Shown piece by piece: positions 1-64,000 of a stretch of 64,000 bases of DNA. The stretch lies in contig NZ_CP100355.1 in assembly GCF_024204665.1 (NCBI RefSeq), forward strand, positions 2,895,451 through 2,959,450. The letters run 5' to 3'. The DNA is from Natronosalvus rutilus (lineage in GTDB: Archaea; Halobacteriota; Halobacteria; Halobacteriales; Natrialbaceae). Under the pieces are notes generated by a model. That model made no database searches. It saw only the letters and a program-made list of their open reading frames with translations, and had not been told where the DNA came from. The position numbers and the translations under genes were made by a program. How positions within the stretch are numbered: the stretch's first letter is position 1; each line of letters starts with the position of its first letter.

Positions 1-472
1 CGTGGCTCCCTTCCGCGTCGACGCCGCCCAGGATGGGGTGGATGGCGAAGAACGGGCCGCCGCGGGCGAAGTTGCCCGCGAGGGTGGCGAGTGCGTCGAT
101 GCTCATCTCCTCGCCGCGTCGGGCGCTGTAGAGGTTGACCTCGGCGCGGAGGCTCTTGATGAACGACTGGGCACCGCCGACGCTGCCGACCATCGTGAGC
201 GCGCCGGTCGGGTGGATCTGCTCGACCTTCTGGACGTTCTTGTTCGAGACGAAGCGACCGCCGAGGCTCGCGCGCATGTCGGTCGCGATGACGACGCCGT
301 CGGCCGTCGTGATGCCGATTGTCGTGGTCCCCGTCTTGTTCACGTTGTCCAGCTCGGCCTGTGAGAGGCCGTTCTGGGGGAGCGAGCCGAGTTCCGGCTC
401 GTACGGCGAGGGCTCGTTCGCCAGCTGGTCGACGGTGCGAGAGAACTCGGAGTCGTGGGATGGCGTTCGCAT
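1..472 (-). CDS. psmB: Proteasome beta subunit, 3' end cut by window edge
   Basis: Catalytic subunit of the archaeal 20S proteasome, an N-terminal-threonine hydrolase that degrades proteins in the cytoplasm. About 157 residues are visible. A propeptide of about 48 residues ends in KTG, followed by TTTIGITT, so the predicted mature N-terminal nucleophile is Thr49. The next motif, GVVIATDMRASLGG, carries the conserved Asp, and Lys lies in VSNKNVQ. The start at 472 is preferred over an in-frame ATG at 481, because the propeptide then begins MRTPSHDSE as in haloarchaeal relatives and a TATA box lies about 29 nt upstream. The C-terminal part lies outside the window. Confidence 0.95.
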   Translation of the reverse strand, partial: MRTPSHDSEFSRTVDQLANEPSPYEPELGSLPQNGLSQAELDNVNKTGTTTIGITTADGVVIATDMRASLGGRFVSNKNVQKVEQIHPTGALTMVGSVGGAQSFIKSLRAEVNLYSARRGEEMSIDALATLAGNFARGGPFFAIHPILGGVDAEGSH

Positions 473-497
473 TATCCGCATGTTACGGCCGACAGGG

Positions 498-504
498 TAT
501 AAAA
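498..504 (-). promoter_or_regulatory. TATA box of psmB
   Basis: TTTTATA on the minus strand, centred about 29 nt before the psmB start, as expected for a leaderless archaeal transcript. Confidence 0.6.
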
Positions 505-616
505 CATCGGCGGTCACCGTGCTTCATTCCGGTTTCGCCGCGTCGCATAACGCGGTGGCTCGAGGTCGGGTCGTTCACGGCGGCTCGAGGTGTGTATCGG
601 TAGAAGAGGTGGACGT

Positions 617-793
617 TCAGGGCTCCGGCTGGGCGTTCTCGTAGGCCTCACCGACGGTGGCGAGCATCTTGTGAACCGGGATCGAGATCCCGGCCTGGCG
701 GGCGGCGACCGCGAGCGGCATCATGACGATACCGACTGCGATGCACAGTTGATACAGTGCGAACAGGGACGCGTGGTACACGCGGGATATCAT
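617..793 (-). CDS. Small hydrophobic protein, 58 aa, function unknown
   Basis: ORF of 58 codons starting MISRVYHASLFALYQL and ending ENAQPEP. Residues 9-31 form one hydrophobic segment (ALYQLCIAVGIVMMPLAVAA), so it is probably a single-pass membrane protein with a short soluble tail. It lies upstream of psmB on the same strand, about 145 nt away, and has its own strong TATA box, so it is probably transcribed separately. I do not recognise a named family. Acidic residues are few, as in small haloarchaeal membrane proteins. Confidence 0.7.
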   Translation of the reverse strand: MISRVYHASLFALYQLCIAVGIVMMPLAVAARQAGISIPVHKMLATVGEAYENAQPEP

Positions 794-1119
794 CGGCGTT
801 CGGTCGATGGTCAGACCAGGTGTATATATAAGCCTTGTTGCCCCGACAGCGAGTTGATGATTAATCAGGAGGGATTGAGGTAGACGCTGTCTTGCGGTTC
901 AAGTACAGTTGTGGAAAGAGCAACTGGATCCGCGTTTCTGCCCGAGGAATGGGTATCCAGACGCCAATACACCGGGGCAATTTCCATAACTTATGGCCAA
1001 CGTAGGCCAACCGTGCGCGCGTCTCGGTTCGTGACGTCCCGACCCGCGGACTGGTTTCGACGACGAACGGAGCGCGGCCAAACCGCAAAGCAGGAAACCC
1101 CGGGGCCCGACCAGTGGGT
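794..1119. other. Intergenic region without a recognised gene
   Basis: It holds the TATA box above and a perfect 10-bp palindrome TGATTAATCA at 858-867. A short direct repeat GGCCAAC occurs at about 991-1011, near ATAACTTATGG. The ORFs crossing it lack haloarchaeal amino-acid bias. No RNA gene is recognised. Confidence 0.5.
823..832 (-). promoter_or_regulatory. TATA box of the 58-aa gene
   Basis: TTATATATA on the minus strand, about 30-35 nt before the start at 793. Confidence 0.55.
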
Positions 1120-1476
1120 ATGGCCAACTATCTCGTCGCGATGGAAGCCGCGTGGCTCGTTCGCGACGTCGAGGCGATTGACGACGCAATCGGCGTCGCC
1201 GTCAGCGAAGCCGGAAAGCGACTCAACAGCGAGAATATGGAGTACGTCGAGGTCGAGGTGGGCGCGACGGGCTGTCCCGCCTGCGGCGAACCGTTCGACT
1301 CCGCGTTCATCGCGGCCGAAACCGCGCTCGTCGGGCTCGCTCTCGAGATGGACGTCTTCAACGCTGACAGCGAGGAACACGCCTCCCGTATCGCGAAGAG
1401 CGAGATCGGCGGGGCGCTTCGGGACGTACCGCTATCGGTCGTCGAAATCTTCGAACTCGACGACGACGAGGACTGA
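1120..1476 (+). CDS. UPF0212 (DUF555) family protein
   Basis: Conserved archaeal protein of unknown function, 118 residues. It begins MANYLVAMEAAWLVRDV and keeps the family core, including a CPACG pair (CxxC, near residue 51) that suggests metal binding. The C-terminus is acidic (ELDDDED). An in-frame GTG at 1114 would add two residues; ATG 1120 is chosen because it gives the usual family N-terminus. It stands alone between divergent upstream genes and the XRE-CBS regulator. No enzymatic role is known to me. Confidence 0.85.
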   Translation: MANYLVAMEAAWLVRDVEAIDDAIGVAVSEAGKRLNSENMEYVEVEVGATGCPACGEPFDSAFIAAETALVGLALEMDVFNADSEEHASRIAKSEIGGALRDVPLSVVEIFELDDDED

Positions 1477-1517
1477 CCCCAACGGCGGGTTCTCGAGACC
1501 GTCCCACCCAAACACAT

Positions 1518-1536
1518 TTCTATAACCCGCGGTTAT
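1518..1536 (+). promoter_or_regulatory. Promoter with overlapping palindrome upstream of the XRE-CBS gene
   Basis: TTCTATAA (1518-1525) overlaps a palindrome with perfect 6-bp arms, ATAACC-CGC-GGTTAT (1522-1536). It ends 8 nt before the ATG at 1545. The position fits an autorepressor operator; this is inferred. Confidence 0.45.
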
Positions 1537-1544
1537 GTGCCGGT

Positions 1545-2084
1545 ATGGACCTGCCGACGCCGACGGACCTCAGACAGCGCCGGAACGAACTGGAACTCAC
1601 CCAGAGCGAACTGGCTAACCGGGCCGACGTCTCCCAGCCACTGATCGCCCGCATCGAGGGCGGCGACGTCGACCCGCGACTCTCGACCCTGCGTCGGATC
1701 GTCAACGCTCTCGAGGACGCTGAGGGCGACATCATCCGTGCGGACGACCTCATGCACGAGGACGTGGTCAGCGTCGCCCCCGACGATCCGGTCAGCGAGG
1801 CCGCCCACCAGATGGAACGGGAGGCGTACTCGCAACTGGCGGTCATCCAGGACGGGATTCCAGTGGGGTCAATCAGCCAGACCGAACTGGTACACCTGGA
1901 CGAGGAAGACCGCAACGAACCCGTGGCCGAACACATGGCCGAGAGCTTCCCGACCGTCTCGAAGGACGCGACCCTCGACGAAATTAGCAACCTCCTCGAG
2001 CACTACAAGGCCGTCATGATCACCGAGGCGGGCCAGACCGTCGGCATCATCACCGAGGCGGATCTGGCGGCGCGGCTGTCCTGA
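1545..2084 (+). CDS. Transcriptional regulator, XRE helix-turn-helix plus CBS pair
   Basis: A 179-residue protein. Residues about 6-60 form an XRE-type helix-turn-helix (LRQRRNELELTQSELANRAD, then SQPLIARIEGGDVDPRLSTL). Residues about 65-178 form two CBS motifs (LMHEDVVSVAPDDPVSEAA and HMAESFPTVSKDATLDEI), each ending in a glycine-hydrophobic stretch. CBS pairs usually bind adenine nucleotides, so DNA binding may respond to energy charge or another ligand; this is a family inference. The gene is monocistronic, and a palindrome overlaps its promoter, which suggests autoregulation. Confidence 0.88.
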   Translation: MDLPTPTDLRQRRNELELTQSELANRADVSQPLIARIEGGDVDPRLSTLRRIVNALEDAEGDIIRADDLMHEDVVSVAPDDPVSEAAHQMEREAYSQLAVIQDGIPVGSISQTELVHLDEEDRNEPVAEHMAESFPTVSKDATLDEISNLLEHYKAVMITEAGQTVGIITEADLAARLS

Positions 2085-2167
2085 CCGTCGTCTCTCCCGG
2101 CTCGTCTCTCCGGATATTGTACGCACGAACCGAAACGACCTTTTCGAATCGCTCTCCTCGTCTCGCC

Positions 2168-2824
2168 ATGACGACGACCGTCTACTTCGACCTCGACGGC
2201 ACGCTCCTCGAGTACACGACGCCGTTCGACGAGTTGCTCGCCGGCGTCCTCTCCGAGGACCCGTCCCCGGAACTGGCCGAATTCTTCTCCGATCGGGTGC
2301 TCGAGGGCATTACCGGGATCGAACCCGATCCCTACGAGCAGGCGTTCGAAGCGATCTGCGAACGCTACGGGATTTCGGGGGATCCGCCGTCGCTCGCCGC
2401 CGAGTACGTCGCCCTCGAGGCAGCGTCGATGACCATCGACCCGGTGGTTCGACGACTCCTCGAGACCGTCGCCGACCGGCATCGGACGGGGATTCTTACC
2501 AACGGTGACGGGCCCATGCAGTGGCGCAAGATCGAGGAACACGGCCTCGACGAGATCGTGGACGAGGTCATCGTCTCGAACGATCTGGGCGCCCGAAAGC
2601 CCGATCCCGAGATTTTCGAGGAAGCGAAGGCGCGCCTGCCAGCGGACGCGTACCTCTACGTTGGAGATACGTACGAACACGACATCATCCCAGCCCAAGA
2701 GCAGGGGTTCGAAACGGTGTACGTGGGCGACGAGGAGCGGCCAGAGGCGAGGGTCGCCGCCAGCGGGACGGACGCCCTCGCCTCTCTGCTCCTTCCGCTA
2801 CTGGAGACCACCGACGATCGGTAA
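2168..2824 (+). CDS. HAD-superfamily hydrolase
   Basis: Likely phosphatase of the haloacid dehalogenase superfamily, 218 residues. Motif I is FDLDGTLLEY near the N-terminus (nucleophile Asp and general-acid Asp), motif II is ILTNGDG, motif III is the Lys in GARKPDPEIF, and motif IV is YVGDTYEHDI. A helical cap follows motif I. The start at ATG 2168 places motif I five residues in, as usual; the longer reading frame adds an unrelated extension. The substrate cannot be told. It ends 18 nt from a second, convergent HAD gene. Confidence 0.87.
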   Translation: MTTTVYFDLDGTLLEYTTPFDELLAGVLSEDPSPELAEFFSDRVLEGITGIEPDPYEQAFEAICERYGISGDPPSLAAEYVALEAASMTIDPVVRRLLETVADRHRTGILTNGDGPMQWRKIEEHGLDEIVDEVIVSNDLGARKPDPEIFEEAKARLPADAYLYVGDTYEHDIIPAQEQGFETVYVGDEERPEARVAASGTDALASLLLPLLETTDDR

Positions 2825-2842
2825 TTGCTGTGTCAGACGTCG

Positions 2843-3544
2843 TTACGACTCGAGCCAGGGTGGCTGCTCGAGATCCGCCAGCGACTCGAGCGTGTAGTCC
2901 GGGCAGGGCGTCGGCTCCGCGGGAAAGTCTGGCCCAGGGGGCACCCAGACCGATCGAATCCCGGTCGCTCGAGCACCCGCGACGTCGCTCGAGAGGGAGT
3001 TCCCGACGTACACCGCGCGCTCCGGATCCGTCTCGAGGGCCGCGAGCGCCCGCCCGAACGGCTCCGGATCGGGCTTCGGCGCCGTGTCGTACCCTGCGAA
3101 GACCGTCGTATCGAACGCGTTGGTGAGGCCGACGGCGGCGAGTTTCTCACGTTGCATTCCGGGGTCGCCGTCGGTCACGAGGCCGAGTCGGTACTCCTCG
3201 CCCAGAGTCTCGAGGACGTCGGGAACGCCCGAAAGCGGATCGACCGCTCGCTGGTCGCGCTCGGCGGCGAACGCCTCCGCGACGGCGATGCCGGCGTCCC
3301 GTTCGAAGCCCGCTTCGACCGCCAGATCGCCGAAACACCGTTCGCGCAGGTCGGCGACGCTCGAGCTATCTTCCAGGTAGTCGTCGTACCGGTCGTAGTA
3401 CGCCGACGGCTCGAAGAGTGGATCGACGCCGGCGCGCTCGAACGCTCGCTCGAGGACCGTCGCCGGCGACCGGCGGTAGCGACAGAGGGTGTCGTCCAGG
3501 TCGAACAGCACGGCGTCGACGGGGGCCGTCGTGGGTACGGTCAT
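2843..3544 (-). CDS. HAD-superfamily hydrolase
   Basis: A 233-residue HAD hydrolase with all four motifs: VLFDLDDTLCRY (I), LGLVTDGD (II), APKPDPEPF (III, Lys) and VYVGNSLSSDVAGAR (IV). Its cap and length resemble the + strand HAD gene, so the two may be paralogues. The start at 3544 overlaps the stop of the upstream gene by ATGA, showing translational coupling with the 168-residue protein at 3541-4047. The substrate is unknown; phosphoglycolate-type phosphatases share this architecture. Confidence 0.86.
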   Translation of the reverse strand: MTVPTTAPVDAVLFDLDDTLCRYRRSPATVLERAFERAGVDPLFEPSAYYDRYDDYLEDSSSVADLRERCFGDLAVEAGFERDAGIAVAEAFAAERDQRAVDPLSGVPDVLETLGEEYRLGLVTDGDPGMQREKLAAVGLTNAFDTTVFAGYDTAPKPDPEPFGRALAALETDPERAVYVGNSLSSDVAGARATGIRSVWVPPGPDFPAEPTPCPDYTLESLADLEQPPWLES

Positions 3545-4047
3545 CCGTTCCCCCGACCGCCGTCTCGAGCGTACCCCTCGGGCGTTCGCTCGGCGAGGTC
3601 GAACAGGACTGCCCACTCGAGCAACCGCCGGACGCGCTCGCCCCAAATCTCCTGGAGGCGGGTCCGGTGTTTGTGTTGCTCGTAGGCCGGGATTTCGTCG
3701 CGGAACGACTCGAAGACGGCGTCGGCCGAGAGCGGTCCGTCGGCGGCCTCGAGAATGTCGAGGACGACGGGCACGCCGTAGACGCGCTCGCGAAACGCCT
3801 CGCGGAGGTGGTCGGGGTCGGGGTCGACCCGTTCGCGGTAGAACCCGGCCTGGCCCTCTCGAGCGAGTTCGAGCGCCCGGAGGAACGTCAGCCAGGTCCG
3901 GGCCTCGTCTCGCGGACCGATCCCCGTCTCGCGCATGATCCGGGCGCAGCAGTCGTCTTCGGTACCGGGGACGAGGGGGACGGCTCGCTGGACGGTCTCG
4001 ACGTACTCGAGGTCCTCGGGCGCCTCGGGGACGAGTTTGAACTGCAT
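3541..4047 (-). CDS. Conserved haloarchaeal protein, function unknown
   Basis: A 168-residue soluble protein starting MQFKLVPEAPEDLEYVETVQ. It has two cysteines (DDCCARIM) and a conserved-looking TWLTFLRALELA helix. The C-terminal half (residues about 90-150) reads like a small helical or winged-helix domain (VVLDILEAADGPLSADAVFE). It lies between mch and a HAD hydrolase on the same strand: 7 nt after mch and overlapping the HAD start by 4 nt, so it is probably part of their operon. I do not recognise a named family. Confidence 0.75.
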   Translation of the reverse strand: MQFKLVPEAPEDLEYVETVQRAVPLVPGTEDDCCARIMRETGIGPRDEARTWLTFLRALELAREGQAGFYRERVDPDPDHLREAFRERVYGVPVVLDILEAADGPLSADAVFESFRDEIPAYEQHKHRTRLQEIWGERVRRLLEWAVLFDLAERTPEGYARDGGRGNG

Positions 4048-4054
4048 ACGGACC

Positions 4055-4999
4055 TCAGCGGTTGGTATCGAGGCCGAAGGACTCGACCAGAACGTTCTCG
4101 TCCGTCTCGCCGTAGACGTAGGTCGGGCCGCCGAGGACGTCCACGGTCACCTTCGCCGGGCCGAACAGGTCGGCCGACGTCTCCTCGAACGACCAGTCTC
4201 GATCCTCGAATATGTCGGCGAACGGCGTGCCGTACTCCTCGGGCGCGCTCGAGACGACCGCGTCGAAGGCGTCGAAGTCCTCGCGGACCACGAGGTGGGC
4301 CGTCCCGCCGTAGGCGACGGCGTCGTTCGTCCGGCCGATGGCCGTCTGCTCGTCGCCGGCAACCGGCGGGACCGGCGCGCGCCCGGTCGCGGAGACGACG
4401 TCGAGCGGGTCGTAGCCCAGTTCCACGAGGTTGAACGTCGCGTGCTCTGCCACGCGGGCCGCGTTCGTGACGCTCCCGACAACGCTGGCAGTGGGGTAGG
4501 CCAGCAGGAAGACGCCGCTGGTCTCGACGTCCGTGAGGGCGGCCACCTGCTCGGCGGCGGCCTCCGTTGGCTGCTCGTCGGTCTCGAGTGCGAGTGCCGT
4601 CAGGTCGAAGGCGTCGGTGTAGCCGATGCGGCGGAACTCCGTCTCTTCGGCGACGAGCGCGCGAGCGGGGCCACTTCCGAGGGCCTCGAAGTCCTCTGTC
4701 GTGAGTTCCCAGCTGGCCTTCTGTGAACAGAGTAACGCCAGCCCGGGTTGGTCCGTCGAGAGTCCGACGTGCAGGATGGGCGCACCACCGATCTCCGTGA
4801 GGTCGCGACTCGGGGTCGCGAGCCCGGCCGTCTGGATCTCCGTACACAGTAGTCCCGCTTCGATACCGCCGTCGAACTCGAGGCCGAAGTCGAGCACCGT
4901 CGTCTCGTTCTCGAGTTCGTACGCGCCCACGTTGAGCTCCTCGGTGAACTCGAGGGCCTCGTCGACGAGTTCGATGGCCATCCGGTTGAGACTCTCCAT
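4055..4999 (-). CDS. mch: Methenyltetrahydromethanopterin cyclohydrolase
   Basis: The enzyme hydrolyses N5,N10-methenyl-tetrahydromethanopterin; in non-methanogenic haloarchaea the reaction belongs to C1 metabolism with folate- or pterin-type carriers. The protein has 314 residues, starting MESLNRMAIELVDEAL, with the family core ELENETTVLDFG, an internal glycine-rich AYPTASVVGSV and the hallmark AIGRTNDAVAYGGTAHLVV. The start at 4999 is chosen over 5026 because it gives the family N-terminus and a TTTGAA box lies about 26 nt before it. It heads a probable operon with the two following genes. Confidence 0.9.
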   Translation of the reverse strand: MESLNRMAIELVDEALEFTEELNVGAYELENETTVLDFGLEFDGGIEAGLLCTEIQTAGLATPSRDLTEIGGAPILHVGLSTDQPGLALLCSQKASWELTTEDFEALGSGPARALVAEETEFRRIGYTDAFDLTALALETDEQPTEAAAEQVAALTDVETSGVFLLAYPTASVVGSVTNAARVAEHATFNLVELGYDPLDVVSATGRAPVPPVAGDEQTAIGRTNDAVAYGGTAHLVVREDFDAFDAVVSSAPEEYGTPFADIFEDRDWSFEETSADLFGPAKVTVDVLGGPTYVYGETDENVLVESFGLDTNR

Positions 5000-5074
5000 G
5001 GCTCGGGCTACTCGCTCCGCCTTCAAACCGTTTGTTAGTTGTGGCCAGGGGCGATTACTCGCGACTGCTCGCGA

Positions 5075-5386
5075 CTATTTGCGACTTCTCGCCGGCCGCT
5101 CGAGGTGGGACTCGACGGCGTCGACCTTCGCCGCCGCCGACTCGTCGCTCGTCCGCTTGTCGTCGATCTTGAGGAAGGTGCTGACCCGGTCGCCGTCGAC
5201 GGCCTCGTGGGCCGCCTGCGCCGCGGCGAACAGCTCGCCGATGTCCTCGGCCTCAATGGTCGTCCCCATCGGCCCGGTTTCGTACTCGACGTCGTAGTCC
5301 TCGAGTGCATCGATGGCGTTCGCGACCGCTTCGGACATGCTGTCTTCGACGACCGGTGCCGTGCTCAGAAAGCCGATGACCGTCAT
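5075..5386 (-). CDS. MTH1187-family thiamine-binding protein
   Basis: A 103-residue protein of the DUF77/UPF0045 (MTH1187/YkoF-like) fold, which forms oligomers and binds thiamine or similar ligands. Family landmarks are the N-terminal IGFLSTAPVV, the helix DSMSEAVANAIDALEDYDV, YETGPMGTTIEAE and a C-terminal helix. It lies 75 nt upstream of mch on the same strand. A TATTTCTA box sits about 26 nt before its start (5409-5416). A role in thiamine handling is a family inference. The tenA gene of this window lies far away. Confidence 0.85.
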   Translation of the reverse strand: MTVIGFLSTAPVVEDSMSEAVANAIDALEDYDVEYETGPMGTTIEAEDIGELFAAAQAAHEAVDGDRVSTFLKIDDKRTSDESAAAKVDAVESHLERPARSRK

Positions 5387-5408
5387 GGTCGATCCGATAC
5401 CGAGCGAA

Positions 5409-5416
5409 TAGAAATA
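5409..5416 (-). promoter_or_regulatory. TATA-like box of the thiamine-binding gene
   Basis: TATTTCTA on the minus strand, centred about 26 nt before the start at 5386. Confidence 0.4.
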
Positions 5417-5602
5417 CCTGTCCGTTGCGCGGGACTGCGAGATAGCGCGACGTGGAGACTAGTGTCTCGATGGTGAGGTCGACGATACCGAGACGGCGAT
5501 ACTGATGTCGACGAAAATCGAGAATGCAACGCTCGAGTAGCCCGGGTCGATACCGATACGGACGGTATGGCTGACGCTGGACGCCACTACCAGTGTCGGT
5601 CG

Positions 5603-5953
5603 TCAGCGAAGCGGTGACTGGCCGCTGTCAGTCGGTGGGTAGACGAAGATGTCGCCGTTGGCGAAGACGTACACCTCGTGCTCGAGTGCGCTGAAGCACA
5701 CGTGGCCGTCGAGTCGTCGCCCGCCGTCGTTCTTCGGGCTGAATAGTCGCTCGAGCGCGTCAGGATCGATGCTGTCGTACAGCGAGAACTCGCCCTGGGA
5801 GACGTCGACGTTCGCGATGCTCGAGAGGGCGTGTACGATGGTCGTCGTCAGCGTCGCCGTGCCGTCGGGGTCGTAGCGAAAGACGTACCGGCCGTTCGCT
5901 TGGTCGTAATTCGAGTCGTTCGTGCTGTCTGGAGGAGGGATTTCAGTTTGCAT
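5603..5953 (-). CDS. HalOD1 output-domain protein
   Basis: A 116-residue stand-alone HalOD1 domain, a haloarchaeal output module often linked to signalling proteins. The hallmark order is visible: YVFRYDPDGTATLTTTIV, a helix, LYDSIDPDALERLF, then a beta-rich end with VCFSALEHEVYVFANGDIFV. There is no signal peptide or membrane segment. It lies alone between the thiamine-binding gene and tRNA-Leu. A 23-bp near-palindrome lies about 30-50 nt upstream. The molecular function of the domain is unknown. Confidence 0.82.
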   Translation of the reverse strand: MQTEIPPPDSTNDSNYDQANGRYVFRYDPDGTATLTTTIVHALSSIANVDVSQGEFSLYDSIDPDALERLFSPKNDGGRRLDGHVCFSALEHEVYVFANGDIFVYPPTDSGQSPLR

Positions 5954-5983
5954 ATCGGTACAAAGGGCTACGCAGTTTTCCAG

Positions 5984-6006
5984 GTGTCCGTACCGGGTCC
6001 GGACAC
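5984..6006. promoter_or_regulatory. Near-perfect palindrome upstream of the HalOD1 gene
   Basis: GTGTCCG at 5984-5990 is mirrored by CGGACAC at 6000-6006. The inner ACC/GGT also pairs, giving 11-bp arms with one mismatch around a central base. It lies just upstream of the expected box A of the gene starting at 5953, a place typical of activator operators. Confidence 0.4.
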
Positions 6007-6333
6007 AAAAGTCAATCGGCCCAAGAAACGGTTAGACGGCCTATATTGCTCTCGAGAGACACCGTCAATACCTCGTGACGGTTTTCTGGGTCGACCTGAA
6101 AACCACGTCGGGCTCCGGCGATTCGGCGGAATGTGGTTCTTTCGAGCCTACGCTGACACTCATTGTGCTGCCCGTAAACGACGCTCGCGCTCGACAGACA
6201 AATAGCTCACCGCGGACTTCTGCGTGACAGCGCCGTCGCTTGAGTAAGCGGTTCGTCGGAAAGGATTATGCGTGGGTGATGTCCACGAAGGGAGATCACC
6301 TGCATCGAGTGGTGGGATAATCCACCGTTGCGA
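6007..6333. other. Intergenic region between HalOD1 gene and tRNA-Leu
   Basis: No convincing gene. ORFs here lack haloarchaeal codon and amino-acid bias. It contains a short inverted repeat (GGTGGGATAATCCACC, 6311-6326) close to the tRNA 3' end, which could help end or process the tRNA transcript. Confidence 0.4.
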
Positions 6334-6418
<85 letters not shown>

Positions 6419-6455
6419 TCGCGGCGTCTTTCTGCACTTTCCGATATCCAACGGG

Positions 6456-6464
6456 CATATAAAA
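6456..6464 (-). promoter_or_regulatory. TATA box of tRNA-Leu
   Basis: CTTTTATATG on the minus strand, about 38-46 nt before the mature tRNA 5' end, which implies a short 5' leader. Confidence 0.6.
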
Positions 6465-6566
6465 GCCCTTTCTTTTGCCGCCGACTCTGGGGGGCCGTCA
6501 CACAGAAACCGGTAATCGACGGGCAGTGAACGGTGCCTTGAAATGTCGGACCGGCCAATGGTAGTC

Positions 6567-7091
6567 ATGGCAAAATACTCGACCGGCTCGTCGTCCGGCG
6601 GCGGCGGGACGAACTGCGAGCTCTGTGGCGCCGAAAGCGACTCGCTGCGTCGAGCGACCGTTGCCGGCGCCGACCTCGAGGTCTGCCCGAGCTGTGCCCC
6701 CCACAGCGACGAGCAAAAGCAGCGTAGTCGTCGATCGGGGGGCTCCGGCTCCAGCGGCTCGCGATCCCAGGACGAACCCAATCGCAAGAAGAAGGCCGCC
6801 CAGAACGTCGCCCGCGCGAACCCGATCTGGGACGGCGACTCCGAACACTGGGAAAAAGAGGGAACGAACTACGACGACGACCCGCTGCCGTACCTCGTCT
6901 CCGGCTACGGTGAACGCGTCGAGGCGGCCCGCCAGGAGGCCGGATTAAAACGCGAGGAGCTCGCCGAGGAACTCGGCTGTCGCGAGTCCGACCTGCTGGC
7001 CGTCGAACAGGGACGAGCGACCCAGGCCGGCGTCGGTGGCGGGCTCATCACGGCCCTCGAGTCGGTTCTCGAGGTCGAACTCGCCGAATAG
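6567..7091 (+). CDS. Multiprotein bridging factor 1 family protein
   Basis: Archaeal MBF1-like regulator of 174 residues. The N-terminal zinc ribbon has CELCG near residue 17 and CPSCAPH near residue 40. A basic Ser/Arg-rich linker follows (about 50-85). The C-terminal XRE-type helix-turn-helix (about 115-174) is GYGERVEAARQEAGLKREEL then GCRESDLLAVEQG. ATG 6567 is chosen because MAKYSTG fits the family; the ATG at 6543 would add eight residues. The gene is divergent from tRNA-Leu. It is thought to bridge transcription factors and TBP or to bind ribosomes; this is family knowledge only. Confidence 0.88.
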   Translation: MAKYSTGSSSGGGGTNCELCGAESDSLRRATVAGADLEVCPSCAPHSDEQKQRSRRSGGSGSSGSRSQDEPNRKKKAAQNVARANPIWDGDSEHWEKEGTNYDDDPLPYLVSGYGERVEAARQEAGLKREELAEELGCRESDLLAVEQGRATQAGVGGGLITALESVLEVELAE

Positions 7092-7147
7092 TGCCCGTAC
7101 TCGCACCAATTGGTTCTGCAGATCCAGAGACGCCCCGGCGAGCAGAC

Positions 7148-7153
7148 TTTTAT
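7148..7153 (+). promoter_or_regulatory. TATA box of the alanyl-tRNA editing gene
   Basis: TTTTAT centred about 26 nt before ATG 7177. Confidence 0.5.
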
Positions 7154-7176
7154 CGGAGGCCGACGGAGTGCCACCA

Positions 7177-8412
7177 ATGAACGGGCAACGGGCAGCGGCC
7201 GAGCCCTACACAACGCGATTCGAAACCGAGGTGACGGCAGTCGACGGGAAGCGCGTCTGGCTCGAGACGACGTACTTCTACGCCGAGGGCGGCGGCCAGC
7301 CAGCCGACCGCGGGCGGATCGGCGACGTTCCCGTCGAGGACGTCCAGGTCGTCGACGGCGAGCACGTCCACGTCCTCGCGGACCCACCGTCGTTCAAGGC
7401 CGGCCACCGCGTCATGTGCTCGATCGACTGGTCCTTCCGAATGTACTGCATGCGCGCACACACCGCCAGCCACGTCCTCTACGGTGCCGGGCGGCACCTC
7501 CTCGAGGACCTCGGCTACGGCGGGTTCGACATCGGCGAGGAGAAGATCCGCGTCGACCTCGAGACGACGACCGAAATCGACGACGACGTCCTGATCGAGC
7601 TCGACGACCTGGTCAACCGGGCGGTCTGGGAATCCCGGCCGGTCTCCTGGGAGGACGTGCAGGTCGCGGACGCGCGCGAACGCGATGAAATTGCGTTCAA
7701 CGAAGCCACGGAGGAAGGCGCCTTTTCCAGGGGCCAGGTCCGCGTCGTCACGATCGGTTCGAAAGACGACAACGGCCGGACGACCAACGGCTCGAGCAAC
7801 CCCTGGGACGTCGCGGCCTGTGGCGGAACCCACGTTCGAAACACCCGGGAAATCGGGCCCGTAACGGTCCTGGATCGGTCGAACCCCGGAGAGGGACTCA
7901 CGCGCGTCGAGTTCGCCGTCGGCCCGCGAGCGATCGAACGTCGAGCAGCCGAAAAGCGAGCGGCGTTAGCGGCGAAGCAGACCCTGGGGGCGGACGTCGG
8001 CTCGATATCGGACGCTCTCGAGGAGACCGTCGAGCGCCAGGACGCCCTCGAGGCCGACAAGCGAACACTCGAGGCAGAACTCGTCGAGCGAGCGCTCGAG
8101 GCGGCCGATCCCGTCGAACGGGACGGCGAGAGGTGGCTCGTGACGAGCGTCGACGGACTCGAGCCTGAAGCGCTCGGGGACGCCGTTCGCGAAGCGCCGG
8201 ATGCGTCCGCGGACGTCCTCGCCGTGGTCGGCGAGACCGACTACCCCTTCGTCGTGATCCGAAGCAACGAGGCCGTCGATGCGGGAGCGCTGGTCGACTA
8301 TCTGACGGCCGAGTTCGGCGGCGGTGGCGGCGGTTCATCGTCGTTCGCTCAGGCCGGTGGCTTTGATTGTTCCGCTGATGCCATCCTCGAGGCGCTCGCG
8401 GACGGACGCTAA
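7177..8412 (+). CDS. AlaX-type alanyl-tRNA editing protein with DHHA1 domain
   Basis: A trans-editing enzyme that removes mischarged amino acids from tRNA-Ala, 411 residues. The N-terminal part resembles the beta-barrel of AlaRS (FYAEGGGQPADRG near residue 33). The editing site carries HTASH near residues 94-98 and CGGTH near residue 214-218, the four zinc ligands. Coiled coil follows at about 250-310, and the C-terminal DHHA1 domain ends in a glycine run (GGGGGGSSSFAQAGG). This is the long AlaX architecture with no aminoacylation domain. The longer frame from 7036 overlaps the MBF1 gene and is rejected; ATG 7177 has a good TATA box. Confidence 0.9.
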   Translation: MNGQRAAAEPYTTRFETEVTAVDGKRVWLETTYFYAEGGGQPADRGRIGDVPVEDVQVVDGEHVHVLADPPSFKAGHRVMCSIDWSFRMYCMRAHTASHVLYGAGRHLLEDLGYGGFDIGEEKIRVDLETTTEIDDDVLIELDDLVNRAVWESRPVSWEDVQVADARERDEIAFNEATEEGAFSRGQVRVVTIGSKDDNGRTTNGSSNPWDVAACGGTHVRNTREIGPVTVLDRSNPGEGLTRVEFAVGPRAIERRAAEKRAALAAKQTLGADVGSISDALEETVERQDALEADKRTLEAELVERALEAADPVERDGERWLVTSVDGLEPEALGDAVREAPDASADVLAVVGETDYPFVVIRSNEAVDAGALVDYLTAEFGGGGGGSSSFAQAGGFDCSADAILEALADGR

Positions 8413-8482
8413 GGCTACGTCGCGTGCTCGAGTGGGGTGCTCCAAGGTGGCTCTCGTGTTCCCGTTCGAAGGCGGGGAATCG

Positions 8483-8488
8483 ATTATA
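8483..8488 (+). promoter_or_regulatory. TATA box of the 89-aa coiled-coil gene
   Basis: ATTATA centred about 28 nt before ATG 8513. Confidence 0.45.
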
Positions 8489-8512
8489 GTCTCGGCCGAT
8501 AAATGCCCTCCT

Positions 8513-8782
8513 ATGACTCGCACGGAACTCGCGGCTGCCAGCGACACTCTTCGGGAGGCCGCTAACACGGCAGCCTCCGATCTGGCGACTCGACTCGACG
8601 AGCAGGCCGAAACGGTGGCCGACCTGGCCGACCGAGCAACCGGCCCGGACCACGGTCGCCTTGCCCGACTCGAGCACTCCCTGCGCGACATTCAGCGCGA
8701 GGCGGACGAGGACGTGGCTCACCGGATCGACACCGCGCTCGAGGAAATTCGGGTCTATCGAGCGACCGTCGAGGGGGTCTAA
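8513..8782 (+). CDS. Small helical haloarchaeal protein (DUF7553-like)
   Basis: An 89-residue, all-helical, acidic protein starting MTRTELAAASDTLREAA. Heptad-like patterns (LATRLDEQAETVADLADRA, LARLEHSLRDIQ) suggest a helical hairpin or coiled coil. The C-terminus IRVYRATVEGV matches small haloarchaeal proteins that I recall as DUF7553, but this naming is from memory. Start 8513 is chosen because of its TATA box; the longer frame from 8324 overlaps the preceding gene. No function can be inferred. Confidence 0.75.
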   Translation: MTRTELAAASDTLREAANTAASDLATRLDEQAETVADLADRATGPDHGRLARLEHSLRDIQREADEDVAHRIDTALEEIRVYRATVEGV

Positions 8783-9001
8783 CTCCACATCACTCCGTTC
8801 GGTCAGGCGCCGACGACGGTCGCGGGCTGACGTCGACGAACCATTCGGGTGTTCAAGATCAAACCCGAATTCCGACCCCGCTCGACCGGCGCACTTGAGG
8901 GTGGTGCGCTTGCAGGGACAGGGGATACTCCTTTTCTGCCCCGCAGAAATCATACCTATAGGCGCTTTCTCTCGTCTCTTGCGGACAGGATAAGTGTAAG
9001 G

Positions 9002-9006
9002 TTTTA
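9002..9006 (+). promoter_or_regulatory. TATA-like box of gad
   Basis: TTTTA within GGTTTTACTAC, about 28 nt before ATG 9032. Confidence 0.4.
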
Positions 9007-9031
9007 CTACTATGCGAGTCAATGGTGGCGC

Positions 9032-10264
9032 ATGGGTATCGATTACTCGCAGCTACACGATCCGAACGCGGAGTATACGATGCGAGAACTGTCGGCGGAG
9101 ACGATGGGCGTCGCCGCGAAACGCGGCGGCGGTCGGGACGTCGAGATCACCGACATTCAGACGACGATGGTCGACGGGAACTTCCCGTGGACGCTCGTCC
9201 GCGTGTACACCGACGCAGGCATCGTCGGCACCGGCGAGGCCTACTGGGGCGCTGGCGTCAGTGAGCTCGTCGAGCGGATGAAACCCTTCCTGCAGGGCGA
9301 AAACCCGCTCGACATCGACCGGCTCACCGAGCACATGGTCCAGAAGATGTCCGGTGAGGGATCACTCGCGGGCGTGACGGTCACGGCGATTTCGGGCATC
9401 GAGATTGCCCTCCACGACCTCGCCGGAAAGATCCTCGAGGTGCCGGCCTACCAGCTGCTGGGCGGGAAGTACCGCGACGAGATGCGGGTCTACTGCGACT
9501 GCCACACCGAGGAGGAAGCCGATCCGATCGCCTGTGCCGACGAGGCCGAACGGGTCGTCGACGAACTCGGCTACGACGCGCTGAAGTTCGACCTGGACGT
9601 GCCCTCGGGCCACGAGAAGGACCGAGCGAATCGCCACCTGCGCGACGTCGAAATCGAGCACAAGGCGAGCATCGTCGAGGCCGTCACCGAGGCCGTCGGT
9701 CACAGGGCCGACGTCGCCTTCGACTGCCACTGGACGTTCTCCGCCGGTAGCGCGAAGCGACTGGCCGAGCGCCTCGAGGAGTACAGCGTCTGGTGGCTCG
9801 AGGACCCCGTGCCGCCGGAGAATCACGACGTCCAGCGCGAAGTCACCCAGTCGACGACGACGCCGATCACGGTGGGGGAGAACGTCTACCGGAAGCACGG
9901 TCAGCGTCGCCTCCTCGAGGGGCAGGCCGTCGACATCATCGCGCCCGACCTGCCGAAAGTCGGCGGGATGCGCGAGACGCGCAAGATCGCGGACCTGGCG
10001 GACATGTACTACGTCCCCGTCGCGATGCACAACGTCGCCTCACCGGTCGCGACGATGGCCGCGGCGCACGTCGGTGCAGCCATCCCGAACTCGCTGGCCG
10101 TCGAGTACCACAGCTACGAACTCGGCTGGTGGGACGACCTCGTCGAGGAGACGGTGATCGAGGAGGGCTACATCGATATCCCCGAAGAGCCGGGACTTGG
10201 CGTCACCCTCGACCTGGACGCCGTTGAGGAGCACCTGGTCGACGGTGCGGAGTTGTTTGACTGA
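9032..10264 (+). CDS. gad: D-gluconate dehydratase, enolase superfamily
   Basis: A 410-residue member of the mandelate racemase/muconate-lactonizing branch of the enolase superfamily, closely resembling haloarchaeal gluconate dehydratase. That enzyme turns D-gluconate into 2-keto-3-deoxygluconate in the semi-phosphorylative Entner-Doudoroff pathway. The capping domain covers about 35-150 (EITDIQTTMVDGNFPWTLVR). The barrel shows the catalytic YDALKFDLDVP, Mg ligands in DVAFDCHW, EDPVPPEN and ITVGEN, and a late PVAMHN. The ATG at 9032 (MGIDYSQLHDPNAEYTM) matches relatives. The paralogous xylonate dehydratase is the main alternative, and sequence alone cannot exclude it. Confidence 0.82.
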   Translation: MGIDYSQLHDPNAEYTMRELSAETMGVAAKRGGGRDVEITDIQTTMVDGNFPWTLVRVYTDAGIVGTGEAYWGAGVSELVERMKPFLQGENPLDIDRLTEHMVQKMSGEGSLAGVTVTAISGIEIALHDLAGKILEVPAYQLLGGKYRDEMRVYCDCHTEEEADPIACADEAERVVDELGYDALKFDLDVPSGHEKDRANRHLRDVEIEHKASIVEAVTEAVGHRADVAFDCHWTFSAGSAKRLAERLEEYSVWWLEDPVPPENHDVQREVTQSTTTPITVGENVYRKHGQRRLLEGQAVDIIAPDLPKVGGMRETRKIADLADMYYVPVAMHNVASPVATMAAAHVGAAIPNSLAVEYHSYELGWWDDLVEETVIEEGYIDIPEEPGLGVTLDLDAVEEHLVDGAELFD

Positions 10265-10380
10265 GCGCAGCGAAGTCAAACTCGCCGAGCACGCCCAATA
10301 GCGTTATTCGTTCGCGTCGGCGGGCTAGTTCGATGGGAACTCGGGTCTGCTTCGATCCCTAGATGCTCGATGCTCGTCGT

Positions 10381-10420
10381 TCAATGCGTTTACTATAGAA
10401 TATATAGTATTGAATTCAAA
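10381..10420. repeat. Nested AT-rich inverted repeats
   Basis: ACTATA-GAATA-TATAGT (10393-10409) lies inside a second inverted pair, TTCAAT (10381-10386) and ATTGAA (10410-10415). A perfect palindrome TTGAATTCAA follows at 10411-10420. The site sits between two gene 3' ends, so it serves no annotated promoter. Confidence 0.6.
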
Positions 10421-10541
10421 ACGATCACCTCTCGAGAGGCGGTCTTTCGTGTTCGTAAAAGGCGGACGGGGTCGGCTTACTTGCGTTCGAAGAATTGAAG
10501 GCGCAAGTGGCGATGACGGGGCAGGACGGTCGCACAAGCCG

Positions 10542-10703
10542 TCAGGACTCGTCGTCCGCTCGACGCGGCGCACTCTGCTTGCCGAGGTCGCCTCCCTCGT
10601 CGACGTCGTCCGGATCGCGATCGATTCGCTCGAGTTCGTCCTCGATTTCTGCCTCTCGTTCGGCCTCGTACTCGTCGGATCGGTCGGTATCGTCTTCGGC
10701 CAT
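10542..10703 (-). CDS. Small highly acidic protein, 53 aa
   Basis: ORF of 53 codons starting MAEDDTDRSDEYEAER; about half the residues are Asp or Glu. The middle (AEIEDELERIDRDPDDVDE) is probably helical and the tail (GKQSAPRRADDES) is disordered. Base composition and amino-acid use match haloarchaeal genes. It lies divergently upstream of secE, separated by 137 nt. No family is recognised, and no function is inferred. Confidence 0.6.
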   Translation of the reverse strand: MAEDDTDRSDEYEAEREAEIEDELERIDRDPDDVDEGGDLGKQSAPRRADDES

Positions 10704-10809
10704 ACGTGAAGTGCTCTGTCCAGGGTCAGGAAAGCGCGGCCGTCATCTGCAACGTGGGTGCGCTCCGGTGGGTACAGATCAGCGATTGACCCCCGGAAGA
10801 GAAAGACAG

Positions 10810-10815
10810 ATAAAA
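10810..10815 (+). promoter_or_regulatory. TATA box of secE-spt5
   Basis: ATAAAA in CAGATAAAAGG, about 28 nt before the secE start at 10841. Confidence 0.6.
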
Positions 10816-10840
10816 GGCCCCGCATTGTGAACACACAGAT

Positions 10841-11017
10841 ATGGACGTTCCCTACGATCTCACCTCGTACGTGCGGGTACTGAAGATGGCGACGACCCCC
10901 ACGCGGGAGGAATTCGTGCAAGTGTCGAAGATCGCCGGGGCGGGAATCCTGCTCGTCGGCCTGCTCGGATTCCTCATCGGCGTGGTCATGCTGTTCCTCA
11001 CTGGTGGGGGCTTCTGA
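10841..11017 (+). CDS. secE: Protein translocase subunit SecE (Sec61 gamma)
   Basis: A 58-residue subunit of the SecYEG channel. An amphipathic N-terminal helix ([22 protein letters not shown]) precedes one transmembrane segment at about 34-55 ([20 protein letters not shown]). The TPTREEF motif is typical of archaeal SecE. Its stop overlaps the spt5 start as TGATG, the conserved archaeal pairing of secE with spt5, so the two are translated from one message. Confidence 0.93.
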
Positions 11018-11454
11018 TGCCGATCTACGCTGTCAAGACGACGGCCAGCCAGGAACAGACCGTCGCCGACATGATCATCAACCGCGAGGAGCCGGACGTA
11101 CACGCCGCGCTTGCCCCCGACTCGCTGACCTCTTACGTAATGGTCGAGTCCGACGGCCACGCCGTTCTCGAGCGAATCCTGGAGGACATTCCCCACGCTC
11201 GAACGGTCATCCCGGGCGAGTCCGACATCTCGGAGGTCGAGCACTTCCTCTCGCCCAAGCCGGACGTCGAGGGGATCGCCGAGGGCGACATCGTCGAACT
11301 CATCGCCGGGCCGTTCAAGGGCGAGAAGGCGCAGGTTCAGCGCATCGACGAGGGCAAGGACCAGGTGACCGTCGAGTTGTACGAGGCGACGGTCCCGATT
11401 CCGGTGACAGTTCGCGGGGACCAGATTCGCGTTCTGGATTCCGACGAGCGATAG
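11017..11454 (+). CDS. spt5: Transcription elongation factor Spt5
   Basis: Archaeal Spt5/NusG homologue, 145 residues, which with Spt4 clamps RNA polymerase and raises processivity. The NGN domain covers about 1-82 ([20 protein letters not shown], then VLERILEDIPHARTVIPGE), and the KOW domain about 88-140 (IAEGDIVELIAGPFKGEKAQV with the KOW glycine). It overlaps secE by one nucleotide. The length and domain order are those of a complete archaeal Spt5. Confidence 0.94.
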   Translation: MPIYAVKTTASQEQTVADMIINREEPDVHAALAPDSLTSYVMVESDGHAVLERILEDIPHARTVIPGESDISEVEHFLSPKPDVEGIAEGDIVELIAGPFKGEKAQVQRIDEGKDQVTVELYEATVPIPVTVRGDQIRVLDSDER

Positions 11455-11638
11455 CGAGTCGATTCGCTCGGCGCTCGCTTCGCTAGCGGAAGGGGATTAT
11501 GGACTACATTTTGCGAGGAGCGGTAGCCGATGCGGAGCGAGGCTATCCGACGACGGAAAAGGGAGGAGTCCAGACGGTGCCAGGCAGCGTTCATCCGATT
11601 CGGTGGCGCTCGAGGCTTCGGAGGCCGTTCGAAGGAAC

Positions 11639-11932
11639 CTAGCTCTCGAGGTGGTCGGCCAGCCGTTGCTGATCGACGACCTCGTCGATTTCCTCGAGGA
11701 GACCCTCGCGCTGGCGTACGTCCTCAGCGCCGGCGCCGTAGGCGCGGACGTACTCCGCACGGCTGTGTTCGGAGAAGACGTGGCGGATCGCCAGGTAGCC
11801 GTCGGGGACGATGGTTCCACAGACGCCACACTCGAGGCGTTCGTGGGCGGTCACCTGGTGGGCGATGGCCGACTCGACGTCTTCGAACACCGAGCCGCAG
11901 TCGTCGATCCCACATTCCCAGGCCGTATCCAT
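11639..11932 (-). CDS. Small C2H2-like zinc-finger protein
   Basis: A 97-residue haloarchaeal protein. A first finger-like unit (WECGIDDCGSVFEDVESAIAH with a following QVTAH) and a second (LECGVCGTIVPDGYLAIRH, FSEH) give two CxxC/H-type sets, so zinc binding is likely. The C-terminal part is an acidic helix (LLEEIDEVVDQQRLADHL). A CTTTATG box lies about 27 nt before the start (11956-11963). It is convergent with spt5. Related haloarchaeal proteins are annotated as DUF7565, recalled from memory. A nucleic-acid role is possible but not shown. Confidence 0.75.
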   Translation of the reverse strand: MDTAWECGIDDCGSVFEDVESAIAHQVTAHERLECGVCGTIVPDGYLAIRHVFSEHSRAEYVRAYGAGAEDVRQREGLLEEIDEVVDQQRLADHLES

Positions 11933-11955
11933 TCAATCGTGATACTCGGGCCGGT

Positions 11956-11963
11956 CATAAAGG
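11956..11963 (-). promoter_or_regulatory. TATA box of the zinc-finger gene
   Basis: CCTTTATG on the minus strand, about 27 nt before the start at 11932. Confidence 0.5.
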
Positions 11964-12071
11964 TTCTTTCGGCAATAGTTCGCTCTGCGAGCGGGTCATC
12001 GCGATACGATCAGTGGTGACGAGGGGAAAACGCGTCGCCGGCAGTAATTCCGGGGAGGCGATAAATCAGAA

Positions 12072-12080
12072 TTCATAACC
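12072..12080 (+). promoter_or_regulatory. TATA-like box of the PHP-type gene
   Basis: TTCATAACC, about 28 nt before the GTG start at 12104; it supports that start. Confidence 0.4.
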
Positions 12081-12103
12081 CCTCGGTTGGCGTATCGCGA
12101 ACT

Positions 12104-12868
12104 GTGAGCGACGGAGAGCAGGTCCGGGTCGACCTCCACGTGAAGGTGTTGAACGAGCGGGTAATCGAGAACGCCCGCCGGGCGGGAATCGACGTGCTCG
12201 TTTACGCCCCCCACTTCACTCGCCTCCCCGAGATTCGGGAACGAGCGAGCACGTACAGTACCGACGACGTGACCGTCGTCCCCGCACGCGAGGTGTTCAC
12301 CGGCTCCTGGAACGACCGAAAGCACGTCCTCGCGATCGGCCTCGAAGAGCCCGTTCCCGATTTCATCACCCTCGAGGGGGCGATGGCGGAACTCGAACGA
12401 CAGGAGGCCGCAGTGCTGGCGCCACATCCCGAGTACCTGACGGTGTCGCTAACGGAAGACGACATCCGGCGCTTTCAGAACGGTATCGACGCCGTCGAAA
12501 TCTTCAATCCGAAACACCTCCCCACGCACAACCGCCGAGCGAGCGACCTGGCCGACCGTCTCGACCTCGCCCCGTTTACCTCGTCGTACGCCCACCTCTC
12601 GAGTTCGGTCGGCGCAGCCTACGTCGCGTTCGAGCGGACGATCGAATCCGAGGCCGACCTCGTCTCGGCGCTCAAAGCCGACGCCCCCCGACGGGTCGTC
12701 TACGCCAACGGCCTCCGGCGCTGGCGGACGACGGCGGCCGAACTGGCTCACCTCGCCTACGAGAACACCTGGAAGAAGGTCGATCGGCTGTACCTCTCTG
12801 GTACGGAGCCGACCCACCCGAATCACGTCTTCTACGACGGCCGGTTCGACGATGTCTCGGTCTACTGA
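12104..12868 (+). CDS. PHP-domain-like protein (metal-dependent phosphoesterase fold)
   Basis: A 254-residue protein with a GTG start (MSDGEQVRVDLHVKVL). The first PHP motif reads DLHVK, whereas canonical PHP enzymes have D/HxHxH, so one metal ligand is replaced by Lys. Later elements fit the fold: GIDVLVYAPHFTRLPEI, VVPAREVFTG, VLAPHPEYLTVS, the IDAVEIFNPKHLP strand and a final ASDLADRLDL. An arginine-rich tail follows. Enzymatic activity is uncertain because of the altered site. Its 3' end overlaps the convergent Mut7-C gene by 7 nt. Confidence 0.72.
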   Translation: MSDGEQVRVDLHVKVLNERVIENARRAGIDVLVYAPHFTRLPEIRERASTYSTDDVTVVPAREVFTGSWNDRKHVLAIGLEEPVPDFITLEGAMAELERQEAAVLAPHPEYLTVSLTEDDIRRFQNGIDAVEIFNPKHLPTHNRRASDLADRLDLAPFTSSYAHLSSSVGAAYVAFERTIESEADLVSALKADAPRRVVYANGLRRWRTTAAELAHLAYENTWKKVDRLYLSGTEPTHPNHVFYDGRFDDVSVY

Positions 12869-13440
12869 TCGCTCCTGTTTTCGTCACCCGCGGGCTCGCT
12901 CTGGTCACCTATAGGGCTGATTTCGTCACCCGTATGGTCGTTTTTATTGCCCTCAAGGCCGCGTTCGTCCCTCGATTCTCTGCTTCGCACCGTCTCGAGC
13001 GTCCGCCGAACCCGATCCCAGTGGCTCCCTTTCCAGAAGTGCTGGCCACAGTCGCGACAGGCCCACACCGCCACCTCGTTCGGGTCGGGCGCGTACGGCG
13101 GCGTGTCGGTCGTCTCCGTTTCGGGAACCCGCTCGATCGGGCCGTTACACCGGCCACATCGTCGCGGTTCGTCGGGGAGCGTCAGGTCGACCCCGCGGTC
13201 GTGGAGGGTTCGCAGTTGCTCGTCCGTATCGCGGGATTCAAGCAGGATGGCACGTTCGCTTCGGCCGGCCAGGTCGACGTCTCTCGTGACGACCGTTCGA
13301 TCCTCAGCGGCGGCGACGTCGAGGAGTCGGGCGTCGTCCTCGAGGTCACGGTCACCCGCGTACAGCGTGTCGTGGCCGCACATCCGGCAGTAAGCGACGA
13401 TGCCGCCGCACATGCCGTCGACGAGGAGTCGGTCGGTCAC
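12862..13440 (-). CDS. Mut7-C RNase-domain protein
   Basis: A 192-residue protein. Residues about 1-95 form the Mut7-C RNase domain, a PIN-like fold (MTDRLLVDGMCGGIVAYCRMCGHDTLYA, acidic residues in DARLLDVAA and the invariant TRDVDLA). Residues about 93-140 form a zinc ribbon with CGRC and CRDC. The C-terminal tail is disordered and repeats GD (HTGDEISPIGDQSEPAGDEN), encoded by near-repeated TTTCGTCACCCG on the + strand. It is probably an RNA nuclease by family. It lies downstream of polX on the same strand. Confidence 0.85.
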   Translation of the reverse strand: MTDRLLVDGMCGGIVAYCRMCGHDTLYAGDRDLEDDARLLDVAAAEDRTVVTRDVDLAGRSERAILLESRDTDEQLRTLHDRGVDLTLPDEPRRCGRCNGPIERVPETETTDTPPYAPDPNEVAVWACRDCGQHFWKGSHWDRVRRTLETVRSRESRDERGLEGNKNDHTGDEISPIGDQSEPAGDENRSDQ

Positions 13441-13512
13441 GGTGGATCACGTAGTTAATGTGTTAGTCCAAGAACAGTACCAATGTGTCAGTGCAGGAAC
13501 GGAATCAGTGCA

Positions 13513-15264
13513 TCAATGCAGGAACTCGCGCAACTCCTCGAGTTCCCAGGCGTTGGTCACGTCCGCGGGTTCGGCCCACCCGCGCCGGGCCGTGTGGACC
13601 CCCCAGCGGACGTACTCGAGTGTCGCCGGACTGTGCGCGTCGGTGTTGACGGCGATCGCCGCCCCCTCGTCGATCGCGGCCTGGACGGCGCTTCCCCACA
13701 GGTCGAGTCGGTGGGGGTTGCTGTTAACCTCAAGGGCGGTGTCGTTCGCCGCGGCGGCCTCACCCAGCGCGGCCGCGTCGATTGCAAGCCCCTCGCGCTG
13801 GTTGAGCAGGCGGCCGCTCGGGTGACCCAGGACGTCGATGGCCGGGTTCTCGACCGCACGAATCAGGCGCTCGTTCGCCGCGTCCGAATCCTGGTCGAGC
13901 GCGCTGTGGGGAGAGGCGACGATCACGTCCAGGGCGTCGATGACGTCCTCGGAGAGGCCGATTTCCCCCTCGGCGTCGACGTTGGCTTCGATCCCCGCGA
14001 ACACCTCGAGGTCGGCGTCGGCGCCAACCTCCCGGATCTCCTCCACCTGATCCAGGATCTCGGCGTCCGTGAGTCCCATGCCGCCGACGACGCCCGGCCC
14101 CTCCGCGTGGTCTGCGATCGCGTAGTAGTCGTACCCCTGCTCCGCGGCGGCGGCGACCATCTCGTCGATCGAGTTGTTGCCGTCGGACCACTCGGTGTGG
14201 GTGTGCAGGTCGCCGCGGATATCCTCGCGCGTGAGGAGGTCTGGCAGAGTATCGTCGGCAGCGGCGTCGATCTCGCCGCGATCCTCGCGCAGTTCCGGGG
14301 GCATCCACTCGAGGCCGAGCGCCTCGTACATCCCCGCCTCGGTGTCACCGGCCACTCGCTCGCCGACGCGCTGGCCCGCCTCGTGGTCCTCGACGTCAGA
14401 AACGTCGAAAGCGCCGTACTCGTTGAGCTTCAGCCCACGATCGATCGCGTAGTTCCGCAGGGTCACGTTGTGATCCTTGCTCCCCGTAAAGTACTGGAGC
14501 GCCGCGCCGAATTCCTCGGGCACCACGACGCGCAGGTCGACGCGGACCTCGCCGACGCGGACGCTCGCTTTCGCCGGCCCAGACTCGATTTCGTCGTCGA
14601 CGGAGTCCCAGGAGACGAACGCGTCGACGACGTCCTCGGCCTCGTCGGTGGCCGCGAGCACGTCCACGTCGCCGATCGTCTCGCGCCACCGACGGATCGA
14701 GCCGGCGACCTCACAGCGCTCGACCGTCTCGAGCGACTCCAGGAACGCGAGCACGTCGTCCGCGAGTGGGCGAGCCTCGCCGAGCAGTTTTCGCTCGCCG
14801 ATCTCACGGGCGAACGGAATGTTCTCGAGGATGTTCTGTTCGGTCTTGGCACCGAACCCCGACACCTCGCGGATCTCGTTCGCCTCGGCGGCCGCCTCGA
14901 GGTCATCGAGCGTCCGGACGTCGAGTTCGCGGTAGAGCGTACCGACCGTCTTCGGGCCGACGCCCTCGACACGGGTGAGGTCGGCCATGTCCACGGGGAG
15001 ATCCGCCCGTAGCTCTACCAGCTCCTCGATCTCCCCGGTTTCGACGTACTCGACGATCTTCGAACCGATGGCGTCCCCAACGCCGTCGATGTCTTCGATC
15101 GCCTCCTTGTTCCCCGCGTTCACCAGGTCGGCAATCGGCGCGGGGTGGGCGCCAATCGCCTCGGCCGCCCGCCGGTAGGCCCGCGGTTTGTACTCCACGT
15201 CGTCGGCCTCGAGCAGGTCTGCGAACTCCTCGAATCGGGCGGCGAGTTCGGCGTTGGTCGCCAT
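13513..15264 (-). CDS. polX: DNA polymerase X family with PHP exonuclease domain
   Basis: A 583-residue PolX-PHP protein for base-excision or gap-filling repair. Helix-hairpin-helix motifs occur at about 55-70 and 95-110 (IDGVGDAIGSK, VEGVGPKTV). The nucleotidyl-transferase centre has GSIRRWRETIGDVDVLA with the two catalytic Asp residues near 205, and a third Asp in VRVDLRVV. The C-terminal PHP domain (about 340-583) has GDLHTHTEWSDG, ADHAEGPG, GIEANV, SPHS and NTDAHSP, all metal ligands intact, so 3'-5' exonuclease activity is likely. The upstream DUF5788 gene overlaps its start by one nucleotide. Confidence 0.94.
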   Translation of the reverse strand: MATNAELAARFEEFADLLEADDVEYKPRAYRRAAEAIGAHPAPIADLVNAGNKEAIEDIDGVGDAIGSKIVEYVETGEIEELVELRADLPVDMADLTRVEGVGPKTVGTLYRELDVRTLDDLEAAAEANEIREVSGFGAKTEQNILENIPFAREIGERKLLGEARPLADDVLAFLESLETVERCEVAGSIRRWRETIGDVDVLAATDEAEDVVDAFVSWDSVDDEIESGPAKASVRVGEVRVDLRVVVPEEFGAALQYFTGSKDHNVTLRNYAIDRGLKLNEYGAFDVSDVEDHEAGQRVGERVAGDTEAGMYEALGLEWMPPELREDRGEIDAAADDTLPDLLTREDIRGDLHTHTEWSDGNNSIDEMVAAAAEQGYDYYAIADHAEGPGVVGGMGLTDAEILDQVEEIREVGADADLEVFAGIEANVDAEGEIGLSEDVIDALDVIVASPHSALDQDSDAANERLIRAVENPAIDVLGHPSGRLLNQREGLAIDAAALGEAAAANDTALEVNSNPHRLDLWGSAVQAAIDEGAAIAVNTDAHSPATLEYVRWGVHTARRGWAEPADVTNAWELEELREFLH

Positions 15265-15704
15265 CAGCGACCCCTCCGCGTGCCCGCGTCGGTCTCCCGG
15301 CCGAGTGCCTTTTTCAGGAACGACATCCAGCGCTTCTTGTCCGCCGTGTTCTGGGCCCGCTGCTCGCGCTCGAGGTCCGTCGGGCCGAGGTTCTCGAGAG
15401 CGTTGAGCGCCCGGTCGATGCCGATGATCGATCGGACGAGTTCCTCGCCCTCCTCTCGACTGATGTCGCCCTCCTCGATCAACTCGAGTCGCTCGAGGCG
15501 CTCCCGCCTGAGGTTCCGTTTGGCCTGTTCGACGCGCTCGCGTTCGCCTGCCGGCACCGTCTCCCGGCGCTTGATCTCGAAGACGAACTGCCGGAGATCG
15601 ATCGACTCGTCCTGGATCGTGATCTCATCGGGAATGTCCGCACCGATGGTCGCGCCATCCCGGTTGACGCGCTCGAGCAACTGTTTTCGCTCGTAGTCTT
15701 GCAC
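15264..15704 (-). CDS. DUF5788 family protein
   Basis: A 146-residue haloarchaeal protein, mostly charged helix, starting MQDYERKQLLERVNRDGATI. The central DLRQFVFEIKRRETVPAGERERVEQAKRNL suggests coiled coil, and a short basic tail ends RRGR. It matches what I know as DUF5788, a family without assigned function. Its stop overlaps the polX start (TGATG), so the two are translationally coupled, which suggests a link to DNA repair; that link is inferred from context only. Confidence 0.8.
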   Translation of the reverse strand: MQDYERKQLLERVNRDGATIGADIPDEITIQDESIDLRQFVFEIKRRETVPAGERERVEQAKRNLRRERLERLELIEEGDISREEGEELVRSIIGIDRALNALENLGPTDLEREQRAQNTADKKRWMSFLKKALGRETDAGTRRGR

Positions 15705-15855
15705 ACGTCGTCATGGGTCTCGAGGGGGCAAAAATCCTTGTTACGCGCTCGCACGGCCGCCGACGTCCGTCCTCGGTTCCGAAGGCCGGGAGACCGGGGA
15801 CAGAGAACGGGAGAAACCCCAAACCCCATAGCGACGCGTCACATACGGGGCGCCA

Positions 15856-16821
15856 ATGGCAACGTGTGACGTGTGTGGGAAAAACGAAAGCATGCCGTAC
15901 AACTGTCGGCATTGCGGGGGGACCTACTGCAGCGAACACCGCCTGCCGGAGAACCACAACTGTACAGGGCTCCAGAACTGGAACGATCCGCAGGGAGTCT
16001 TCGACAGCGGGTTCGACGATAGTGTCGACAGCAGCGGGAAGACGGCCTCGAGTCTGAGCGACAAATTGCCGTTCAACACAGGGCCCGGCGGGCCGCTGGG
16101 GTACTTCCGGGGGAACATGACGTACACGTTCCTGGCGCTCATGTGGATCACGTTCCTGGCGCAATTCGTTACCCGGTTCATCCTCGCTCCGTTCGGATCA
16201 CCCGGGATGACCTTCGAGTCGGTTCTCACCTATCGGTCTATTTTCGTCCTGACGCCCGCCAACCCCGAGTACGTCTGGACATGGATCACCTCGATTTTCG
16301 CTCACGGTGGCTTCATGCACATCGTCTTCAACAGCATCGTTATCTTCTTCTTCGGCCCGCTCGTCGAGCGCTACGTCGGTTCGCGGAACTTCGCGTGGCT
16401 CTTTCTCGTCAGCGGCGCCGTCGCCGGGCTGAGCCAGATCAGTATTCAACTGCTCTCTGGTGGCGTCACCCCAACGACCCCCGGCGTCCTCGGTGCCAGT
16501 GGTGCCGGCCTGGCGATCATGGGCGTCCTCTCGATTCTGAACCCGAACCTCAAGGTCTATCTCTACTTCATCCTGCCCGTGCCGATCTGGGTGATCGCGG
16601 TTGGGTACGCACTTCTCAGCGTCTTCTTCATCGGCGCTGGGGCTGCTGGCGCCGGTGGAACTGCCCACGCGGCTCACCTCGTCGGCCTCCTGATCGGCCT
16701 CGCCTACGGCTGGTACGTCAAGCAGAACCGTAACATCAAGACCGCGAATCAGTTCCAGTTAGGCGGTGGCGGTCCAGGCGGCCCGGGCGGTCCTGGCGGT
16801 CCCGGTCGCCGACGCTTCTAA
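15856..16821 (+). CDS. Rhomboid family intramembrane serine protease with AN1-type zinc finger
   Basis: A 321-residue membrane protein. Residues 1-40 form an AN1-like zinc finger (CDVCG, CRHCGGTYCSEHRLPENHNC). About six transmembrane segments start near residue 92. Rhomboid landmarks are AHGGFMHIVFN in the second segment region, the catalytic serine in GASGAG near residue 215 and the catalytic histidine in HAAHLVG near residue 272. The C-terminus is a Gly/Pro repeat (GGPGGPGGPG). It cleaves membrane proteins within the bilayer; the substrates are unknown. It stands alone and is divergent from the DUF5788-polX operon. Confidence 0.93.
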   Translation: MATCDVCGKNESMPYNCRHCGGTYCSEHRLPENHNCTGLQNWNDPQGVFDSGFDDSVDSSGKTASSLSDKLPFNTGPGGPLGYFRGNMTYTFLALMWITFLAQFVTRFILAPFGSPGMTFESVLTYRSIFVLTPANPEYVWTWITSIFAHGGFMHIVFNSIVIFFFGPLVERYVGSRNFAWLFLVSGAVAGLSQISIQLLSGGVTPTTPGVLGASGAGLAIMGVLSILNPNLKVYLYFILPVPIWVIAVGYALLSVFFIGAGAAGAGGTAHAAHLVGLLIGLAYGWYVKQNRNIKTANQFQLGGGGPGGPGGPGGPGRRRF

Positions 16822-16902
16822 CGTTTCACACACCGGTCCCCGAACAGCCCACTCTCGACGCCCTCACACGCTAGCTAATCGCTGACCCCTTTCACCACGC
16901 AC

Positions 16903-17751
16903 ATGACACGCATCCATCGTCCCGACCTCGTCCCCGACGCCGCGCTCTCGAGAGCCGACATGGAAGCCATGCAGCACGAAATCGCTCGCGAGGCCGTCTT
17001 CGAGGACGACTTCGCGTTCGACCTCGAGACGCTGACGAACCCGTTGGCAGCGACCTCGGCCTCGACCTCGAGCGGGAGCGGGGGTGGTAGCAGTAACGGG
17101 AGCGGCAGCAGCCGCCACACCGGGTCTACCACCCAACCAGTCGTCGCCGGCGTCGACCAGTCCTTCCTGCTCGATTCGGAACCCGAACGCGCACTCAGCG
17201 CCATCGTCGTTACGCAGGGTGACGAGGTCCTCGAGCGCGTCTTCGCCGTCACGCCCCTCGAGATTCCCTACGTCCCGGGCCTGCTCTCGTTCCGCGAGGG
17301 CGGCCCGATCCTCGAGGCCGTCGAGAACCTGACGACCGACCCCGACATGTTCCTGTTCGACGGGAGCGGTCGCATCCACTTCCGGGAGGCCGGTATCGCG
17401 ACTCACATGGGCGTCGTCCTGGACGCCCCCAGCGTCGGCGTCGCCAAGAGCCTGCTCTGTGGCGAGGCGACGGGCGACCTCGAGAACCTCGCCGCCGGCA
17501 CCCGCGTCCCAATCGAAGCGAACGCGCGCGTCGAAACTGATCCGGGAACGCTCCTAGGGTACGCCGTCCAGACGAAGCAGTACGACTCGCCAAACCGCTA
17601 CGTCAACCCGCTGTACGTCAGTCCTGGCCACCGCGTCGGTCCGGAAACCGCGGCCGACCTGGCCCTCGCGCTCTCGACGGGCTACAAGCTCCCAGAGCCG
17701 GTTCGACTGGCCGACAGCTACGCCGACGAGGCGAAAGGCGAGTTGGACTAA
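16903..17751 (+). CDS. nfi: Endonuclease V
   Basis: A 282-residue repair nuclease that cuts next to deoxyinosine. Family motifs are VAGVDQSF (first catalytic Asp, near residue 85), VPGLLSFREG, a second Asp in MFLFDGSGRIHFREAGIATH, GVAKSLLCG, and YVSPGHRVG. Between the N-terminal helix and the first catalytic strand there is a low-complexity stretch of about 30 residues (about 48-78) rich in Ser, Gly and Thr, not expected in bacterial homologues. The ATG at 16903 gives the usual start (MTRIHRPDLVPDAALS). Confidence 0.9.
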   Translation: MTRIHRPDLVPDAALSRADMEAMQHEIAREAVFEDDFAFDLETLTNPLAATSASTSSGSGGGSSNGSGSSRHTGSTTQPVVAGVDQSFLLDSEPERALSAIVVTQGDEVLERVFAVTPLEIPYVPGLLSFREGGPILEAVENLTTDPDMFLFDGSGRIHFREAGIATHMGVVLDAPSVGVAKSLLCGEATGDLENLAAGTRVPIEANARVETDPGTLLGYAVQTKQYDSPNRYVNPLYVSPGHRVGPETAADLALALSTGYKLPEPVRLADSYADEAKGELD

Positions 17752-17832
17752 CCGCCTCGAGTCGCGGCGGCATCGTGAACTCAGGAAATAACGGATAGGT
17801 GCTTTCTCCGGCCCCATTAGTTATCCGCCAGA

Positions 17833-18010
17833 CGGAATACGTCGGCCGATGGGGAACGTGACGACCTGAGTGCCGGGATCGACGCCATCGTCCACTTCGC
17901 GTTCCTGGGTGGCCTTGCCTGGGCGACCGGTCGGCCGTTCCTGTTCCGAGCCTCGGCCCTTCGGCGTCACTGTGAGTTCGGCGACGAGGCCGGGGCTCGA
18001 GGCGCGACTT
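17833..18010 (+). pseudogene. Frameshifted remnant of an HPP-family membrane protein gene
   Basis: One frame up to 17946 reads AGIDAIVHFAFLGGLAWATG then RPFLF, with no start codon. Moving back one frame at 17946 continues PSLGPSAS, giving FLFPSLGPSA, the hallmark of the HPP integral-membrane family, and then hits a stop. A third frame nearby reads ATRPGLEAR, similar to what follows in HPP proteins. The reading needs at least one, probably two, frameshifts, and the 5' and 3' parts are missing, so the gene is dead. It lies between endonuclease V and a convergent acyltransferase. Confidence 0.5.
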
Positions 18011-18013
18011 GGA

Positions 18014-18718
18014 TCACTCGACAGAGTGGGGTGGGTCGTCCCGTTCTCGCGTCGTCTCCGTCTCGCCGTCGGTTTCGTCGGTGGTCGCGTCGAGTTCGCT
18101 GTCGCGGTCGACTACGACCCCTTCGCCCCCGTCGATTGTGTCCTCGGCGTCGCTTCGCTCGCTCGAGGTCGAACCCGAATCCGAACCCGAATCCGAGTCC
18201 GACATCGTCGTCGCCGGCACCCCCGCCACGATCTCGCCCGGCGGAACGTCCCGCGTCACGAGCGAGTTCGCCGCGACGCTTGCACCGGCACCGATCTCGA
18301 CACCGGGGAGGATGATCGCCCCGGCGCCGATCATCGCCCGCTCGCCGACGACGACCTCCCCCGTTCGATACTCGTGCTGGAGGAATTCGTGACAGAGAAT
18401 CGTAGCGTCGTAGCCGACGATGGCGTGATCCTCGAGCGTGATGAGGTCGGGCCAGAACACGTCAGGCGTGGCCTCAAGGCCCCACGAGACGCCCTCACCG
18501 ACCGTGACGCCGAGGCGTCGCATGAGCCAGCGCTTGAGTTTCAGGCTCGGCGAGGTCCGGATCAGCCAGACGACGACGTAGTTGATCGCCACGCGAAGGG
18601 GGTGGCGGGCGCTCGTCCAGTGGCCCAGCGAGTTCGTCGGGCCGGGCGTCGGGTGGCGGTGCACGCGGTCGTGTCTGCGTTTCTGATCGTGCTCGCGCCT
18701 GGAGGGGTCATCGGTCAC
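18014..18718 (-). CDS. Left-handed beta-helix acyltransferase
   Basis: A 234-residue hexapeptide-repeat acyltransferase. The catalytic part covers about 30-175: an N-terminal helix (LKRWLMRRLGVTVGEGVSWG), then ITLEDHAIVGYDATILCHEF, the cap and repeats VVVGERAMIGAGAIILPGV and EIGAGASVAANSLVTRDVPP. The final GEIVAGVPA is typical of maltose O-acetyltransferase-like enzymes. The last 55 residues are an acidic Ser/Asp/Glu tail without structure. The GTG at 18718 (MTDDPSRRE) is preferred because the upstream extension looks non-coding. The acyl acceptor is unknown. Confidence 0.82.
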   Translation of the reverse strand: MTDDPSRREHDQKRRHDRVHRHPTPGPTNSLGHWTSARHPLRVAINYVVVWLIRTSPSLKLKRWLMRRLGVTVGEGVSWGLEATPDVFWPDLITLEDHAIVGYDATILCHEFLQHEYRTGEVVVGERAMIGAGAIILPGVEIGAGASVAANSLVTRDVPPGEIVAGVPATTMSDSDSGSDSGSTSSERSDAEDTIDGGEGVVVDRDSELDATTDETDGETETTRERDDPPHSVE

Positions 18719-18806
18719 TGCCACGGCATTCGTTCCAATCCTACAAGAAACCAACTGAACGGGGAAAAGTCGGGTGTCCCCCGTTACCGCCCCGGTATCG
18801 ACCCGT

Positions 18807-19046
18807 TCAAAGCTGCCCGAGTTGAATCTCGTCGTCGCCGACGTGATCGACGTTGCTTGCGTCGAGTTCGTACGTGTCCTCGCTGGCGTCGCCCCAGCCG
18901 AGTTTGGACTTGATCGTGTCGGTCATCCCCGGATCGGGGTTCACGTGTGCGGTATCGCCGTGGACGGATTCGACGATCCCGATTCGGTCGCCGTTTTCGT
19001 TCACGACTGGCTTTCCTTCGTCGTCGTCCGTGAAGCGTGCGGACAT
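18807..19046 (-). CDS. PRC-barrel domain protein
   Basis: A 79-residue small beta protein starting MSARFTDDDEGKPVVNENGD. The pattern DRIGIVESVHGDTAHVNPDP and DSxxVxxVxDDEI fits a single PRC-barrel, a fold found in photosynthetic reaction centres and RimM. Stand-alone copies are common in haloarchaea and have unknown roles. It is encoded just downstream of purD on the same strand, about 75 nt away. Confidence 0.8.
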   Translation of the reverse strand: MSARFTDDDEGKPVVNENGDRIGIVESVHGDTAHVNPDPGMTDTIKSKLGWGDASEDTYELDASNVDHVGDDEIQLGQL

Positions 19047-19121
19047 ACGACTTCCTCCGCCGCTCAGTCCAATATAACGCGGGCTTGAAACTGCGCGGGG
19101 GTGGTACAGAATCGTGTGGTT

Positions 19122-20480
19122 TTACTTCCCGCGCAGTTCGTCCATGTGGTCGATACGGCGCTGAACCAGATCGGCTTTCCCGATGTCGTGGCGCACGTGC
19201 AGGCCTTCTTCGCCGGCGTCGGAGAGCGCGTCCTCGGCGATTTCCTCGGCTTCGGCGATGGTAGCCGCGAGACCGACGACGGCAAAGGACCTCGAGGTCG
19301 TGGTGTAGATTCCGTCCTCCCGCTCGTCCACGCTGGCGTAGTAGAGCAGGGCGTCGCCAGCGCTCTCTCGTCGTTCGTCGCCGCTCGAGCCGCTCGAGTC
19401 ATCCGAGCCCCGCGCTGCGCGCGCCACGCTCTCTTCGTCGACCTGCACCTTCGCTCCCGCCTCGGGATCGGTGGGGTACCCCGCAGGAACCGCGTACTTA
19501 CAGATCGTGGCTTGCTCGGCGAACTCGAGGTCGGGCAACGGATCTCGGTTTCGGGCCGCGGTGAGCACCTCGAGGAAGTCGGTCTCGAGGACCGGCAGGG
19601 TGTTCATCGCCTCGGGGTCACCGAAGCGGGCGTTGAACTCGACGACCTTCGGCCCCTCAGCGGTGAGCATGAACTGACCGTAGAGAATGCCCTTGTAGCC
19701 CTCGAGGGCGTCAACGGTCTCCTCGATGATGTCGACGGCATCCTCGTAGTCGGCCGCCGTCATGAACGGCAGTTCGCGCGTGGCGTCCGAATAGCTCCCC
19801 ATTCCGCCGGTGTTCGGCCCCTCGTCGCCCTCGTAGGCGCGCTTGTGGTCCTGGACCGCCGGAGCCGTGCGGACGTCGCCGTTCGCGACGAACGCCTGGA
19901 CGGTGAACTCCTCGCCGACGAGTCGCTCCTCGAGGACGAGGCGGTCGTAGTCGGATTCCCGGATGTAGTCCTTGCCCTCCTCGGCGGTCACCTGATCGCC
20001 GATGACCTTGACGCCCTTCCCGCCCGTGAGTCCGGCGGGCTTGACCACGAGGTCGCCGTCGTAGCTATCGATGTAGTCGCAGGCGGCCTCGCCGTCGTCG
20101 AATGTCTCGAAGTCGGGACAGCCCGTGATGTCGTTTTCCTGCATGAACCGGCGCTGGAAGGCCTTGTCCGTCTCGATTCGGGCCTCGTCCTGGTTCGGCC
20201 CGAAGGCGTAGACGCCCGCGTTCTCGAGCGCGTCGGCAACGCCGGCCTGGAGCGGTGCTTCCGGACCGACGACGGCGATGGTCGCGTCGACGGACTGGGC
20301 GTACTCGACCACCGCGTCGGGATCGGTCGTCTCGAGCGTCTCGAACCCGCTCGCCAGGTCGGCGATTCCCGGATTTCGGTTCCCCGCGCAGGCGTACAGG
20401 TCGGCCTCGCTGTCGGCCAGGGCGCGCGCGATGGCGTGTTCGCGCCCGCCGCCCCCGATCAGCAGTACGTGCTCGCGCAT
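19122..20480 (-). CDS. purD: Phosphoribosylamine-glycine ligase
   Basis: An ATP-grasp enzyme of purine synthesis that joins phosphoribosylamine and glycine; 452 residues. Domain order: N domain (VLLIGGGGREHAIARAL), A and B ATP-grasp domains (VVKPAGLTGGKGVKVIGD, EEFTVQAF), the PNTGGMGSY motif near residue 223, and metal-binding EFNARFGDPEAMN. The C domain holds a Ser/Glu-rich insertion of about 20 residues (about 345-372). The start at 20480 is set by MREHVLLIGGGG and a TATA box at 20505-20510; the longer frame to 20663 overlaps thyA. Confidence 0.94.
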   Translation of the reverse strand: MREHVLLIGGGGREHAIARALADSEADLYACAGNRNPGIADLASGFETLETTDPDAVVEYAQSVDATIAVVGPEAPLQAGVADALENAGVYAFGPNQDEARIETDKAFQRRFMQENDITGCPDFETFDDGEAACDYIDSYDGDLVVKPAGLTGGKGVKVIGDQVTAEEGKDYIRESDYDRLVLEERLVGEEFTVQAFVANGDVRTAPAVQDHKRAYEGDEGPNTGGMGSYSDATRELPFMTAADYEDAVDIIEETVDALEGYKGILYGQFMLTAEGPKVVEFNARFGDPEAMNTLPVLETDFLEVLTAARNRDPLPDLEFAEQATICKYAVPAGYPTDPEAGAKVQVDEESVARAARGSDDSSGSSGDERRESAGDALLYYASVDEREDGIYTTTSRSFAVVGLAATIAEAEEIAEDALSDAGEEGLHVRHDIGKADLVQRRIDHMDELRGK

Positions 20481-20504
20481 GATCGAAGTCGGTACGCAGG
20501 AACC

Positions 20505-20510
20505 TGTAAA
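20505..20510 (-). promoter_or_regulatory. TATA-like box of purD
   Basis: TTTACA on the minus strand, centred about 27 nt before the purD start. Confidence 0.4.
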
Positions 20511-20631
20511 GGTTGTCCTTTCTCGAGATCCGTCTATGCACGAACGTGTCATATAGGGCGAACCGCTCGTCGATTGCGTCCCGGGTCGACCGACTCGTCG
20601 AGCGGTCAGACTCGAGTCGGATGGATCAATG

Positions 20632-20637
20632 ATTATA
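20632..20637 (+). promoter_or_regulatory. TATA box of thyA-folA
   Basis: ATTATA, about 28 nt before ATG 20663; it is divergent from the purD promoter. Confidence 0.5.
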
Positions 20638-20662
20638 GGCATCCGCTCGAAACCCAGTCTCA

Positions 20663-21721
20663 ATGCAACAGTACCTCGACCTCGTCGGTTCGGTGCTCTC
20701 GGAAGGGGCGTACAAACCCAACCGAACCGGCGTCGACACCATCTCCTCGTTCAGCCAGCACTACGAGATCGACCTCCAGCGAGGCTACCCGCTCCTGACG
20801 ACCAAGCAGATGGACGGCTACCGCTGGAACTCGATGATCCACGAGATGTGCTGGTACCTCTCCGGCGAGGAGCACATCCGCGACCTGCGCGAGGAGACGA
20901 AGATATGGGACGCCTGGGCCGACGACGAGGGCCAACTCGACACGGCCTACGGTCGCTTCTGGCGCCGATTTCCGATTCCCGACGACGAGAGCCGGCTCGA
21001 GGGCGAGTCCTGGGCTGACGCCGCCCCCGACGACGCCGATAGCGGAGAGCCCGCCGGAAGCCAGTGGGTCACTCAAGAGGCCGACGGCCGCCAGACGTTC
21101 GACCAGCTCCAGTACGTGATCGACCAGCTCTCCGATAATCCGAACTCCCGTCGACTGGTCGTCAACGCCTGGCACCCCGCGAACGCCGCCGTCTCGACCC
21201 TCCCGCCCTGTCACTACTCCTTCGTCTTCAACGTCCAGGGCGACCGACTCAACTGCCACCTCACCCAGCGCTCGGGCGACGTGGCCCTCGGCATCCCGTT
21301 CAACATCGCGGCCTACGCCCTCCTGACGAAACTCGTCGCCCAGCAGACGGGCCTCGAGGCGGGCACCTTCGGCCACACCATCGTCGACGCCCACGTCTAC
21401 TGTGGGACCGGCGACCGCGGTCGATGGTACGCGAACAATCTCGAGGCCCTGCAGGACCACCTGGCCGAGGTCGACCCCCGAGAGGACCGCGCAGCCTACG
21501 CCGACGTGCGCGAGTGGCTCCTCAAGGAAGCCCCGGACGAAGCCGAGGGCGAGGAACGGTACGATCACGTCCCCAACCTGCTCCGGCAGTGTACGCGCGA
21601 GCCGCTCGAGCGCCCGCAACTGAAACTCGCGGACGTGACGATCGACGACCTCTCGGCCGACGACATCGAGCTGGTCGACTACGAGTCACACGACGGACTT
21701 CGGTTCGCGGTCGCCGAATGA
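20663..21721 (+). CDS. thyA: Thymidylate synthase ThyA
   Basis: It methylates dUMP to dTMP with methylene-tetrahydrofolate; 352 residues. Core motifs: NRTGVDTISSF, YPLLTTKQM, the catalytic cysteine in LPPCHYSF near residue 183, QRSGDVALGIPFNIA and HTIVDAHVY. Compared with E. coli ThyA (264 residues) it carries two acidic insertions, at about 110-145 (DESRLEGESWADAAPDDAD) and 275-310. Its stop overlaps the folA start by ATGA, so synthase and reductase are coupled, as needed to recycle dihydrofolate. Confidence 0.96.
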   Translation: MQQYLDLVGSVLSEGAYKPNRTGVDTISSFSQHYEIDLQRGYPLLTTKQMDGYRWNSMIHEMCWYLSGEEHIRDLREETKIWDAWADDEGQLDTAYGRFWRRFPIPDDESRLEGESWADAAPDDADSGEPAGSQWVTQEADGRQTFDQLQYVIDQLSDNPNSRRLVVNAWHPANAAVSTLPPCHYSFVFNVQGDRLNCHLTQRSGDVALGIPFNIAAYALLTKLVAQQTGLEAGTFGHTIVDAHVYCGTGDRGRWYANNLEALQDHLAEVDPREDRAAYADVREWLLKEAPDEAEGEERYDHVPNLLRQCTREPLERPQLKLADVTIDDLSADDIELVDYESHDGLRFAVAE

Positions 21722-22266
21722 CGGGTTCGTCGCCCGATTCTGACTCGGCCCTCGAGACCGACCTCGAACTCGTGGGAATCGTCGCCGTGGCCGAGAACGG
21801 GATCATCGGCCGCGAGGGCGAGATGCCCTGGCACGTCCCCGAGGACCTGGAGCACTTCAAGCGCCGGACCACGGGCCACCCGGTCATCATGGGTCGGGTG
21901 ACCTACGAGGGAATCCTCGAGGGACTGGGCGAGCCCCTGCCGGGGCGAACCTCCATCGTCCTCACGAGCCGGGACCTCGAGACGCCCGAAAACGTCGTCG
22001 TCGCCCACGACCTCGAGGCTGCTTTCGAGGCGGCCGAGCGCGCGGCCGAAGACCGCCACGACGGCACCGATCGTGCGTTCGTCGCAGGGGGCGCAACAGT
22101 CTACGAGCAGTTCCTGCCCGCGATAAATCGACTCGTCGTCACCGAGATTCGGGACCGACCCCAGGGTGACACCGCCTTTCCGGAGTGGGACCGCGAGGCA
22201 TGGACTGAGGTCGACCGCGACGACCGTGACGGCTTCTCGTTCCTCGAGTACGTCAGAACGGCGTGA
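21718..22266 (+). CDS. folA: Dihydrofolate reductase
   Basis: It reduces dihydrofolate made by ThyA back to tetrahydrofolate with NADPH; 182 residues. Motifs: GIVAVAENGIIG, MPWHVPEDLEHFKRRT (acidic catalytic residue region), PVIMGRVTYEGI, GRTSIVLTSRDL and the NADPH loop FVAGGATVYEQFL. It has a short acidic N-terminal extension of about 18 residues. The start ATG at 21718 overlaps the thyA stop by four nucleotides. Confidence 0.95.
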   Translation: MTGSSPDSDSALETDLELVGIVAVAENGIIGREGEMPWHVPEDLEHFKRRTTGHPVIMGRVTYEGILEGLGEPLPGRTSIVLTSRDLETPENVVVAHDLEAAFEAAERAAEDRHDGTDRAFVAGGATVYEQFLPAINRLVVTEIRDRPQGDTAFPEWDREAWTEVDRDDRDGFSFLEYVRTA

Positions 22267-22383
22267 ACGTCCGCAGTTCGTCGAGAACGTCCGAATCTTG
22301 ACGACACCATCGTGCTCATCGTGCAAACACTCGTCTAGCGATCGAGCACGATTGAGCGACCTGACCGACTAATTGTCGGTAGA

Positions 22384-22398
22384 TCGAGCGTTGCTCGA
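22384..22398. repeat. Short perfect inverted repeat upstream of acnA
   Basis: TCGAGC-GTT-GCTCGA, 75-90 nt before the acnA start. It could form a small hairpin or be an operator; no more can be said. Confidence 0.35.
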
Positions 22399-22472
22399 CC
22401 ATGTTCGGCAACATTTGCGCCGGAAGACCGATAGGTTCACACCTGCCCATTTCCTCAGTTTATACAATATCG

Positions 22473-25208
<2,736 letters not shown>

Positions 25209-25301
25209 ATCCGCGGCTCGAGGCTCGAGAATGTGTCGCTCGGCAATGTAACCGTTTTCCGACCTGTTGGATTCTCTGAGAAGTGAGATGAAGTGTCTGC
25301 T

Positions 25302-25309
25302 GAATATAG
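25302..25309. repeat. Target-site duplication, left copy (8 bp)
   Basis: GAATATAG, repeated exactly at 25526-25533 on the other side of the MITE-like element. Confidence 0.8.
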
Positions 25310-25525
25310 TGCTCTGTAGGATCGCTAGACGACGCTGTGATTAGCCTAATATCATCGGAGAACAGTCAACACTTGGCTAGTATCTGGAATCCACCACAGT
25401 CTCTTGATTTTGCAGGAACCTGTTCATCCAGCCATTAGCATCCGGGAAATTTCACCCATATCATATCGCAACTAACCACATTCAATTGATCCAAAGCCGG
25501 CGCAGCCTAGTGATCCTACAGAGCA
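25310..25525. mobile_element. 216-bp MITE-like element with 19-bp inverted termini
   Basis: The left end TGCTCTGTAGGATCGCTAG (25310-25328) and the complement of the right end (25507-25525) match at 18 of 19 positions. The element is flanked by an exact 8-bp duplication, GAATATAG (25302-25309 and 25526-25533). The interior has no ORF and is clearly AT-richer than its neighbours. This is the structure of a non-autonomous transposon moved by a transposase encoded elsewhere. An 8-bp duplication fits haloarchaeal families such as IS1595/ISH4 or ISH6; the family cannot be fixed here. Confidence 0.82.
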
Positions 25526-25533
25526 GAATATAG
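25526..25533. repeat. Target-site duplication, right copy (8 bp)
   Basis: GAATATAG, identical to 25302-25309. Confidence 0.8.
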
Positions 25534-25603
25534 AGGATGGATGCAGCAGACACTCTGAGGAAAAGTACCGATTGGAGCGTCCAACATGGCTACGTTTCCT
25601 CCA

Positions 25604-26425
25604 TTACGGTACGCTCAGAATGGGGTCAAGTCGATAGACCTCGGTGTCGTATCCGACGTACCAACCGTCATCGTCCTCTCGAGTTTCCCCGAGTATATCA
25701 CGAATCTCCTGATACTGGTCGGGCGGGATGTAGTATTTCGTGATTCGATTCCTCCAGCTCGGGACGCCCTCGATCTCGTGGCTACAGCCGGCGATTGTGA
25801 GTACTTCGCCGAGATGCTCGTGCTCGTCATGTTCCTCTCCGACGGCGTCGATCACGACTGCGTCGTCGGGAACGGAGTCGACGGCGTAAATCTCGATCAC
25901 TGCGGACCTGGGATCGGACTCGTCGCCGCGGTCGCCGAGGCGTAACGGGAGGGGACTCGCTCCGAGGGAGAGTCCGTAAACATCGCCCTGGTACGTTACG
26001 TACCATCTTGGTCCAAGATGTTTGGATTCGATCGATTCGTACTCGTTGAGCGATGCCTTGACGTCCGCGTACCTGTCTCCGTTTCCGAGTTCTACACTTC
26101 CCGTCTGCTTCATTTCCCCTTCTTCGTCGTACTCGCTGATCCGCTCCTCGGCCTCCGAACGGGTCTCCCCCGCATGCTCCATTTCGGCCTCGACGACATC
26201 GTACTTGAGGATGCCCGCTTCCTCGATATCGATAACGGAGGCGTCGTCGGGAACCGCTACGGGGACGCCGACGACGAGTACACCGAACTCGCCTTTGAAG
26301 CGCTCGCAATCGAGGTCGGCCTCCTGGTACGAGCCGTCGTCCGTTCTTTCGAGGCTGCCGAGGCAGCCCGCTGATCCGAGAAGAATACTCGTACTGCTCG
26401 TAGCAAGGAGGTCGCGACGCTTCAT
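25604..26425 (-). CDS. Tat-type lipoprotein, function unknown
   Basis: A 273-residue exported protein. The N-terminus MKRRDLLATSSTSILLGSAGC has twin arginines and a lipobox (GSAGC), so it should be Tat-exported and lipid-anchored at Cys21. The body is acidic and contains two similar blocks, PDDASVIDIEEAGILKYDVV (about 60-80) and PDDAVVIDAVGEEHDEHEHL (about 186-205), each leading to a Y-rich strand (RWYVTYQGDVYGL and GWYVGYDTEVYRL). This suggests an internal duplication. No family is recognised. It lies in the accessory patch between the MITE and the insertion sequence, so it may be horizontally acquired. Confidence 0.78.
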   Translation of the reverse strand: MKRRDLLATSSTSILLGSAGCLGSLERTDDGSYQEADLDCERFKGEFGVLVVGVPVAVPDDASVIDIEEAGILKYDVVEAEMEHAGETRSEAEERISEYDEEGEMKQTGSVELGNGDRYADVKASLNEYESIESKHLGPRWYVTYQGDVYGLSLGASPLPLRLGDRGDESDPRSAVIEIYAVDSVPDDAVVIDAVGEEHDEHEHLGEVLTIAGCSHEIEGVPSWRNRITKYYIPPDQYQEIRDILGETREDDDGWYVGYDTEVYRLDPILSVP

Positions 26426-26570
26426 AAGGTATCATCTCTTTGATTAACAGAACGACATAAATAGTTATTCCAGAGTCGAAGAGAGATTTGAGCAATCCCG
26501 TTTGTCCTCTCCATCGCCTCTACTAACGTTCACCGTATCTGGTAGAACGTCGCTTACCGCATGCCGTATA

Positions 26571-26579
26571 GGCGTTATG
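26571..26579. repeat. Target-site duplication of the IS, left copy (9 bp)
   Basis: GGCGTTATG, repeated exactly at 27514-27522. Confidence 0.85.
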
Positions 26580-27513
26580 GGGCTTGTTTAGACGCGTGAG
26601 ATCAGTGGTATCAGAGTCTCACAGCTTGCTCGATGTTTCTGACGGCAGCCTTTAGGACGAGCTCTCTGAACTGTCCAAACCACGTTCTCGCCCGTAACGT
26701 CTCGCCGAACCGATGCTTCAGTGCGAAGAATATCGCTTCGACGATTGACCGCCGATGGTAGACGTTCTCGTCGTGGCGAGCGTTATGGGCTTTGTCGAGT
26801 GCGTAGAACTCTCGATGTTTGATCACTGGTCGGATACCAGCGTCTCTGAGTTCGTGCCTCAGCGCGTCCCAGTCGTAGCTTTTGTCGGCGGTGATGGTGG
26901 TCAGCTTGGTGAGATTTCTTGTGAGCACCTGTCGTCCAACTTGTGTATCGTGCGGCTGTTTCATCGAGCAATGGATATCGAGGATGACGCTGGTATCGCA
27001 ATCGACGAGTGCTGTCGTCTTGATATCGTCAAAGTTGTAGCCGACACGGAGAACGTAGTGACGGCTGGCCTGATGGCGTTTGAAGCCGGTTGCATCGATC
27101 GCCTGAACGTCGCCGAGGTCGTGCAGTGAGACGGACAGCCGCAGCAACACGCGCCAGATCCGCATCTTGAGATCCTGTTTCCGCGTACAGACGGTCGTGA
27201 AATCCGGTAGCTGATCCACAGAAAGTCCGAGTTTCGCGGCGATTCCGGGCATCTCATGCAGAATGTCGAGCAACCGACGGTAGGGCTGGTTCAGGTACTC
27301 TCGGAGACAGTGGATCGAGATAATCACCCAGTCAGCGTAGCCGCCGTCACCCTTCTTGATCGCCGGCGCTGGCTTGCCGATGACAGCGTTCTGGGACAAA
27401 TCGATGCATCGGTCGGTGAAGCGGGCAAGTCGAGACGGCATACTCGCCGCTTCCTCGCTCAACTCCACATAATCCCGGTCGAGACGTCAACTGAGCGGCG
27501 TCTAAACACGGCC
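26580..27513 (-). mobile_element. Insertion sequence, IS5 family (ISH1-like), 934 bp
   Basis: Terminal inverted repeats: left GGGCTTGTTTAGACGC (26580-26595) and right, read on the minus strand, GGCCGTGTTTAGACGC (27498-27513), 14 of 16 matching. A perfect 9-bp direct duplication GGCGTTATG flanks it (26571-26579, 27514-27522). It holds one uninterrupted transposase gene filling most of the element, as in the ISH1 group of the IS5 family. Intact ends, duplication and gene suggest a recent, possibly still active, copy. Confidence 0.9.
26611..27468 (-). CDS. IS5-family transposase
   Basis: A DDE transposase of 285 residues (276 if the second ATG at 27441, MPSRLARFTDRC, is used). Catalytic acids are visible: Asp in QAIDATGFKR near residue 124, Asp in ITADKSYDWD near residue 196, and Glu in RRSIVEAIFFALKHRFG near residue 247, with the IS5 R-x-x-x-E spacing. 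The DUF4096-like N-terminus is absent, as in ISH1-type proteins. The frame is open throughout, so the protein should be functional. Confidence 0.92.
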   Translation of the reverse strand: MELSEEAASMPSRLARFTDRCIDLSQNAVIGKPAPAIKKGDGGYADWVIISIHCLREYLNQPYRRLLDILHEMPGIAAKLGLSVDQLPDFTTVCTRKQDLKMRIWRVLLRLSVSLHDLGDVQAIDATGFKRHQASRHYVLRVGYNFDDIKTTALVDCDTSVILDIHCSMKQPHDTQVGRQVLTRNLTKLTTITADKSYDWDALRHELRDAGIRPVIKHREFYALDKAHNARHDENVYHRRSIVEAIFFALKHRFGETLRARTWFGQFRELVLKAAVRNIEQAVRL

Positions 27514-27522
27514 GGCGTTATG
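27514..27522. repeat. Target-site duplication of the IS, right copy (9 bp)
   Basis: GGCGTTATG, identical to 26571-26579. Confidence 0.85.
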
Positions 27523-27633
27523 TATTCAGCAGCCTTCCCGAAACTCGTCACCGAACGAGGGATTCAACGAGGCCGTTTTCCGGTATTCATTCTTGCTGGC
27601 TCGGTAGCCACGGACTCGAGGCGTACGCCGCGC

Positions 27634-27640
27634 TTTTACA
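27634..27640 (+). promoter_or_regulatory. TATA box of the DUF255 gene
   Basis: TTTTACA, about 27 nt before ATG 27664. It lies outside the IS, so the insertion left the core promoter in place. Confidence 0.5.
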
Positions 27641-27663
27641 GCGCCCGCACGTAGACGACGTCA

Positions 27664-29835
27664 ATGAGCACACCCACCGAGCGCAACCGCCTCGAGGACG
27701 CGGCCAGTCCCTACCTGCGCCAGCACGCGGACAACCCCGTCAACTGGCAGCCGTGGGACGAGCAGGCCCTCGAGACGGCCAAAGAGCACGACGTGCCGAT
27801 CTTCCTCTCGATCGGCTACTCGGCGTGTCACTGGTGTCACGTCATGGCCGACGAGAGCTTCCAGGACGACGGCGTCGCCGAGTTGCTCAACGAACACTTC
27901 GTCCCGATCAAGGTCGACCGCGAGGAACGCCCGGACGTCGACAGCATCTACATGACCGTCTGCCAGCAGGTCACCGGCCGCGGCGGGTGGCCGCTGTCGG
28001 CGTGGCTCACCCCCGACGGCCGCCCGTTCTACGTCGGGACCTACTTCCCGAAGGAACCTCAGCGCGGGATGCCGGGCTTCCGGGACCTCCTCGAGAATAT
28101 CGCCCACTCGTGGGAGGTCGACCGCGAGGAGATGGAGAATCGGGCCGACCAGTGGACGGCCGCGGCGAGCGACCAGCTCGAGGCCACGCCCTCGCCCCCG
28201 GAGGGGGTCGAGACGCCGGGCAGCGAGTTGCTCGAGTCGGCCGCGGGGACGGCCCTCCGCGGCGTCGACGAACGACACGGCGGCTGGGGCTCGAGCGGCC
28301 CGAAGTTCCCACAACCGGCGCGGCTCCACCTGCTGCTTCGGGCGGCCGACCGCACGGGCCGGAGACGGTATCTCGAGGCGGCGGTCAGGACCCTCGACGC
28401 GATGGCGGGCGGTGGGCTGTACGATCACGTCGGCGACGGCTTCCACCGCTACTGCGTCGACCGGGACTGGACGGTGCCCCACTTTGAGAAGATGCTCTAC
28501 GACAACGCCGAGTTGACGCGTGCCTACCTGGCGGCCTACCAGGCCGTCGGCGACGAGCGCTACGCCGACGTGGCCCGGCGGACCCTCGCGTTCGTTGAGC
28601 GCGAACTGACCCACGAGGACGGGGGCTTCTTCAGCACGCTCGACGCCCAGAGCGAGACCGAGGCCGGCGAGCGCGAAGAGGGCGCGTTCTACGTCTGGAC
28701 GCCCGACGAGATTCGGGATGCACTCTCGGACCTGGACCCTCGAGACGAAACCGGCGCCAATCTCGACGACGAACCGCTCGCCGACCTGGTCTGTGACCGG
28801 TACGGCGTGACGTCCAGCGGTAACTTCGAGGGGAAAACCGTGCTCACGATTTCGGCCTCGCGATCGGACCTGGCCGACGAGTACGACCTTGAGCCGTCGA
28901 CGGTCGACGCGGTGCTCGAGGCTGCCCGCGATCGGTCGTTCGAGGCTCGCGAGGAGCGCCCGCGGCCGAACCGGGACGAGAAGGTGCTCGCCGGCTGGAA
29001 CGGCCTGATGATCGCCGCGTTCGCGGAGGCGGCGATCGTGCTCGGTGACGACGCCTACGCCGAGACAGCCATCGGGGCGCTGGCGTTCGTTCGCGAGCAT
29101 CTATGGAACGCCGACGACGGCACCCTCTCCCGGCGGTACGAGGACGGCGAAGTCGGCATCGACGGCTACCTCGAGGACTACGCCTTCCTCGCTCGCGCGG
29201 CCCTCACGTGTTACGAGGCGACGGGCGACCTCGAACACCTCTCGTTCGCCCTCGAGCTGGCTCGAACGATCGAGTCCGAGTTCTGGGACCAAGACCCTGA
29301 GACGCTGTACTTCACCCCCTCGAGCGGGGAGTCGCTGGTCGCGCGTCCGCAGGAACTCACCGACGCCTCGACGCCCTCGTCGACGGGGGTCGCCGTCGAG
29401 ACGCTGCTCGCGCTCGAGCACGTTGCGGACGAGTCGTTCGGTGACGTCGCGGAAGCGGTCCTCGAGACCCACACCAGCCGGGTGCGCTCGAGCCCACTCG
29501 AGTACACCTCGATCGTGCTCGCGGCTGATCGGCTCACAACCGGCTCACTCGAGTTGACGGTTGCCGCGGACGAGGTTCCGCGGGACTGGCGGAACGAAAT
29601 CGGGTCGACGTTCCTCCCGGACCGCCTGCTCACCAGGCGGCCGCCGACTAACGACGGACTCGAGGCCTGGCTCGACGCCCTGGACCTCTCGGAGGCGCCA
29701 TCGATTTGGGATGGGCGCGAGGAGAGAGACGGCGAACCGACGCTCTACGCCTGCCGCCAGCGGACCTGCTCGCCGCCCAGCCACGACGTCGGCGAGGCGC
29801 TCGAGTGGCTGCTAGGAGATTCCGGAACTGACTGA
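27664..29835 (+). CDS. Thioredoxin-like DUF255 / YyaL family protein
   Basis: A 723-residue protein of the YyaL/SPATA20 family. The N-terminal DUF255 thioredoxin-like domain (about 1-165) has NRLEDAASPYLRQHADNPVNW, a CHWCH motif (ACHWCHVM) and VDREERPDVDSIYM. Residues about 190-700 form an alpha/alpha six-barrel of the kind seen in glycosidases and epimerases (KFPQPARLHLLLRAAD, GGLYDHVGDGFHRY). The family is widespread but its reaction is not settled. It is complete, without frameshift, and starts 150 nt after the insertion sequence. Confidence 0.92.
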   Translation: MSTPTERNRLEDAASPYLRQHADNPVNWQPWDEQALETAKEHDVPIFLSIGYSACHWCHVMADESFQDDGVAELLNEHFVPIKVDREERPDVDSIYMTVCQQVTGRGGWPLSAWLTPDGRPFYVGTYFPKEPQRGMPGFRDLLENIAHSWEVDREEMENRADQWTAAASDQLEATPSPPEGVETPGSELLESAAGTALRGVDERHGGWGSSGPKFPQPARLHLLLRAADRTGRRRYLEAAVRTLDAMAGGGLYDHVGDGFHRYCVDRDWTVPHFEKMLYDNAELTRAYLAAYQAVGDERYADVARRTLAFVERELTHEDGGFFSTLDAQSETEAGEREEGAFYVWTPDEIRDALSDLDPRDETGANLDDEPLADLVCDRYGVTSSGNFEGKTVLTISASRSDLADEYDLEPSTVDAVLEAARDRSFEAREERPRPNRDEKVLAGWNGLMIAAFAEAAIVLGDDAYAETAIGALAFVREHLWNADDGTLSRRYEDGEVGIDGYLEDYAFLARAALTCYEATGDLEHLSFALELARTIESEFWDQDPETLYFTPSSGESLVARPQELTDASTPSSTGVAVETLLALEHVADESFGDVAEAVLETHTSRVRSSPLEYTSIVLAADRLTTGSLELTVAADEVPRDWRNEIGSTFLPDRLLTRRPPTNDGLEAWLDALDLSEAPSIWDGREERDGEPTLYACRQRTCSPPSHDVGEALEWLLGDSGTD

Positions 29836-29936
29836 CGTCGCGACTCGGGTTCGGAGGGTGGTCAGTCGTCCTCGTCGCTCGATTACCACTTTCTTCATTT
29901 TCGTTCGCCCGATTACCCTCACGATATCTTATGATT

Positions 29937-29968
29937 TGTATATAAAAGACGAACATTTTCACACGTGT
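29937..29968 (+). promoter_or_regulatory. Strong promoter with palindrome over the expected start
   Basis: TGTATATAAAAG (29937-29948) is the clearest TATA box of the region. A perfect palindrome ACACGTGT (29961-29968) lies 20 nt downstream, close to the expected transcription start. The nearest gene on this strand begins at 30049, leaving a leader of about 75-80 nt. Confidence 0.45.
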
Positions 29969-30048
29969 GTCTATAACTACTATTTTTGGTGGTCGAATGT
30001 TCACAAAGTATTTACCGTCCGACCAGCGACTCCCGGACGAACGCCCAC

Positions 30049-30216
30049 ATGACACTGACTACTCTCGCGGCAAACTGGATCAGGCGAACCTGGGACCGTC
30101 ATCGCCAGTCGTCTCTCTACCACGAGTGCCGTCGATGCGGGACGTCACTGAGCCAACCCCAACACTCCTGCCCACAATGCGGGTCGGGTGAAGTCGCTGC
30201 GATCTCTTTGCGGTAG
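30049..30216 (+). CDS. Small zinc-ribbon protein, 55 aa
   Basis: ORF of 55 codons starting MTLTTLAANWIRRTWDRHR. Residues 28-46 form a rubredoxin-like zinc ribbon with CRRCGTSL and CPQCGSG. The N-terminus is a short amphipathic helix. Start 30049 is chosen since the upstream part of the frame looks non-coding. Small haloarchaeal zinc-finger proteins of this type are common, and most have no known role. It is convergent with the thioredoxin gene. Confidence 0.68.
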   Translation: MTLTTLAANWIRRTWDRHRQSSLYHECRRCGTSLSQPQHSCPQCGSGEVAAISLR

Positions 30217-30273
30217 GCTGTCTCGTGACCTTCTGGTAGCGTTTCAGACCGTCTCGTGTCTATCTGGTACGTC

Positions 30274-30654
30274 TCAGGCCGTCTCGAGTATACCTTCGAT
30301 CTGTTCTGCGAGGTACACCGACGGGGGGAGCGACTCGCTCTCGACGAACCGGGTAACTTCGGTCCCGTCGTCGTCGAGCACGACGACCGACGGAATGTAC
30401 TCGACGTCGTAGTCGTCGACCTTCGGACCCTGCTTGTCCGTGTCGACGGCGAGTTCCTCGATCCGGTCGTCCGGAATGTCGGCGGCCTCAAGCGCCGCCG
30501 CGAAGTCCGGCAGGAGCGCACGGCAGTCCTTACACCAGTCGCCGCCCCAGACGAGGTACGTCAGGTCGTCGCGGTGGGCTGCGAGCGTGGAAACGGTGTC
30601 CTCGTAGGCGGCGCTGTCCCAGGTCGGGTTCGGTCGCATCGTCTCGAGCGTCAC
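30274..30654 (-). CDS. Thioredoxin-family protein
   Basis: A 126-residue thioredoxin fold starting MTLETMRPNPTWDSAAYEDT. The active site reads GGDWCKDCRALLPDF (WCxxC near residue 41-44), followed by the cis-Pro loop VEYIPSVVVLDDDG. There is no signal peptide, so it is cytoplasmic. A TTAAGC box at about 30678-30684 lies 27 nt before 30654 and supports the first ATG over a second at 30639. It is divergent from cysteine synthase, which suggests a link with thiol metabolism, but this is only position. Confidence 0.85.
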   Translation of the reverse strand: MTLETMRPNPTWDSAAYEDTVSTLAAHRDDLTYLVWGGDWCKDCRALLPDFAAALEAADIPDDRIEELAVDTDKQGPKVDDYDVEYIPSVVVLDDDGTEVTRFVESESLPPSVYLAEQIEGILETA

Positions 30655-30747
30655 GTAATCTAGTTTCGACGCGAACGGCTTAACGGATTGGTTCGTGGCA
30701 TCCCATCCTATTTCGTCACCGGCACGTCCTGCCGGGGTCCGCCACGC

Positions 30748-30754
30748 GTTTACC
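30748..30754 (+). promoter_or_regulatory. TATA-like box of cysK
   Basis: GTTTACC, about 27 nt before ATG 30778. Confidence 0.4.
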
Positions 30755-30777
30755 GCTCGAGTCCCTATCGATGGGCA

Positions 30778-31764
30778 ATGAAAGGCAGTATCCTGGACAC
30801 GATCGGGTCACCGCTGGTCCAGGTCGACTCGCCCGAGGGGGCGACGGTCGCCGCCAAAATCGAGTCGTTCAACCCCGGCGGATCGGCCAAGGACCGCCCC
30901 GCGCTGGCGATGGTCCGTGCCGCCGAGCGCGACGGACGACTCGAGCCGGGCGACCGCATCGTCGAACCGACCAGCGGCAACACGGGAATCGGTCTCGCGC
31001 TCGTCGCGGCGGCCCGCGACTACGATCTCACGATCGTGATGCCCGCCTCGAAGTCCGAGGAACGACGCCGGATCATGGCCGCCTACGGGGCCGACCTTGA
31101 ACTCGTCGACGGCGACATGACCGACGCTCGCGAGCGTGCCGACGAACTTGAGGCCGACGGCGCCGTTCAGCTTGGACAGTTCGAGAACACGGCGAACCCC
31201 GAGGCTCACTATCGGACGACCGGCGAGGAGATCGTCGACCAGGTCGGCGAGCGCGAGGTCGACGTCTTCGTCGCCGGCGTCGGCACCGGCGGGACGCTCT
31301 CGGGCGTCGGCCGTCGGCTCCGCGAGGAGTTCCCTGACGTGGACATCGTCGCGGTCGAACCCGAGCGCAACCCCGTGCTCTCGATGGGCGTCCCTGGAAA
31401 AGACGAGTTCCAGGGCATGGGTCCCGGCTTCGTCAGCGACAACCTCGACACCGACCTGATCGATCGGGTCGAGACCGTCGCGCTCGAGGACGCCGAGGAC
31501 GAGTGTCGTCGCCTCGCCCGCGAGGAGGGGATCCTCGTCGGTCAGTCGAGCGGCGCGACGAGTCTGGTCTCACAGAAAGTGGCTCGCGAGGTGGCCGATC
31601 CCGACCTCGAGTGTCCGGAACTCCCCGATGCGTTCGACGGCCCCCTCACGCCGGCGACGCAGACCCGGACCGACGGCGGCCAGACGGAGGACGACTGTCC
31701 GCTGGTCGTCACCGTCTTCTGGGACAGCGGGGAACGATATCTCTCGACGGGCCTGTTCGACTGA
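30778..31764 (+). CDS. cysK: PLP-dependent cysteine synthase family protein
   Basis: It makes cysteine from an activated serine (O-acetyl- or O-phosphoserine) and sulfide; 328 residues. The PLP lysine lies in NPGGSAKDRPAL near residue 37. EPTSGNTGIGLA binds substrate, and GVGTGGTLSGVGR binds the cofactor phosphate. The C-terminal half has VGQSSGATS. Between about residue 285 and 310 there is an acidic, low-complexity insertion (GPLTPATQTRTDGGQTEDD). Whether acetyl- or phosphoserine is used cannot be told. A T-rich tract after the stop may end transcription. Confidence 0.88.
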   Translation: MKGSILDTIGSPLVQVDSPEGATVAAKIESFNPGGSAKDRPALAMVRAAERDGRLEPGDRIVEPTSGNTGIGLALVAAARDYDLTIVMPASKSEERRRIMAAYGADLELVDGDMTDARERADELEADGAVQLGQFENTANPEAHYRTTGEEIVDQVGEREVDVFVAGVGTGGTLSGVGRRLREEFPDVDIVAVEPERNPVLSMGVPGKDEFQGMGPGFVSDNLDTDLIDRVETVALEDAEDECRRLAREEGILVGQSSGATSLVSQKVAREVADPDLECPELPDAFDGPLTPATQTRTDGGQTEDDCPLVVTVFWDSGERYLSTGLFD

Positions 31765-31812
31765 CGGTTCCGATTTCCTTCTGAATTAGCGGCCTGCAGG
31801 CCACTGCACGCG

Positions 31813-31817
31813 TTTTT
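31813..31817 (+). terminator. Possible T-tract terminator after cysK
   Basis: TTTTT after a GC-rich stretch, about 50 nt beyond the cysK stop. Archaeal RNA polymerase can stop at such tracts. Confidence 0.3.
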
Positions 31818-31854
31818 CTCGTTCACACTCGAGGCGTCCGTCTCGACGGGCGAC

Positions 31855-32055
31855 TTACGTGTCGATGTGGTGGACCGCGTCCGGGGACAGGAGTCGACCG
31901 GTGGGTAGTTCGACCCATCCGTTCGCCAGTAGTCGAACGTCCCCCTCATGCAGGATCGTTTCCTGCTCAAGATCGGCGTACACGACCGCATCCTGGTACT
32001 CCCGTCCGAGACCGTCGACGAGTTCCTTCCACGCTGGCTCTGTCGAAATGACCAT
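31855..32055 (-). CDS. Small conserved-looking haloarchaeal protein, 66 aa
   Basis: ORF starting MVISTEPAWKELVDGLGREY and ending LLSPDAVHHIDT. It reads as an N-terminal helix followed by short strands (AVVYADLEQETILHEGDVRL, GWVELPTGRLL), with an acidic bias typical of haloarchaeal proteins. No cysteines, signal peptide or membrane segment. I do not recognise a named family. It lies convergent to cysK. Confidence 0.6.
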   Translation of the reverse strand: MVISTEPAWKELVDGLGREYQDAVVYADLEQETILHEGDVRLLANGWVELPTGRLLSPDAVHHIDT

Positions 32056-32243
32056 GGTGCGTGTTTCTCGAGGAGAGTAGTGAATGCTCGGCCGTGTGTG
32101 CCTCTGCGACGGACCGACGAACCGCTGAACTGCTGAATTGCTGAATTTATGAAGCGACGAATCAACGAACCGCCAGAGTCCGCTCGAGGGACGACGAATT
32201 TCGAGGAAGGACGACGGGGACTCGAGCGACGGCGAAACCCGAA
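32056..32243. other. Intergenic region with short degenerate repeats
   Basis: No gene seen. It holds an imperfect run of GAACTGCTGAATTGCTGAAT (period 8-9 nt, about 32126-32150) and several CGACGAA words. It separates the 66-aa gene from the DUF5804 gene. Confidence 0.4.
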
Positions 32244-32885
32244 CTACGGCGAAAATTCGGACTCGGTGAGCCGTACGATCAGCGTCTCCTCGACGTCCCT
32301 GAGGTCGTACGTGGGCGTCTCGCCGTCCGTCCGACGGACGTAGAGCGGTTCGACGAGTTTCGGCGGGCCGACTGGTTCGACACCGTCGCCGGCCTGAACC
32401 AACGCCTGTGCAGGCCCGGTCCTCGAGTCGGCGTCGGTCGCCTGTTCGTCTCCCCCGTTTTCGGATTCGTCGTTTCGTGTGTCGGCCGCCAACTGCCGGC
32501 CGTCGGGCTCCCTGGCGTCGTCACTCTGGTTCTCGAGCCCCGGCGCTTCGGGTCGCTCGACCCCGAAGATTTTCAGATGCTCGCCGGTCTCCGCGGGTTC
32601 GAGGTCGCCGTTTCGAAGGGCGACGGCCAGGTCCCGCGAGAGCCACTCCTCGTCGCTCACGCTCGGCTCTTGGATCAGGACCTCGTCGACGAACCGGACG
32701 AGGTACCACTGGAGGTCGTTACACAGGGAGACGGCGGCCCCGAGGCTGACCGTCCGAACCGCCAGCGAGTTCTCGAACGGGCGATCCAGGTCGTACGTGG
32801 ACAGGGCCTCCCGAGACGTCTCTCGAGAAAGGAGCTCGTACTGGAGCGAGACGTCGGGCGAGCCGACGAGGCAGACGCGCGTCAC
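32244..32885 (-). CDS. DUF5804 family protein
   Basis: A 213-residue haloarchaeal protein starting MTRVCLVGSPDVSLQYELLS. The N-terminal half (about 1-105) has the family core SLGAAVSLCNDLQWYLVRFV and SDEEWLSRDLAVALR. The C-terminal end (VEPLYVRRTDGETPTYDLRD, ETLIVRLTESEF) is conserved too. Between them (about 112-165) lies an acidic disordered insertion that looks longer than I recall for the family. The function is unknown. It is divergent from the sufS-sufU fusion. Confidence 0.82.
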   Translation of the reverse strand: MTRVCLVGSPDVSLQYELLSRETSREALSTYDLDRPFENSLAVRTVSLGAAVSLCNDLQWYLVRFVDEVLIQEPSVSDEEWLSRDLAVALRNGDLEPAETGEHLKIFGVERPEAPGLENQSDDAREPDGRQLAADTRNDESENGGDEQATDADSRTGPAQALVQAGDGVEPVGPPKLVEPLYVRRTDGETPTYDLRDVEETLIVRLTESEFSP

Positions 32886-32994
32886 TGTTCGTTCGTTGGT
32901 ACTGTCGTGCGTCCGGGTAATGTGGGTTTCGTCTCGACACCTACATTCACTGTCTCGTCTCGAGTGATGCGTAATTCGACGCCGTCACAACTAC

Positions 32995-33000
32995 TTTAAT
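32995..33000 (+). promoter_or_regulatory. TATA-like box of sufS-sufU
   Basis: TTTAAT in CTACTTTAATC, about 25 nt before ATG 33022. Confidence 0.45.
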
Positions 33001-33021
33001 CAATGGGGATAATCACGAGAT

Positions 33022-34635
33022 ATGACCGATTCTGTTCGATCGGACTTTCCGATCCTCGAGCGCGATGTCGACGGCCAGGACCTCGTCTATCTCGACAACG
33101 CAGCGACGACCCAGACGCCGCGGCAGGTTTACGATGTCTTCGAGGAGTACTTCTCGACGTACAACGCGAACGTTCACCGCGGGATTCACACACTGAGCCA
33201 CGAGGCCTCGATCGCTTACGAACAGGCCCACGACCGACTCGCAGCGTTCGTCGGCGCCAGCGGCGGGCGCGAAGAACTCATCTTCACGAAGGGGGCGACC
33301 GAGAGCATCAACCTCGTCGCCTACGGCCTGGGGCTCAACGAACTGGGCCCTGGCGACCAGGTCGTGACGACGGAGATGGAACACCACGCCTCGGTCGTGA
33401 CCTGGCAGCAGGTCGCGAAGAAGACGGGCGCCGACATCGACTTCGTCCGGGTGACCGACGACGGCCACCTCGACCTCGAGCACGCGAGAGAACTCATCGG
33501 TCCGGACACCGCGGTCGTCTCGGTCGTCCACGTCTCGAACGTCCTCGGGACGATCAACCCCGTCAAGACCATCGCCGAGATGGCCCACGAGCACAACGCC
33601 TACGTCGTCGTCGATGGCGCCCAGTCCGCACCGAACCGACCCATCGACGTCGAGGCGATGGGCGCGGACTTCTTCGCCTTCTCGGGCCACAAGATGGCCG
33701 GGCCGACCGGTATCGGTGGGCTCTATGGCAAGCGAGAAATTCTCGAGGAGATGGAACCGTTCCTCTTCGGCGGCGAGATGATCCGCCACGTCACCTTCGA
33801 ACGCTCGACCTGGAACGAACTCCCCTGGAAGTTCGAGGCGGGCACCCCGCCCATCGCGGAGGGAATCGCGCTCGCGGCCGCGGCGGACTACCTCGAGGAG
33901 ATCGGCATGGACGCGATTGCGGCCCACGAGAACGAGCTCGCCCAGTACGCTCTCGAGCGACTCGAGGCGCGCGAGGATGTGACGACCTACGGGCCGCCCG
34001 CGGGCGAGGAGCGATCCGGACTGGTCGCGTTCAACGTCGACGGCGTCCACGGCCATGACCTCTCCTCGCTCCTGAACGACCGCGGGATCGCCGTCCGGGC
34101 GGGCGACCACTGCACCCAGCCACTGCACGACGCTCTCGACATTCCTGGCTCCGTCCGAGCGTCGTTCTACGTCTACAACACGCGCGAGGAGGTCGACGCC
34201 CTGCTCGAAGCAATCGACGACGCCCGCGCGAAGCTGGACGCCTACCTGCGGTCCGATCGGTACCACGACGTCCTCTACGATCACCACTGCGACCCCCGGA
34301 ACGCGGGCGGCCTCGAGAACCCCGACCTCGTCAAGTCCTCCGAGGAGACCTCCTGTGGCGACGACGGGGAGTTCCACGTCGATGTCGCTCCCGACGGTAC
34401 CATCGAGGCCATCGCCTTCGAGAGCGAGAGTTGCGCCGTCAGCAGCGCCGTCGCGAGCATCCTCTCGACGGAACTCGAGGGGATGACCGTCGAGGAGGTC
34501 GCCGCCATCGACGGTCTGATCGCGGGCCGATTCGAGGGCCAGTACCCGGCGCTCAGGCGCGATTGCGTTGAGGGGCCCGAGGACGTGATCCGCATCGCGG
34601 CCCAGGACTACCTCGAGCGCGCTGGGGCCGACTGA
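33022..34635 (+). CDS. sufS: Cysteine desulfurase fused to SufU/IscU-type scaffold
   Basis: A 537-residue fusion. Residues 1-410 are a SufS-type cysteine desulfurase: VYLDNAATTQTP, EHHASVVTWQQ, the PLP lysine in SGHKMAGPTGIG near residue 224, and the catalytic cysteine in RAGDHCTQPL near residue 364. Residues about 412-537 are an IscU/SufU-like scaffold (LYDHHCDPRNAGGLENPD) that keeps three cysteines where scaffolds need them: TSCGDDGEF, FESESCAVSS and LRRDCVEGP. The desulfurase could thus hand sulfur to its own scaffold domain. The frame is continuous with no stop or start at the junction. This is Fe-S cluster assembly by family. Confidence 0.9.
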   Translation: MTDSVRSDFPILERDVDGQDLVYLDNAATTQTPRQVYDVFEEYFSTYNANVHRGIHTLSHEASIAYEQAHDRLAAFVGASGGREELIFTKGATESINLVAYGLGLNELGPGDQVVTTEMEHHASVVTWQQVAKKTGADIDFVRVTDDGHLDLEHARELIGPDTAVVSVVHVSNVLGTINPVKTIAEMAHEHNAYVVVDGAQSAPNRPIDVEAMGADFFAFSGHKMAGPTGIGGLYGKREILEEMEPFLFGGEMIRHVTFERSTWNELPWKFEAGTPPIAEGIALAAAADYLEEIGMDAIAAHENELAQYALERLEAREDVTTYGPPAGEERSGLVAFNVDGVHGHDLSSLLNDRGIAVRAGDHCTQPLHDALDIPGSVRASFYVYNTREEVDALLEAIDDARAKLDAYLRSDRYHDVLYDHHCDPRNAGGLENPDLVKSSEETSCGDDGEFHVDVAPDGTIEAIAFESESCAVSSAVASILSTELEGMTVEEVAAIDGLIAGRFEGQYPALRRDCVEGPEDVIRIAAQDYLERAGAD

Positions 34636-34725
34636 TCGGTACGAACGACCGCGTTGACCTCGTCGCCTCACCTCGACAACATCGACCAGCGAGCCGCTGG
34701 AACAGACTCGAGCGAGTGACGTGAG

Positions 34726-34733
34726 GCTTAACC
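34726..34733 (+). promoter_or_regulatory. TATA-like box of the UPF0179 gene
   Basis: GCTTAACC, about 29 nt before ATG 34759. Confidence 0.4.
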
Positions 34734-34758
34734 GGTCGCGGTCCGAAGGAGACTACCA

Positions 34759-35205
34759 ATGACCACCGTGACCCTCCTCGGGACGCGCCTCGCCGACCCC
34801 GGCACCGAGTTCGTCTACGAGGGCGAGGCCGACGGCTGTACCGGCTGTCCCTACCGGAGCCAGTGTCTCAACCTCGAGGTCGGCCGCCGCTACCAAGTCA
34901 CCGACGTCCGCGAGAACGCCCAGACGCTCGAGTGTGCGATGCACGACGATGGCGTCCGCGCCGTCGAGGTCGAACCGGCGACTGTCACAGCGAACGTCCC
35001 CTCGAAGGGCGCGTTCAGCGGGAGCAAGGCGAGCCTGAGCGGCCCCTGTCCGTACATCGACTGTCCGAGCCACGCCCTCTGTGAGCCCGACGGCGTCGAG
35101 TTCGATCGCGAGTACCGGATCCAGCAACTGCTCGGCGACCCGCCACACGAGGTCTGTCACCTGAATCGCTCGCTCGAGCAAGTCGAACTCGATCCGGCGG
35201 AGTAG
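34759..35205 (+). CDS. UPF0179 family protein
   Basis: A 148-residue archaeal protein of unknown function. It has two cysteine clusters, CTGCPYRSQC near residue 27 and CPYIDCPSHALC near residue 95, plus single cysteines in TLECAMH and HEVCHLN. Eight cysteines so spaced suggest binding of zinc or an iron-sulfur cluster, which would suit its place after the Fe-S assembly fusion; that is inference. ATG 34759 (MTTVTLLGTRLADPG) has a TATA box. Confidence 0.86.
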   Translation: MTTVTLLGTRLADPGTEFVYEGEADGCTGCPYRSQCLNLEVGRRYQVTDVRENAQTLECAMHDDGVRAVEVEPATVTANVPSKGAFSGSKASLSGPCPYIDCPSHALCEPDGVEFDREYRIQQLLGDPPHEVCHLNRSLEQVELDPAE

Positions 35206-35319
35206 CCGACTCGGGTCCGTAGCCCTTACCGATTCTGTCGCGTTCGTCCCCGAAACAACGGTGAAATCGTTCTTTGACCTTCCAGAGAGCACTTATCGTC
35301 TCCGGTGAGAGTATCGCGT

Positions 35320-36483
35320 ATGGACCCCTCCAGACGAACGATTCTTCGCTCGGGCGCACTCGGTGTCGGGTTCGTCGTCGCCGGCTGTCTCGACGCCAGT
35401 CCGACCGGCTCGAGCCCCGGCGAGGACGGTAAGGACGACCCGAACGACGGTGACGGGGCGAACGGCACTGACAGTACCAACGGCACCGACGACTCGAAAA
35501 ACAACGACGGTACTGGTTCGAGCCCCAAAATCACTGACGTCGAGACCATCGACCTCGACCCCAGAACCGACGAACTGCTGTGGGCCTCGGACGGGATCGG
35601 CACGGTCGCGCTAATCACCGACGCCGACGTCCTTGAGCGACTGGACGCCGTCGCGACAAACCGATCCGCCGAAACCGTGGACCCCTTCCTCGAGGAGACC
35701 GACTTCGAGACGGAGGTGCTCGTACTCGTCGAATCCGGTGGCCCGACGGTCTGCCACGACAGCATCGAGGTCAGCGACGTGACCTTCGACGCCCAGGAGA
35801 GCGCGATCACGGCGACGGCGACGGTCGTCGACTCGAGCGAGGGCAGCTGTGGAGAGGCGCTGGCCTACCCGTCCTCCCTCACGCGCGTCTCGTTCGAGGA
35901 CCGGATGTGGCTCCACAACGCCGTCGTCACGCTCACCGACGGCTGGGGGAACACCGAGACCGTCGAGGCCGCTCACGAGCGGGTCATCGATCCGTCGGAA
36001 CTCGAGGGCGGCGTCGAACCGGACGGCGACCCCACGGCGATTCCGGAAGCCCTCGAGTGTTCGGACGACGAATTCCAGCGGCTCGCGGCCGCACAGTCGG
36101 TACGCTGGGGCGACGCCGACGCGTTCGCCATGCGCGTGGACCCGCTCGAGGTCACTCGCGGCGAGTCGGTGTCGATCACGATGCGAAACCTCACCAGCGT
36201 CGAGCAGGGCACCGGCAACGACCGGAAGTTCTCGCTCGAGGTTCGGACCGAAGCCGGTTGGCAAGAGGTCCGGGGCCACCGGTCCGAACACGGCATCGGA
36301 TACACGGACGAGGGCATCATCCACCGGCCCGGCGAGGGCTTCGACTGGGAGATTGAACTCACTGAGGCGGCCGTCCAGGAGCTGTACTCGGGGCTCGAGG
36401 TCTGTCCAGGGATCCCGGCCGGCCGGTACCGATTCGTCTACTGGCCGCTTGACCTGGCGGTGGCGTTCGACGTGCTCGAGTGA
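35320..36483 (+). CDS. Tat lipoprotein, function unknown
   Basis: A 387-residue exported protein. MDPSRRTILRSGALGVGFVV then AGC gives twin arginines and a lipobox (Cys near residue 22). An acidic Gly/Asn/Asp spacer follows (about 25-75), then two domains: about 80-215 with two cysteine-containing strands (GPTVCHDSIEV, SSEGSCGEA), and about 230-387 with an immunoglobulin-like look (EVTRGESVSITMRNLTS, PAGRYRFVYWPLDLAVAFDV). ATG 35320 is chosen over 35305 for the usual Tat spacing. It precedes the halocyanin and sulfite oxidase genes, but a shared task is not shown. Confidence 0.8.
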   Translation: MDPSRRTILRSGALGVGFVVAGCLDASPTGSSPGEDGKDDPNDGDGANGTDSTNGTDDSKNNDGTGSSPKITDVETIDLDPRTDELLWASDGIGTVALITDADVLERLDAVATNRSAETVDPFLEETDFETEVLVLVESGGPTVCHDSIEVSDVTFDAQESAITATATVVDSSEGSCGEALAYPSSLTRVSFEDRMWLHNAVVTLTDGWGNTETVEAAHERVIDPSELEGGVEPDGDPTAIPEALECSDDEFQRLAAAQSVRWGDADAFAMRVDPLEVTRGESVSITMRNLTSVEQGTGNDRKFSLEVRTEAGWQEVRGHRSEHGIGYTDEGIIHRPGEGFDWEIELTEAAVQELYSGLEVCPGIPAGRYRFVYWPLDLAVAFDVLE

Positions 36484-36597
36484 TCGGCCTCTAGTTGGAA
36501 AAGAGCTATCGGTCGAATTCGTTCTCGAGACGCTGTCAGTCACGTACTCGTGGAATAGCATCTTTGTCGGCGCCACCTTTGGGTAGATTGGATTCAC

Positions 36598-37935
36598 ATG
36601 AGCGACCCGAACACCCGACGGCGTTTTCTGCGCCACCTCGGAGCGGGCAGCGCCCTGACCGCAGCCCTGGCCGGCGAGGTCAGTGGGGCGGTCGGCAATC
36701 GATTCCAGGACGAGGGAGACGGTGATGGAACGGAGGACGAAGGCGAAGGCGAAGACGATGGAGACGGCGACGAACGGGACGAAACCGACGGCGAAGACGA
36801 CTCGAGCGACGACCCCGCCGTGACGCAGGTCGTCGCCGGTCCCGACGGCGCCTGGCGGTTCGAACCCGAGGACTTCGACATCGGTCTCGGGGAGGCGGTC
36901 GAGTGGACGTTCGCCAGCGCGGGCCACAACGTCTCCTCCCTTCCCGGGGCGTCGGACCGAAATCGAAACCCGCCGAATGCGGAGCCGTTCGCCTCCTACG
37001 AGGACGACGCCCACTTTTCGGTCGCTCAGGAGGGGAGCACGTTCCGCCACGTCTTCACCACCCCCGGCGAGTACGAGTACGTCTGCGTCCCCCACGAAAA
37101 CACGATGGTCGGTACCGTCGAGGTCGATGCCTGCGCGGACGAAACGGTCGTCGTCGCCCCCGACGGCAACCGTCGATTCGAACCCGACGCGCTCGAAGTC
37201 GGACTCGGGGACACGGTGGAGTGGCAGTTCGAGGAAGAGGGGCACAACGTGACTGCGCACCCGGAGGCTTCCGACAATACGTCGGTGCCGGAAGGGGCCG
37301 AGCCGTTCGCCTCCTACGAACTATTGAGCGGCGAGGGCGAGGATGATAGAGGAGGCGAAGACGAGGCTGAAGGGGACGAAGAGGACGAGGGCTCCGAGGT
37401 CGACCACGAGGCCACCCGCGAGGCCGACGAAACGTTCGCTCATGCGTTCGAGACCCCCGGGACGTACGAGTACGTCTGCGCAATCCACGACAAGGAAATG
37501 GTCGGTACCGTCGAGGTCCTGGACGAGCCGGACGTGACCGTCACCGTCGCGCCGGACGGTGATCTCGCGTTCGATCCGGCATCGCTCTCGCTCGAGGTCG
37601 GCGATGTCGTCCGCTGGACGTTCGAGGAGGAGGGACACAACGTTAGCGCCCACCCGGAGGCGTCCGCCAACGCGTCGGTGCCTGAGGGGGCCGAGCCGTT
37701 CGCCTCCTACGACCTCTCGTCCGGTGCGGACGAAAACGGAGATGGAGAGGGCGAAACCGACGAAATCGATCACGAGGCCACCCGCGAGAGCGTGGATACC
37801 TACGACCATCGGTTCGTCGCCGTCGGGCAGTACGAGTACGTCTGTGCGATCCACGACGAGGAGATGGTCGGCGCGGTCGAGGTCGAACGGTGTAGTGACG
37901 GGGACGACGAGTCGAACGAAGAGACCGACGACTAA
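36598..37935 (+). CDS. Halocyanin-like protein with three cupredoxin domains
   Basis: A 445-residue exported blue-copper protein. The Tat signal (TRRRFLRHLGAGSALTAALA) is followed by an acidic linker and three plastocyanin-like domains at about 78-175, 178-305 and 308-435. Each carries the type 1 copper ligands: His in GHNV (about 109, 215, 346), then YEYVC-x-x-H with Cys and His, then Met in MVG. All three sites look complete. Domains two and three share nearly identical DNA (around 37255-37320 and 37650-37715), a sign of recent duplication. It probably carries electrons outside the membrane, perhaps for the adjacent sulfite oxidase. Confidence 0.9.
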   Translation: MSDPNTRRRFLRHLGAGSALTAALAGEVSGAVGNRFQDEGDGDGTEDEGEGEDDGDGDERDETDGEDDSSDDPAVTQVVAGPDGAWRFEPEDFDIGLGEAVEWTFASAGHNVSSLPGASDRNRNPPNAEPFASYEDDAHFSVAQEGSTFRHVFTTPGEYEYVCVPHENTMVGTVEVDACADETVVVAPDGNRRFEPDALEVGLGDTVEWQFEEEGHNVTAHPEASDNTSVPEGAEPFASYELLSGEGEDDRGGEDEAEGDEEDEGSEVDHEATREADETFAHAFETPGTYEYVCAIHDKEMVGTVEVLDEPDVTVTVAPDGDLAFDPASLSLEVGDVVRWTFEEEGHNVSAHPEASANASVPEGAEPFASYDLSSGADENGDGEGETDEIDHEATRESVDTYDHRFVAVGQYEYVCAIHDEEMVGAVEVERCSDGDDESNEETDD

Positions 37936-38103
37936 CCGTTTTCTCGGTCTCGAGCGACGGTTCGTTCCAATCTCGAGGGGTCAGGAGCCGGTCAATCCGC
38001 ACGATTCTCTATTGGAGTGATCGGTAGACGTTTTATCGAGCGGGGAACGATACGGCAGGATTATGTTAGCTATATCGCCACCTGTGGTGTGCGTGTTTCT
38101 GTC

Positions 38104-39516
38104 ATGCAGAGGCAATCAACGAGCGGCGAGGACGAGCGGTCGGGCGAGACCGGGCGACGACGACGGCAGTTGCTCGACCGGCGAAAGTTCATGATGGCAT
38201 CGGGCGCGCTCGCCGGATTGAGCGTAACCGGGTCAGCAGTAGCGAAACAGGAGCAAGAGGAATCGGAGTCCGACGAGGGTGAGGGCGACGGCGGACCCGA
38301 ACGGGGGACGCCCGAGTACCTGGAGGAGCACTATCCAGGATTGCGCATCTACTCACCGGATCCGGAGAACGCGGAGGCGGCGGCCCGCGAGACCTACACG
38401 AGTTACCTCACGCCGAAGGAGGAACACTACATCCGGAACCATTACCTGTCGCCCCAGATCGACGCGGAGGAGTGGGAAATCGAACTCCGACTGGGCGAGG
38501 AGACTGTCTCGCTGTCGATGGAAGACCTCAAGCGGGAGTACTCGACCGAGTCGGTGGCCCACACGATGCAGTGTTCGGGCAACGGTCGATCCTATTTCGA
38601 CCCCGAGGTGGCGGGCAACCCCTGGACCTTCGGGGCGGTCGGCAACACCATCTGGACCGGTGCGCCGGTCAGCGAGATCCTCGAGGCCCACGACGCCGAC
38701 ACGAGCGATGGGAAGTGGCTGATGGCTGCCGGCGGGGATCACCCGGAAGGCGAACGAATCTTCGCGCGCTCCATCCCGATGCAGAAGGTGATGGACGACT
38801 GCCTGCTCACCTACGAGATGGACGGAGAGCCGTTGAGCGCCGAACACGGCCACCCCGTTCGGCTCCTCGTCCCCGGCTGGATGGGGAATAACAACGTCAA
38901 GTGGCTCCGCGAACTTGAGGTCATGGACATGATGATGATCGGCGAGGAGTGGGAGCAGTACCTCCACTGGCAGCAGAACTCCTACCGGATCATCCCCGAG
39001 GGCGAGGAGGCCGAGCACAACGAGACGATCGACGAGTTCGACACCTGGGCACAGATGGAAGCAGCCGCGAACGGCGAACTCGACCACCTGCCGTACATCT
39101 ACGACCAGGTCGTCAAGTCGATCATCGGCTATCCCGGCGAGGAATCGACGGTGTCGCCGCGCGCCCAGGACGGCAGCGTCGAGGTGCTCGGTGTCGCCTG
39201 GGCCGGCGACGACCGCGTCGAGTCCGTGGAAGTTTCCACCGACGGTGGTGAGAGCTGGGAGGAAGCGGAGTTCTTCGGCCCCGACCTCGGCCCTGGCGGC
39301 TGGCGACAGTTCCGCTACCTCTGGGAGGCCGAGGCGGGCGAGCACGTCCTGTACTCGCGGGCGACCGACGAGAACGGGTACACGCAGTTCGGGCCGATCT
39401 CAGACCCAGGCGCAGGACTCGAGGCCATCTCCGACGACCAGTTCCCCTGGAATCAGGACGGATACGCCTGTAACGCCTACGAACCGCACGGAGTGACGGT
39501 GACCGTCGAGGAGTGA
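38104..39516 (+). CDS. Sulfite oxidase-type molybdopterin enzyme, Tat-exported
   Basis: A 470-residue protein of the sulfite oxidase family. The Tat signal is DRRKFMMASGALAGLSVTGS. Residues about 95-320 form the molybdopterin domain, with the Mo-binding cysteine in TMQCSGNGRS near residue 156, then GNTIWTGAPVSEI, PVRLLVPGWMGNNNVKWL. Residues about 345-470 form the dimerisation domain (VEVLGVAWAGDDRVESVEVS, then PWNQDGYACNAYEPHGV). It oxidises sulfite or reduces a related substrate such as methionine sulfoxide; the nearby halocyanin is a likely electron partner. ATG 38104 is chosen since the extension to 38017 is not signal-like. Confidence 0.9.
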   Translation: MQRQSTSGEDERSGETGRRRRQLLDRRKFMMASGALAGLSVTGSAVAKQEQEESESDEGEGDGGPERGTPEYLEEHYPGLRIYSPDPENAEAAARETYTSYLTPKEEHYIRNHYLSPQIDAEEWEIELRLGEETVSLSMEDLKREYSTESVAHTMQCSGNGRSYFDPEVAGNPWTFGAVGNTIWTGAPVSEILEAHDADTSDGKWLMAAGGDHPEGERIFARSIPMQKVMDDCLLTYEMDGEPLSAEHGHPVRLLVPGWMGNNNVKWLRELEVMDMMMIGEEWEQYLHWQQNSYRIIPEGEEAEHNETIDEFDTWAQMEAAANGELDHLPYIYDQVVKSIIGYPGEESTVSPRAQDGSVEVLGVAWAGDDRVESVEVSTDGGESWEEAEFFGPDLGPGGWRQFRYLWEAEAGEHVLYSRATDENGYTQFGPISDPGAGLEAISDDQFPWNQDGYACNAYEPHGVTVTVEE

Positions 39517-39537
39517 TCGCTTCTCGAGAGCGAAGCG

Positions 39538-40101
39538 TCAATCCGCCTTCTCCTGGTCTGCGTCAATCTCGTTTGGGCTCGAGAGCGGGCGCTCGTCAGC
39601 GAGGAGTTCGTCCGTCGCTCCCGTCGAATCGTCGCTCACCGCCAGCACGTGGAGGTCGCACTCGATGGTCGTTCCGGCGAGTTCGTGGTTGAAGTCCACG
39701 ACGGCCCGTCCGTCGTCCTCGACCGCCTGAATCCATCCGGTTCGGCCGTTGTCGTCGCGAACGAGTGTGCCGGGTTCGAGCGCCGACGGATCCGACGTCA
39801 GCGTTTCAGCGGGCACCTCGAGCACGCGCTCCTCGCTGTAGGCCCCGAACGCCTCCCCGGGCTCGAGTTCGACGGTTCGTCGCTCGCCGACGGCCATCGC
39901 CTGGAGCGCGCGGTCGATGCCCGGGAGGATCTTGCCCTCGCCCACCCTGACCTCGAGTGGCTTGTAGTCGCGGTGATCGTGGTAGATACCTTCCTCGAGG
40001 GCGACGTCGACGTCGGTCGTGTCGAAAACCTCGCCTGCGGCGTCCCCCTCGGCGATGCGGCCGGTGAAGTGAATCGCGGCGACGCGTCCGGGAGCTACCA
40101 T
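39538..40101 (-). CDS. FKBP-type peptidyl-prolyl isomerase, SlyD-like
   Basis: A 187-residue isomerase and chaperone. MVAPGRVAAIHFTGRIAEGD starts the FKBP domain, an insert-in-flap region (about 75-135) follows, and the domain closes with VDFNHELAGTTIECDLHVLAV. This is the SlyD/archaeal long-FKBP layout: catalytic FKBP around an IF domain. The PLEVRVGEGKILPGIDRAL stretch holds the FKBP loop. The tail (about 165-187) is acidic. Start 40101 is taken because the longer frame does not look coding. It is convergent with sulfite oxidase, with 21 nt between the stops. Confidence 0.9.
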   Translation of the reverse strand: MVAPGRVAAIHFTGRIAEGDAAGEVFDTTDVDVALEEGIYHDHRDYKPLEVRVGEGKILPGIDRALQAMAVGERRTVELEPGEAFGAYSEERVLEVPAETLTSDPSALEPGTLVRDDNGRTGWIQAVEDDGRAVVDFNHELAGTTIECDLHVLAVSDDSTGATDELLADERPLSSPNEIDADQEKAD

Positions 40102-40329
40102 GGGTCGAAAAGTGAGTGATGAGTCATCGTTCGTGTGTGAGCGTACCGCACGTCTCCCACTCGCGGCGCCATCAATCATTTTGTCAACACCCGTGACCGA
40201 CTCGATTGCCGACTCGTGGTTCGTCGGTAACCAGCGGAAGGACAGACAAGACGGGACCGACGTAGCGTTCATAGAACCGTTGAACACGCAAGGGTCATGC
40301 CAATTTTTCGAACCGGTGAATTTTCCTCC

Positions 40330-40671
40330 ATGACGGACTACGACTATCACGAACCCGACTTCTCGGGAACGACGACCGAGGACTGGGACGACCCCCAGCT
40401 AGAAGACTTCGACACCGACGGCCTGGACGAGGTAGCGGACCACTTCATCCTCTCGTCGTCGGGCTTTCCGCCGGAGAACTTCACCGACCTCAAACTCCCC
40501 GTGGTCGATCCCGACGGAAATCTGAACAAGAACGCTCTCGCCACGGCGAAAAGCGGCGGCCGCGGCGTCGGCGCAGTCGAAGACCTGGACGACGAGGCGG
40601 CGGACGAGATCACGGACCTGATCGACGACCTGGCTAACGAGCACTTCGACGACGCCGATTTCGGGGAGTGA
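40330..40671 (+). CDS. Conserved acidic haloarchaeal protein, function unknown
   Basis: A 113-residue, very acidic, soluble protein starting MTDYDYHEPDFSGTTTEDW. The central part, LSSSGFPPENFTDLKLPVVD then PDGNLNKNALATAKSGGRGV, is the conserved-looking core. It resembles motifs in phage capsid-maturation-type proteins (a KLPV-x-D pattern then an Ala-rich helix), but similarity is too weak to assign. Homologues are common as single chromosomal genes in haloarchaea. It is divergent from FKBP. Confidence 0.72.
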   Translation: MTDYDYHEPDFSGTTTEDWDDPQLEDFDTDGLDEVADHFILSSSGFPPENFTDLKLPVVDPDGNLNKNALATAKSGGRGVGAVEDLDDEAADEITDLIDDLANEHFDDADFGE

Positions 40672-40737
40672 CTCGTACGTCTCCGGCAGAACGCAGTCAC
40701 GGTCGCGGTCGCAGAGAACGTCGCAATCGCGAGAGGC

Positions 40738-41139
40738 CTACTCGTCTCCGGATGCCGACTCCTCGAGCCAGCTGCCTGCCCAGCACTCGATCTCATCGAA
40801 GACCGGTTCGAGCGAGCGGCCCTTCGGCGTCAAACTGTAGTAGGTCGCGATCGGCGCGTCCTCCTCGAGCCGCCGGTCGACGAACCCAAGTTCGCCCAGG
40901 TCCTCGAGCACCCGCGAGAGCGTCCTGGCATTGGCGTCAGTGGCGCGTTTGAGTTCGTTGAAGCGGTACTCGCCCTTCTGGAGTTCGTGGAGGACGGCGA
41001 GTCGCCACTGTGAACCGATCTGCTCGATCGAATCGATGACGGGGCACGGAGAGTCGTCGGGTTCGGATCCGACGGCGACGTCGCCGTCAGTGGACGTTTC
41101 GGCGCGGTCGACCTCGAGTGGAGTGGATTCGGATGACAT
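40738..41139 (-). CDS. HxlR-family transcriptional regulator
   Basis: A 133-residue winged-helix protein. The HxlR core lies at about 30-125: CPVIDSIEQIGSQWRLAVLH, ELQKGEYRFNELKRATD, ARTLSRVLEDLGELGFVDRR and YSLTPKGRSLEPVF. A conserved cysteine starts the domain and could sense redox change. An acidic tail of about 30 residues precedes it. It is divergent from the flavin reductase gene; HxlR proteins often control the adjacent oxidoreductase. Confidence 0.88.
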   Translation of the reverse strand: MSSESTPLEVDRAETSTDGDVAVGSEPDDSPCPVIDSIEQIGSQWRLAVLHELQKGEYRFNELKRATDANARTLSRVLEDLGELGFVDRRLEEDAPIATYYSLTPKGRSLEPVFDEIECWAGSWLEESASGDE

Positions 41140-41378
41140 CGTGGGTATCTATTTTTCCTTCGTCTCGAAAGCCTATAGCAGTTCGGTATCGTACCAGCTA
41201 ACACGAGGCAATCACTAACGATGATAGCCGGCCCAACCGAGCCATCGACGACGGAACTGCACCACGTCACTGACAGCTGTATCGATGTTGAAACTACGAA
41301 GGCATTTTGCGAGGACGTTCCTGGGAGTAGTTTCGTCGATCCGCGAAACGAGAACCGCGACGGAGGCGCTGATCAACC

Positions 41379-41996
41379 ATGATCGATTCCACGACGTCAA
41401 CCGACGCGATCGAAATCGACGTCGACGAACGGGAAGGGTCGCTCTATCGGGTCCTCTCGAGCGCGGTCGTCCCGCGCCCGATTGCGTGGGTTAGTACCCG
41501 AAGTGAAGCCGGCGTCGACAACCTGGCCCCCTACAGCTTTTTCACCGTCGCCTCGGTCGAGCCGCCGGTCGTCGTCTTCGCGCCGGTCGACGGTGCGGAC
41601 GGCCCTAAGGACACGCCGCGGAACGTTCGCGACACCGGCGAATTCGTCGTTAACCTCGTGACCGAGGACCTCGTTGAAGCGATGAACGAAACCAGCGCCA
41701 CCCTCGAGGCCGGCGACAACGAGTTCGAGTACGCCAGTCTCGAGCGCGCCGAGTCGACCGTCGTCGCGCCGCCGCGAGTCGCGGATTCGAAGGTTGCCCT
41801 CGAGTGCACCCGCAGAGACCTGCTCGACGTTGGCGGGTCCACGCTCGTCCTCGGCGACGTTCGCTACGTCCACCTCGACGAGGAGGTGACGACCGATGGG
41901 AAAATCGACGTATCGAACGTCGACGCCGTCGGACGATTGGCCGGGAGCTGGTACGCGCAAACCGACGAACGATTCTCGCTCGAGCGTCCATCGTAG
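41379..41996 (+). CDS. Flavin reductase family protein
   Basis: A 205-residue FMN-binding split-barrel protein of the DIM6/NTAB type. Motifs: YRVLSSAVVPRPIAWVSTRS, NLAPYSFFTVASVEPPVVVF (flavin-binding strand), KDTPRNVRDTGEFVVNLV and a C-terminal GRLAGSWYAQTDERF. These proteins reduce free flavin or act as flavin-dependent oxidoreductases. Its divergent neighbour is an HxlR regulator with 239 nt between the starts. The electron donor and acceptor are unknown. Confidence 0.86.
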   Translation: MIDSTTSTDAIEIDVDEREGSLYRVLSSAVVPRPIAWVSTRSEAGVDNLAPYSFFTVASVEPPVVVFAPVDGADGPKDTPRNVRDTGEFVVNLVTEDLVEAMNETSATLEAGDNEFEYASLERAESTVVAPPRVADSKVALECTRRDLLDVGGSTLVLGDVRYVHLDEEVTTDGKIDVSNVDAVGRLAGSWYAQTDERFSLERPS

Positions 41997-42075
41997 CCGG
42001 GCTCGACAGATTCGAGCCTTGCGAACGACCCTGGAAGAAAGTTTTTCGACGTGACGAGGACAACCCCCGAGCACA

Positions 42076-42624
42076 GTGAGCGACCGACGAGAGGATGCCT
42101 CCGGTGAGAACCCGGCGACTACCGGGGAGATGACTCCTCGAGCGGAGCCGTTGCCGCTCGTCGACGTCCTCGAGACGGTCGCCGTCGGCGCCGCGCCGCC
42201 GCTGGCGCTGGGGCTGTTCGCGTTGCTGGTTCCGTCAGTACCGGTCGGCCAGGCGGTCTTCGTCGGCGTCCTGTTCGGCGCGATTCTCGCGTCGTACCGA
42301 CGAGGGATCGAGGCCGTCCGAGCCGAAAATGGGGACGGGATAAAACGTCGTCTTCGCGTCCCCGACGCCGACGACCCCCAGGGCAACGGATCCGCGCTAC
42401 TCGCTCACCTGGCCGCTCGAGTCGAGGGCACCGTCCTCGAGTGGGTCATCGTCGGGGCCGTAGGAGCGATTGGACTCGCTTCCGCCGTCGAGCTCGCCAC
42501 CGTCGGGTTCGAACGGGTTGCCCCTCGAGTGCTCCTGTTCGGCCTGCTGTGTGGTCCGGCGGCCCTGTTCGCGGTCGTGGTGCGATTGGGGGCGCCGAAT
42601 AGACAGGGCGAGGACCAGAGATAG
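42076..42624 (+). CDS. Multi-pass membrane protein, function unknown
   Basis: A 182-residue protein with a GTG start (MSDRREDASGENPATT). About four hydrophobic segments are visible: about 35-55 (VAVGAAPPLALGLFALLV), 58-78, 120-140 (WVIVGAVGAIGLASAVELAT) and 150-172 (VLLFGLLCGPAALFAVVVRL). A cytoplasmic-looking charged loop lies between the second and third. No family is recognised. It precedes the ABC exporter operon by 144 nt, with a G-rich tract directly after its stop. Confidence 0.75.
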   Translation: MSDRREDASGENPATTGEMTPRAEPLPLVDVLETVAVGAAPPLALGLFALLVPSVPVGQAVFVGVLFGAILASYRRGIEAVRAENGDGIKRRLRVPDADDPQGNGSALLAHLAARVEGTVLEWVIVGAVGAIGLASAVELATVGFERVAPRVLLFGLLCGPAALFAVVVRLGAPNRQGEDQR

Positions 42625-42629
42625 GCATA

Positions 42630-42664
42630 GGGTTAGTGGGATAGGGATAGGGGCAGGGCAGGGG
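42630..42664 (+). repeat. G-quadruplex-like tract with six G-runs
   Basis: Runs of three or four G at 42630-42632, 42638-42640, 42644-42646, 42650-42653, 42656-42658 and 42661-42664 are separated by loops of 2-5 nt. The coding-strand RNA would carry the same runs. It begins 6 nt after the stop of the preceding gene and lies about 105 nt before the ABC exporter start. Confidence 0.7.
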
Positions 42665-42768
42665 TAGCCACCGCGTGAGACGCCCTCGCGCTGCACGATT
42701 TGCGCTCGCTCGAATCACGACCGGCCGCTAGCCTTTTCTGCGGGGTCTCCTTCTATCGATACAATTGA

Positions 42769-43680
42769 ATGATCGACGTTGCTGATCTACGCAAGGAGTA
42801 CGGCGGGTTCGTCGCCGTCGACGGCAGTTCGTTCTCGATCGGTCGCGGCGAGGTGTTCGGCGTCGTCGGTCACAACGGCGCCGGCAAGACTACGACGCTG
42901 AAGATGCTCGCGGGGTTGATCGAACCGACCGACGGAACCGCGGTGGTGGCCGGACACCCCGCCGGATCGTCGGCGATGCAGCGCCGTCTGGGCTTCCTCC
43001 CCGAGGAGTCGCCGCTGTACGAGGAGATGACGCCCATCTCCTACCTCGAGTTCTTCGCGGACCTCTACGACGTGCCGGACGACGTGGCGAGCGAGCGCAT
43101 CACCGCCCTACTGGATCGCCTCGACCTCGAGCACCGCGACCGAAACCTGGGCAATATGTCGAAGGGGATGAAGCGCAAGGTCGCCATCGCACGCGCGCTG
43201 GTCAACGACCCCGACGTACTCATCTTCGACGAACCCGCATCCGGGCTCGATCCTCTGACCACGAACGCCATCCTCGAGTTCACGCGGGAACTCAGCGAGG
43301 AGGGGAAGACGGTCGTCTTTAGCGCGCACAACCTCTTTCACGTCGAGAGCGTCTGTGATCGCCTCGTCATCATGGCCGACGGCGAGATCGTCGCTCGCGG
43401 GACCATCGAGGACATCCGCTCGACCTACGGCGGGACGAGTTACCAGGTCTTCGTCTCCACGGACGGAGAGGAGGTGGTGGGAAGCGACGCGATCGCCGCC
43501 CCGGTAGCCGAGATCGCCCGCGAAAACGGTGGCCTGCGATACGTAGTTCGGAACATGGACGGCGTCGACGCCGTCCGCGACGCTGTGGAGGCGGCCGGCG
43601 GTTCCGTCACCGACATCCAGACGAAGACGCCGAGTCTCGAGGAGATCTTCCTCGAGGTGGCCGGGGAGGCGGCCGCGTGA
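42769..43680 (+). CDS. ABC transporter ATP-binding protein (ABC-2 exporter)
   Basis: A 303-residue ATPase. Walker A is GHNGAGKTTT near residue 39, the signature is NMSKGMKRKVA (a variant of LSGGQ), and Walker B is VLIFDEPASGLDPL. The D-loop, Q-loop (FLPEESPLY) and H-loop (VFSAHNLFHVE) are in place. A C-terminal domain of about 80 residues matches NatA-type exporters. It overlaps the next gene by GTGA, so ATPase and permease are coupled. The substrate is unknown; drugs, lipids or sodium are all known for this class. Confidence 0.92.
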   Translation: MIDVADLRKEYGGFVAVDGSSFSIGRGEVFGVVGHNGAGKTTTLKMLAGLIEPTDGTAVVAGHPAGSSAMQRRLGFLPEESPLYEEMTPISYLEFFADLYDVPDDVASERITALLDRLDLEHRDRNLGNMSKGMKRKVAIARALVNDPDVLIFDEPASGLDPLTTNAILEFTRELSEEGKTVVFSAHNLFHVESVCDRLVIMADGEIVARGTIEDIRSTYGGTSYQVFVSTDGEEVVGSDAIAAPVAEIARENGGLRYVVRNMDGVDAVRDAVEAAGGSVTDIQTKTPSLEEIFLEVAGEAAA

Positions 43681-45689
43681 CGGCTGGCCCCTACTCGAGT
43701 GACGTCCAAGCCGCCGGTTCGACCGACTCGATGGGTTCTGCCGATTCGACTGGCTCGACCAACTCGTCCGATTCGTCCGATTCGACCGACTCGACGTCGA
43801 GAGCGGACGCCGCTCGCGGCTTCGTCCACCGAACCGCCCGAATCGCCCGCTGGGAAGTCTCCCGGAGCGCCAGCACGGTCGACCGGAAGACCGTCCTGAT
43901 CGTCCTCGCGCTCGCCCTCGTCGTCGGTGCAGTGGGTTTCGCGACCATGGACGAGGGCGTCGGCCTCGAGGACGGGCTCTACACCGTGGCCGTCGACGAG
44001 GAGAGCCCCTACCACGCGGTCGCCGTCGAGAATCCGACGTTCACGGCCGTCGAGCCGGGTACCGAGGCCGACGTGCACGTATACCGCGGCGACGTGATCG
44101 ATCCCGGCCGGGCACAGACCTCGAAAGAGAGGGCCGCCTACGCCGCGTTCGCCGACGCCGTCGAGACGTACAACGAGGAGCGAATGTACGCAGAGGACGA
44201 CCAGACCGCCGCGTTTCCCGTCAGTGTGACCTTGACCTACCAGCAGCGATCCGGCCCTAATTCAGTGAGCGGCGGGGACGGCTCGAGCGATGGCGGACCG
44301 ATCGATTCCATCGGCGATGGCTCGAGCGATGGCGGACCGATCGATTCCAGCGGCGATGGCTCGAGCGACGGTGGATCGACCGGATCCAGCGGCGGTTCGA
44401 CAGACGGTGGTGACGGCTCGAGTGGCGACGGCTCGAGCCACGGTGACGGCGGCGCTCCTGCGGACTCGAGCGGCGGATCTGGTTCAGGCATCAGCGTGCC
44501 GGAGTTCGGCGGCGGTTCGATCGAGGAGTCGAGCCAGCCCCAGACCCCGGGCTCGATCACGCCGCCGTTTCCCTTCCGGTCGCTCGTGCTCGCGTTCCTG
44601 TTCGTCGTCCCGATGAACTTCGTGATCCAGTCCTACGGGAGCACGATCATGGACGAACGGATCAAGCGCCGCGGCGAACTGTTGCTGGTCTCGCCCGCCT
44701 CGCGATACGAAATTGTCGCCGGGAAGACGCTCCCCTACCTGCTGGGACTCCTGGGAATTGTCGTCGCCATCGCGTACGGGATCGAGGGGAGCTGGCTGTC
44801 GGTCGCCGCCGTCGTCCCCGTCGCATTGGCCTTTCTCGCGGCCACGTTCGTCGGGGCGATGTTCGCCCGCTCGTTCAAGGAACTCACGTTCGTCACGGTG
44901 ACGGTTTCGGTGGTGCTGACGACCTACGCGTTCGTGCCGGCGATCTTCACGAACGTCACGCCGATCTCGTTCATATCGCCGCTGACACTTGTCGTCCTGG
45001 ATCTTCAGGGCGAGAGCGTTCGCCTCGGGGAGTACCTCTTCTCGACTGCACCGCTGTCTCTCGGCGCGCTCGTCCTCTTCGGCCTCGGCCTCGGGAGCTA
45101 CCGCGAGGAGGACATGTTCACCCAGAAGCCGATCCCGTCGAAGGCGATCGACGCCGTCGCCGCCCACGTCCACGGGTACGCCAGCGTGCTCGCGATGCCG
45201 GTCGTCTTCATTCCGTTCGTCTTCGCCGGCCAGTTGCTTACCGTCGCGCTCGTCTTCGCGCTCCCGCAGACCGTGTCGCTCCCGATCGTCTTCCTCGTCG
45301 CCGCGCTCCTCGAGGAACTCGCCAAGAGCCTACACGTCTACGCGGGCTACGCCCACTCGCGGTTCGAGGCGTCCGTCCGAACCGCCGTCGTCCTCGGGGC
45401 GCTCTCGGGACTCGGCTTCTTCCTGGGCGAGAAGCTCACCCACGCCGTCCAGTTCGTCGGGCTTCCTAACCTGCTCGAGGGACAGGCCGCGTTCGGTCCC
45501 TCGCTGTCCGGTGCCCCCGTTGCTGTGGTGGTCGCCGTCTTCCTCGCACCGCTGGCGTTGCACGCCGTGACGGCGATTATCGGGGCGATTGGCGCCAGCC
45601 GAGGCCGGACCGCGTACGCACTCGGCCTCACTGCCGCGACGCTCGTTCACGCGATCTACAACCTCGGGGTGATCGCGCTTGTCGCGTGA
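43677..45689 (+). CDS. ABC-2 permease fused to PrsW-type intramembrane protease
   Basis: A 670-residue fusion starting with GTG. A Ser/Thr/Asp-rich N-terminus (about 1-55) leads to an ABC-2 permease, with one early membrane segment near 78-92, a large external loop, and several segments between about 300 and 480. The loop contains a 39-bp tandem repeat. Residues about 490-670 form a PrsW-like protease with its four conserved sites: EELAKSL near 545, GFFLGEKL near 582, ALHAVTAIIGAIGASRG near 628 and LVHAIYNLG near 660. The active-site Glu and His residues are all present. Confidence 0.82.
   Translation: MTAGPYSSDVQAAGSTDSMGSADSTGSTNSSDSSDSTDSTSRADAARGFVHRTARIARWEVSRSASTVDRKTVLIVLALALVVGAVGFATMDEGVGLEDGLYTVAVDEESPYHAVAVENPTFTAVEPGTEADVHVYRGDVIDPGRAQTSKERAAYAAFADAVETYNEERMYAEDDQTAAFPVSVTLTYQQRSGPNSVSGGDGSSDGGPIDSIGDGSSDGGPIDSSGDGSSDGGSTGSSGGSTDGGDGSSGDGSSHGDGGAPADSSGGSGSGISVPEFGGGSIEESSQPQTPGSITPPFPFRSLVLAFLFVVPMNFVIQSYGSTIMDERIKRRGELLLVSPASRYEIVAGKTLPYLLGLLGIVVAIAYGIEGSWLSVAAVVPVALAFLAATFVGAMFARSFKELTFVTVTVSVVLTTYAFVPAIFTNVTPISFISPLTLVVLDLQGESVRLGEYLFSTAPLSLGALVLFGLGLGSYREEDMFTQKPIPSKAIDAVAAHVHGYASVLAMPVVFIPFVFAGQLLTVALVFALPQTVSLPIVFLVAALLEELAKSLHVYAGYAHSRFEASVRTAVVLGALSGLGFFLGEKLTHAVQFVGLPNLLEGQAAFGPSLSGAPVAVVVAVFLAPLALHAVTAIIGAIGASRGRTAYALGLTAATLVHAIYNLGVIALVA
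44277..44393 (+). repeat. 39-bp tandem repeat, three units, inside the permease-protease gene
   Basis: Units begin at 44277, 44316 and 44355 and encode 13-residue blocks of the type DGSSDGGPIDSIG. Units 1 and 2 are nearly identical and unit 3 is diverged. It forms part of a Gly/Ser/Asp linker in the external loop. Confidence 0.85.
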
Positions 45690-46851
45690 GCCTCGAGCGG
45701 ACGACCGAACAACCGAGAGCGAGCGCGGGAACGGGCACGTCCGCGGGCCCGAAGACGAGCGTGGACAGGAGAGCCACCGCGAGCCCGAGCACACGGAATC
45801 GACTCTGCACGCTCGACTCGCCATCGTCCGCCGCGAGTGGCGCTCCCTGCGCTCGGAGAAGACCATCGTACTCGCGCTGGCCATCCAACTCGTCATCGCC
45901 GGCTTCTCGGGCTTCCTGGTCGTCGGCCTCGTCTCGCTGTACGACCCCGGCGCGGTCGACGGTCAAGAGATGACCGTCGCGCTCACCGGCGACGACAGGG
46001 ACGCCCTGCTCGAGGTCGTCCACGATCGAGAGGCCATCGAACCGCGGCTCTACGACGACCGCGGGGCCGCCTACGCGGACTTCGATCGGCGAGCGGTCGC
46101 CGTCGTCGTCGAGACCAACCGCCTCGAAAACGGCCGGCTCTCGATCGTGGTCACGGCGCCCGACGAGGGGATCGGGACGACACTGTTGATCTCGGAACTG
46201 CAGGAGACGTTCCGCACGGTTGAGTTCGAAGAACGGCAGGCGAACGCCGACCGTCTCGAGTCGCCACCCCTGTCCGTGCCTACGACGAGCGCGACCCCGT
46301 ACTTCGGGTTCACCTACACCGTTCTGGTGCCGCTCCTGTTGTTCCTGCCGGTGTTCATCAGCGGCTCGATCGCTGTCGATTCGCTGATCGAGGAGCGCCA
46401 GCGCGGCACGTTAGAGTTGCTCCGGGTGGCGCCGTTGTCGTTCCCGGACGTGATCGACGCGAAACTCGTCGCGACGGCCAGCCTGGCCCCGCTACAGGGA
46501 CTCGCTTGGCTCCTCCTGCTCGCGTTCAACGGAACGGCGATCGCCAACCCGGCGGCGCTGATCGTCTTCGTCGCCGCGTTGGCGTTGCTCATCGTCGCGC
46601 TCGGAATGGGTGTGGCGCTGTACGCCCCGGATCGACGCCAGGCGCAGTTGCTCTACTCGGCGGGCATCGTCGGCCTCCTGGTCGTCACGTCACTGTTGCC
46701 GGAACATCCCGCGAACACGGTTGCGAAACTGGCCATCGGGAGCGAGACGACGACGACCTGGCTCCTGTTCCCCGGCTACGTCGTGGCCGGTCTCGGGGCG
46801 TACCTGTTGCTCCAGTGGGGGCTCGAGCGGGTCGATCAGGCGGCTCTCTAA
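45679..46851 (+). CDS. ABC-2 type permease
   Basis: A 390-residue membrane protein with a TTG start, overlapping the previous gene by 11 nt. A charged N-terminus of about 55 residues precedes the first membrane segment (VLALAIQLVIAGFSGFLVVG), then a large external domain (about 85-205) and about five segments from residue 213, including FGFTYTVLVPLLLFLPVFIS. SLIEERQRGTLELLRVAPLS is the ABC-2 permease signature (the EERQRGT coupling helix). It likely pairs with the permease-protease protein and the ATPase to form the exporter. The exact start is uncertain. Confidence 0.86.
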   Translation: MSREPRADDRTTESERGNGHVRGPEDERGQESHREPEHTESTLHARLAIVRREWRSLRSEKTIVLALAIQLVIAGFSGFLVVGLVSLYDPGAVDGQEMTVALTGDDRDALLEVVHDREAIEPRLYDDRGAAYADFDRRAVAVVVETNRLENGRLSIVVTAPDEGIGTTLLISELQETFRTVEFEERQANADRLESPPLSVPTTSATPYFGFTYTVLVPLLLFLPVFISGSIAVDSLIEERQRGTLELLRVAPLSFPDVIDAKLVATASLAPLQGLAWLLLLAFNGTAIANPAALIVFVAALALLIVALGMGVALYAPDRRQAQLLYSAGIVGLLVVTSLLPEHPANTVAKLAIGSETTTTWLLFPGYVVAGLGAYLLLQWGLERVDQAAL

Positions 46852-46904
46852 GGGGACTCGGAGTCGGCGCGCCCGCCGACCCTCCACCGCCGCGACCCGA
46901 GTAG

Positions 46905-46910
46905 TTATAC
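46905..46910 (+). promoter_or_regulatory. TATA-like box near the penicillin acylase start
   Basis: TTATAC lies 27 nt before a GTG at 46935 but only 15 nt before ATG 46923. It would fit a leaderless start at 46935, and suggests a promoter of its own for the acylase gene. Confidence 0.35.
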
Positions 46911-46922
46911 GCTATCCCCCGA

Positions 46923-49427
46923 ATGTCATCGGCCGTGAACGAAGAAATCACCCGCCGGGGTGCACTCGCTGCGGGTGTCCTCGCGGGCGTCGCCGGCCTC
47001 TCGCTCTCGTCTGCGAGCGACCTCCTCGAGCAGTTCGCGCCGCTCTCGGGGTCCGCCTGGAACGCGGCCGATCGGGAACGCCCAGAACGCGTCGAGAGTC
47101 CCTACGGCGACGCGACTGTTCGAATCGACGACGAGGGCGTCCCCCACGTCGAGGCGGACGACGAGCGGGCGGCGTACTTCGCCGTCGGCCACCTCCACGG
47201 GTTCGACCGCGGCTTCCAGCTCGACCTCCAGCGTCGCCAGATGCGGGGCGAACTGTCGGCCGTCGTCGGTGAGACGACCCTCGAGAGCGACGAGTTCCAC
47301 GTCCGGATGGACTTCGCCGGGGCCGCCGAGGCGACCTGGAACGCCCTCGAGGGGACCCACGCCGGGTCGCTCATCGAGGCCTACGCCGACGGCGTGAACG
47401 CGGCGCTCGAGGGCACGACGCTCCCGCTCGAGTTCGAACTGCTCGAGTTTGAGCCGGACCCGTGGGTGCCCGCCGACACGCTCTTGATGGAGAAACAGAT
47501 CGCATGGACGCTCACGGGGAACTTCAGCGCTCTTCGGGGACGCGTGCTCGAGGACCGGCTCGATCCGGCGATTCTCGAGGCGCTGTTCCCCGAGCGGATG
47601 GACCACGACACGCCGGTGCTGCGAACGGACCCGGAGCACGTCGATAATCTGGGAGAACTCCGGGGCGTCCGTACCGGCGAGGACGGTTCGGAAGACGATG
47701 CAGCCGACGCCGGCGACGAGAACGAGGGGACGACCGACGTCCACGACTCGAGTCCCTCCTCCCTGGCGACCTGGCTCTCGCGATTCGAGTCGCCGCTCGG
47801 CGTCGGCTCGAACAGCTGGGTGGTCTCGGGCGAGCACACCGAGAACGGGACGCCCATCGTCGCGAACGACCCGCACCTCCAGTTGATGACGCCGCCGCTG
47901 TGGTACGAACAGCACGTCGAGACCCCGGAGACCTCGGTTCGCGGAGTGACGTTCCCGGGCGTCCCCTTCGTCATCATCGGCGCCAACGAGGTCGCCGGCT
48001 GGGGCTTCACGAACGTCGGCGCGGACGTCCTCGACTGCTACACCTACGAGATAGACGACGAGAACGAGCGCTACCGCTACCGTGGCGAGTGGCGCGAGTT
48101 CGAGACCGAGGAACGCGAGATCGCCGTCTCGGGCGGCGAGAATCGAACGGTCACCACCAGGAAGACCGTCCACGGCCCCCTGCTCGAGCGCGAGGGCGAG
48201 ACGGTTGGCGTCGCCTGGACGGGACTCAGCGCGACCCGGACGACCGAAGCCGTCTACGACCTGACGGTCAGCGAGGGCGTCGACGACGCGCTCGAGGCCG
48301 CCAGCCGGTTCGACGTGCCGACCCAGAATCTCGTGTACGCGGACGCGGACGGACGGACACTGTACGTCGCCGTGGGCCAGTTGCCGATCCGCAGGGAGGG
48401 CGACGGCTCGAGCGGCGAGCCGATCGCGGACAACCGCGTTTTCGACGGCACCGCGGGCGAGGGCAAGTGGACGGGGTACGAACCCTACGGCGTTTCCGAC
48501 TGGGAAGCCGGCGGGTTCGTGCCATTCGAGGAACATCCCGCGGCGATCGAGCCCGACTTGTTGGCGACGGCAAATCAGCGGACCGCGGACGATACGGAGC
48601 ACTACGTCGGAACCGCCTACGCGATGCCCTATCGTGGTCGGCGGATCTACGACGTGCTCGATGCCGCAGCCGACGAAGGCACGGCAACCAACCTCGCCTT
48701 CCATCGAGACCTCCAGACCGACCGTCGCGACGAGCGCGCCGTCGACACGATTCCCGATCTACTCGAGGCCGGAACTGCGGCACTCAAGGACGGGACGGTC
48801 GACGATTCCGACCAATTCGAGGACGCCATCGAGACGCTCGAGGACTGGGGTCCGGAGTACGAGATGGTGCGCGACTCCCGCAGAGCCCTGCTGTTCGCCC
48901 GCTGGTTCGAGCACCTCCGAGCAGAGGTCCTGGAGCCGATCTTCGACCCCGCCGACCTCGGTTCCGAGTACTACCCGAACGACTGGATCGTCGCGACGCT
49001 GCCAGCCGAGAGCCCGGTTTTCGAGGACCGCTCGCGGGAGACGATTCTCGTCGAGACGCTCGAGACGACCCTCGAGGAACTCGAGGCCGAAGGGTGGGAC
49101 ACCTACGGCGACTGGAATACCACCGGGCCCGTCGGGCACCCCTTCGGCAGCGAGGCGCCGTTTCTCAGTTACGACGAGCGACCGACCGACGGCTCTCGGA
49201 CGACGGTCGACAACTACCGCGTCGAGAGCGCCGTCGGCGCCAGCTGGCGGATGGTGGTCGAACCCGGGGCCGAAGCCTGGGCGATCCTCCCCGGCGGAAA
49301 TTCAGGTGACTACTTCTCGCCTCACTACGACGACCAGTTCGAGCGGTGGGCCGACGGCGAGTACAAGCCGATGGACCTCGAGGCCGCCGGCGAGACGGCG
49401 ACGCGGTTCGAGGGGGTGGACCGATGA
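46923..49427 (+). CDS. Penicillin acylase family protein (Ntn hydrolase)
   Basis: An 834-residue N-terminal-nucleophile amidase. A Tat-like signal (EITRRGALAAGVLAGVAGLS) precedes the alpha subunit region (about 60-290: HVEADDERAAYFAVGHLHGFDR), a spacer, and the predicted autocleavage site in VGSNSWVVSG near residue 300, where Ser would become the nucleophile. The beta region holds NDPHLQLMTPPLWYE, GVTFPGVPFVIIGANE and the final GGNSGDYFSPHY. The family cleaves amides such as acyl-homoserine lactones or penicillins; the substrate here is unknown. Start 46923 is used, but GTG 46935 fits the promoter better. Confidence 0.9.
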   Translation: MSSAVNEEITRRGALAAGVLAGVAGLSLSSASDLLEQFAPLSGSAWNAADRERPERVESPYGDATVRIDDEGVPHVEADDERAAYFAVGHLHGFDRGFQLDLQRRQMRGELSAVVGETTLESDEFHVRMDFAGAAEATWNALEGTHAGSLIEAYADGVNAALEGTTLPLEFELLEFEPDPWVPADTLLMEKQIAWTLTGNFSALRGRVLEDRLDPAILEALFPERMDHDTPVLRTDPEHVDNLGELRGVRTGEDGSEDDAADAGDENEGTTDVHDSSPSSLATWLSRFESPLGVGSNSWVVSGEHTENGTPIVANDPHLQLMTPPLWYEQHVETPETSVRGVTFPGVPFVIIGANEVAGWGFTNVGADVLDCYTYEIDDENERYRYRGEWREFETEEREIAVSGGENRTVTTRKTVHGPLLEREGETVGVAWTGLSATRTTEAVYDLTVSEGVDDALEAASRFDVPTQNLVYADADGRTLYVAVGQLPIRREGDGSSGEPIADNRVFDGTAGEGKWTGYEPYGVSDWEAGGFVPFEEHPAAIEPDLLATANQRTADDTEHYVGTAYAMPYRGRRIYDVLDAAADEGTATNLAFHRDLQTDRRDERAVDTIPDLLEAGTAALKDGTVDDSDQFEDAIETLEDWGPEYEMVRDSRRALLFARWFEHLRAEVLEPIFDPADLGSEYYPNDWIVATLPAESPVFEDRSRETILVETLETTLEELEAEGWDTYGDWNTTGPVGHPFGSEAPFLSYDERPTDGSRTTVDNYRVESAVGASWRMVVEPGAEAWAILPGGNSGDYFSPHYDDQFERWADGEYKPMDLEAAGETATRFEGVDR

Positions 49428-49789
49428 CGACTCGCGAAGGCGGGAACGGGGCGTCAACGACGGCACGAGCGACACTGACTCGCATTCGAACCGAGCGCCC
49501 GCTTCACCTCCTCGCCCTGCTAATCTCCGTGGGCCTCGGGCTCGCCCTCTCGTGGCTCCACTGGATCGGCCTCGTCGTTGGCGGCGTCCTCGTGGGTCTC
49601 GTCGCGCGCAACCTGCCGAAGGCGCTCGGCTACGGCCTCGGATTCGGCCTCGTCGTGCTCGTCGTCTTCGCGTTCGTGCTTGGTAGTGGTCGAGGCCCAG
49701 CGCTCGAGATGGCACCCGCCATCTACCTCACCGTCGGTGCGGCACTCGGACTCCCCATACTTGGGTCGCTGGCTCGAGGCATCGTCTGA
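49424..49789 (+). CDS. Small membrane protein, 121 aa, function unknown
   Basis: A 121-residue protein starting MTTREGGNGASTTARATLTR. Four hydrophobic segments are visible: LHLLALLISVGLGLALSWL, WIGLVVGGVLVGLVA, GYGLGFGLVVLVVFAFVL and MAPAIYLTVGAALGLPILG. The start overlaps the acylase stop as ATGA, so it is coupled to that gene. It could be a helper or an anchor for the acylase; this is inferred from position. No family is recognised. Confidence 0.76.
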   Translation: MTTREGGNGASTTARATLTRIRTERPLHLLALLISVGLGLALSWLHWIGLVVGGVLVGLVARNLPKALGYGLGFGLVVLVVFAFVLGSGRGPALEMAPAIYLTVGAALGLPILGSLARGIV

Positions 49790-49828
49790 AACGGGTGGAT
49801 ATTTGGCTCCGACGGTCGATCATCCCGC

Positions 49829-50803
49829 ATGGAGTACACGACCCTCGGCTCGACCGGCATGGAAGTCAGTCGGCTCTGTCTGGGCTGTATGAGCTTCGGC
49901 TCGAGCGACTGGCGACCGTGGGTGCTCGACGAAGAGGAGAGCCACGAGATCATCGAACGAGCGACCGACCTCGGGATTACCTTCTTCGACACGGCGAACA
50001 TGTACTCGCGAGGAGAATCCGAGCGGATTCTCGGGAACGCGCTCAAGGGCCACCGCGACCGGTCGGTCGTCGCCACGAAGTGCTACTTCCAGATGGACGA
50101 GGACGACCCGAACTCGGGCGGACTCTCGCGGAAGGCCATCGAGCAGGAACTGGCGGCCAGCCTCGACAGGCTGGGGATGGACACGATCGATCTCTACCAG
50201 ATCCACCGCTGGGACGAGGACACGCCGATCGAGGAGACCCTCCGGACACTCGACGACGCCGTCCGGCGAAACCAGGTTCGGTACCTGGGCGCCTCCTCGA
50301 TGTGGGCCCACCAGTTCGCGGACGCGTTGCACGCGAGCGAGCGACTGGGCCTCGAGCGGTTCGTCACGATGCAGAACCACTACAATCTCGTCTACCGCGA
50401 GGAGGAGCGAGAGATGCTACCGCTGTGTCAGAAGCAGGGCGTCGGCGTCCTCCCCTGGTCGCCGCTGGCTCGCGGCTACCTGACCCGACCGGACGAACGG
50501 GTGGATGCGACGACCCGCGGCGACGCCGAGGAACAGCTGTACGCCCACCCGTACCGCGAGGGCGGCGGCCGTGAGATCAACGAACGCGTCGAGGAACTGG
50601 CCGAAGGGAAGGGCCTCACGATGGCCCAGGTGTCGCTGGCGTGGCTCCTCCACCAGGAGTGGGTCGACGCGCCAATCGTCGGCACGACGAGCGTCGAGCA
50701 CCTGGAGCAGGCCGTCGAGGCGCTCGACGTCTCGCTCTCGCGTTCGGACCTCGAGTACCTCGAGGAACCGTACGAGCCCGCTCGCGTGTCCGGTCACGAC
50801 TGA
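49829..50803 (+). CDS. Aldo/keto reductase
   Basis: A 324-residue NAD(P)H-dependent oxidoreductase with a TIM barrel. It begins MEYTTLGSTGMEVSRLCLGC. Catalytic Asp and Tyr are in FFDTANMYSRGESE near residues 52-57, Lys lies in SVVATKCYF, and the barrel runs through DTIDLYQIHRWD and VRYLGASSMW. The cofactor pocket includes the late VAWLLHQEWVDAPIVGTTSVEHL-type region. The substrate is unknown. It is 40 nt beyond the small membrane gene and may be independent. Confidence 0.92.
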   Translation: MEYTTLGSTGMEVSRLCLGCMSFGSSDWRPWVLDEEESHEIIERATDLGITFFDTANMYSRGESERILGNALKGHRDRSVVATKCYFQMDEDDPNSGGLSRKAIEQELAASLDRLGMDTIDLYQIHRWDEDTPIEETLRTLDDAVRRNQVRYLGASSMWAHQFADALHASERLGLERFVTMQNHYNLVYREEEREMLPLCQKQGVGVLPWSPLARGYLTRPDERVDATTRGDAEEQLYAHPYREGGGREINERVEELAEGKGLTMAQVSLAWLLHQEWVDAPIVGTTSVEHLEQAVEALDVSLSRSDLEYLEEPYEPARVSGHD

Positions 50804-50824
50804 ACAGGCTCGAGTCGACGTCAG

Positions 50825-51502
50825 TCAGTTGTCGCTGGTCGGCAACTGCGGGATCAGCCACGACAGGAAGGCGTCCTGGCTTCGCGACTGGAGCCAGAGG
50901 GTTCCCGGCCCCTCGAACGTACAGACCAGCCCCTCGCCGCTGAACAGCGTCGACTTGAGTCCACCCACGCGGTCGACCGAGAACTCGAGGCTCTCCTCGA
51001 AGGCGACGATGTGGCCGGTGTCGACCACGTATCGCTCCCCGGGCTCGATGGTCTTCTCCTCGATGGCGCCGTAGCTCGAGAGGAATGTCGGGCCGGTACC
51101 CGAAAGTTTGAGCAGGAAGAGCCCCTCGCCACCGAAGAGCGTCTTACCCCCGCCGAACTGCGTGTCGACACTGATCGAGTCGTCGGCCGCGAGGTAGGAT
51201 CCAGACTGGACGTAGAGCGTCTCGTCGGTCAGGTCGTGTCGAACGATGTCACCCGGAATTGGAGGAGCGAACGTTATGTGCCCGAGTTCGCGAGCCGTGA
51301 AGCTGTTCTGGAAGAACGACTCCCCACCGAGGACCTTCCGTTTGACAGAGCCGAGCAGGCTGTCGTTGCCGCGAGAGGTCACGATATCGATGCCGTCCGT
51401 GTGCGATACCATCGCTCCCGCTTCCGCCATGATCGACTCGCCGGTCTCGAGGTCTACCTGTAGCAGTGCAAAGGACGGTCGATGGGCGATCGAGTGCTTC
51501 AT
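50825..51502 (-). CDS. AIM24 / TIGR00266 family protein
   Basis: A 225-residue protein, all beta, starting MKHSIAHRPSFALLQVDLET. Conserved features are GESIMAEAGAMVSHTDGI, the glycine patches FFQNSFTARE and GGGKTLFGGEGLFLLKLSGTG, and a C-terminal FSGEGLVCTFEGPGTLWLQS. This is the TIGR00266 (AIM24) trimeric fold; its function is unknown. ATG 51502 is preferred to 51514. It is convergent with the aldo/keto reductase (22 nt between the stops), and it follows tenA on the same strand. Confidence 0.9.
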   Translation of the reverse strand: MKHSIAHRPSFALLQVDLETGESIMAEAGAMVSHTDGIDIVTSRGNDSLLGSVKRKVLGGESFFQNSFTARELGHITFAPPIPGDIVRHDLTDETLYVQSGSYLAADDSISVDTQFGGGKTLFGGEGLFLLKLSGTGPTFLSSYGAIEEKTIEPGERYVVDTGHIVAFEESLEFSVDRVGGLKSTLFSGEGLVCTFEGPGTLWLQSRSQDAFLSWLIPQLPTSDN

Positions 51503-51544
51503 TGATCTGCACATTCATTTCAGACACGATATGTGTTTCCTGCG

Positions 51545-52243
51545 TTACGAAGAGTCCACGCGGTTTCGTCCCTCCATTGCTCGCGACAGGTCCCAGTCTT
51601 CCTGCTGGTAGGCCATCTCCCAGAACCGGTACTCGAGTTTCGCGCTCGTCAGGAACACGCGTTCCATCGCCTCGCGTTCGCCCGGATACCGTTCGCCACA
51701 GCGGTCGACGAACGCACGCATCCAGACGACCGAGTCGTGAAACTCGTTGCTCGTGTACTTCTCGATGAACGGCGTGTAGCGGTGTTCCTCAGTCGCGAGT
51801 TCGTCCATATGGTCCGCGATGTCGAGGTAGCCCTGGCCGCAAGGGTAGATCGCGGCGGCAATTTCGGCGATCGACCCCTCGTAGGCCGTCCGGAGGAGGA
51901 AGTTCGTGTATGCGACGCACGTCGGCGCCTTCTCGGTGGCCTCGAGGTCCGCCTGCGAGAGGCCGTACTCCTCGGCGAACGAGCGGTGTAACTCGAGTTC
52001 GTCGTCCAGAATCGAGTGAGCGACCGAAAGCAAATGCGCCCGCGTGTCGGGGTCTCGAGCCTTCGATCCCGCGATCGAGAACGTTCGCGCGTAATCGAGC
52101 AAGTATCGGTAGTCCTGGCGAACCCACGTGCGGAACGCCTCGTCAGCGAGCGTTCCCGCTGCAAGTTCCCTCACGAAGGGGTGAGTCTGCTGGGCCTCCC
52201 AGATCGGCGTGCCGGTCTCGAGTAGCTGGTCGCTAAACGCCAT
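51545..52243 (-). CDS. tenA: TenA family thiaminase / aminopyrimidine hydrolase
   Basis: A 232-residue helical protein involved in thiamine salvage. Motifs: WEAQQTHPFVRELAAGTL, FRTWVRQDYRYLLDYARTF, and the catalytic cysteine in AAIYPCGQGYLDIA near residue 135, with Glu and Tyr residues on nearby helices (ILDDELELHRSFAEE). TenA frees the pyrimidine part of degraded thiamine for re-use. A TATATC box lies about 29 nt before the start (52269-52275). No riboswitch is visible in the short leader. Confidence 0.9.
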   Translation of the reverse strand: MAFSDQLLETGTPIWEAQQTHPFVRELAAGTLADEAFRTWVRQDYRYLLDYARTFSIAGSKARDPDTRAHLLSVAHSILDDELELHRSFAEEYGLSQADLEATEKAPTCVAYTNFLLRTAYEGSIAEIAAAIYPCGQGYLDIADHMDELATEEHRYTPFIEKYTSNEFHDSVVWMRAFVDRCGERYPGEREAMERVFLTSAKLEYRFWEMAYQQEDWDLSRAMEGRNRVDSS

Positions 52244-52268
52244 CGTAGGGAACTCCGTGCTGCACCGA

Positions 52269-52275
52269 GATATAC
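52269..52275 (-). promoter_or_regulatory. TATA box of tenA
   Basis: GTATATC on the minus strand, about 29 nt before the tenA start at 52243. Confidence 0.45.
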
Positions 52276-52377
52276 ATTAGTGGTATTAGTTGGTGGTGTC
52301 AAGATACCTCTCTAGTCGGTGAAAACCCAGTCGGCCACAATACTTATGCCCTCGTTGTCGCAGGTGTCCAATCGTAC

Positions 52378-52938
52378 ATGTCGGGGGACGGGGGCGGGGA
52401 CGAGAGTCCCACGGAAGGAGAGGCATTGTTCGATCTCGGAGCCGTCGTCGCGAGGCTCAGCGATCCGGACCCAGCGGTACGCGAACGGGGCGTGGCGACC
52501 GTGCGCCGAACCGTCGACAGGAATCCGTCGTCCTGCCTGCCGACGGTGCCGGTCCTCCGATCGATGCTCGGAGCGTCGACACCCGACGTCCACCGTGACG
52601 TCGCCTACTGCCTCGAGAAACTGGCCGCAGAGTCGCCCGACGACGTGGCCCCGTCGGTCCCGGCGGTCGTCGAGTTTCTCTCGAAATCGTCCAAATCGCT
52701 GGACGAGGAGACGACAAACCACCTCCTTGGGTGTCTGGAACGGGTCGCCGAGGAACGACCGAACGCGGTCGCCAGCCACGTGGAGACGGTCTCGGACAGA
52801 TTGCCGGATTCTGGTCAGGAGAGACTGGGGGTCACCCTCGAGTCGGACGCCAGCAGCGAACGCGAGGACGAGGTATCGAACGACGAACCCGCCTCGAGCG
52901 CCGCCCCCGAGCACGTGGTGAACTTTCACGTCAAGTAG
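52378..52938 (+). CDS. HEAT-repeat-like protein
   Basis: A 186-residue acidic protein. Residues about 20-145 contain three to four helical repeats (LSDPDPAVRERGVATVRRTV, VHRDVAYCLEKLAAESPDDV, LDEETTNHLLGCLERVAEER), the pattern of HEAT or ARM repeats. A disordered tail (about 150-186) ends HVVNFHVK. HEAT proteins usually bind partners, so it may be an adaptor. A weak ACTTATGC box lies about 33 nt upstream. It is divergent from tenA. Confidence 0.72.
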   Translation: MSGDGGGDESPTEGEALFDLGAVVARLSDPDPAVRERGVATVRRTVDRNPSSCLPTVPVLRSMLGASTPDVHRDVAYCLEKLAAESPDDVAPSVPAVVEFLSKSSKSLDEETTNHLLGCLERVAEERPNAVASHVETVSDRLPDSGQERLGVTLESDASSEREDEVSNDEPASSAAPEHVVNFHVK

Positions 52939-53088
52939 TCCGGAGTTGGGCAGTGTGCCTCTCGAGAACGGAGCGTTCAGACGGTGCTGTCATGGGAAGT
53001 CGCGCGACGCTGCCGTCACTGGGAGCCGTGCAAGCGGTGCCATCTCGGAAATATATTCGATGCCGTCATCACGGACCCGAATTGACGG

Positions 53089-53748
53089 CTACAGATTCAG
53101 CGGTCGATCGGCGGAGATACAATCGACGCCGCGGTATCCCAGTGCTCGAGCGAGAAGTTCGTGTTCGATCGACCAGGCGTGAACCTCGAGGCCGAGTGCC
53201 TTCGCTCGCGGCACCAGCCGGGTGAACAGACAGCGCCAGTAGTTCGCCCCGATAACGTCGCAGTCGAGTTCGATGGCAGTCGTCACCGGATGTTCGAGGT
53301 GGCGACTAGCCAGGAGGCCGGTCGGCTGGTCGGGATCGAGTTCGCGCACTCGTCGGAGCTCGGGGTGGAGAAACGAGGTCGTCACGACCCGGTTTTCGAC
53401 TCCCTCGAGCGCCTCGAGTACGTCCGCGGCGATGCCGAGTTCCTTCATCTCGAGGTTGACCTCGAGCGACGGTGGCAACGCCTCGAGGACCTCTTCGAGC
53501 GTCGGAATCGTGTCCTCGGAGTCCAGAACGGTGAGCGCTCGCAGTTCCTCGAGGGGTCGATCCGAGATGGCACCGGACTCGACGGTGACGCGCTCGAGCG
53601 TGTCGTCATGGAAGACGACGAGTTCGCCGGAGCCACACCGTCGAACGTCGAACTCGACGGCGTCGGCGTACTCCGCTGCCGATCGAATTGCGGTGATCGT
53701 ATTTTCGGGGGCCGATCGGGCGAATCCGCGGTGAGCGATGAGTCGCAT
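53089..53748 (-). CDS. Glycerophosphodiester phosphodiesterase
   Basis: A 219-residue GDPD TIM-barrel enzyme that cleaves glycerophosphodiesters to glycerol-3-phosphate and alcohol. Catalytic and metal motifs: LIAHRGFARSAPENT (His, Glu), VEFDVRRCGSGELVVFHDD (Glu, Asp, His) and LEVNLEMKE. The end WSIEHELLARALGYRGVDCISADRP is typical of the family. Start 53748 (MRLIAHRG) is chosen; the open frame reaching 54198 is antisense to an SDR gene and holds repeat-derived sequence. No signal peptide is present, so it is cytoplasmic. Confidence 0.92.
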   Translation of the reverse strand: MRLIAHRGFARSAPENTITAIRSAAEYADAVEFDVRRCGSGELVVFHDDTLERVTVESGAISDRPLEELRALTVLDSEDTIPTLEEVLEALPPSLEVNLEMKELGIAADVLEALEGVENRVVTTSFLHPELRRVRELDPDQPTGLLASRHLEHPVTTAIELDCDVIGANYWRCLFTRLVPRAKALGLEVHAWSIEHELLARALGYRGVDCISADRPLNL

Positions 53749-53822
53749 TGCCTGCGTGGACACACAGGACGAACGTGCTTGAAGTCTGCCCTGTCGGTTG
53801 GCGTCGTGGTCGTTTCGCACCG

Positions 53823-53930
53823 GAGTGTGATTTCGGTCGTTGCACCCTCGAGTGTGACCTTGGTCGATTCGCCCTCGAGTGCGATACCACTCTACGCGCC
53901 CTCTAGTTTGATTCGGCTGGGCGTGGATGG
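53823..53930. repeat. Degenerate 27-bp tandem repeats
   Basis: Units start at 53823, 53850 and 53877, with a weak fourth at 53904. Each begins GAGTGTGA or a close variant and most end GCCCTC. A still weaker unit may precede at 53796. It lies between the divergent GDPD and SDR genes. Period 27 is a multiple of three, but neither strand reads as a convincing protein. Confidence 0.6.
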
Positions 53931-53937
53931 TTCGCTC

Positions 53938-54651
53938 ATGTCGACACCGACACTCGAGTTCGACGGAACCGTCGCAGTCATCACGGGCGCCAGCGGTGCG
54001 CTCGGAAGCGCCGCAGTCGACCGCTTTCGGGACGCGGGCGCGACCGTCTGTGCCGTCGACGTCGTCGAACCCGACGACGAGGACGCCCAGCTCGACCTCG
54101 ACGCGGATACCCACTTCTACCAGGCCGACCTTACGGACGAATCCGCCGTCGAGTCCCTCGTCGAGACGGTACTCGACAATCACGGTCGGATCGATCACCT
54201 GCTAAACGTCGCCGGGACCTGGCGCGGCGGGAACCACGTCGAGGAGACGCCGCTCGAGGAGTTCGAACTGCTGGTCGACGTCAATCTCAAGTCGGCGTTC
54301 CTGGCGTCGAAACACGCCCTTCCACACCTGCATGAGACCGAAGGTGCCATCGTGAGTGTGAGCGCCCGCTCTGGGCTCGAGGGTGGGTCGGGCGATGGTC
54401 CCTACCGGATCACCAAGGCGGGCGTGAAAATCCTGACCGAGACGCTAGCGGAGGAAAATCGCGGGACGGTCAGGGCGAACTGCGTCCTCCCCAGCGTGAT
54501 CGATACGCCGGCCAACAGGGAGATGATGCCCGACGCGGATCACGACTCGTGGGTCGACCCGGCCGACATCGCCGCAGTCATGGCGTTTCTCTGTAGCGAC
54601 GGCGCCTCGGTGACCAGCGGTGCGGCCGTTCCGGTGTACGGCGAGGCCTGA
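53938..54651 (+). CDS. Short-chain dehydrogenase/reductase
   Basis: A 237-residue Rossmann-fold oxidoreductase. The cofactor motif is VITGASGALGSAAVDRF, NAD-binding Asp is in AVDVVEPDD, and NVAG is present in HLLNVAGTWRG. The catalytic Ser lies in IVSVSARSG, and Tyr and Lys are in GPYRITKAGV. The final GASVTSGAAVPVYGEA is typical. The substrate is not known. ATG 53938 follows the repeat region directly, so its promoter may overlap the repeats. Confidence 0.92.
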   Translation: MSTPTLEFDGTVAVITGASGALGSAAVDRFRDAGATVCAVDVVEPDDEDAQLDLDADTHFYQADLTDESAVESLVETVLDNHGRIDHLLNVAGTWRGGNHVEETPLEEFELLVDVNLKSAFLASKHALPHLHETEGAIVSVSARSGLEGGSGDGPYRITKAGVKILTETLAEENRGTVRANCVLPSVIDTPANREMMPDADHDSWVDPADIAAVMAFLCSDGASVTSGAAVPVYGEA

Positions 54652-54812
54652 CCGTTCGCGTTTCTCGAGACTCGAGTGAAGAGACCTTTTAAGCTTACTC
54701 GGAGCCGATCCGACCGTACGCGCAGGGCGGACCGAACGACGTGACATCAATTATCCGAACTGTTTTGCACCCCGACACTGTCTCGTGATATCGTACCACT
54801 GAGACCGAAGAG

Positions 54813-54821
54813 TTATTTATA
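54813..54821 (+). promoter_or_regulatory. TATA box of the liv operon
   Basis: TTATTTATA, about 39 nt before ATG 54856, so the message has a short leader or starts at GTG 54841. Confidence 0.55.
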
Positions 54822-54855
54822 CCTGCACTCGCTTGGTTACGTGATAGCTTCACAC

Positions 54856-55989
54856 ATGGGAGGTTCAGAATCACTAACTTGGGGAGCCCGCATACGCGAG
54901 CAGCCGTTTCTGTTCGTGGCGATTCTTGCGGGGGTGTTGCTGGTGTTCGACCTGATAGCCAAACTCGCAGGGTTCGAAATACCGATAATCGGCGGGCGAA
55001 CGTTCGGTGGGCAATTGACGTTCGGGCAATTTAGGGGGCTCGTCTGGAACGGTCTCGTCGTCGGCCTCATCTTCGGGCTCGCCGGCATCGGACTCTCGAT
55101 GACGTACAGCATACTCAACTTCGCGAACTTTTCTCACGGTGACCTGGTGACGACTGGTGCGTTCACCGGCTGGGGGGCCGCGCTGCTCGTTGCCGGCTGG
55201 GGCGTTACTGACGCGGGCTACCTGCTGCTGGTACGACCTGTCTCCGGAGCGAACCCGAACGAGATCGGCGCCTCGATTGTCCAGGCCCCGCTCGGAATAC
55301 TCCTTGGCGTTATCGTCGCGGCCGTCGCGACCGTGCTCGTCGCCGTCGTGATCGACCGCCTCGTCTACAGGCCGATGCGTGACCGTGGTGGCATCCCGCT
55401 GTTGATCGCCAGCATCGGGGCGGCACTGGCACTCCGGTACCTGATCCAGCTGGTTTACGGCGGCCGGAGTCGTGGGATCACCGCTCCGATTCAGGGCGAC
55501 AACCCGGAGATTTTCGGCCTGGCGTTCGACCCCCATGAGGTCTCGCTAGTCGTCGTCGCGGTCGGACTGATGCTCGGCATGCACTTCATGCTCCAGCGGA
55601 CGAAACTCGGCAAGGCGATGCGCGCGATGGCCGACAACAAGGACCTCGCGCTCGTCACCGGGATCCCGACCGAGCGCGTCGTCACCGCGACCTGGGTCAT
55701 CGGCGGTGCGCTCGCCGGCGTCTCCGGCTACCTGTACGTCCTCGAGCGCGGTACAATCGAGTTCAACATCGGCTGGTTCCTCCTGCTGTTCATCTTCGCC
55801 GCGGTCATCCTCGGTGGGATTGGCTCGATCTACGGCGCCATCGCCGGCGGCTTCGTCATCGGGTTCGTCCACGAGATGTCGCTCATCTGGATTCCCTCGG
55901 ACTTCAACGCCGCCGCGGCGTTCGTCATCATGATTCTGGTCCTGCTCTATCGACCGCAGGGCATCTTTGGCGGGGTGACGACCGCATGA
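54856..55989 (+). CDS. livH: Branched-chain amino acid ABC permease LivH
   Basis: A 377-residue membrane protein (382 if GTG 54841 is used), first gene of the livHMGF operon for uptake of branched-chain or related amino acids. About eight to nine transmembrane segments are visible. GIGLSMTYSILNFANFSHGD is the LivH signature, and MRAMADNKDLALVTGIPTERV is the EAA-like cytoplasmic loop that contacts the ATPases. The end IMILVLLYRPQGIFG is the family C-terminus. The stop overlaps livM by ATGA. Confidence 0.93.
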   Translation: MGGSESLTWGARIREQPFLFVAILAGVLLVFDLIAKLAGFEIPIIGGRTFGGQLTFGQFRGLVWNGLVVGLIFGLAGIGLSMTYSILNFANFSHGDLVTTGAFTGWGAALLVAGWGVTDAGYLLLVRPVSGANPNEIGASIVQAPLGILLGVIVAAVATVLVAVVIDRLVYRPMRDRGGIPLLIASIGAALALRYLIQLVYGGRSRGITAPIQGDNPEIFGLAFDPHEVSLVVVAVGLMLGMHFMLQRTKLGKAMRAMADNKDLALVTGIPTERVVTATWVIGGALAGVSGYLYVLERGTIEFNIGWFLLLFIFAAVILGGIGSIYGAIAGGFVIGFVHEMSLIWIPSDFNAAAAFVIMILVLLYRPQGIFGGVTTA

Positions 55990-57317
55990 GCGTCGAAACC
56001 GAGAGCGGACCGCCCGGAGCAGACGACGCCTCGAGCGGGGGCGACCCGTCGACCGTTCGCGAGGTGCTGGCCCGGGAACTGGCCGCGACCGACTTCCGGA
56101 TCATCCTGGTCACGCTCCTCGGCGTGTACGCGCTGTTCGCCGTGTTCACGTTCCTGGGCGGCGGCGGTCTGAATACCCTCGGCTCGACGTGGGTGCAGCT
56201 CACGTTCTGGTTCGCGGCCTACGCCGTCCTCGCCCTGGCGTTGAACCTCCAGTGGGGGTACACGGGGCTGTTCAACATCGGTGTCGCGGGCTTCATGGCC
56301 GTCGGCGTCTACACGATGGCGATGCTCTCGACGTCGCCGGAGGCGATTTCGGGAATGGGGCTCGGCCTCCCGCTCGTCGTCGGTGTTATCGGTGGCATGA
56401 CCGCCGCAGCGCTCGTCGGACTCATCGCCGCCGTCCCCGCGTTGCGACTTCGTGCGGACTACCTCGCCATCGTCACGCTCGGCCTCTCCGAAATCATCCG
56501 ACTGACGGCCAACTCCAAGACGCTTTCTGACTGGACGATGGAGACGTTCGGGTTCGGAACCGGCGGCGGTAGCGGAACGGACCTCCCCGCTCGGCCGACC
56601 GACTCCCTGACCAACGAGTACCTCCTGCCGGTGGTCCAGGGCTCCGGTCTCGAGATCACCGATGCGGTCGTCAGACGGTTTATGTGGGTCCTCGCGATGA
56701 TCGGCTTCGTCATCGTCATCTACTGGCTCCTCGCCAGAGTGGGGAACTCTCCGTTCGGACGAGTGCTGAAAGCAATCCGTGAGGACGAACTCGTGGCGCA
56801 ATCGCTCGGGAAGGACACGCGGTGGTTCAAGATCAAGGTCTTCATGCTCGGGTGCGCGCTGATGGGACTGGGCGGCATCCTCTGGCAGGGTTCGCGAGGC
56901 TACGTCAGTCCGAACTCGTTCATGCCGATCGTCACCTTCTACGTGTTCATCGCCGTCATCGTCGGCGGGTCGGGTTCGAACACGGGAAGCGTGGTCGGGT
57001 CGATTCTCTTCGTCGGCCTCCTGTTCGAGGGGCCGCGAACGGTCGCGAGCCTCTTTTCCAATGCAGTCGAGCTCGGCGCGGTTCCCAGCACGTTCGCCGG
57101 GGCGGTCGAACCGCTTGCCGTCTTCAACTTCGCGCCGCTGCTCGCGTACCTGTTCGAAAACATCTCGGCGCTCCGGTTCGTGCTGCTCGGGATCGTTCTG
57201 ATCCTCATCATGCAGTACCGCCCCGACGGCGTCCTCGGCCACCGCACCGAGTCGGCTGCGGCCATCGACCTGGGCCGAAACGGGTCGGCTCCCGCTAGAG
57301 GTGACGACAATGAGTGA
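55986..57317 (+). CDS. livM: Branched-chain amino acid ABC permease LivM
   Basis: A 443-residue permease. After an acidic N-terminus (about 1-30), about ten transmembrane segments follow. LALNLQWGYTGLFNIGVAGFM and LRADYLAIVTLGLSEIIRLT are LivM signatures. The cytoplasmic loop GRVLKAIREDELVAQSLGKD is the ATPase contact. Compared with bacterial LivM it has a larger loop (about 178-225). It overlaps livG by 8 nt, and the tail (VLGHRTESAAAIDLGRNG) is polar. Confidence 0.93.
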   Translation: MSVETESGPPGADDASSGGDPSTVREVLARELAATDFRIILVTLLGVYALFAVFTFLGGGGLNTLGSTWVQLTFWFAAYAVLALALNLQWGYTGLFNIGVAGFMAVGVYTMAMLSTSPEAISGMGLGLPLVVGVIGGMTAAALVGLIAAVPALRLRADYLAIVTLGLSEIIRLTANSKTLSDWTMETFGFGTGGGSGTDLPARPTDSLTNEYLLPVVQGSGLEITDAVVRRFMWVLAMIGFVIVIYWLLARVGNSPFGRVLKAIREDELVAQSLGKDTRWFKIKVFMLGCALMGLGGILWQGSRGYVSPNSFMPIVTFYVFIAVIVGGSGSNTGSVVGSILFVGLLFEGPRTVASLFSNAVELGAVPSTFAGAVEPLAVFNFAPLLAYLFENISALRFVLLGIVLILIMQYRPDGVLGHRTESAAAIDLGRNGSAPARGDDNE

Positions 57318-58161
57318 CGCGACCAGAACTGACACGGCGACGAAGGGGACCGAGACGCACGAATCGGCTGCGAGCGACGAAACCGCCGACGGCATCCCAC
57401 TCCGCGTCGAGAACCTGCGAAAGACGTTCGGCGGCATCGTCGCCGTCGACGACGCGACCTTCGAGGTCGAGGCCGGATCGCTCACCGGACTCATCGGTCC
57501 GAACGGCGCCGGCAAATCGACGACGTTCAACTGCATCGCCGGCGCTCACGCACCCGACTCGGGCACGGTCACGTTCCAGGGCGAGAACATCACAGGTCTC
57601 CGCCCCGAACAGATCGCCAACCGGGGCCTCGTTCGGACGTTCCAGATCGCGCGCGAACTCGAGGAGATGACCGTCCTCGAGAACCTGATGCTCGCCCCGA
57701 AGGGACAACGCGGCGAATCGCTCTGGCGCTCGGTGACCCCGTTCGCCCGCGGCGAGGTCGTCGATCAGGAACTCGAGATTCGCGAGCGAGTCTGGGAGAT
57801 GCTCGAGTTCTTCGAGATCGACCACATCGCCCACCACGAGGCCGGAACGCTCTCTGGCGGCCAGCGAAAGCTCCTCGAGATGGCCCGGGCGTTGATGACC
57901 GACCCGGACATGGTGTTGCTCGACGAACCGCTCGCGGGCGTCAACCCGACGCTCGAGGAGAAGTTGCTCGAGCGGATTCACGAACTGCGCGGGCAGGGGT
58001 ACACGTTCCTGCTCGTCGAGCACGACATGGACGTCATCATGGAGAACTGCGAGCACGTCATCGTGATGCACCAGGGGTCGGTGCTGGCCGAGGGTGAACC
58101 GGAAGCGGTGCAGCAAAACGAACGCGTGATCCAGGCGTACCTGGGGGAGATGGACGTATGA
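57310..58161 (+). CDS. livG: Branched-chain amino acid ABC ATPase LivG
   Basis: A 283-residue ATPase. Walker A is GPNGAGKSTTF near residue 63, the signature is GTLSGGQRKLLEMARAL, and Walker B is MVLLDEPLAGVNPT; the H-loop is LLVEHDMDVI. An acidic N-terminal extension (about 1-28) is typical of haloarchaeal proteins. ATG 57310 is chosen over 57301, since both overlap livM. It overlaps livF by ATGA. Confidence 0.94.
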   Translation: MSDATRTDTATKGTETHESAASDETADGIPLRVENLRKTFGGIVAVDDATFEVEAGSLTGLIGPNGAGKSTTFNCIAGAHAPDSGTVTFQGENITGLRPEQIANRGLVRTFQIARELEEMTVLENLMLAPKGQRGESLWRSVTPFARGEVVDQELEIRERVWEMLEFFEIDHIAHHEAGTLSGGQRKLLEMARALMTDPDMVLLDEPLAGVNPTLEEKLLERIHELRGQGYTFLLVEHDMDVIMENCEHVIVMHQGSVLAEGEPEAVQQNERVIQAYLGEMDV

Positions 58162-59006
58162 GTGCCGATCAGCCAGAGTCACAGACACAGACGGCCGAAA
58201 CCGAGGCGAACCGATCGACCGAACCGACGGCGGGTGGCGAAAGCGATAGCGATGGCGACGGGGTCTCCGCGCTCCGGGACCCGCTGGCGACCGTCCCCGA
58301 GGAGACCATCCTCACCGTGCGCGACCTCGACGCCGGCTACGGCGACCTGCAGATTCTGACCGACGTCGACCTCGACGTCGGCGAGGGCGAGTACGTGACC
58401 ATCGTCGGCCCGAACGGCGCCGGCAAGTCGACGGTCATGAAGTCGGTGTTCGGCCTGACGACCTACATGGGCGGCTCGATCACCTTCCAGGACGAAGAGA
58501 TTCACCCTCTCGATCCCGAGGATATCATCCACAAGGGCATCAGCTACGTCCCCCAGAACGAGAACATCTTCGGGACGCTCACGGTCGAGGAGAACCTCGA
58601 GATGGGTGCGTACATTCTCGACTCGGTGCCCGAGGATCGACTCGAGGCCGTCTACGAACGGTTCCCGGTGCTTCGAGAGCGCAAGGACCAGAAGGCCGGA
58701 ACGATGTCCGGCGGGCAGCGACAGATGGTCGCGATGGGACGGGCGCTGATGCTCGACCCCGACCTGCTGCTGCTAGACGAACCGTCGGCCGGCCTCGCCC
58801 CCGACCTGGTCCAGGACATGTTCGACCGGATCGACCGGATCAACGACGACGGGACGGCAATCTTGATGGTCGAGCAGAACGCCAAAACCGCGCTCAGGCG
58901 CTGTGATCGAGGCTACGTGCTCGCCCAGGGTGAAAACAGCTACACGGACACCGGAGACCGGTTGCTGGCCGACGACGAGGTGCGCCAGCAGTTCCTCGGC
59001 GGGTGA
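58158..59006 (+). CDS. livF: Branched-chain amino acid ABC ATPase LivF
   Basis: A 282-residue ATPase, last gene of the operon. Walker A is GPNGAGKSTVM near residue 93, the signature is GTMSGGQRQMVAMGRAL, and Walker B is LLLLDEPSAGLAP, the shorter LivF version. The N-terminal 45 residues are an acidic, disordered extension. The ATPase pair LivG-LivF drives transport through LivHM. A T6 run at 59031-59036 follows and may end the operon. Confidence 0.94.
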   Translation: MSADQPESQTQTAETEANRSTEPTAGGESDSDGDGVSALRDPLATVPEETILTVRDLDAGYGDLQILTDVDLDVGEGEYVTIVGPNGAGKSTVMKSVFGLTTYMGGSITFQDEEIHPLDPEDIIHKGISYVPQNENIFGTLTVEENLEMGAYILDSVPEDRLEAVYERFPVLRERKDQKAGTMSGGQRQMVAMGRALMLDPDLLLLDEPSAGLAPDLVQDMFDRIDRINDDGTAILMVEQNAKTALRRCDRGYVLAQGENSYTDTGDRLLADDEVRQQFLGG

Positions 59007-59030
59007 GCGGGACCGACTCGACGAGTACGC

Positions 59031-59036
59031 TTTTTT
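59031..59036 (+). terminator. T-tract after livF
   Basis: TTTTTT after a GC-rich stretch, 25 nt beyond the livF stop; a likely end for the + strand operon. Confidence 0.5.
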
Positions 59037-59152
59037 GCCGTCGTTCGACAGCCTGGACGTGACGCTCGAGTCCTCCGTGCCGTCTCGTGTCGCCGTCGTG
59101 TCGTCAGGCCGACGTGGACTCGAGACGCGAGGCTCAAAGGTGATCGAGCGTC

Positions 59153-59158
59153 AAAAAA
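59153..59158 (-). terminator. T-tract after livJ
   Basis: Six T on the minus strand, 20 nt beyond the stop of the binding-protein gene. With 59031-59036 it forms a two-sided end for convergent genes. Confidence 0.5.
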
Positions 59159-59178
59159 TCGACGGCGACCGATCGGCC

Positions 59179-60510
59179 TTATTCGGCCTCGTAGTCGATC
59201 GTATCCTGCACCTCGAGACCGCCGCCCTGGTAGCGCATGACGTCGTACGAGGCGCTCACCACGTCGCCGTTCTCGTCGAAGTCGACGGGCGAAGACGCGC
59301 CAACGTAGTTAATCTCCTCGCCACCGGCAACTGCAGCGGCGGCGTCGGCGAGTTCGCTCGGACCGTACTCGGTTCCTTCGGGGTTCGCGACCTCGGGGAT
59401 GGCGTCACGAATCGCCGTGCCGTCAGCCTCGTCGCCACCCACGGCGACCGTCGCGAGGGTGATGACGGCCGCGGCGTCGTAGGCCTGTCCGTTGAAGACG
59501 CCGGGTTCGGAGCCGAATTCCTCCTCGTAGCGGTCCGCGAAGAAGTCCGCACCCGGGCCAGCCGAACTCGGTGCGGTACCCCAGACGTCTTCCATGTCGT
59601 TTCCGACCTCGCCGGGCAACGTGTCGTCGATGAGGCCGTCGGGGACGATGACCTGTCCGTCCCAGTCGGACGCGTAGTCGCTGTAGTAATCCCGGAAAAG
59701 CGTGATGCCGGACTGGGGGAAGCCGACGACCATTAGCACGTCCGGTTCGCCGCTGAGGGCGTCCCCGAGCTGTGAACTGTAGGTCGACTGCTCGGCTTCG
59801 AAGGACACCTGGTTGGTGACCTCGCCGCCGGCTTCCTCGAACGCGGAGGCGTACGAGGACTCGAGCGCCTGTCCGTAGTCGTCGTTCAGATAGAGCGTCG
59901 CGGTCGAACTTCCCTCCATCTGGTTCATCACGACGTCGGACATGACGGGGCCCTGCAGCGCGTCGCTCGGACACGTCCGGAAGATGTACCCGTCGTCCTC
60001 GAGGTCCGTCACCGCGGGGGAGGTCGACGCCGGCGAGATGCCGACGACCTGATTTGGGATAAAGGCGCTGCGAGTGACCTGCATATTAACGTTCGAGGCT
60101 GCGGGACCGACGACGGCCGGCATACCGGCGTCGACGAGGTTCTGGGCGGCCGACTGCCCGGCGGAGGGCTGAGTCTCCGTGTCCCCCGTCTGGACGTCGA
60201 ACTCAAGGCTGCCCGAAAGCTGGCTTTCGACCAGCAGCGCTCCGTCCCGGATCGGTCCGCCGAGGCTCCCCAGGTCACCCGTTTCGGGCATCAGTACGCC
60301 GTATCTGACCGTTCCGCTGTAGTCGATCTCGGCGCCGCCGTTGCCGTCGTCAGTGTCGTTGCCGTTTCCGTTGCCAGTGTCGTTGCCGTTGCCACCGTTA
60401 CCACCGTTGCCATCGCCGTTCCCCTGGGCATCGAGGCAACCAGCAACACCGAGTGCACCTGCTACACCGATACCGGTTAGCACCTTCCGTCTTGGTAGCT
60501 TCTGTACCAT
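59179..60510 (-). CDS. livJ: Branched-chain amino acid ABC substrate-binding lipoprotein
   Basis: A 443-residue exported binding protein for the Liv transporter. MVQKLPRRKVLTGIGVAGAL then GVAGC is a Tat signal with lipobox (Cys near residue 25). A Gly/Asn/Asp spacer (about 26-60) leads to a Leu/Ile/Val-binding fold (about 65-420), with TVRYGVLMPETGDLGSLGGP, GPAASNVNMQVTRS and FRTCPSDALQGPVMSD. It captures amino acids and passes them to LivHM. It is convergent with livHMGF. The ATG at 60510 gives the signal a normal length. Confidence 0.92.
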   Translation of the reverse strand: MVQKLPRRKVLTGIGVAGALGVAGCLDAQGNGDGNGGNGGNGNDTGNGNGNDTDDGNGGAEIDYSGTVRYGVLMPETGDLGSLGGPIRDGALLVESQLSGSLEFDVQTGDTETQPSAGQSAAQNLVDAGMPAVVGPAASNVNMQVTRSAFIPNQVVGISPASTSPAVTDLEDDGYIFRTCPSDALQGPVMSDVVMNQMEGSSTATLYLNDDYGQALESSYASAFEEAGGEVTNQVSFEAEQSTYSSQLGDALSGEPDVLMVVGFPQSGITLFRDYYSDYASDWDGQVIVPDGLIDDTLPGEVGNDMEDVWGTAPSSAGPGADFFADRYEEEFGSEPGVFNGQAYDAAAVITLATVAVGGDEADGTAIRDAIPEVANPEGTEYGPSELADAAAAVAGGEEINYVGASSPVDFDENGDVVSASYDVMRYQGGGLEVQDTIDYEAE

Positions 60511-60821
60511 GTTCCTTGATATCGCGGGGGATACAAAGACTTTATGCGTGTAATTGATCATGTCCCGATATTTTACTCCCCCATCGTGGTAATACCGTTC
60601 TCGAGGGGAGGTCGACGCGTCCAGTTTTTGCTGACACTATCGTTGCCAAGAATGGACCTCGAGAAGGTGGAGCAATGGAGTAGCTACACTGGACGGGAAA
60701 CTGGAGGGTGCTGCTGTGGGCGTCAGACGGCGGCTGCCTGGTAACAAATGGCCATCCCAGAACGCTTTTTGTGCCCCTGGCCGTTCCCTCGGGCAATGAG
60801 CGGCCACGGGTGGAATGACCG
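60511..60821. other. Intergenic region between livJ and pccB
   Basis: No gene is seen in this stretch. Upstream of livJ there is CATAAAGTC (about 60537-60546) that could be its box A. A T5 run (CTTTTTGTG, about 60764-60771) lies near the pccB side. Otherwise it holds no repeat or RNA structure that I can recognise. Confidence 0.4.
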
Positions 60822-62372
60822 ATGACGATGGAAGAGCGTATCAAGGAACTCGAGTCCATGCGCGAAGAGGCGCTACTCGGGGGCGGCGAAGAGCGGATCG
60901 AACGCCAGCACGAGAAGGGGAAGATGACCGCGCGAGAGCGCATCGAATACTTCCTCGACGACGACACCTTCACCGAGTTCGACCAGCTCCGGACCCACGA
61001 GGAGCGCAACTTCGGGATGGAAGAGCGCAAGGTCCTCGGCGACGGCGTCGTCACGGGCTACGGCGAGGTCGAGGGACGAAACGTCTTCGTCTTCGCCCAC
61101 GACTTCACCGTCTTCGGTGGCTCTTTAGGCGAAGTCTTCGCCGAGAAGGTGACGAAGGTGATGGACATGGCGATGGAGGTCGGTGCCCCCATCGTCGGCC
61201 TGAACGACTCCGCGGGCGCTCGTATCCAGGAGGGCGTCAAGAGCCTCGCCGGGTTCACCGAAATCTTCCGCCGCAACCAGCAAGCCAGCGGCGTCGTTCC
61301 CCAGATTTCCTCGATCATGGGGCCGTGTGCCGGGGGCGCCGTCTACTCCCCCGCGATCACCGACTTCATCTTCATGGTCGAGGACTCGAGTCACATGTAC
61401 ATCACGGGGCCCGGCGTCACGAAGACCGTCACCGGCGAGGACGTCACCCACGAGGAACTCGGCGGGGCGCTCACGCACGCGAACAAGACGGGTGTCGCCC
61501 AGTTTGCCTGCGAATCCGAGGAGCAGGCCCTGGACGACATCCGGCGACTGCTCTCGTATCTCCCACAGAACAACGTCGAGGACCCTCCACGGGTAGAGCC
61601 CTGGGACGACCCCGACCGTCGAGACGAGGCCCTCGAGTCGATCGTCCCCGACAACCCACAGAAACCCTACGACATGACCGACGTCATCGGGACGGTGATG
61701 GACGAGGGCTCGTTCTTCGAGGTGGCCGAGAACTACGCGAAGAACCTCGTCGTCGGCTTCTCGCGGCTCGACGGCCGTTCGGTCGGCGTTGTCGCGAACC
61801 AGCCGCGGGTCAACGCCGGCACGCTCACCGTCGACGCCTCGATGAAGGGGTCGCGGTTCGTCCGCTTCTGCGATTCGTTCAACATCCCCATCGTGACTTT
61901 CGTCGACGTGCCCGGCTACATGCCCGGGACCGACCAGGAACACCGCGGGATCATCCGCCACGGGGCGAAACTGCTCTACGCCTACTCCGAGGCGTCTGTT
62001 CCACTCTTGACGGTCATCACCCGCAAGGCCTACGGCGGCGCCTACTGCGTGATGGCCTCGAAGAACCTCGGCGCGGACATCAACTACGCCTGGCCGACGG
62101 CCGAAATCGCCGTCATGGGTCCGAAGGGCGCGGTCAACATCCTCTACCGCAAGGAACTTGCCGAGGCCGACGATCCGGACGCCCTGCGCGAAGAACTCAT
62201 CGAGGAGTACCGCGAGGAGTTCGCCAACCCCTACACCGCCACGGACAAGGGCTTCCTCGACGACGTGATCCGCCCGACCGAAACCCGGCCACGGCTGATC
62301 CGGGACCTCGAGATGCTCGAGACCAAACGCGAGGACACGCCCGACAAGAAACACGGGAACATCCCCCTGTGA
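60822..62372 (+). CDS. pccB: Acyl-CoA carboxylase carboxyltransferase (beta) subunit
   Basis: A 516-residue carboxyltransferase that moves carboxyl from biotin to propionyl- or acetyl-CoA. It is a typical crotonase-fold dimer: [58 protein letters not shown], the oxyanion-hole [16 protein letters not shown] and [13 protein letters not shown]. The C-terminal half repeats the fold ([17 protein letters not shown]). In haloarchaea the complex serves propionyl-CoA assimilation. It overlaps pccX by TGATG. The long overlapping frame from 60815 is a shadow. Confidence 0.94.
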
Positions 62373-62725
62373 TGACGGCGAACGACTCCGAGGCGCTCGA
62401 GGTCGAGGGTGGCTCGGGCGAGCGAGCGAATGGCGAACCCACCGACACCGCCATCGACGTCGACGTGGCGCTCGACGAAGACGTCTCGATCACGCTCCCG
62501 GCGGACGCCACCAGCGAGGAAGCCGCGGCCATCGTCGCAGCAATCGGTGCCCACCTCCGGGACCTCGAGGCGGCAGCCGCCCAGGCCGACGACGAGGTAA
62601 CCTGGGATGGCAAGCGCTGGTCGTTCGCCGGCCGGATCGACGCCCAGCAGGGTCGAACCGTTCGCGTCCCGACCCGAGCGCCGACGAACCCCTGGACTGC
62701 GGCGGGGCGAGCCGATCGGTACTGA
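62372..62725 (+). CDS. pccX: Acyl-CoA carboxylase accessory (epsilon-like) subunit
   Basis: A 117-residue acidic protein starting [20 protein letters not shown]. Conserved features are [53 protein letters not shown] and a basic end with [18 protein letters not shown]. It matches the small PccX/acc operon protein described in Haloferax, needed for an active propionyl-CoA carboxylase and reminiscent of the epsilon subunit of actinobacterial carboxylases. Its start overlaps the pccB stop by one nucleotide, so it is coupled. Confidence 0.87.
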
Positions 62726-62751
62726 GAGCGTTACGGCCGTCTCGAGTCCTT

Positions 62752-63507
62752 CTACACCGCGTAATCGAGGTTGGGTCGTAGCGATTCGATCAACGACGTC
62801 GCGACCGTCTCGATCCCGTCGATGCAGGCCTCTTCGTCGCGGTCGTCCTGGAACTGGACGATCACGCCGCGGACGCCGTCGCCGTCGTGAGCGGGGAGCA
62901 GGAAGCGCCACTGGCGATTCTCCTCGCTGCTCTGGATGCTCTGGTAGACGTCGATCTGTTCGCCTTCGTAGGTGAAGGTCCAGTCGATGAGTTCGTTCGT
63001 GCCGAAGCCGGTCACCCAGTTGGTCGTAGCCTCCTTGTCGTCGGTGGGGTGTTTGTGCTGCTGGACGAGCACGTTGACCGGGTACGACGCGCTCTCTTTC
63101 GACCCAACGTGGCCCAGTTGCGCGCCGATTCCGCTCTCCGACTCGTTGATCCCCTCGTTGTACTGCTCGAACGTGTCGGGGTGGTCGAAGTGAATCGGGA
63201 ACGATCGATTGCCCTGATCGAATGGGATCCACGCGCCCTCGAGGCTGGCACAGGAATCTATCACATCTCCGTCGTCGCTCTCGTCGTTCTGGTCGTTCTC
63301 GTCCTCGACGTTCGCGTCACCGGAGTCGTCGGTGGACCCATCGGTGCCGTCACCGTCGCCATCGGGTTCGTCGCCGAGATCCCCGTCGCTCTCGTCTGTT
63401 CCTCCGGTACACCCAGCGAGCGCGGTCGTCGCCGCGAGTCCCACCAGAGCGAGGAGTCGTCGTCTACTGTACCGACCGTCCGAACGTGACCCAGAATCGA
63501 TGAGCAT
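62752..63507 (-). CDS. Tat lipoprotein, function unknown
   Basis: A 251-residue exported lipoprotein. The signal reads RYSRRRLLALVGLAATTALA then GC (lipobox LAGC, Cys near residue 33). An acidic spacer with about 45 residues of Asp/Gly/Asn follows, then a domain at about 90-251 with strands such as GAWIPFDQGNRSFPIHFDHP, SASYPVNVLVQQHKH and RQWRFLLPAHDGDGVRGVIV. No family is recognised. It lies on the opposite strand between pccX and the biotin carboxylase gene, so it splits the carboxylase locus. Confidence 0.8.
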   Translation of the reverse strand: MLIDSGSRSDGRYSRRRLLALVGLAATTALAGCTGGTDESDGDLGDEPDGDGDGTDGSTDDSGDANVEDENDQNDESDDGDVIDSCASLEGAWIPFDQGNRSFPIHFDHPDTFEQYNEGINESESGIGAQLGHVGSKESASYPVNVLVQQHKHPTDDKEATTNWVTGFGTNELIDWTFTYEGEQIDVYQSIQSSEENRQWRFLLPAHDGDGVRGVIVQFQDDRDEEACIDGIETVATSLIESLRPNLDYAV

Positions 63508-63738
63508 GAATTCTCCGTCGAACGCGCGAGTCGATCGTTCCGACCGCACTCGCGTCGTTCGTCTCGACCAAACAGACGACAACTCGAGCGATATACTCAC
63601 CCCGTGACGAAAATTCGTCCAGTGAACGCTCGGTGTCTGCCGCTTCGAAGTGGAGTGCCTCGGCGAGAACTCGTTTAACCGTTGACTCGTTCCGTTGCGA
63701 AAAAGTAAGGTAGGGTCCTTCCGTCGATTCGAACAGGA
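63508..63738. other. Divergent promoter region, lipoprotein and biotin carboxylase
   Basis: It should hold both promoters. Near the carboxylase start GCGAAAAAGTAAGGTAGGG (about 63698) is AT-rich. No RNA gene or long repeat is seen. Confidence 0.35.
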
Positions 63739-64000
63739 ATGTTCAGGAAGGTTCTGGTCGCGAACCGAGGCGAGATCGCGGTTCGAGTCATGCGGGCCTG
63801 CGAGGAATTGAACGTTGGCACCGTCGCCGTCTACTCCGACGCCGACAAACACGGCGGTCACGTCCGCTACGCCGACGAAGCCTACAACGTCGGCCCCGCC
63901 CGTGCGGCTGACTCCTACCTCGACCACGAGGCGGTCATCGAGGCCGCACAAAAGGCCGACGCCGACGCGATCCACCCCGGCTACGGCTTCCTCGCCGAAA
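63739..64000 (+). CDS. pccA: Acyl-CoA carboxylase biotin carboxylase subunit, N-terminal part
   Basis: An open frame of 87 codons to the window edge, starting [20 protein letters not shown]. This is the N-terminal biotin carboxylase domain: the glycine-rich start, then [33 protein letters not shown] and [12 protein letters not shown], the PYGFLAE-type motif of the ATP-grasp fold. The full protein normally also has ATP-grasp and biotin-carrier parts; these lie outside the window. With pccB and pccX it forms a biotin-dependent acyl-CoA carboxylase. Confidence 0.93.

Follow-up and report, generated by a model that had tools for sequence, protein, structure and literature searches.

It is well established that ABC exporters can work together with intramembrane proteases, as EcsAB does with RasP or Eep. 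EcsAB is required for intramembrane proteolysis by RasP, and a role in removing peptides from the membrane has been proposed for it (PMC2996298); in S. aureus Eep and EcsAB are jointly needed for the processing and secretion of lipoprotein signal peptide fragments (PMC7157817). PptAB is the exporter of streptococcal pheromones (PMC5167397). Proteases of the PrsW type have been described in another setting: in B. subtilis, PrsW sets off the sigma-W response against antimicrobial peptides through cleavage of RsiW. It is the site-1 protease for an anti-sigma factor there (PMC9263693, PMC4602095). Reviews of H. volcanii list a PrsW-like protease, HVO_0408, and make no mention of a fusion with an ABC protein (PMC9263693, PMC4343526). 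Also, no account of an ABC permease fused to a PrsW-type intramembrane protease was found in the open-access papers searched. A preliminary description of the DNA analyzed here held that no system of this kind had been described. For the PrsW fusion this agrees with the open-access papers, but it is too broad for the general idea, given the EcsAB pairing and a fusion of an ABC permease with a CPBP-family protease that is already catalogued by NCBI (NF041647). The idea of linking a permease to an intramembrane protease is therefore on record, whereas the combination with PrsW, the three-gene setting and the archaeal distribution seem not to have been described in the open-access papers searched.

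The locus lies in a window of 64,000 nucleotides (the whole stretch of DNA analyzed) from the chromosome of the haloarchaeon Natronosalvus rutilus (NZ_CP100355.1, positions 2,895,451 to 2,959,450), in which five ORFs follow one another, all on the plus strand. Its features, with positions counted from the first letter of the window, are as follows.

42769 to 43680, plus strand: gene A, ABC ATPase of the DrrA type, 303 aa (PF00005, 105 bits; PF13732, 42.9 bits)
43677 to 45689, plus strand: gene B, fusion of an ABC-2 (type V) permease and, behind it, a PrsW-type protease, 670 aa, GTG start
43887 to 45119, plus strand: permease half of B, about residues 71-481, comprising TM1, an extracellular domain, a disordered acidic Gly/Ser linker and TM2-TM6
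44277 to 44565, plus strand: disordered Gly/Ser/Asp linker in the extracellular part of B (from pLDDT and composition)
45096 to 45158, plus strand: conserved permease-protease junction YREEDMFTQKPIPSK (from a 56-sequence haloarchaeal alignment)
45177 to 45686, plus strand: PrsW-type intramembrane protease domain of B, about residues 501-670, with five predicted TM helices (PF13367)
45679 to 46851, plus strand: gene C, second ABC-2 permease, 390 aa, TTG start (PF12698, 56 bits)
46923 to 49427, plus strand: acylase of the Tat-type penicillin amidase family, 834 aa, neighbouring module (PF01804, 612 bits)
49424 to 49789, plus strand: small membrane protein coupled to the acylase, neighbouring module

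Genes A and B overlap by 4 nt and genes B and C by 11 nt; a gap of 71 nt separates C from the acylase gene, which overlaps the gene of the small membrane protein by 4 nt. The coordinates of all five ORFs, and the overlap of the ATPase, protease-permease and second permease genes, are as the preliminary description gave them. Both the Walker A (GHNGAGKTT) and the Walker B (LIFDEP) motifs are seen in the sequence of ATPase A.

ORF 43677-45689 encodes a single chain that combines an ABC-2 permease with a PrsW-type protease domain, bearing out the earlier claim that PF13367 and all four PrsW motifs would be found in one ORF with a permease. The C-terminal 200 residues of B, scanned alone, match PF13367 with an E of 2.5e-7 and 30.9 bits (Pfam cut-off 23.5), and a whole-genome scan with this model recovered the same place in B with 29.7 bits. 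The catalytic signature reads E546-E547-x-x-K550, F581-x-x-x-E585, H629 and H658-x-x-x-N662, and aligns motif by motif with the free-standing PrsW encoded in this genome (profile comparison, E 1.7e-5). PF13367 is the only Pfam family matched by the fused protease, with no separate match to site-2 metalloproteases of the RasP/Eep family. A Pfam scan of the full 670-aa chain did not report PrsW, probably on account of the low-complexity linker, so that the domain could easily be overlooked by an annotator; the sole annotated copy of B examined is labelled only as an ABC transporter permease subunit.

The architecture of B was modelled with AlphaFold2 from the 56-sequence alignment (mean pLDDT 77.9, pTM 0.72). 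The model contains, in order, TM1, a small extracellular domain, the disordered linker, five permease helices, the junction and five protease helices, with pLDDT mostly of 80-96 in the permease half outside the linker, mostly of 84-98 in the protease part and below 50 for most of residues 190-297, which form the linker. Prediction of the PrsW domain on its own, from the single sequence, reached a pLDDT of only 56 and was set aside. Comparison of the whole B model with PDB structures, which bears on the permease half and barely probes the protease half, matched residues 47-488 to ABCA7 (Z 16.5, rmsd 3.3, 221 residues aligned) and NosY (Z 16.1, 204 aligned), and also to ABCA3 and ABCA4 at Z of about 16. 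By its fold this half is a type V exporter permease. By sequence, the permease half gave only a weak match to ABC2_membrane_3 (24.3 bits, cut-off 31.6), and a profile search of PDB sequences found no relatives of B. Viral structures yielded no match. B and C both match ABC2_membrane models, and an EcsB model was not among the reported Pfam matches. Thus B has the fold expected of a type V exporter, consisting of TM1, an extracellular part and five more helices, and the locus supplies a cognate ATPase with intact nucleotide-binding motifs.

The distribution of the fusion was analyzed first among the relatives of the window genome and then more widely in the phylum. Gene B occurs in 43 of 80 relatives (window genome included), with C adjoining it in all 43. 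Permease and protease form one chain in every B-bearing relative. The nearest named relative is the fusion protein of Natronosalvus hydrolyticus. An alignment of permease plus protease matched 203 of 393 genomes drawn from the phylum, in most cases over nearly its full length. Also, 233 places with the fusion were confirmed among named genomes, the best 80 of which span Natrinema, Halorubrum, Haloferax and Haladaptatus; one copy of B, in Haladaptatus, is plasmid-borne. Methyl-coenzyme M reductase was found in 16 of 22 further fusion-bearing genomes tested, indicating that methanogens or their kin have the fusion, and several other fusion-bearing genomes are without this enzyme. In haloarchaeal loci A, B and C are co-directional and A adjoins B in nearly all cases, whereas in the remaining lineages A and the B-C pair are mostly arranged divergently. 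Conservation in so many independent genomes means that the fusion is neither a chance event nor a sequencing error, and on these sequence comparisons it is ancient and widespread in the archaeal relatives. A-B-C is absent from about half of the genomes, and its function is thus no universal housekeeping one. Stand-alone PrsW proteins are nearly universal in the relatives and occur independently of B. PF06550, a signal-peptide-peptidase family considered as a functional substitute, is present in all well-assembled relatives whether or not B is, and is for that reason uninformative on substitution.

A first question raised by the protease half is whether it is catalytic at all. The domain is divergent, since its PF13367 match begins at profile position 21 and reaches an E of 0.01 or less in only 15 of 49 homologues, and distant homologues of B often fall under the PF13367 threshold. 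Such divergence would suit a PrsW-like domain that has lost catalysis and serves merely as a structural membrane module of the transporter, and the wider superfamily does include a non-catalytic member, APH-1. However, the catalytic residues stay invariant even between deep branches, in contrast to the remainder of the domain. Across an alignment of 119 B proteins, the EE pair, the K, the E and both H positions are conserved in 119 of 119, as is N or D at the last position, and the F in 118, even though, in the two distant sets, the protease part shares on average only 34% and 28% identity with that of the window. In six relatives dN/dS is low and similar in the two halves (0.07-0.36 in the protease part, 0.06-0.32 in the permease part), and distances in the two halves correlate with r = 0.93, the expectation for one old fusion inherited whole. 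The invariant signature, the low dN/dS and the divergence in step argue that the protease is under selection for its active site, and a purely structural domain is considered very unlikely.

The two halves of B meet in the junction YREEDMFxQK, in which Y475, R476, E477, E478, D479, F481, Q483 and K489 are invariant in the 56 haloarchaeal sequences, which suggests a fixed coupling of permease and protease and no loose tether. A junction this rigid would also suit mechanical control, with the exporter removing a toxic compound such as a drug, a lipid or an antimicrobial peptide, and its conformation controlling the cleavage of a membrane-bound regulator. B. subtilis PrsW, the site-1 protease for an anti-sigma factor, sets a precedent for this (PMC9263693, PMC4602095). 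ATPase A is nearest to drug-exporter ATPases (235 bits against the drrA model, under the cut-off of that model), and a stress system would fit the patchy distribution. On the other hand, Archaea are not known to have a sigma/anti-sigma system of the RsiW kind. In a comparison of reference loci, A, B and C were the only genes consistently common to haloarchaeal and other archaeal loci, and no conserved membrane-bound regulator was found adjoining them. The one recurrent regulator, of the HxlR type, lies upstream in 46 of the 79 haloarchaeal loci, and how far upstream varies greatly. A sensing role of the protease is thus rather unlikely, yet it ranks above the structural module. The same comparison found no conserved gene for a precursor peptide beside A-B-C among ORFs of at least 110 aa.

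The neighbouring acylase was as expected from the preliminary description, which had announced a Tat-type penicillin acylase followed by a coupled membrane protein: its PF01804 match and its 4-nt overlap with the next gene are accompanied by a twin-arginine start (TRRGALAAG). Residue S296 aligns with residue 1 of the beta chains of solved acylases, the position of the nucleophile. Among solved structures D-succinylase and cephalosporin acylases are nearest, D-succinylase being the best match (E 1e-46) and far ahead of PvdQ (E 4e-13). Assignment as a homoserine-lactone acylase is unsupported, the PvdQ NCBIfam model giving 52 bits against a cut-off of 950.

The preliminary description placed this acylase in one system with the exporter, and the five genes could be read as such if the exporter-protease freed a peptide or lipid signal that the Tat-exported acylase modified or destroyed outside. 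Among 28 exporter-bearing Natrialbaceae-type genomes the acylase is indeed adjacent in 16, on the same strand and within about 3 kb downstream of B, and it lies elsewhere in 4. The distribution of the two, however, does not follow this pattern. In 49 Natrialbaceae-type genomes, exporter and acylase occur together in 20, the exporter alone in 8, the acylase alone in 14 and neither in 7, with no association between them (Fisher p = 0.76). Outside the family they are neighbours in none of 8 genomes having both, some of these being draft assemblies in which the two lie on separate contigs. In exporter-less genomes the small membrane protein still follows the acylase, which is often flanked by the genes of the HxlR-type regulator and the aldo-keto reductase of the window, pointing to a conserved chromosomal context with two separable modules. 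Also, TATA-like sequences seen by eye precede the acylase start at adjacent loci, which suggests that the acylase has its own promoter. On this evidence from gene content and order, A-B-C on the one hand and acylase plus small membrane protein on the other are two separate modules that are neighbours within one haloarchaeal family. Membership of the acylase in an exporter system was therefore not borne out, and of the proposed block conserved and absent as a whole, three genes (A-B-C) remain out of five. A joint five-gene system is the least probable of the readings considered, and very unlikely.

The reading that is preferred, with about an even chance of being right, is that processing is coupled to extrusion, the fused protease cutting peptides or helices in the membrane and the type V exporter extruding them. 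A, B and C would form one type V (ABC-2) exporter, most simply an ATPase A homodimer with a permease heterodimer of B and C, to which the PrsW-type protease would be fixed by the conserved junction at the end of the last permease helix of B. The protease, presumably active, would cut a helical peptide within the membrane, candidates being leftover signal peptides, tails of sorted surface proteins and precursors of small exported peptides. The freed hydrophobic piece could then be handed to the neighbouring transporter, pulled from the membrane and pushed, probably outward, with ATP. A type V exporter takes hydrophobic molecules out of the membrane, and an intramembrane protease makes hydrophobic peptides there; together with the ties of EcsAB to RasP and Eep in Firmicutes, this chemistry favours coupled cutting and extrusion. 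By decreasing probability it is followed by the regulatory protease, the degenerate protease domain and the five-gene system. Counted against coupled processing were the lack of a conserved precursor gene beside A-B-C among ORFs of at least 110 aa, the indifference of PF06550 to the presence of B and the patchy occurrence of the unit, and also that the protease might act on something unrelated to transport, or might regulate the transporter. The earlier suggestion that the protease matures or releases an exported peptide can be kept as the most reasonable inference, for a membrane or exported peptide, once its link to the acylase is dropped.

A bolder version, in which A-B-C is an archaeal machine of great age for producing and exporting peptides excised from membrane proteins, with cutting and pumping in one polypeptide, is distinctly unlikely as matters stand. 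If true, it would give archaea an equivalent of the way in which Firmicutes process peptide pheromones, and the peptide signalling or peptide antibiotics of haloarchaea and methanogens could rest on it. Since Haloferax species carry the A-B-C unit, its function is testable in tractable archaea.

Among known systems, A-B-C resembles EcsAB-RasP of B. subtilis and S. aureus and PptAB-Eep of enterococci and streptococci, in which an exporter is likewise tied functionally to an intramembrane protease and membrane peptides are processed and then exported, as proposed here. In those systems exporter and protease are separate proteins, whereas in A-B-C permease and protease share one chain. RasP and Eep are metalloproteases of the site-2 type and the protease of B is of the PrsW type, so that the likeness is functional only. 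In addition, the permease domain EcsB is described as forming a homodimer, in contrast to the B-C pair. The family NF041647 resembles B in that an ABC-2 permease is followed in one chain by a glutamate-type intramembrane protease, but this protease belongs to the CPBP family and not to PrsW; B gave no hit to its model within an E limit of 0.1, and of 41 haloarchaeal genomes not one reached its cut-off (435 bits). With B. subtilis PrsW and archaeal stand-alone proteins such as HVO_0408, B has the signature EExxK, FxxxE, H and HxxxN/D in common. The fused domain differs from these free-standing proteins in that it forms a diverged branch, has a helical core that is short and is placed behind a permease. 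PCAT exporters also carry a protease in the same polypeptide; their C39 domain is a cytosolic cysteine protease that removes leader peptides and sits on an exporter of the ABC-B type, and the folds are unrelated to those of B in both halves. In bacteria, the link between intramembrane proteolysis and export stands on the genetics of separate proteins. The fusion is conserved, its catalytic signature hardly varying, in haloarchaea, in methanogens or their kin and in other lineages, and provides evidence directly from sequence that one machine can combine intramembrane proteolysis with ABC export.

The penicillin amidase-type acylase gene and the small membrane protein gene overlapping its end (46923-49789) form a two-gene module that is conserved separately in haloarchaea. 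Upstream of the exporter, which consists of the ATPase A, the protease-fused permease B and the second permease C, lie two further genes:

40738-41139, minus strand: HxlR-type regulator
42076-42624: small membrane-type ORF, directly upstream of A

The regulator is found upstream of the exporter and on the opposite strand, at varying distance, in 46 of 79 haloarchaeal exporter loci, and in genomes that lack the exporter it likewise occurs next to the acylase gene. The small ORF has no Pfam match, and no counterpart of it was found in any related exporter locus fetched.

Within its extracellular part, permease B carries a linker whose length differs among relatives:

44277-44565: repetitive Gly/Ser/Asp linker built from GDGSSDGGPIDS units

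In the draft genome G106, two overlapping reading frames take the place of a single B (locus L133, 8441-10196), with the frame change located near the linker and with A and C in their usual position despite the split, which is possibly an assembly error. Halorussus salinisoli harbors, besides a complete A-B-C unit (L068), an orphan second copy of B (L111, 9260-11194), flanked on both sides by unrelated genes and with no A or C homologue within that locus.

The genome also encodes a PrsW not joined to a permease:

G000:C1:242363-242944 (L001): stand-alone PrsW

Such proteins are nearly universal among relatives, and their occurrence is independent of that of the fused form.

Other ABC genes are present in the window:

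57301-59006: two overlapping ABC ATPase genes

Their nearest models are LivG and LivF, components of branched-chain amino acid import, both matched with scores under the respective cut-offs.
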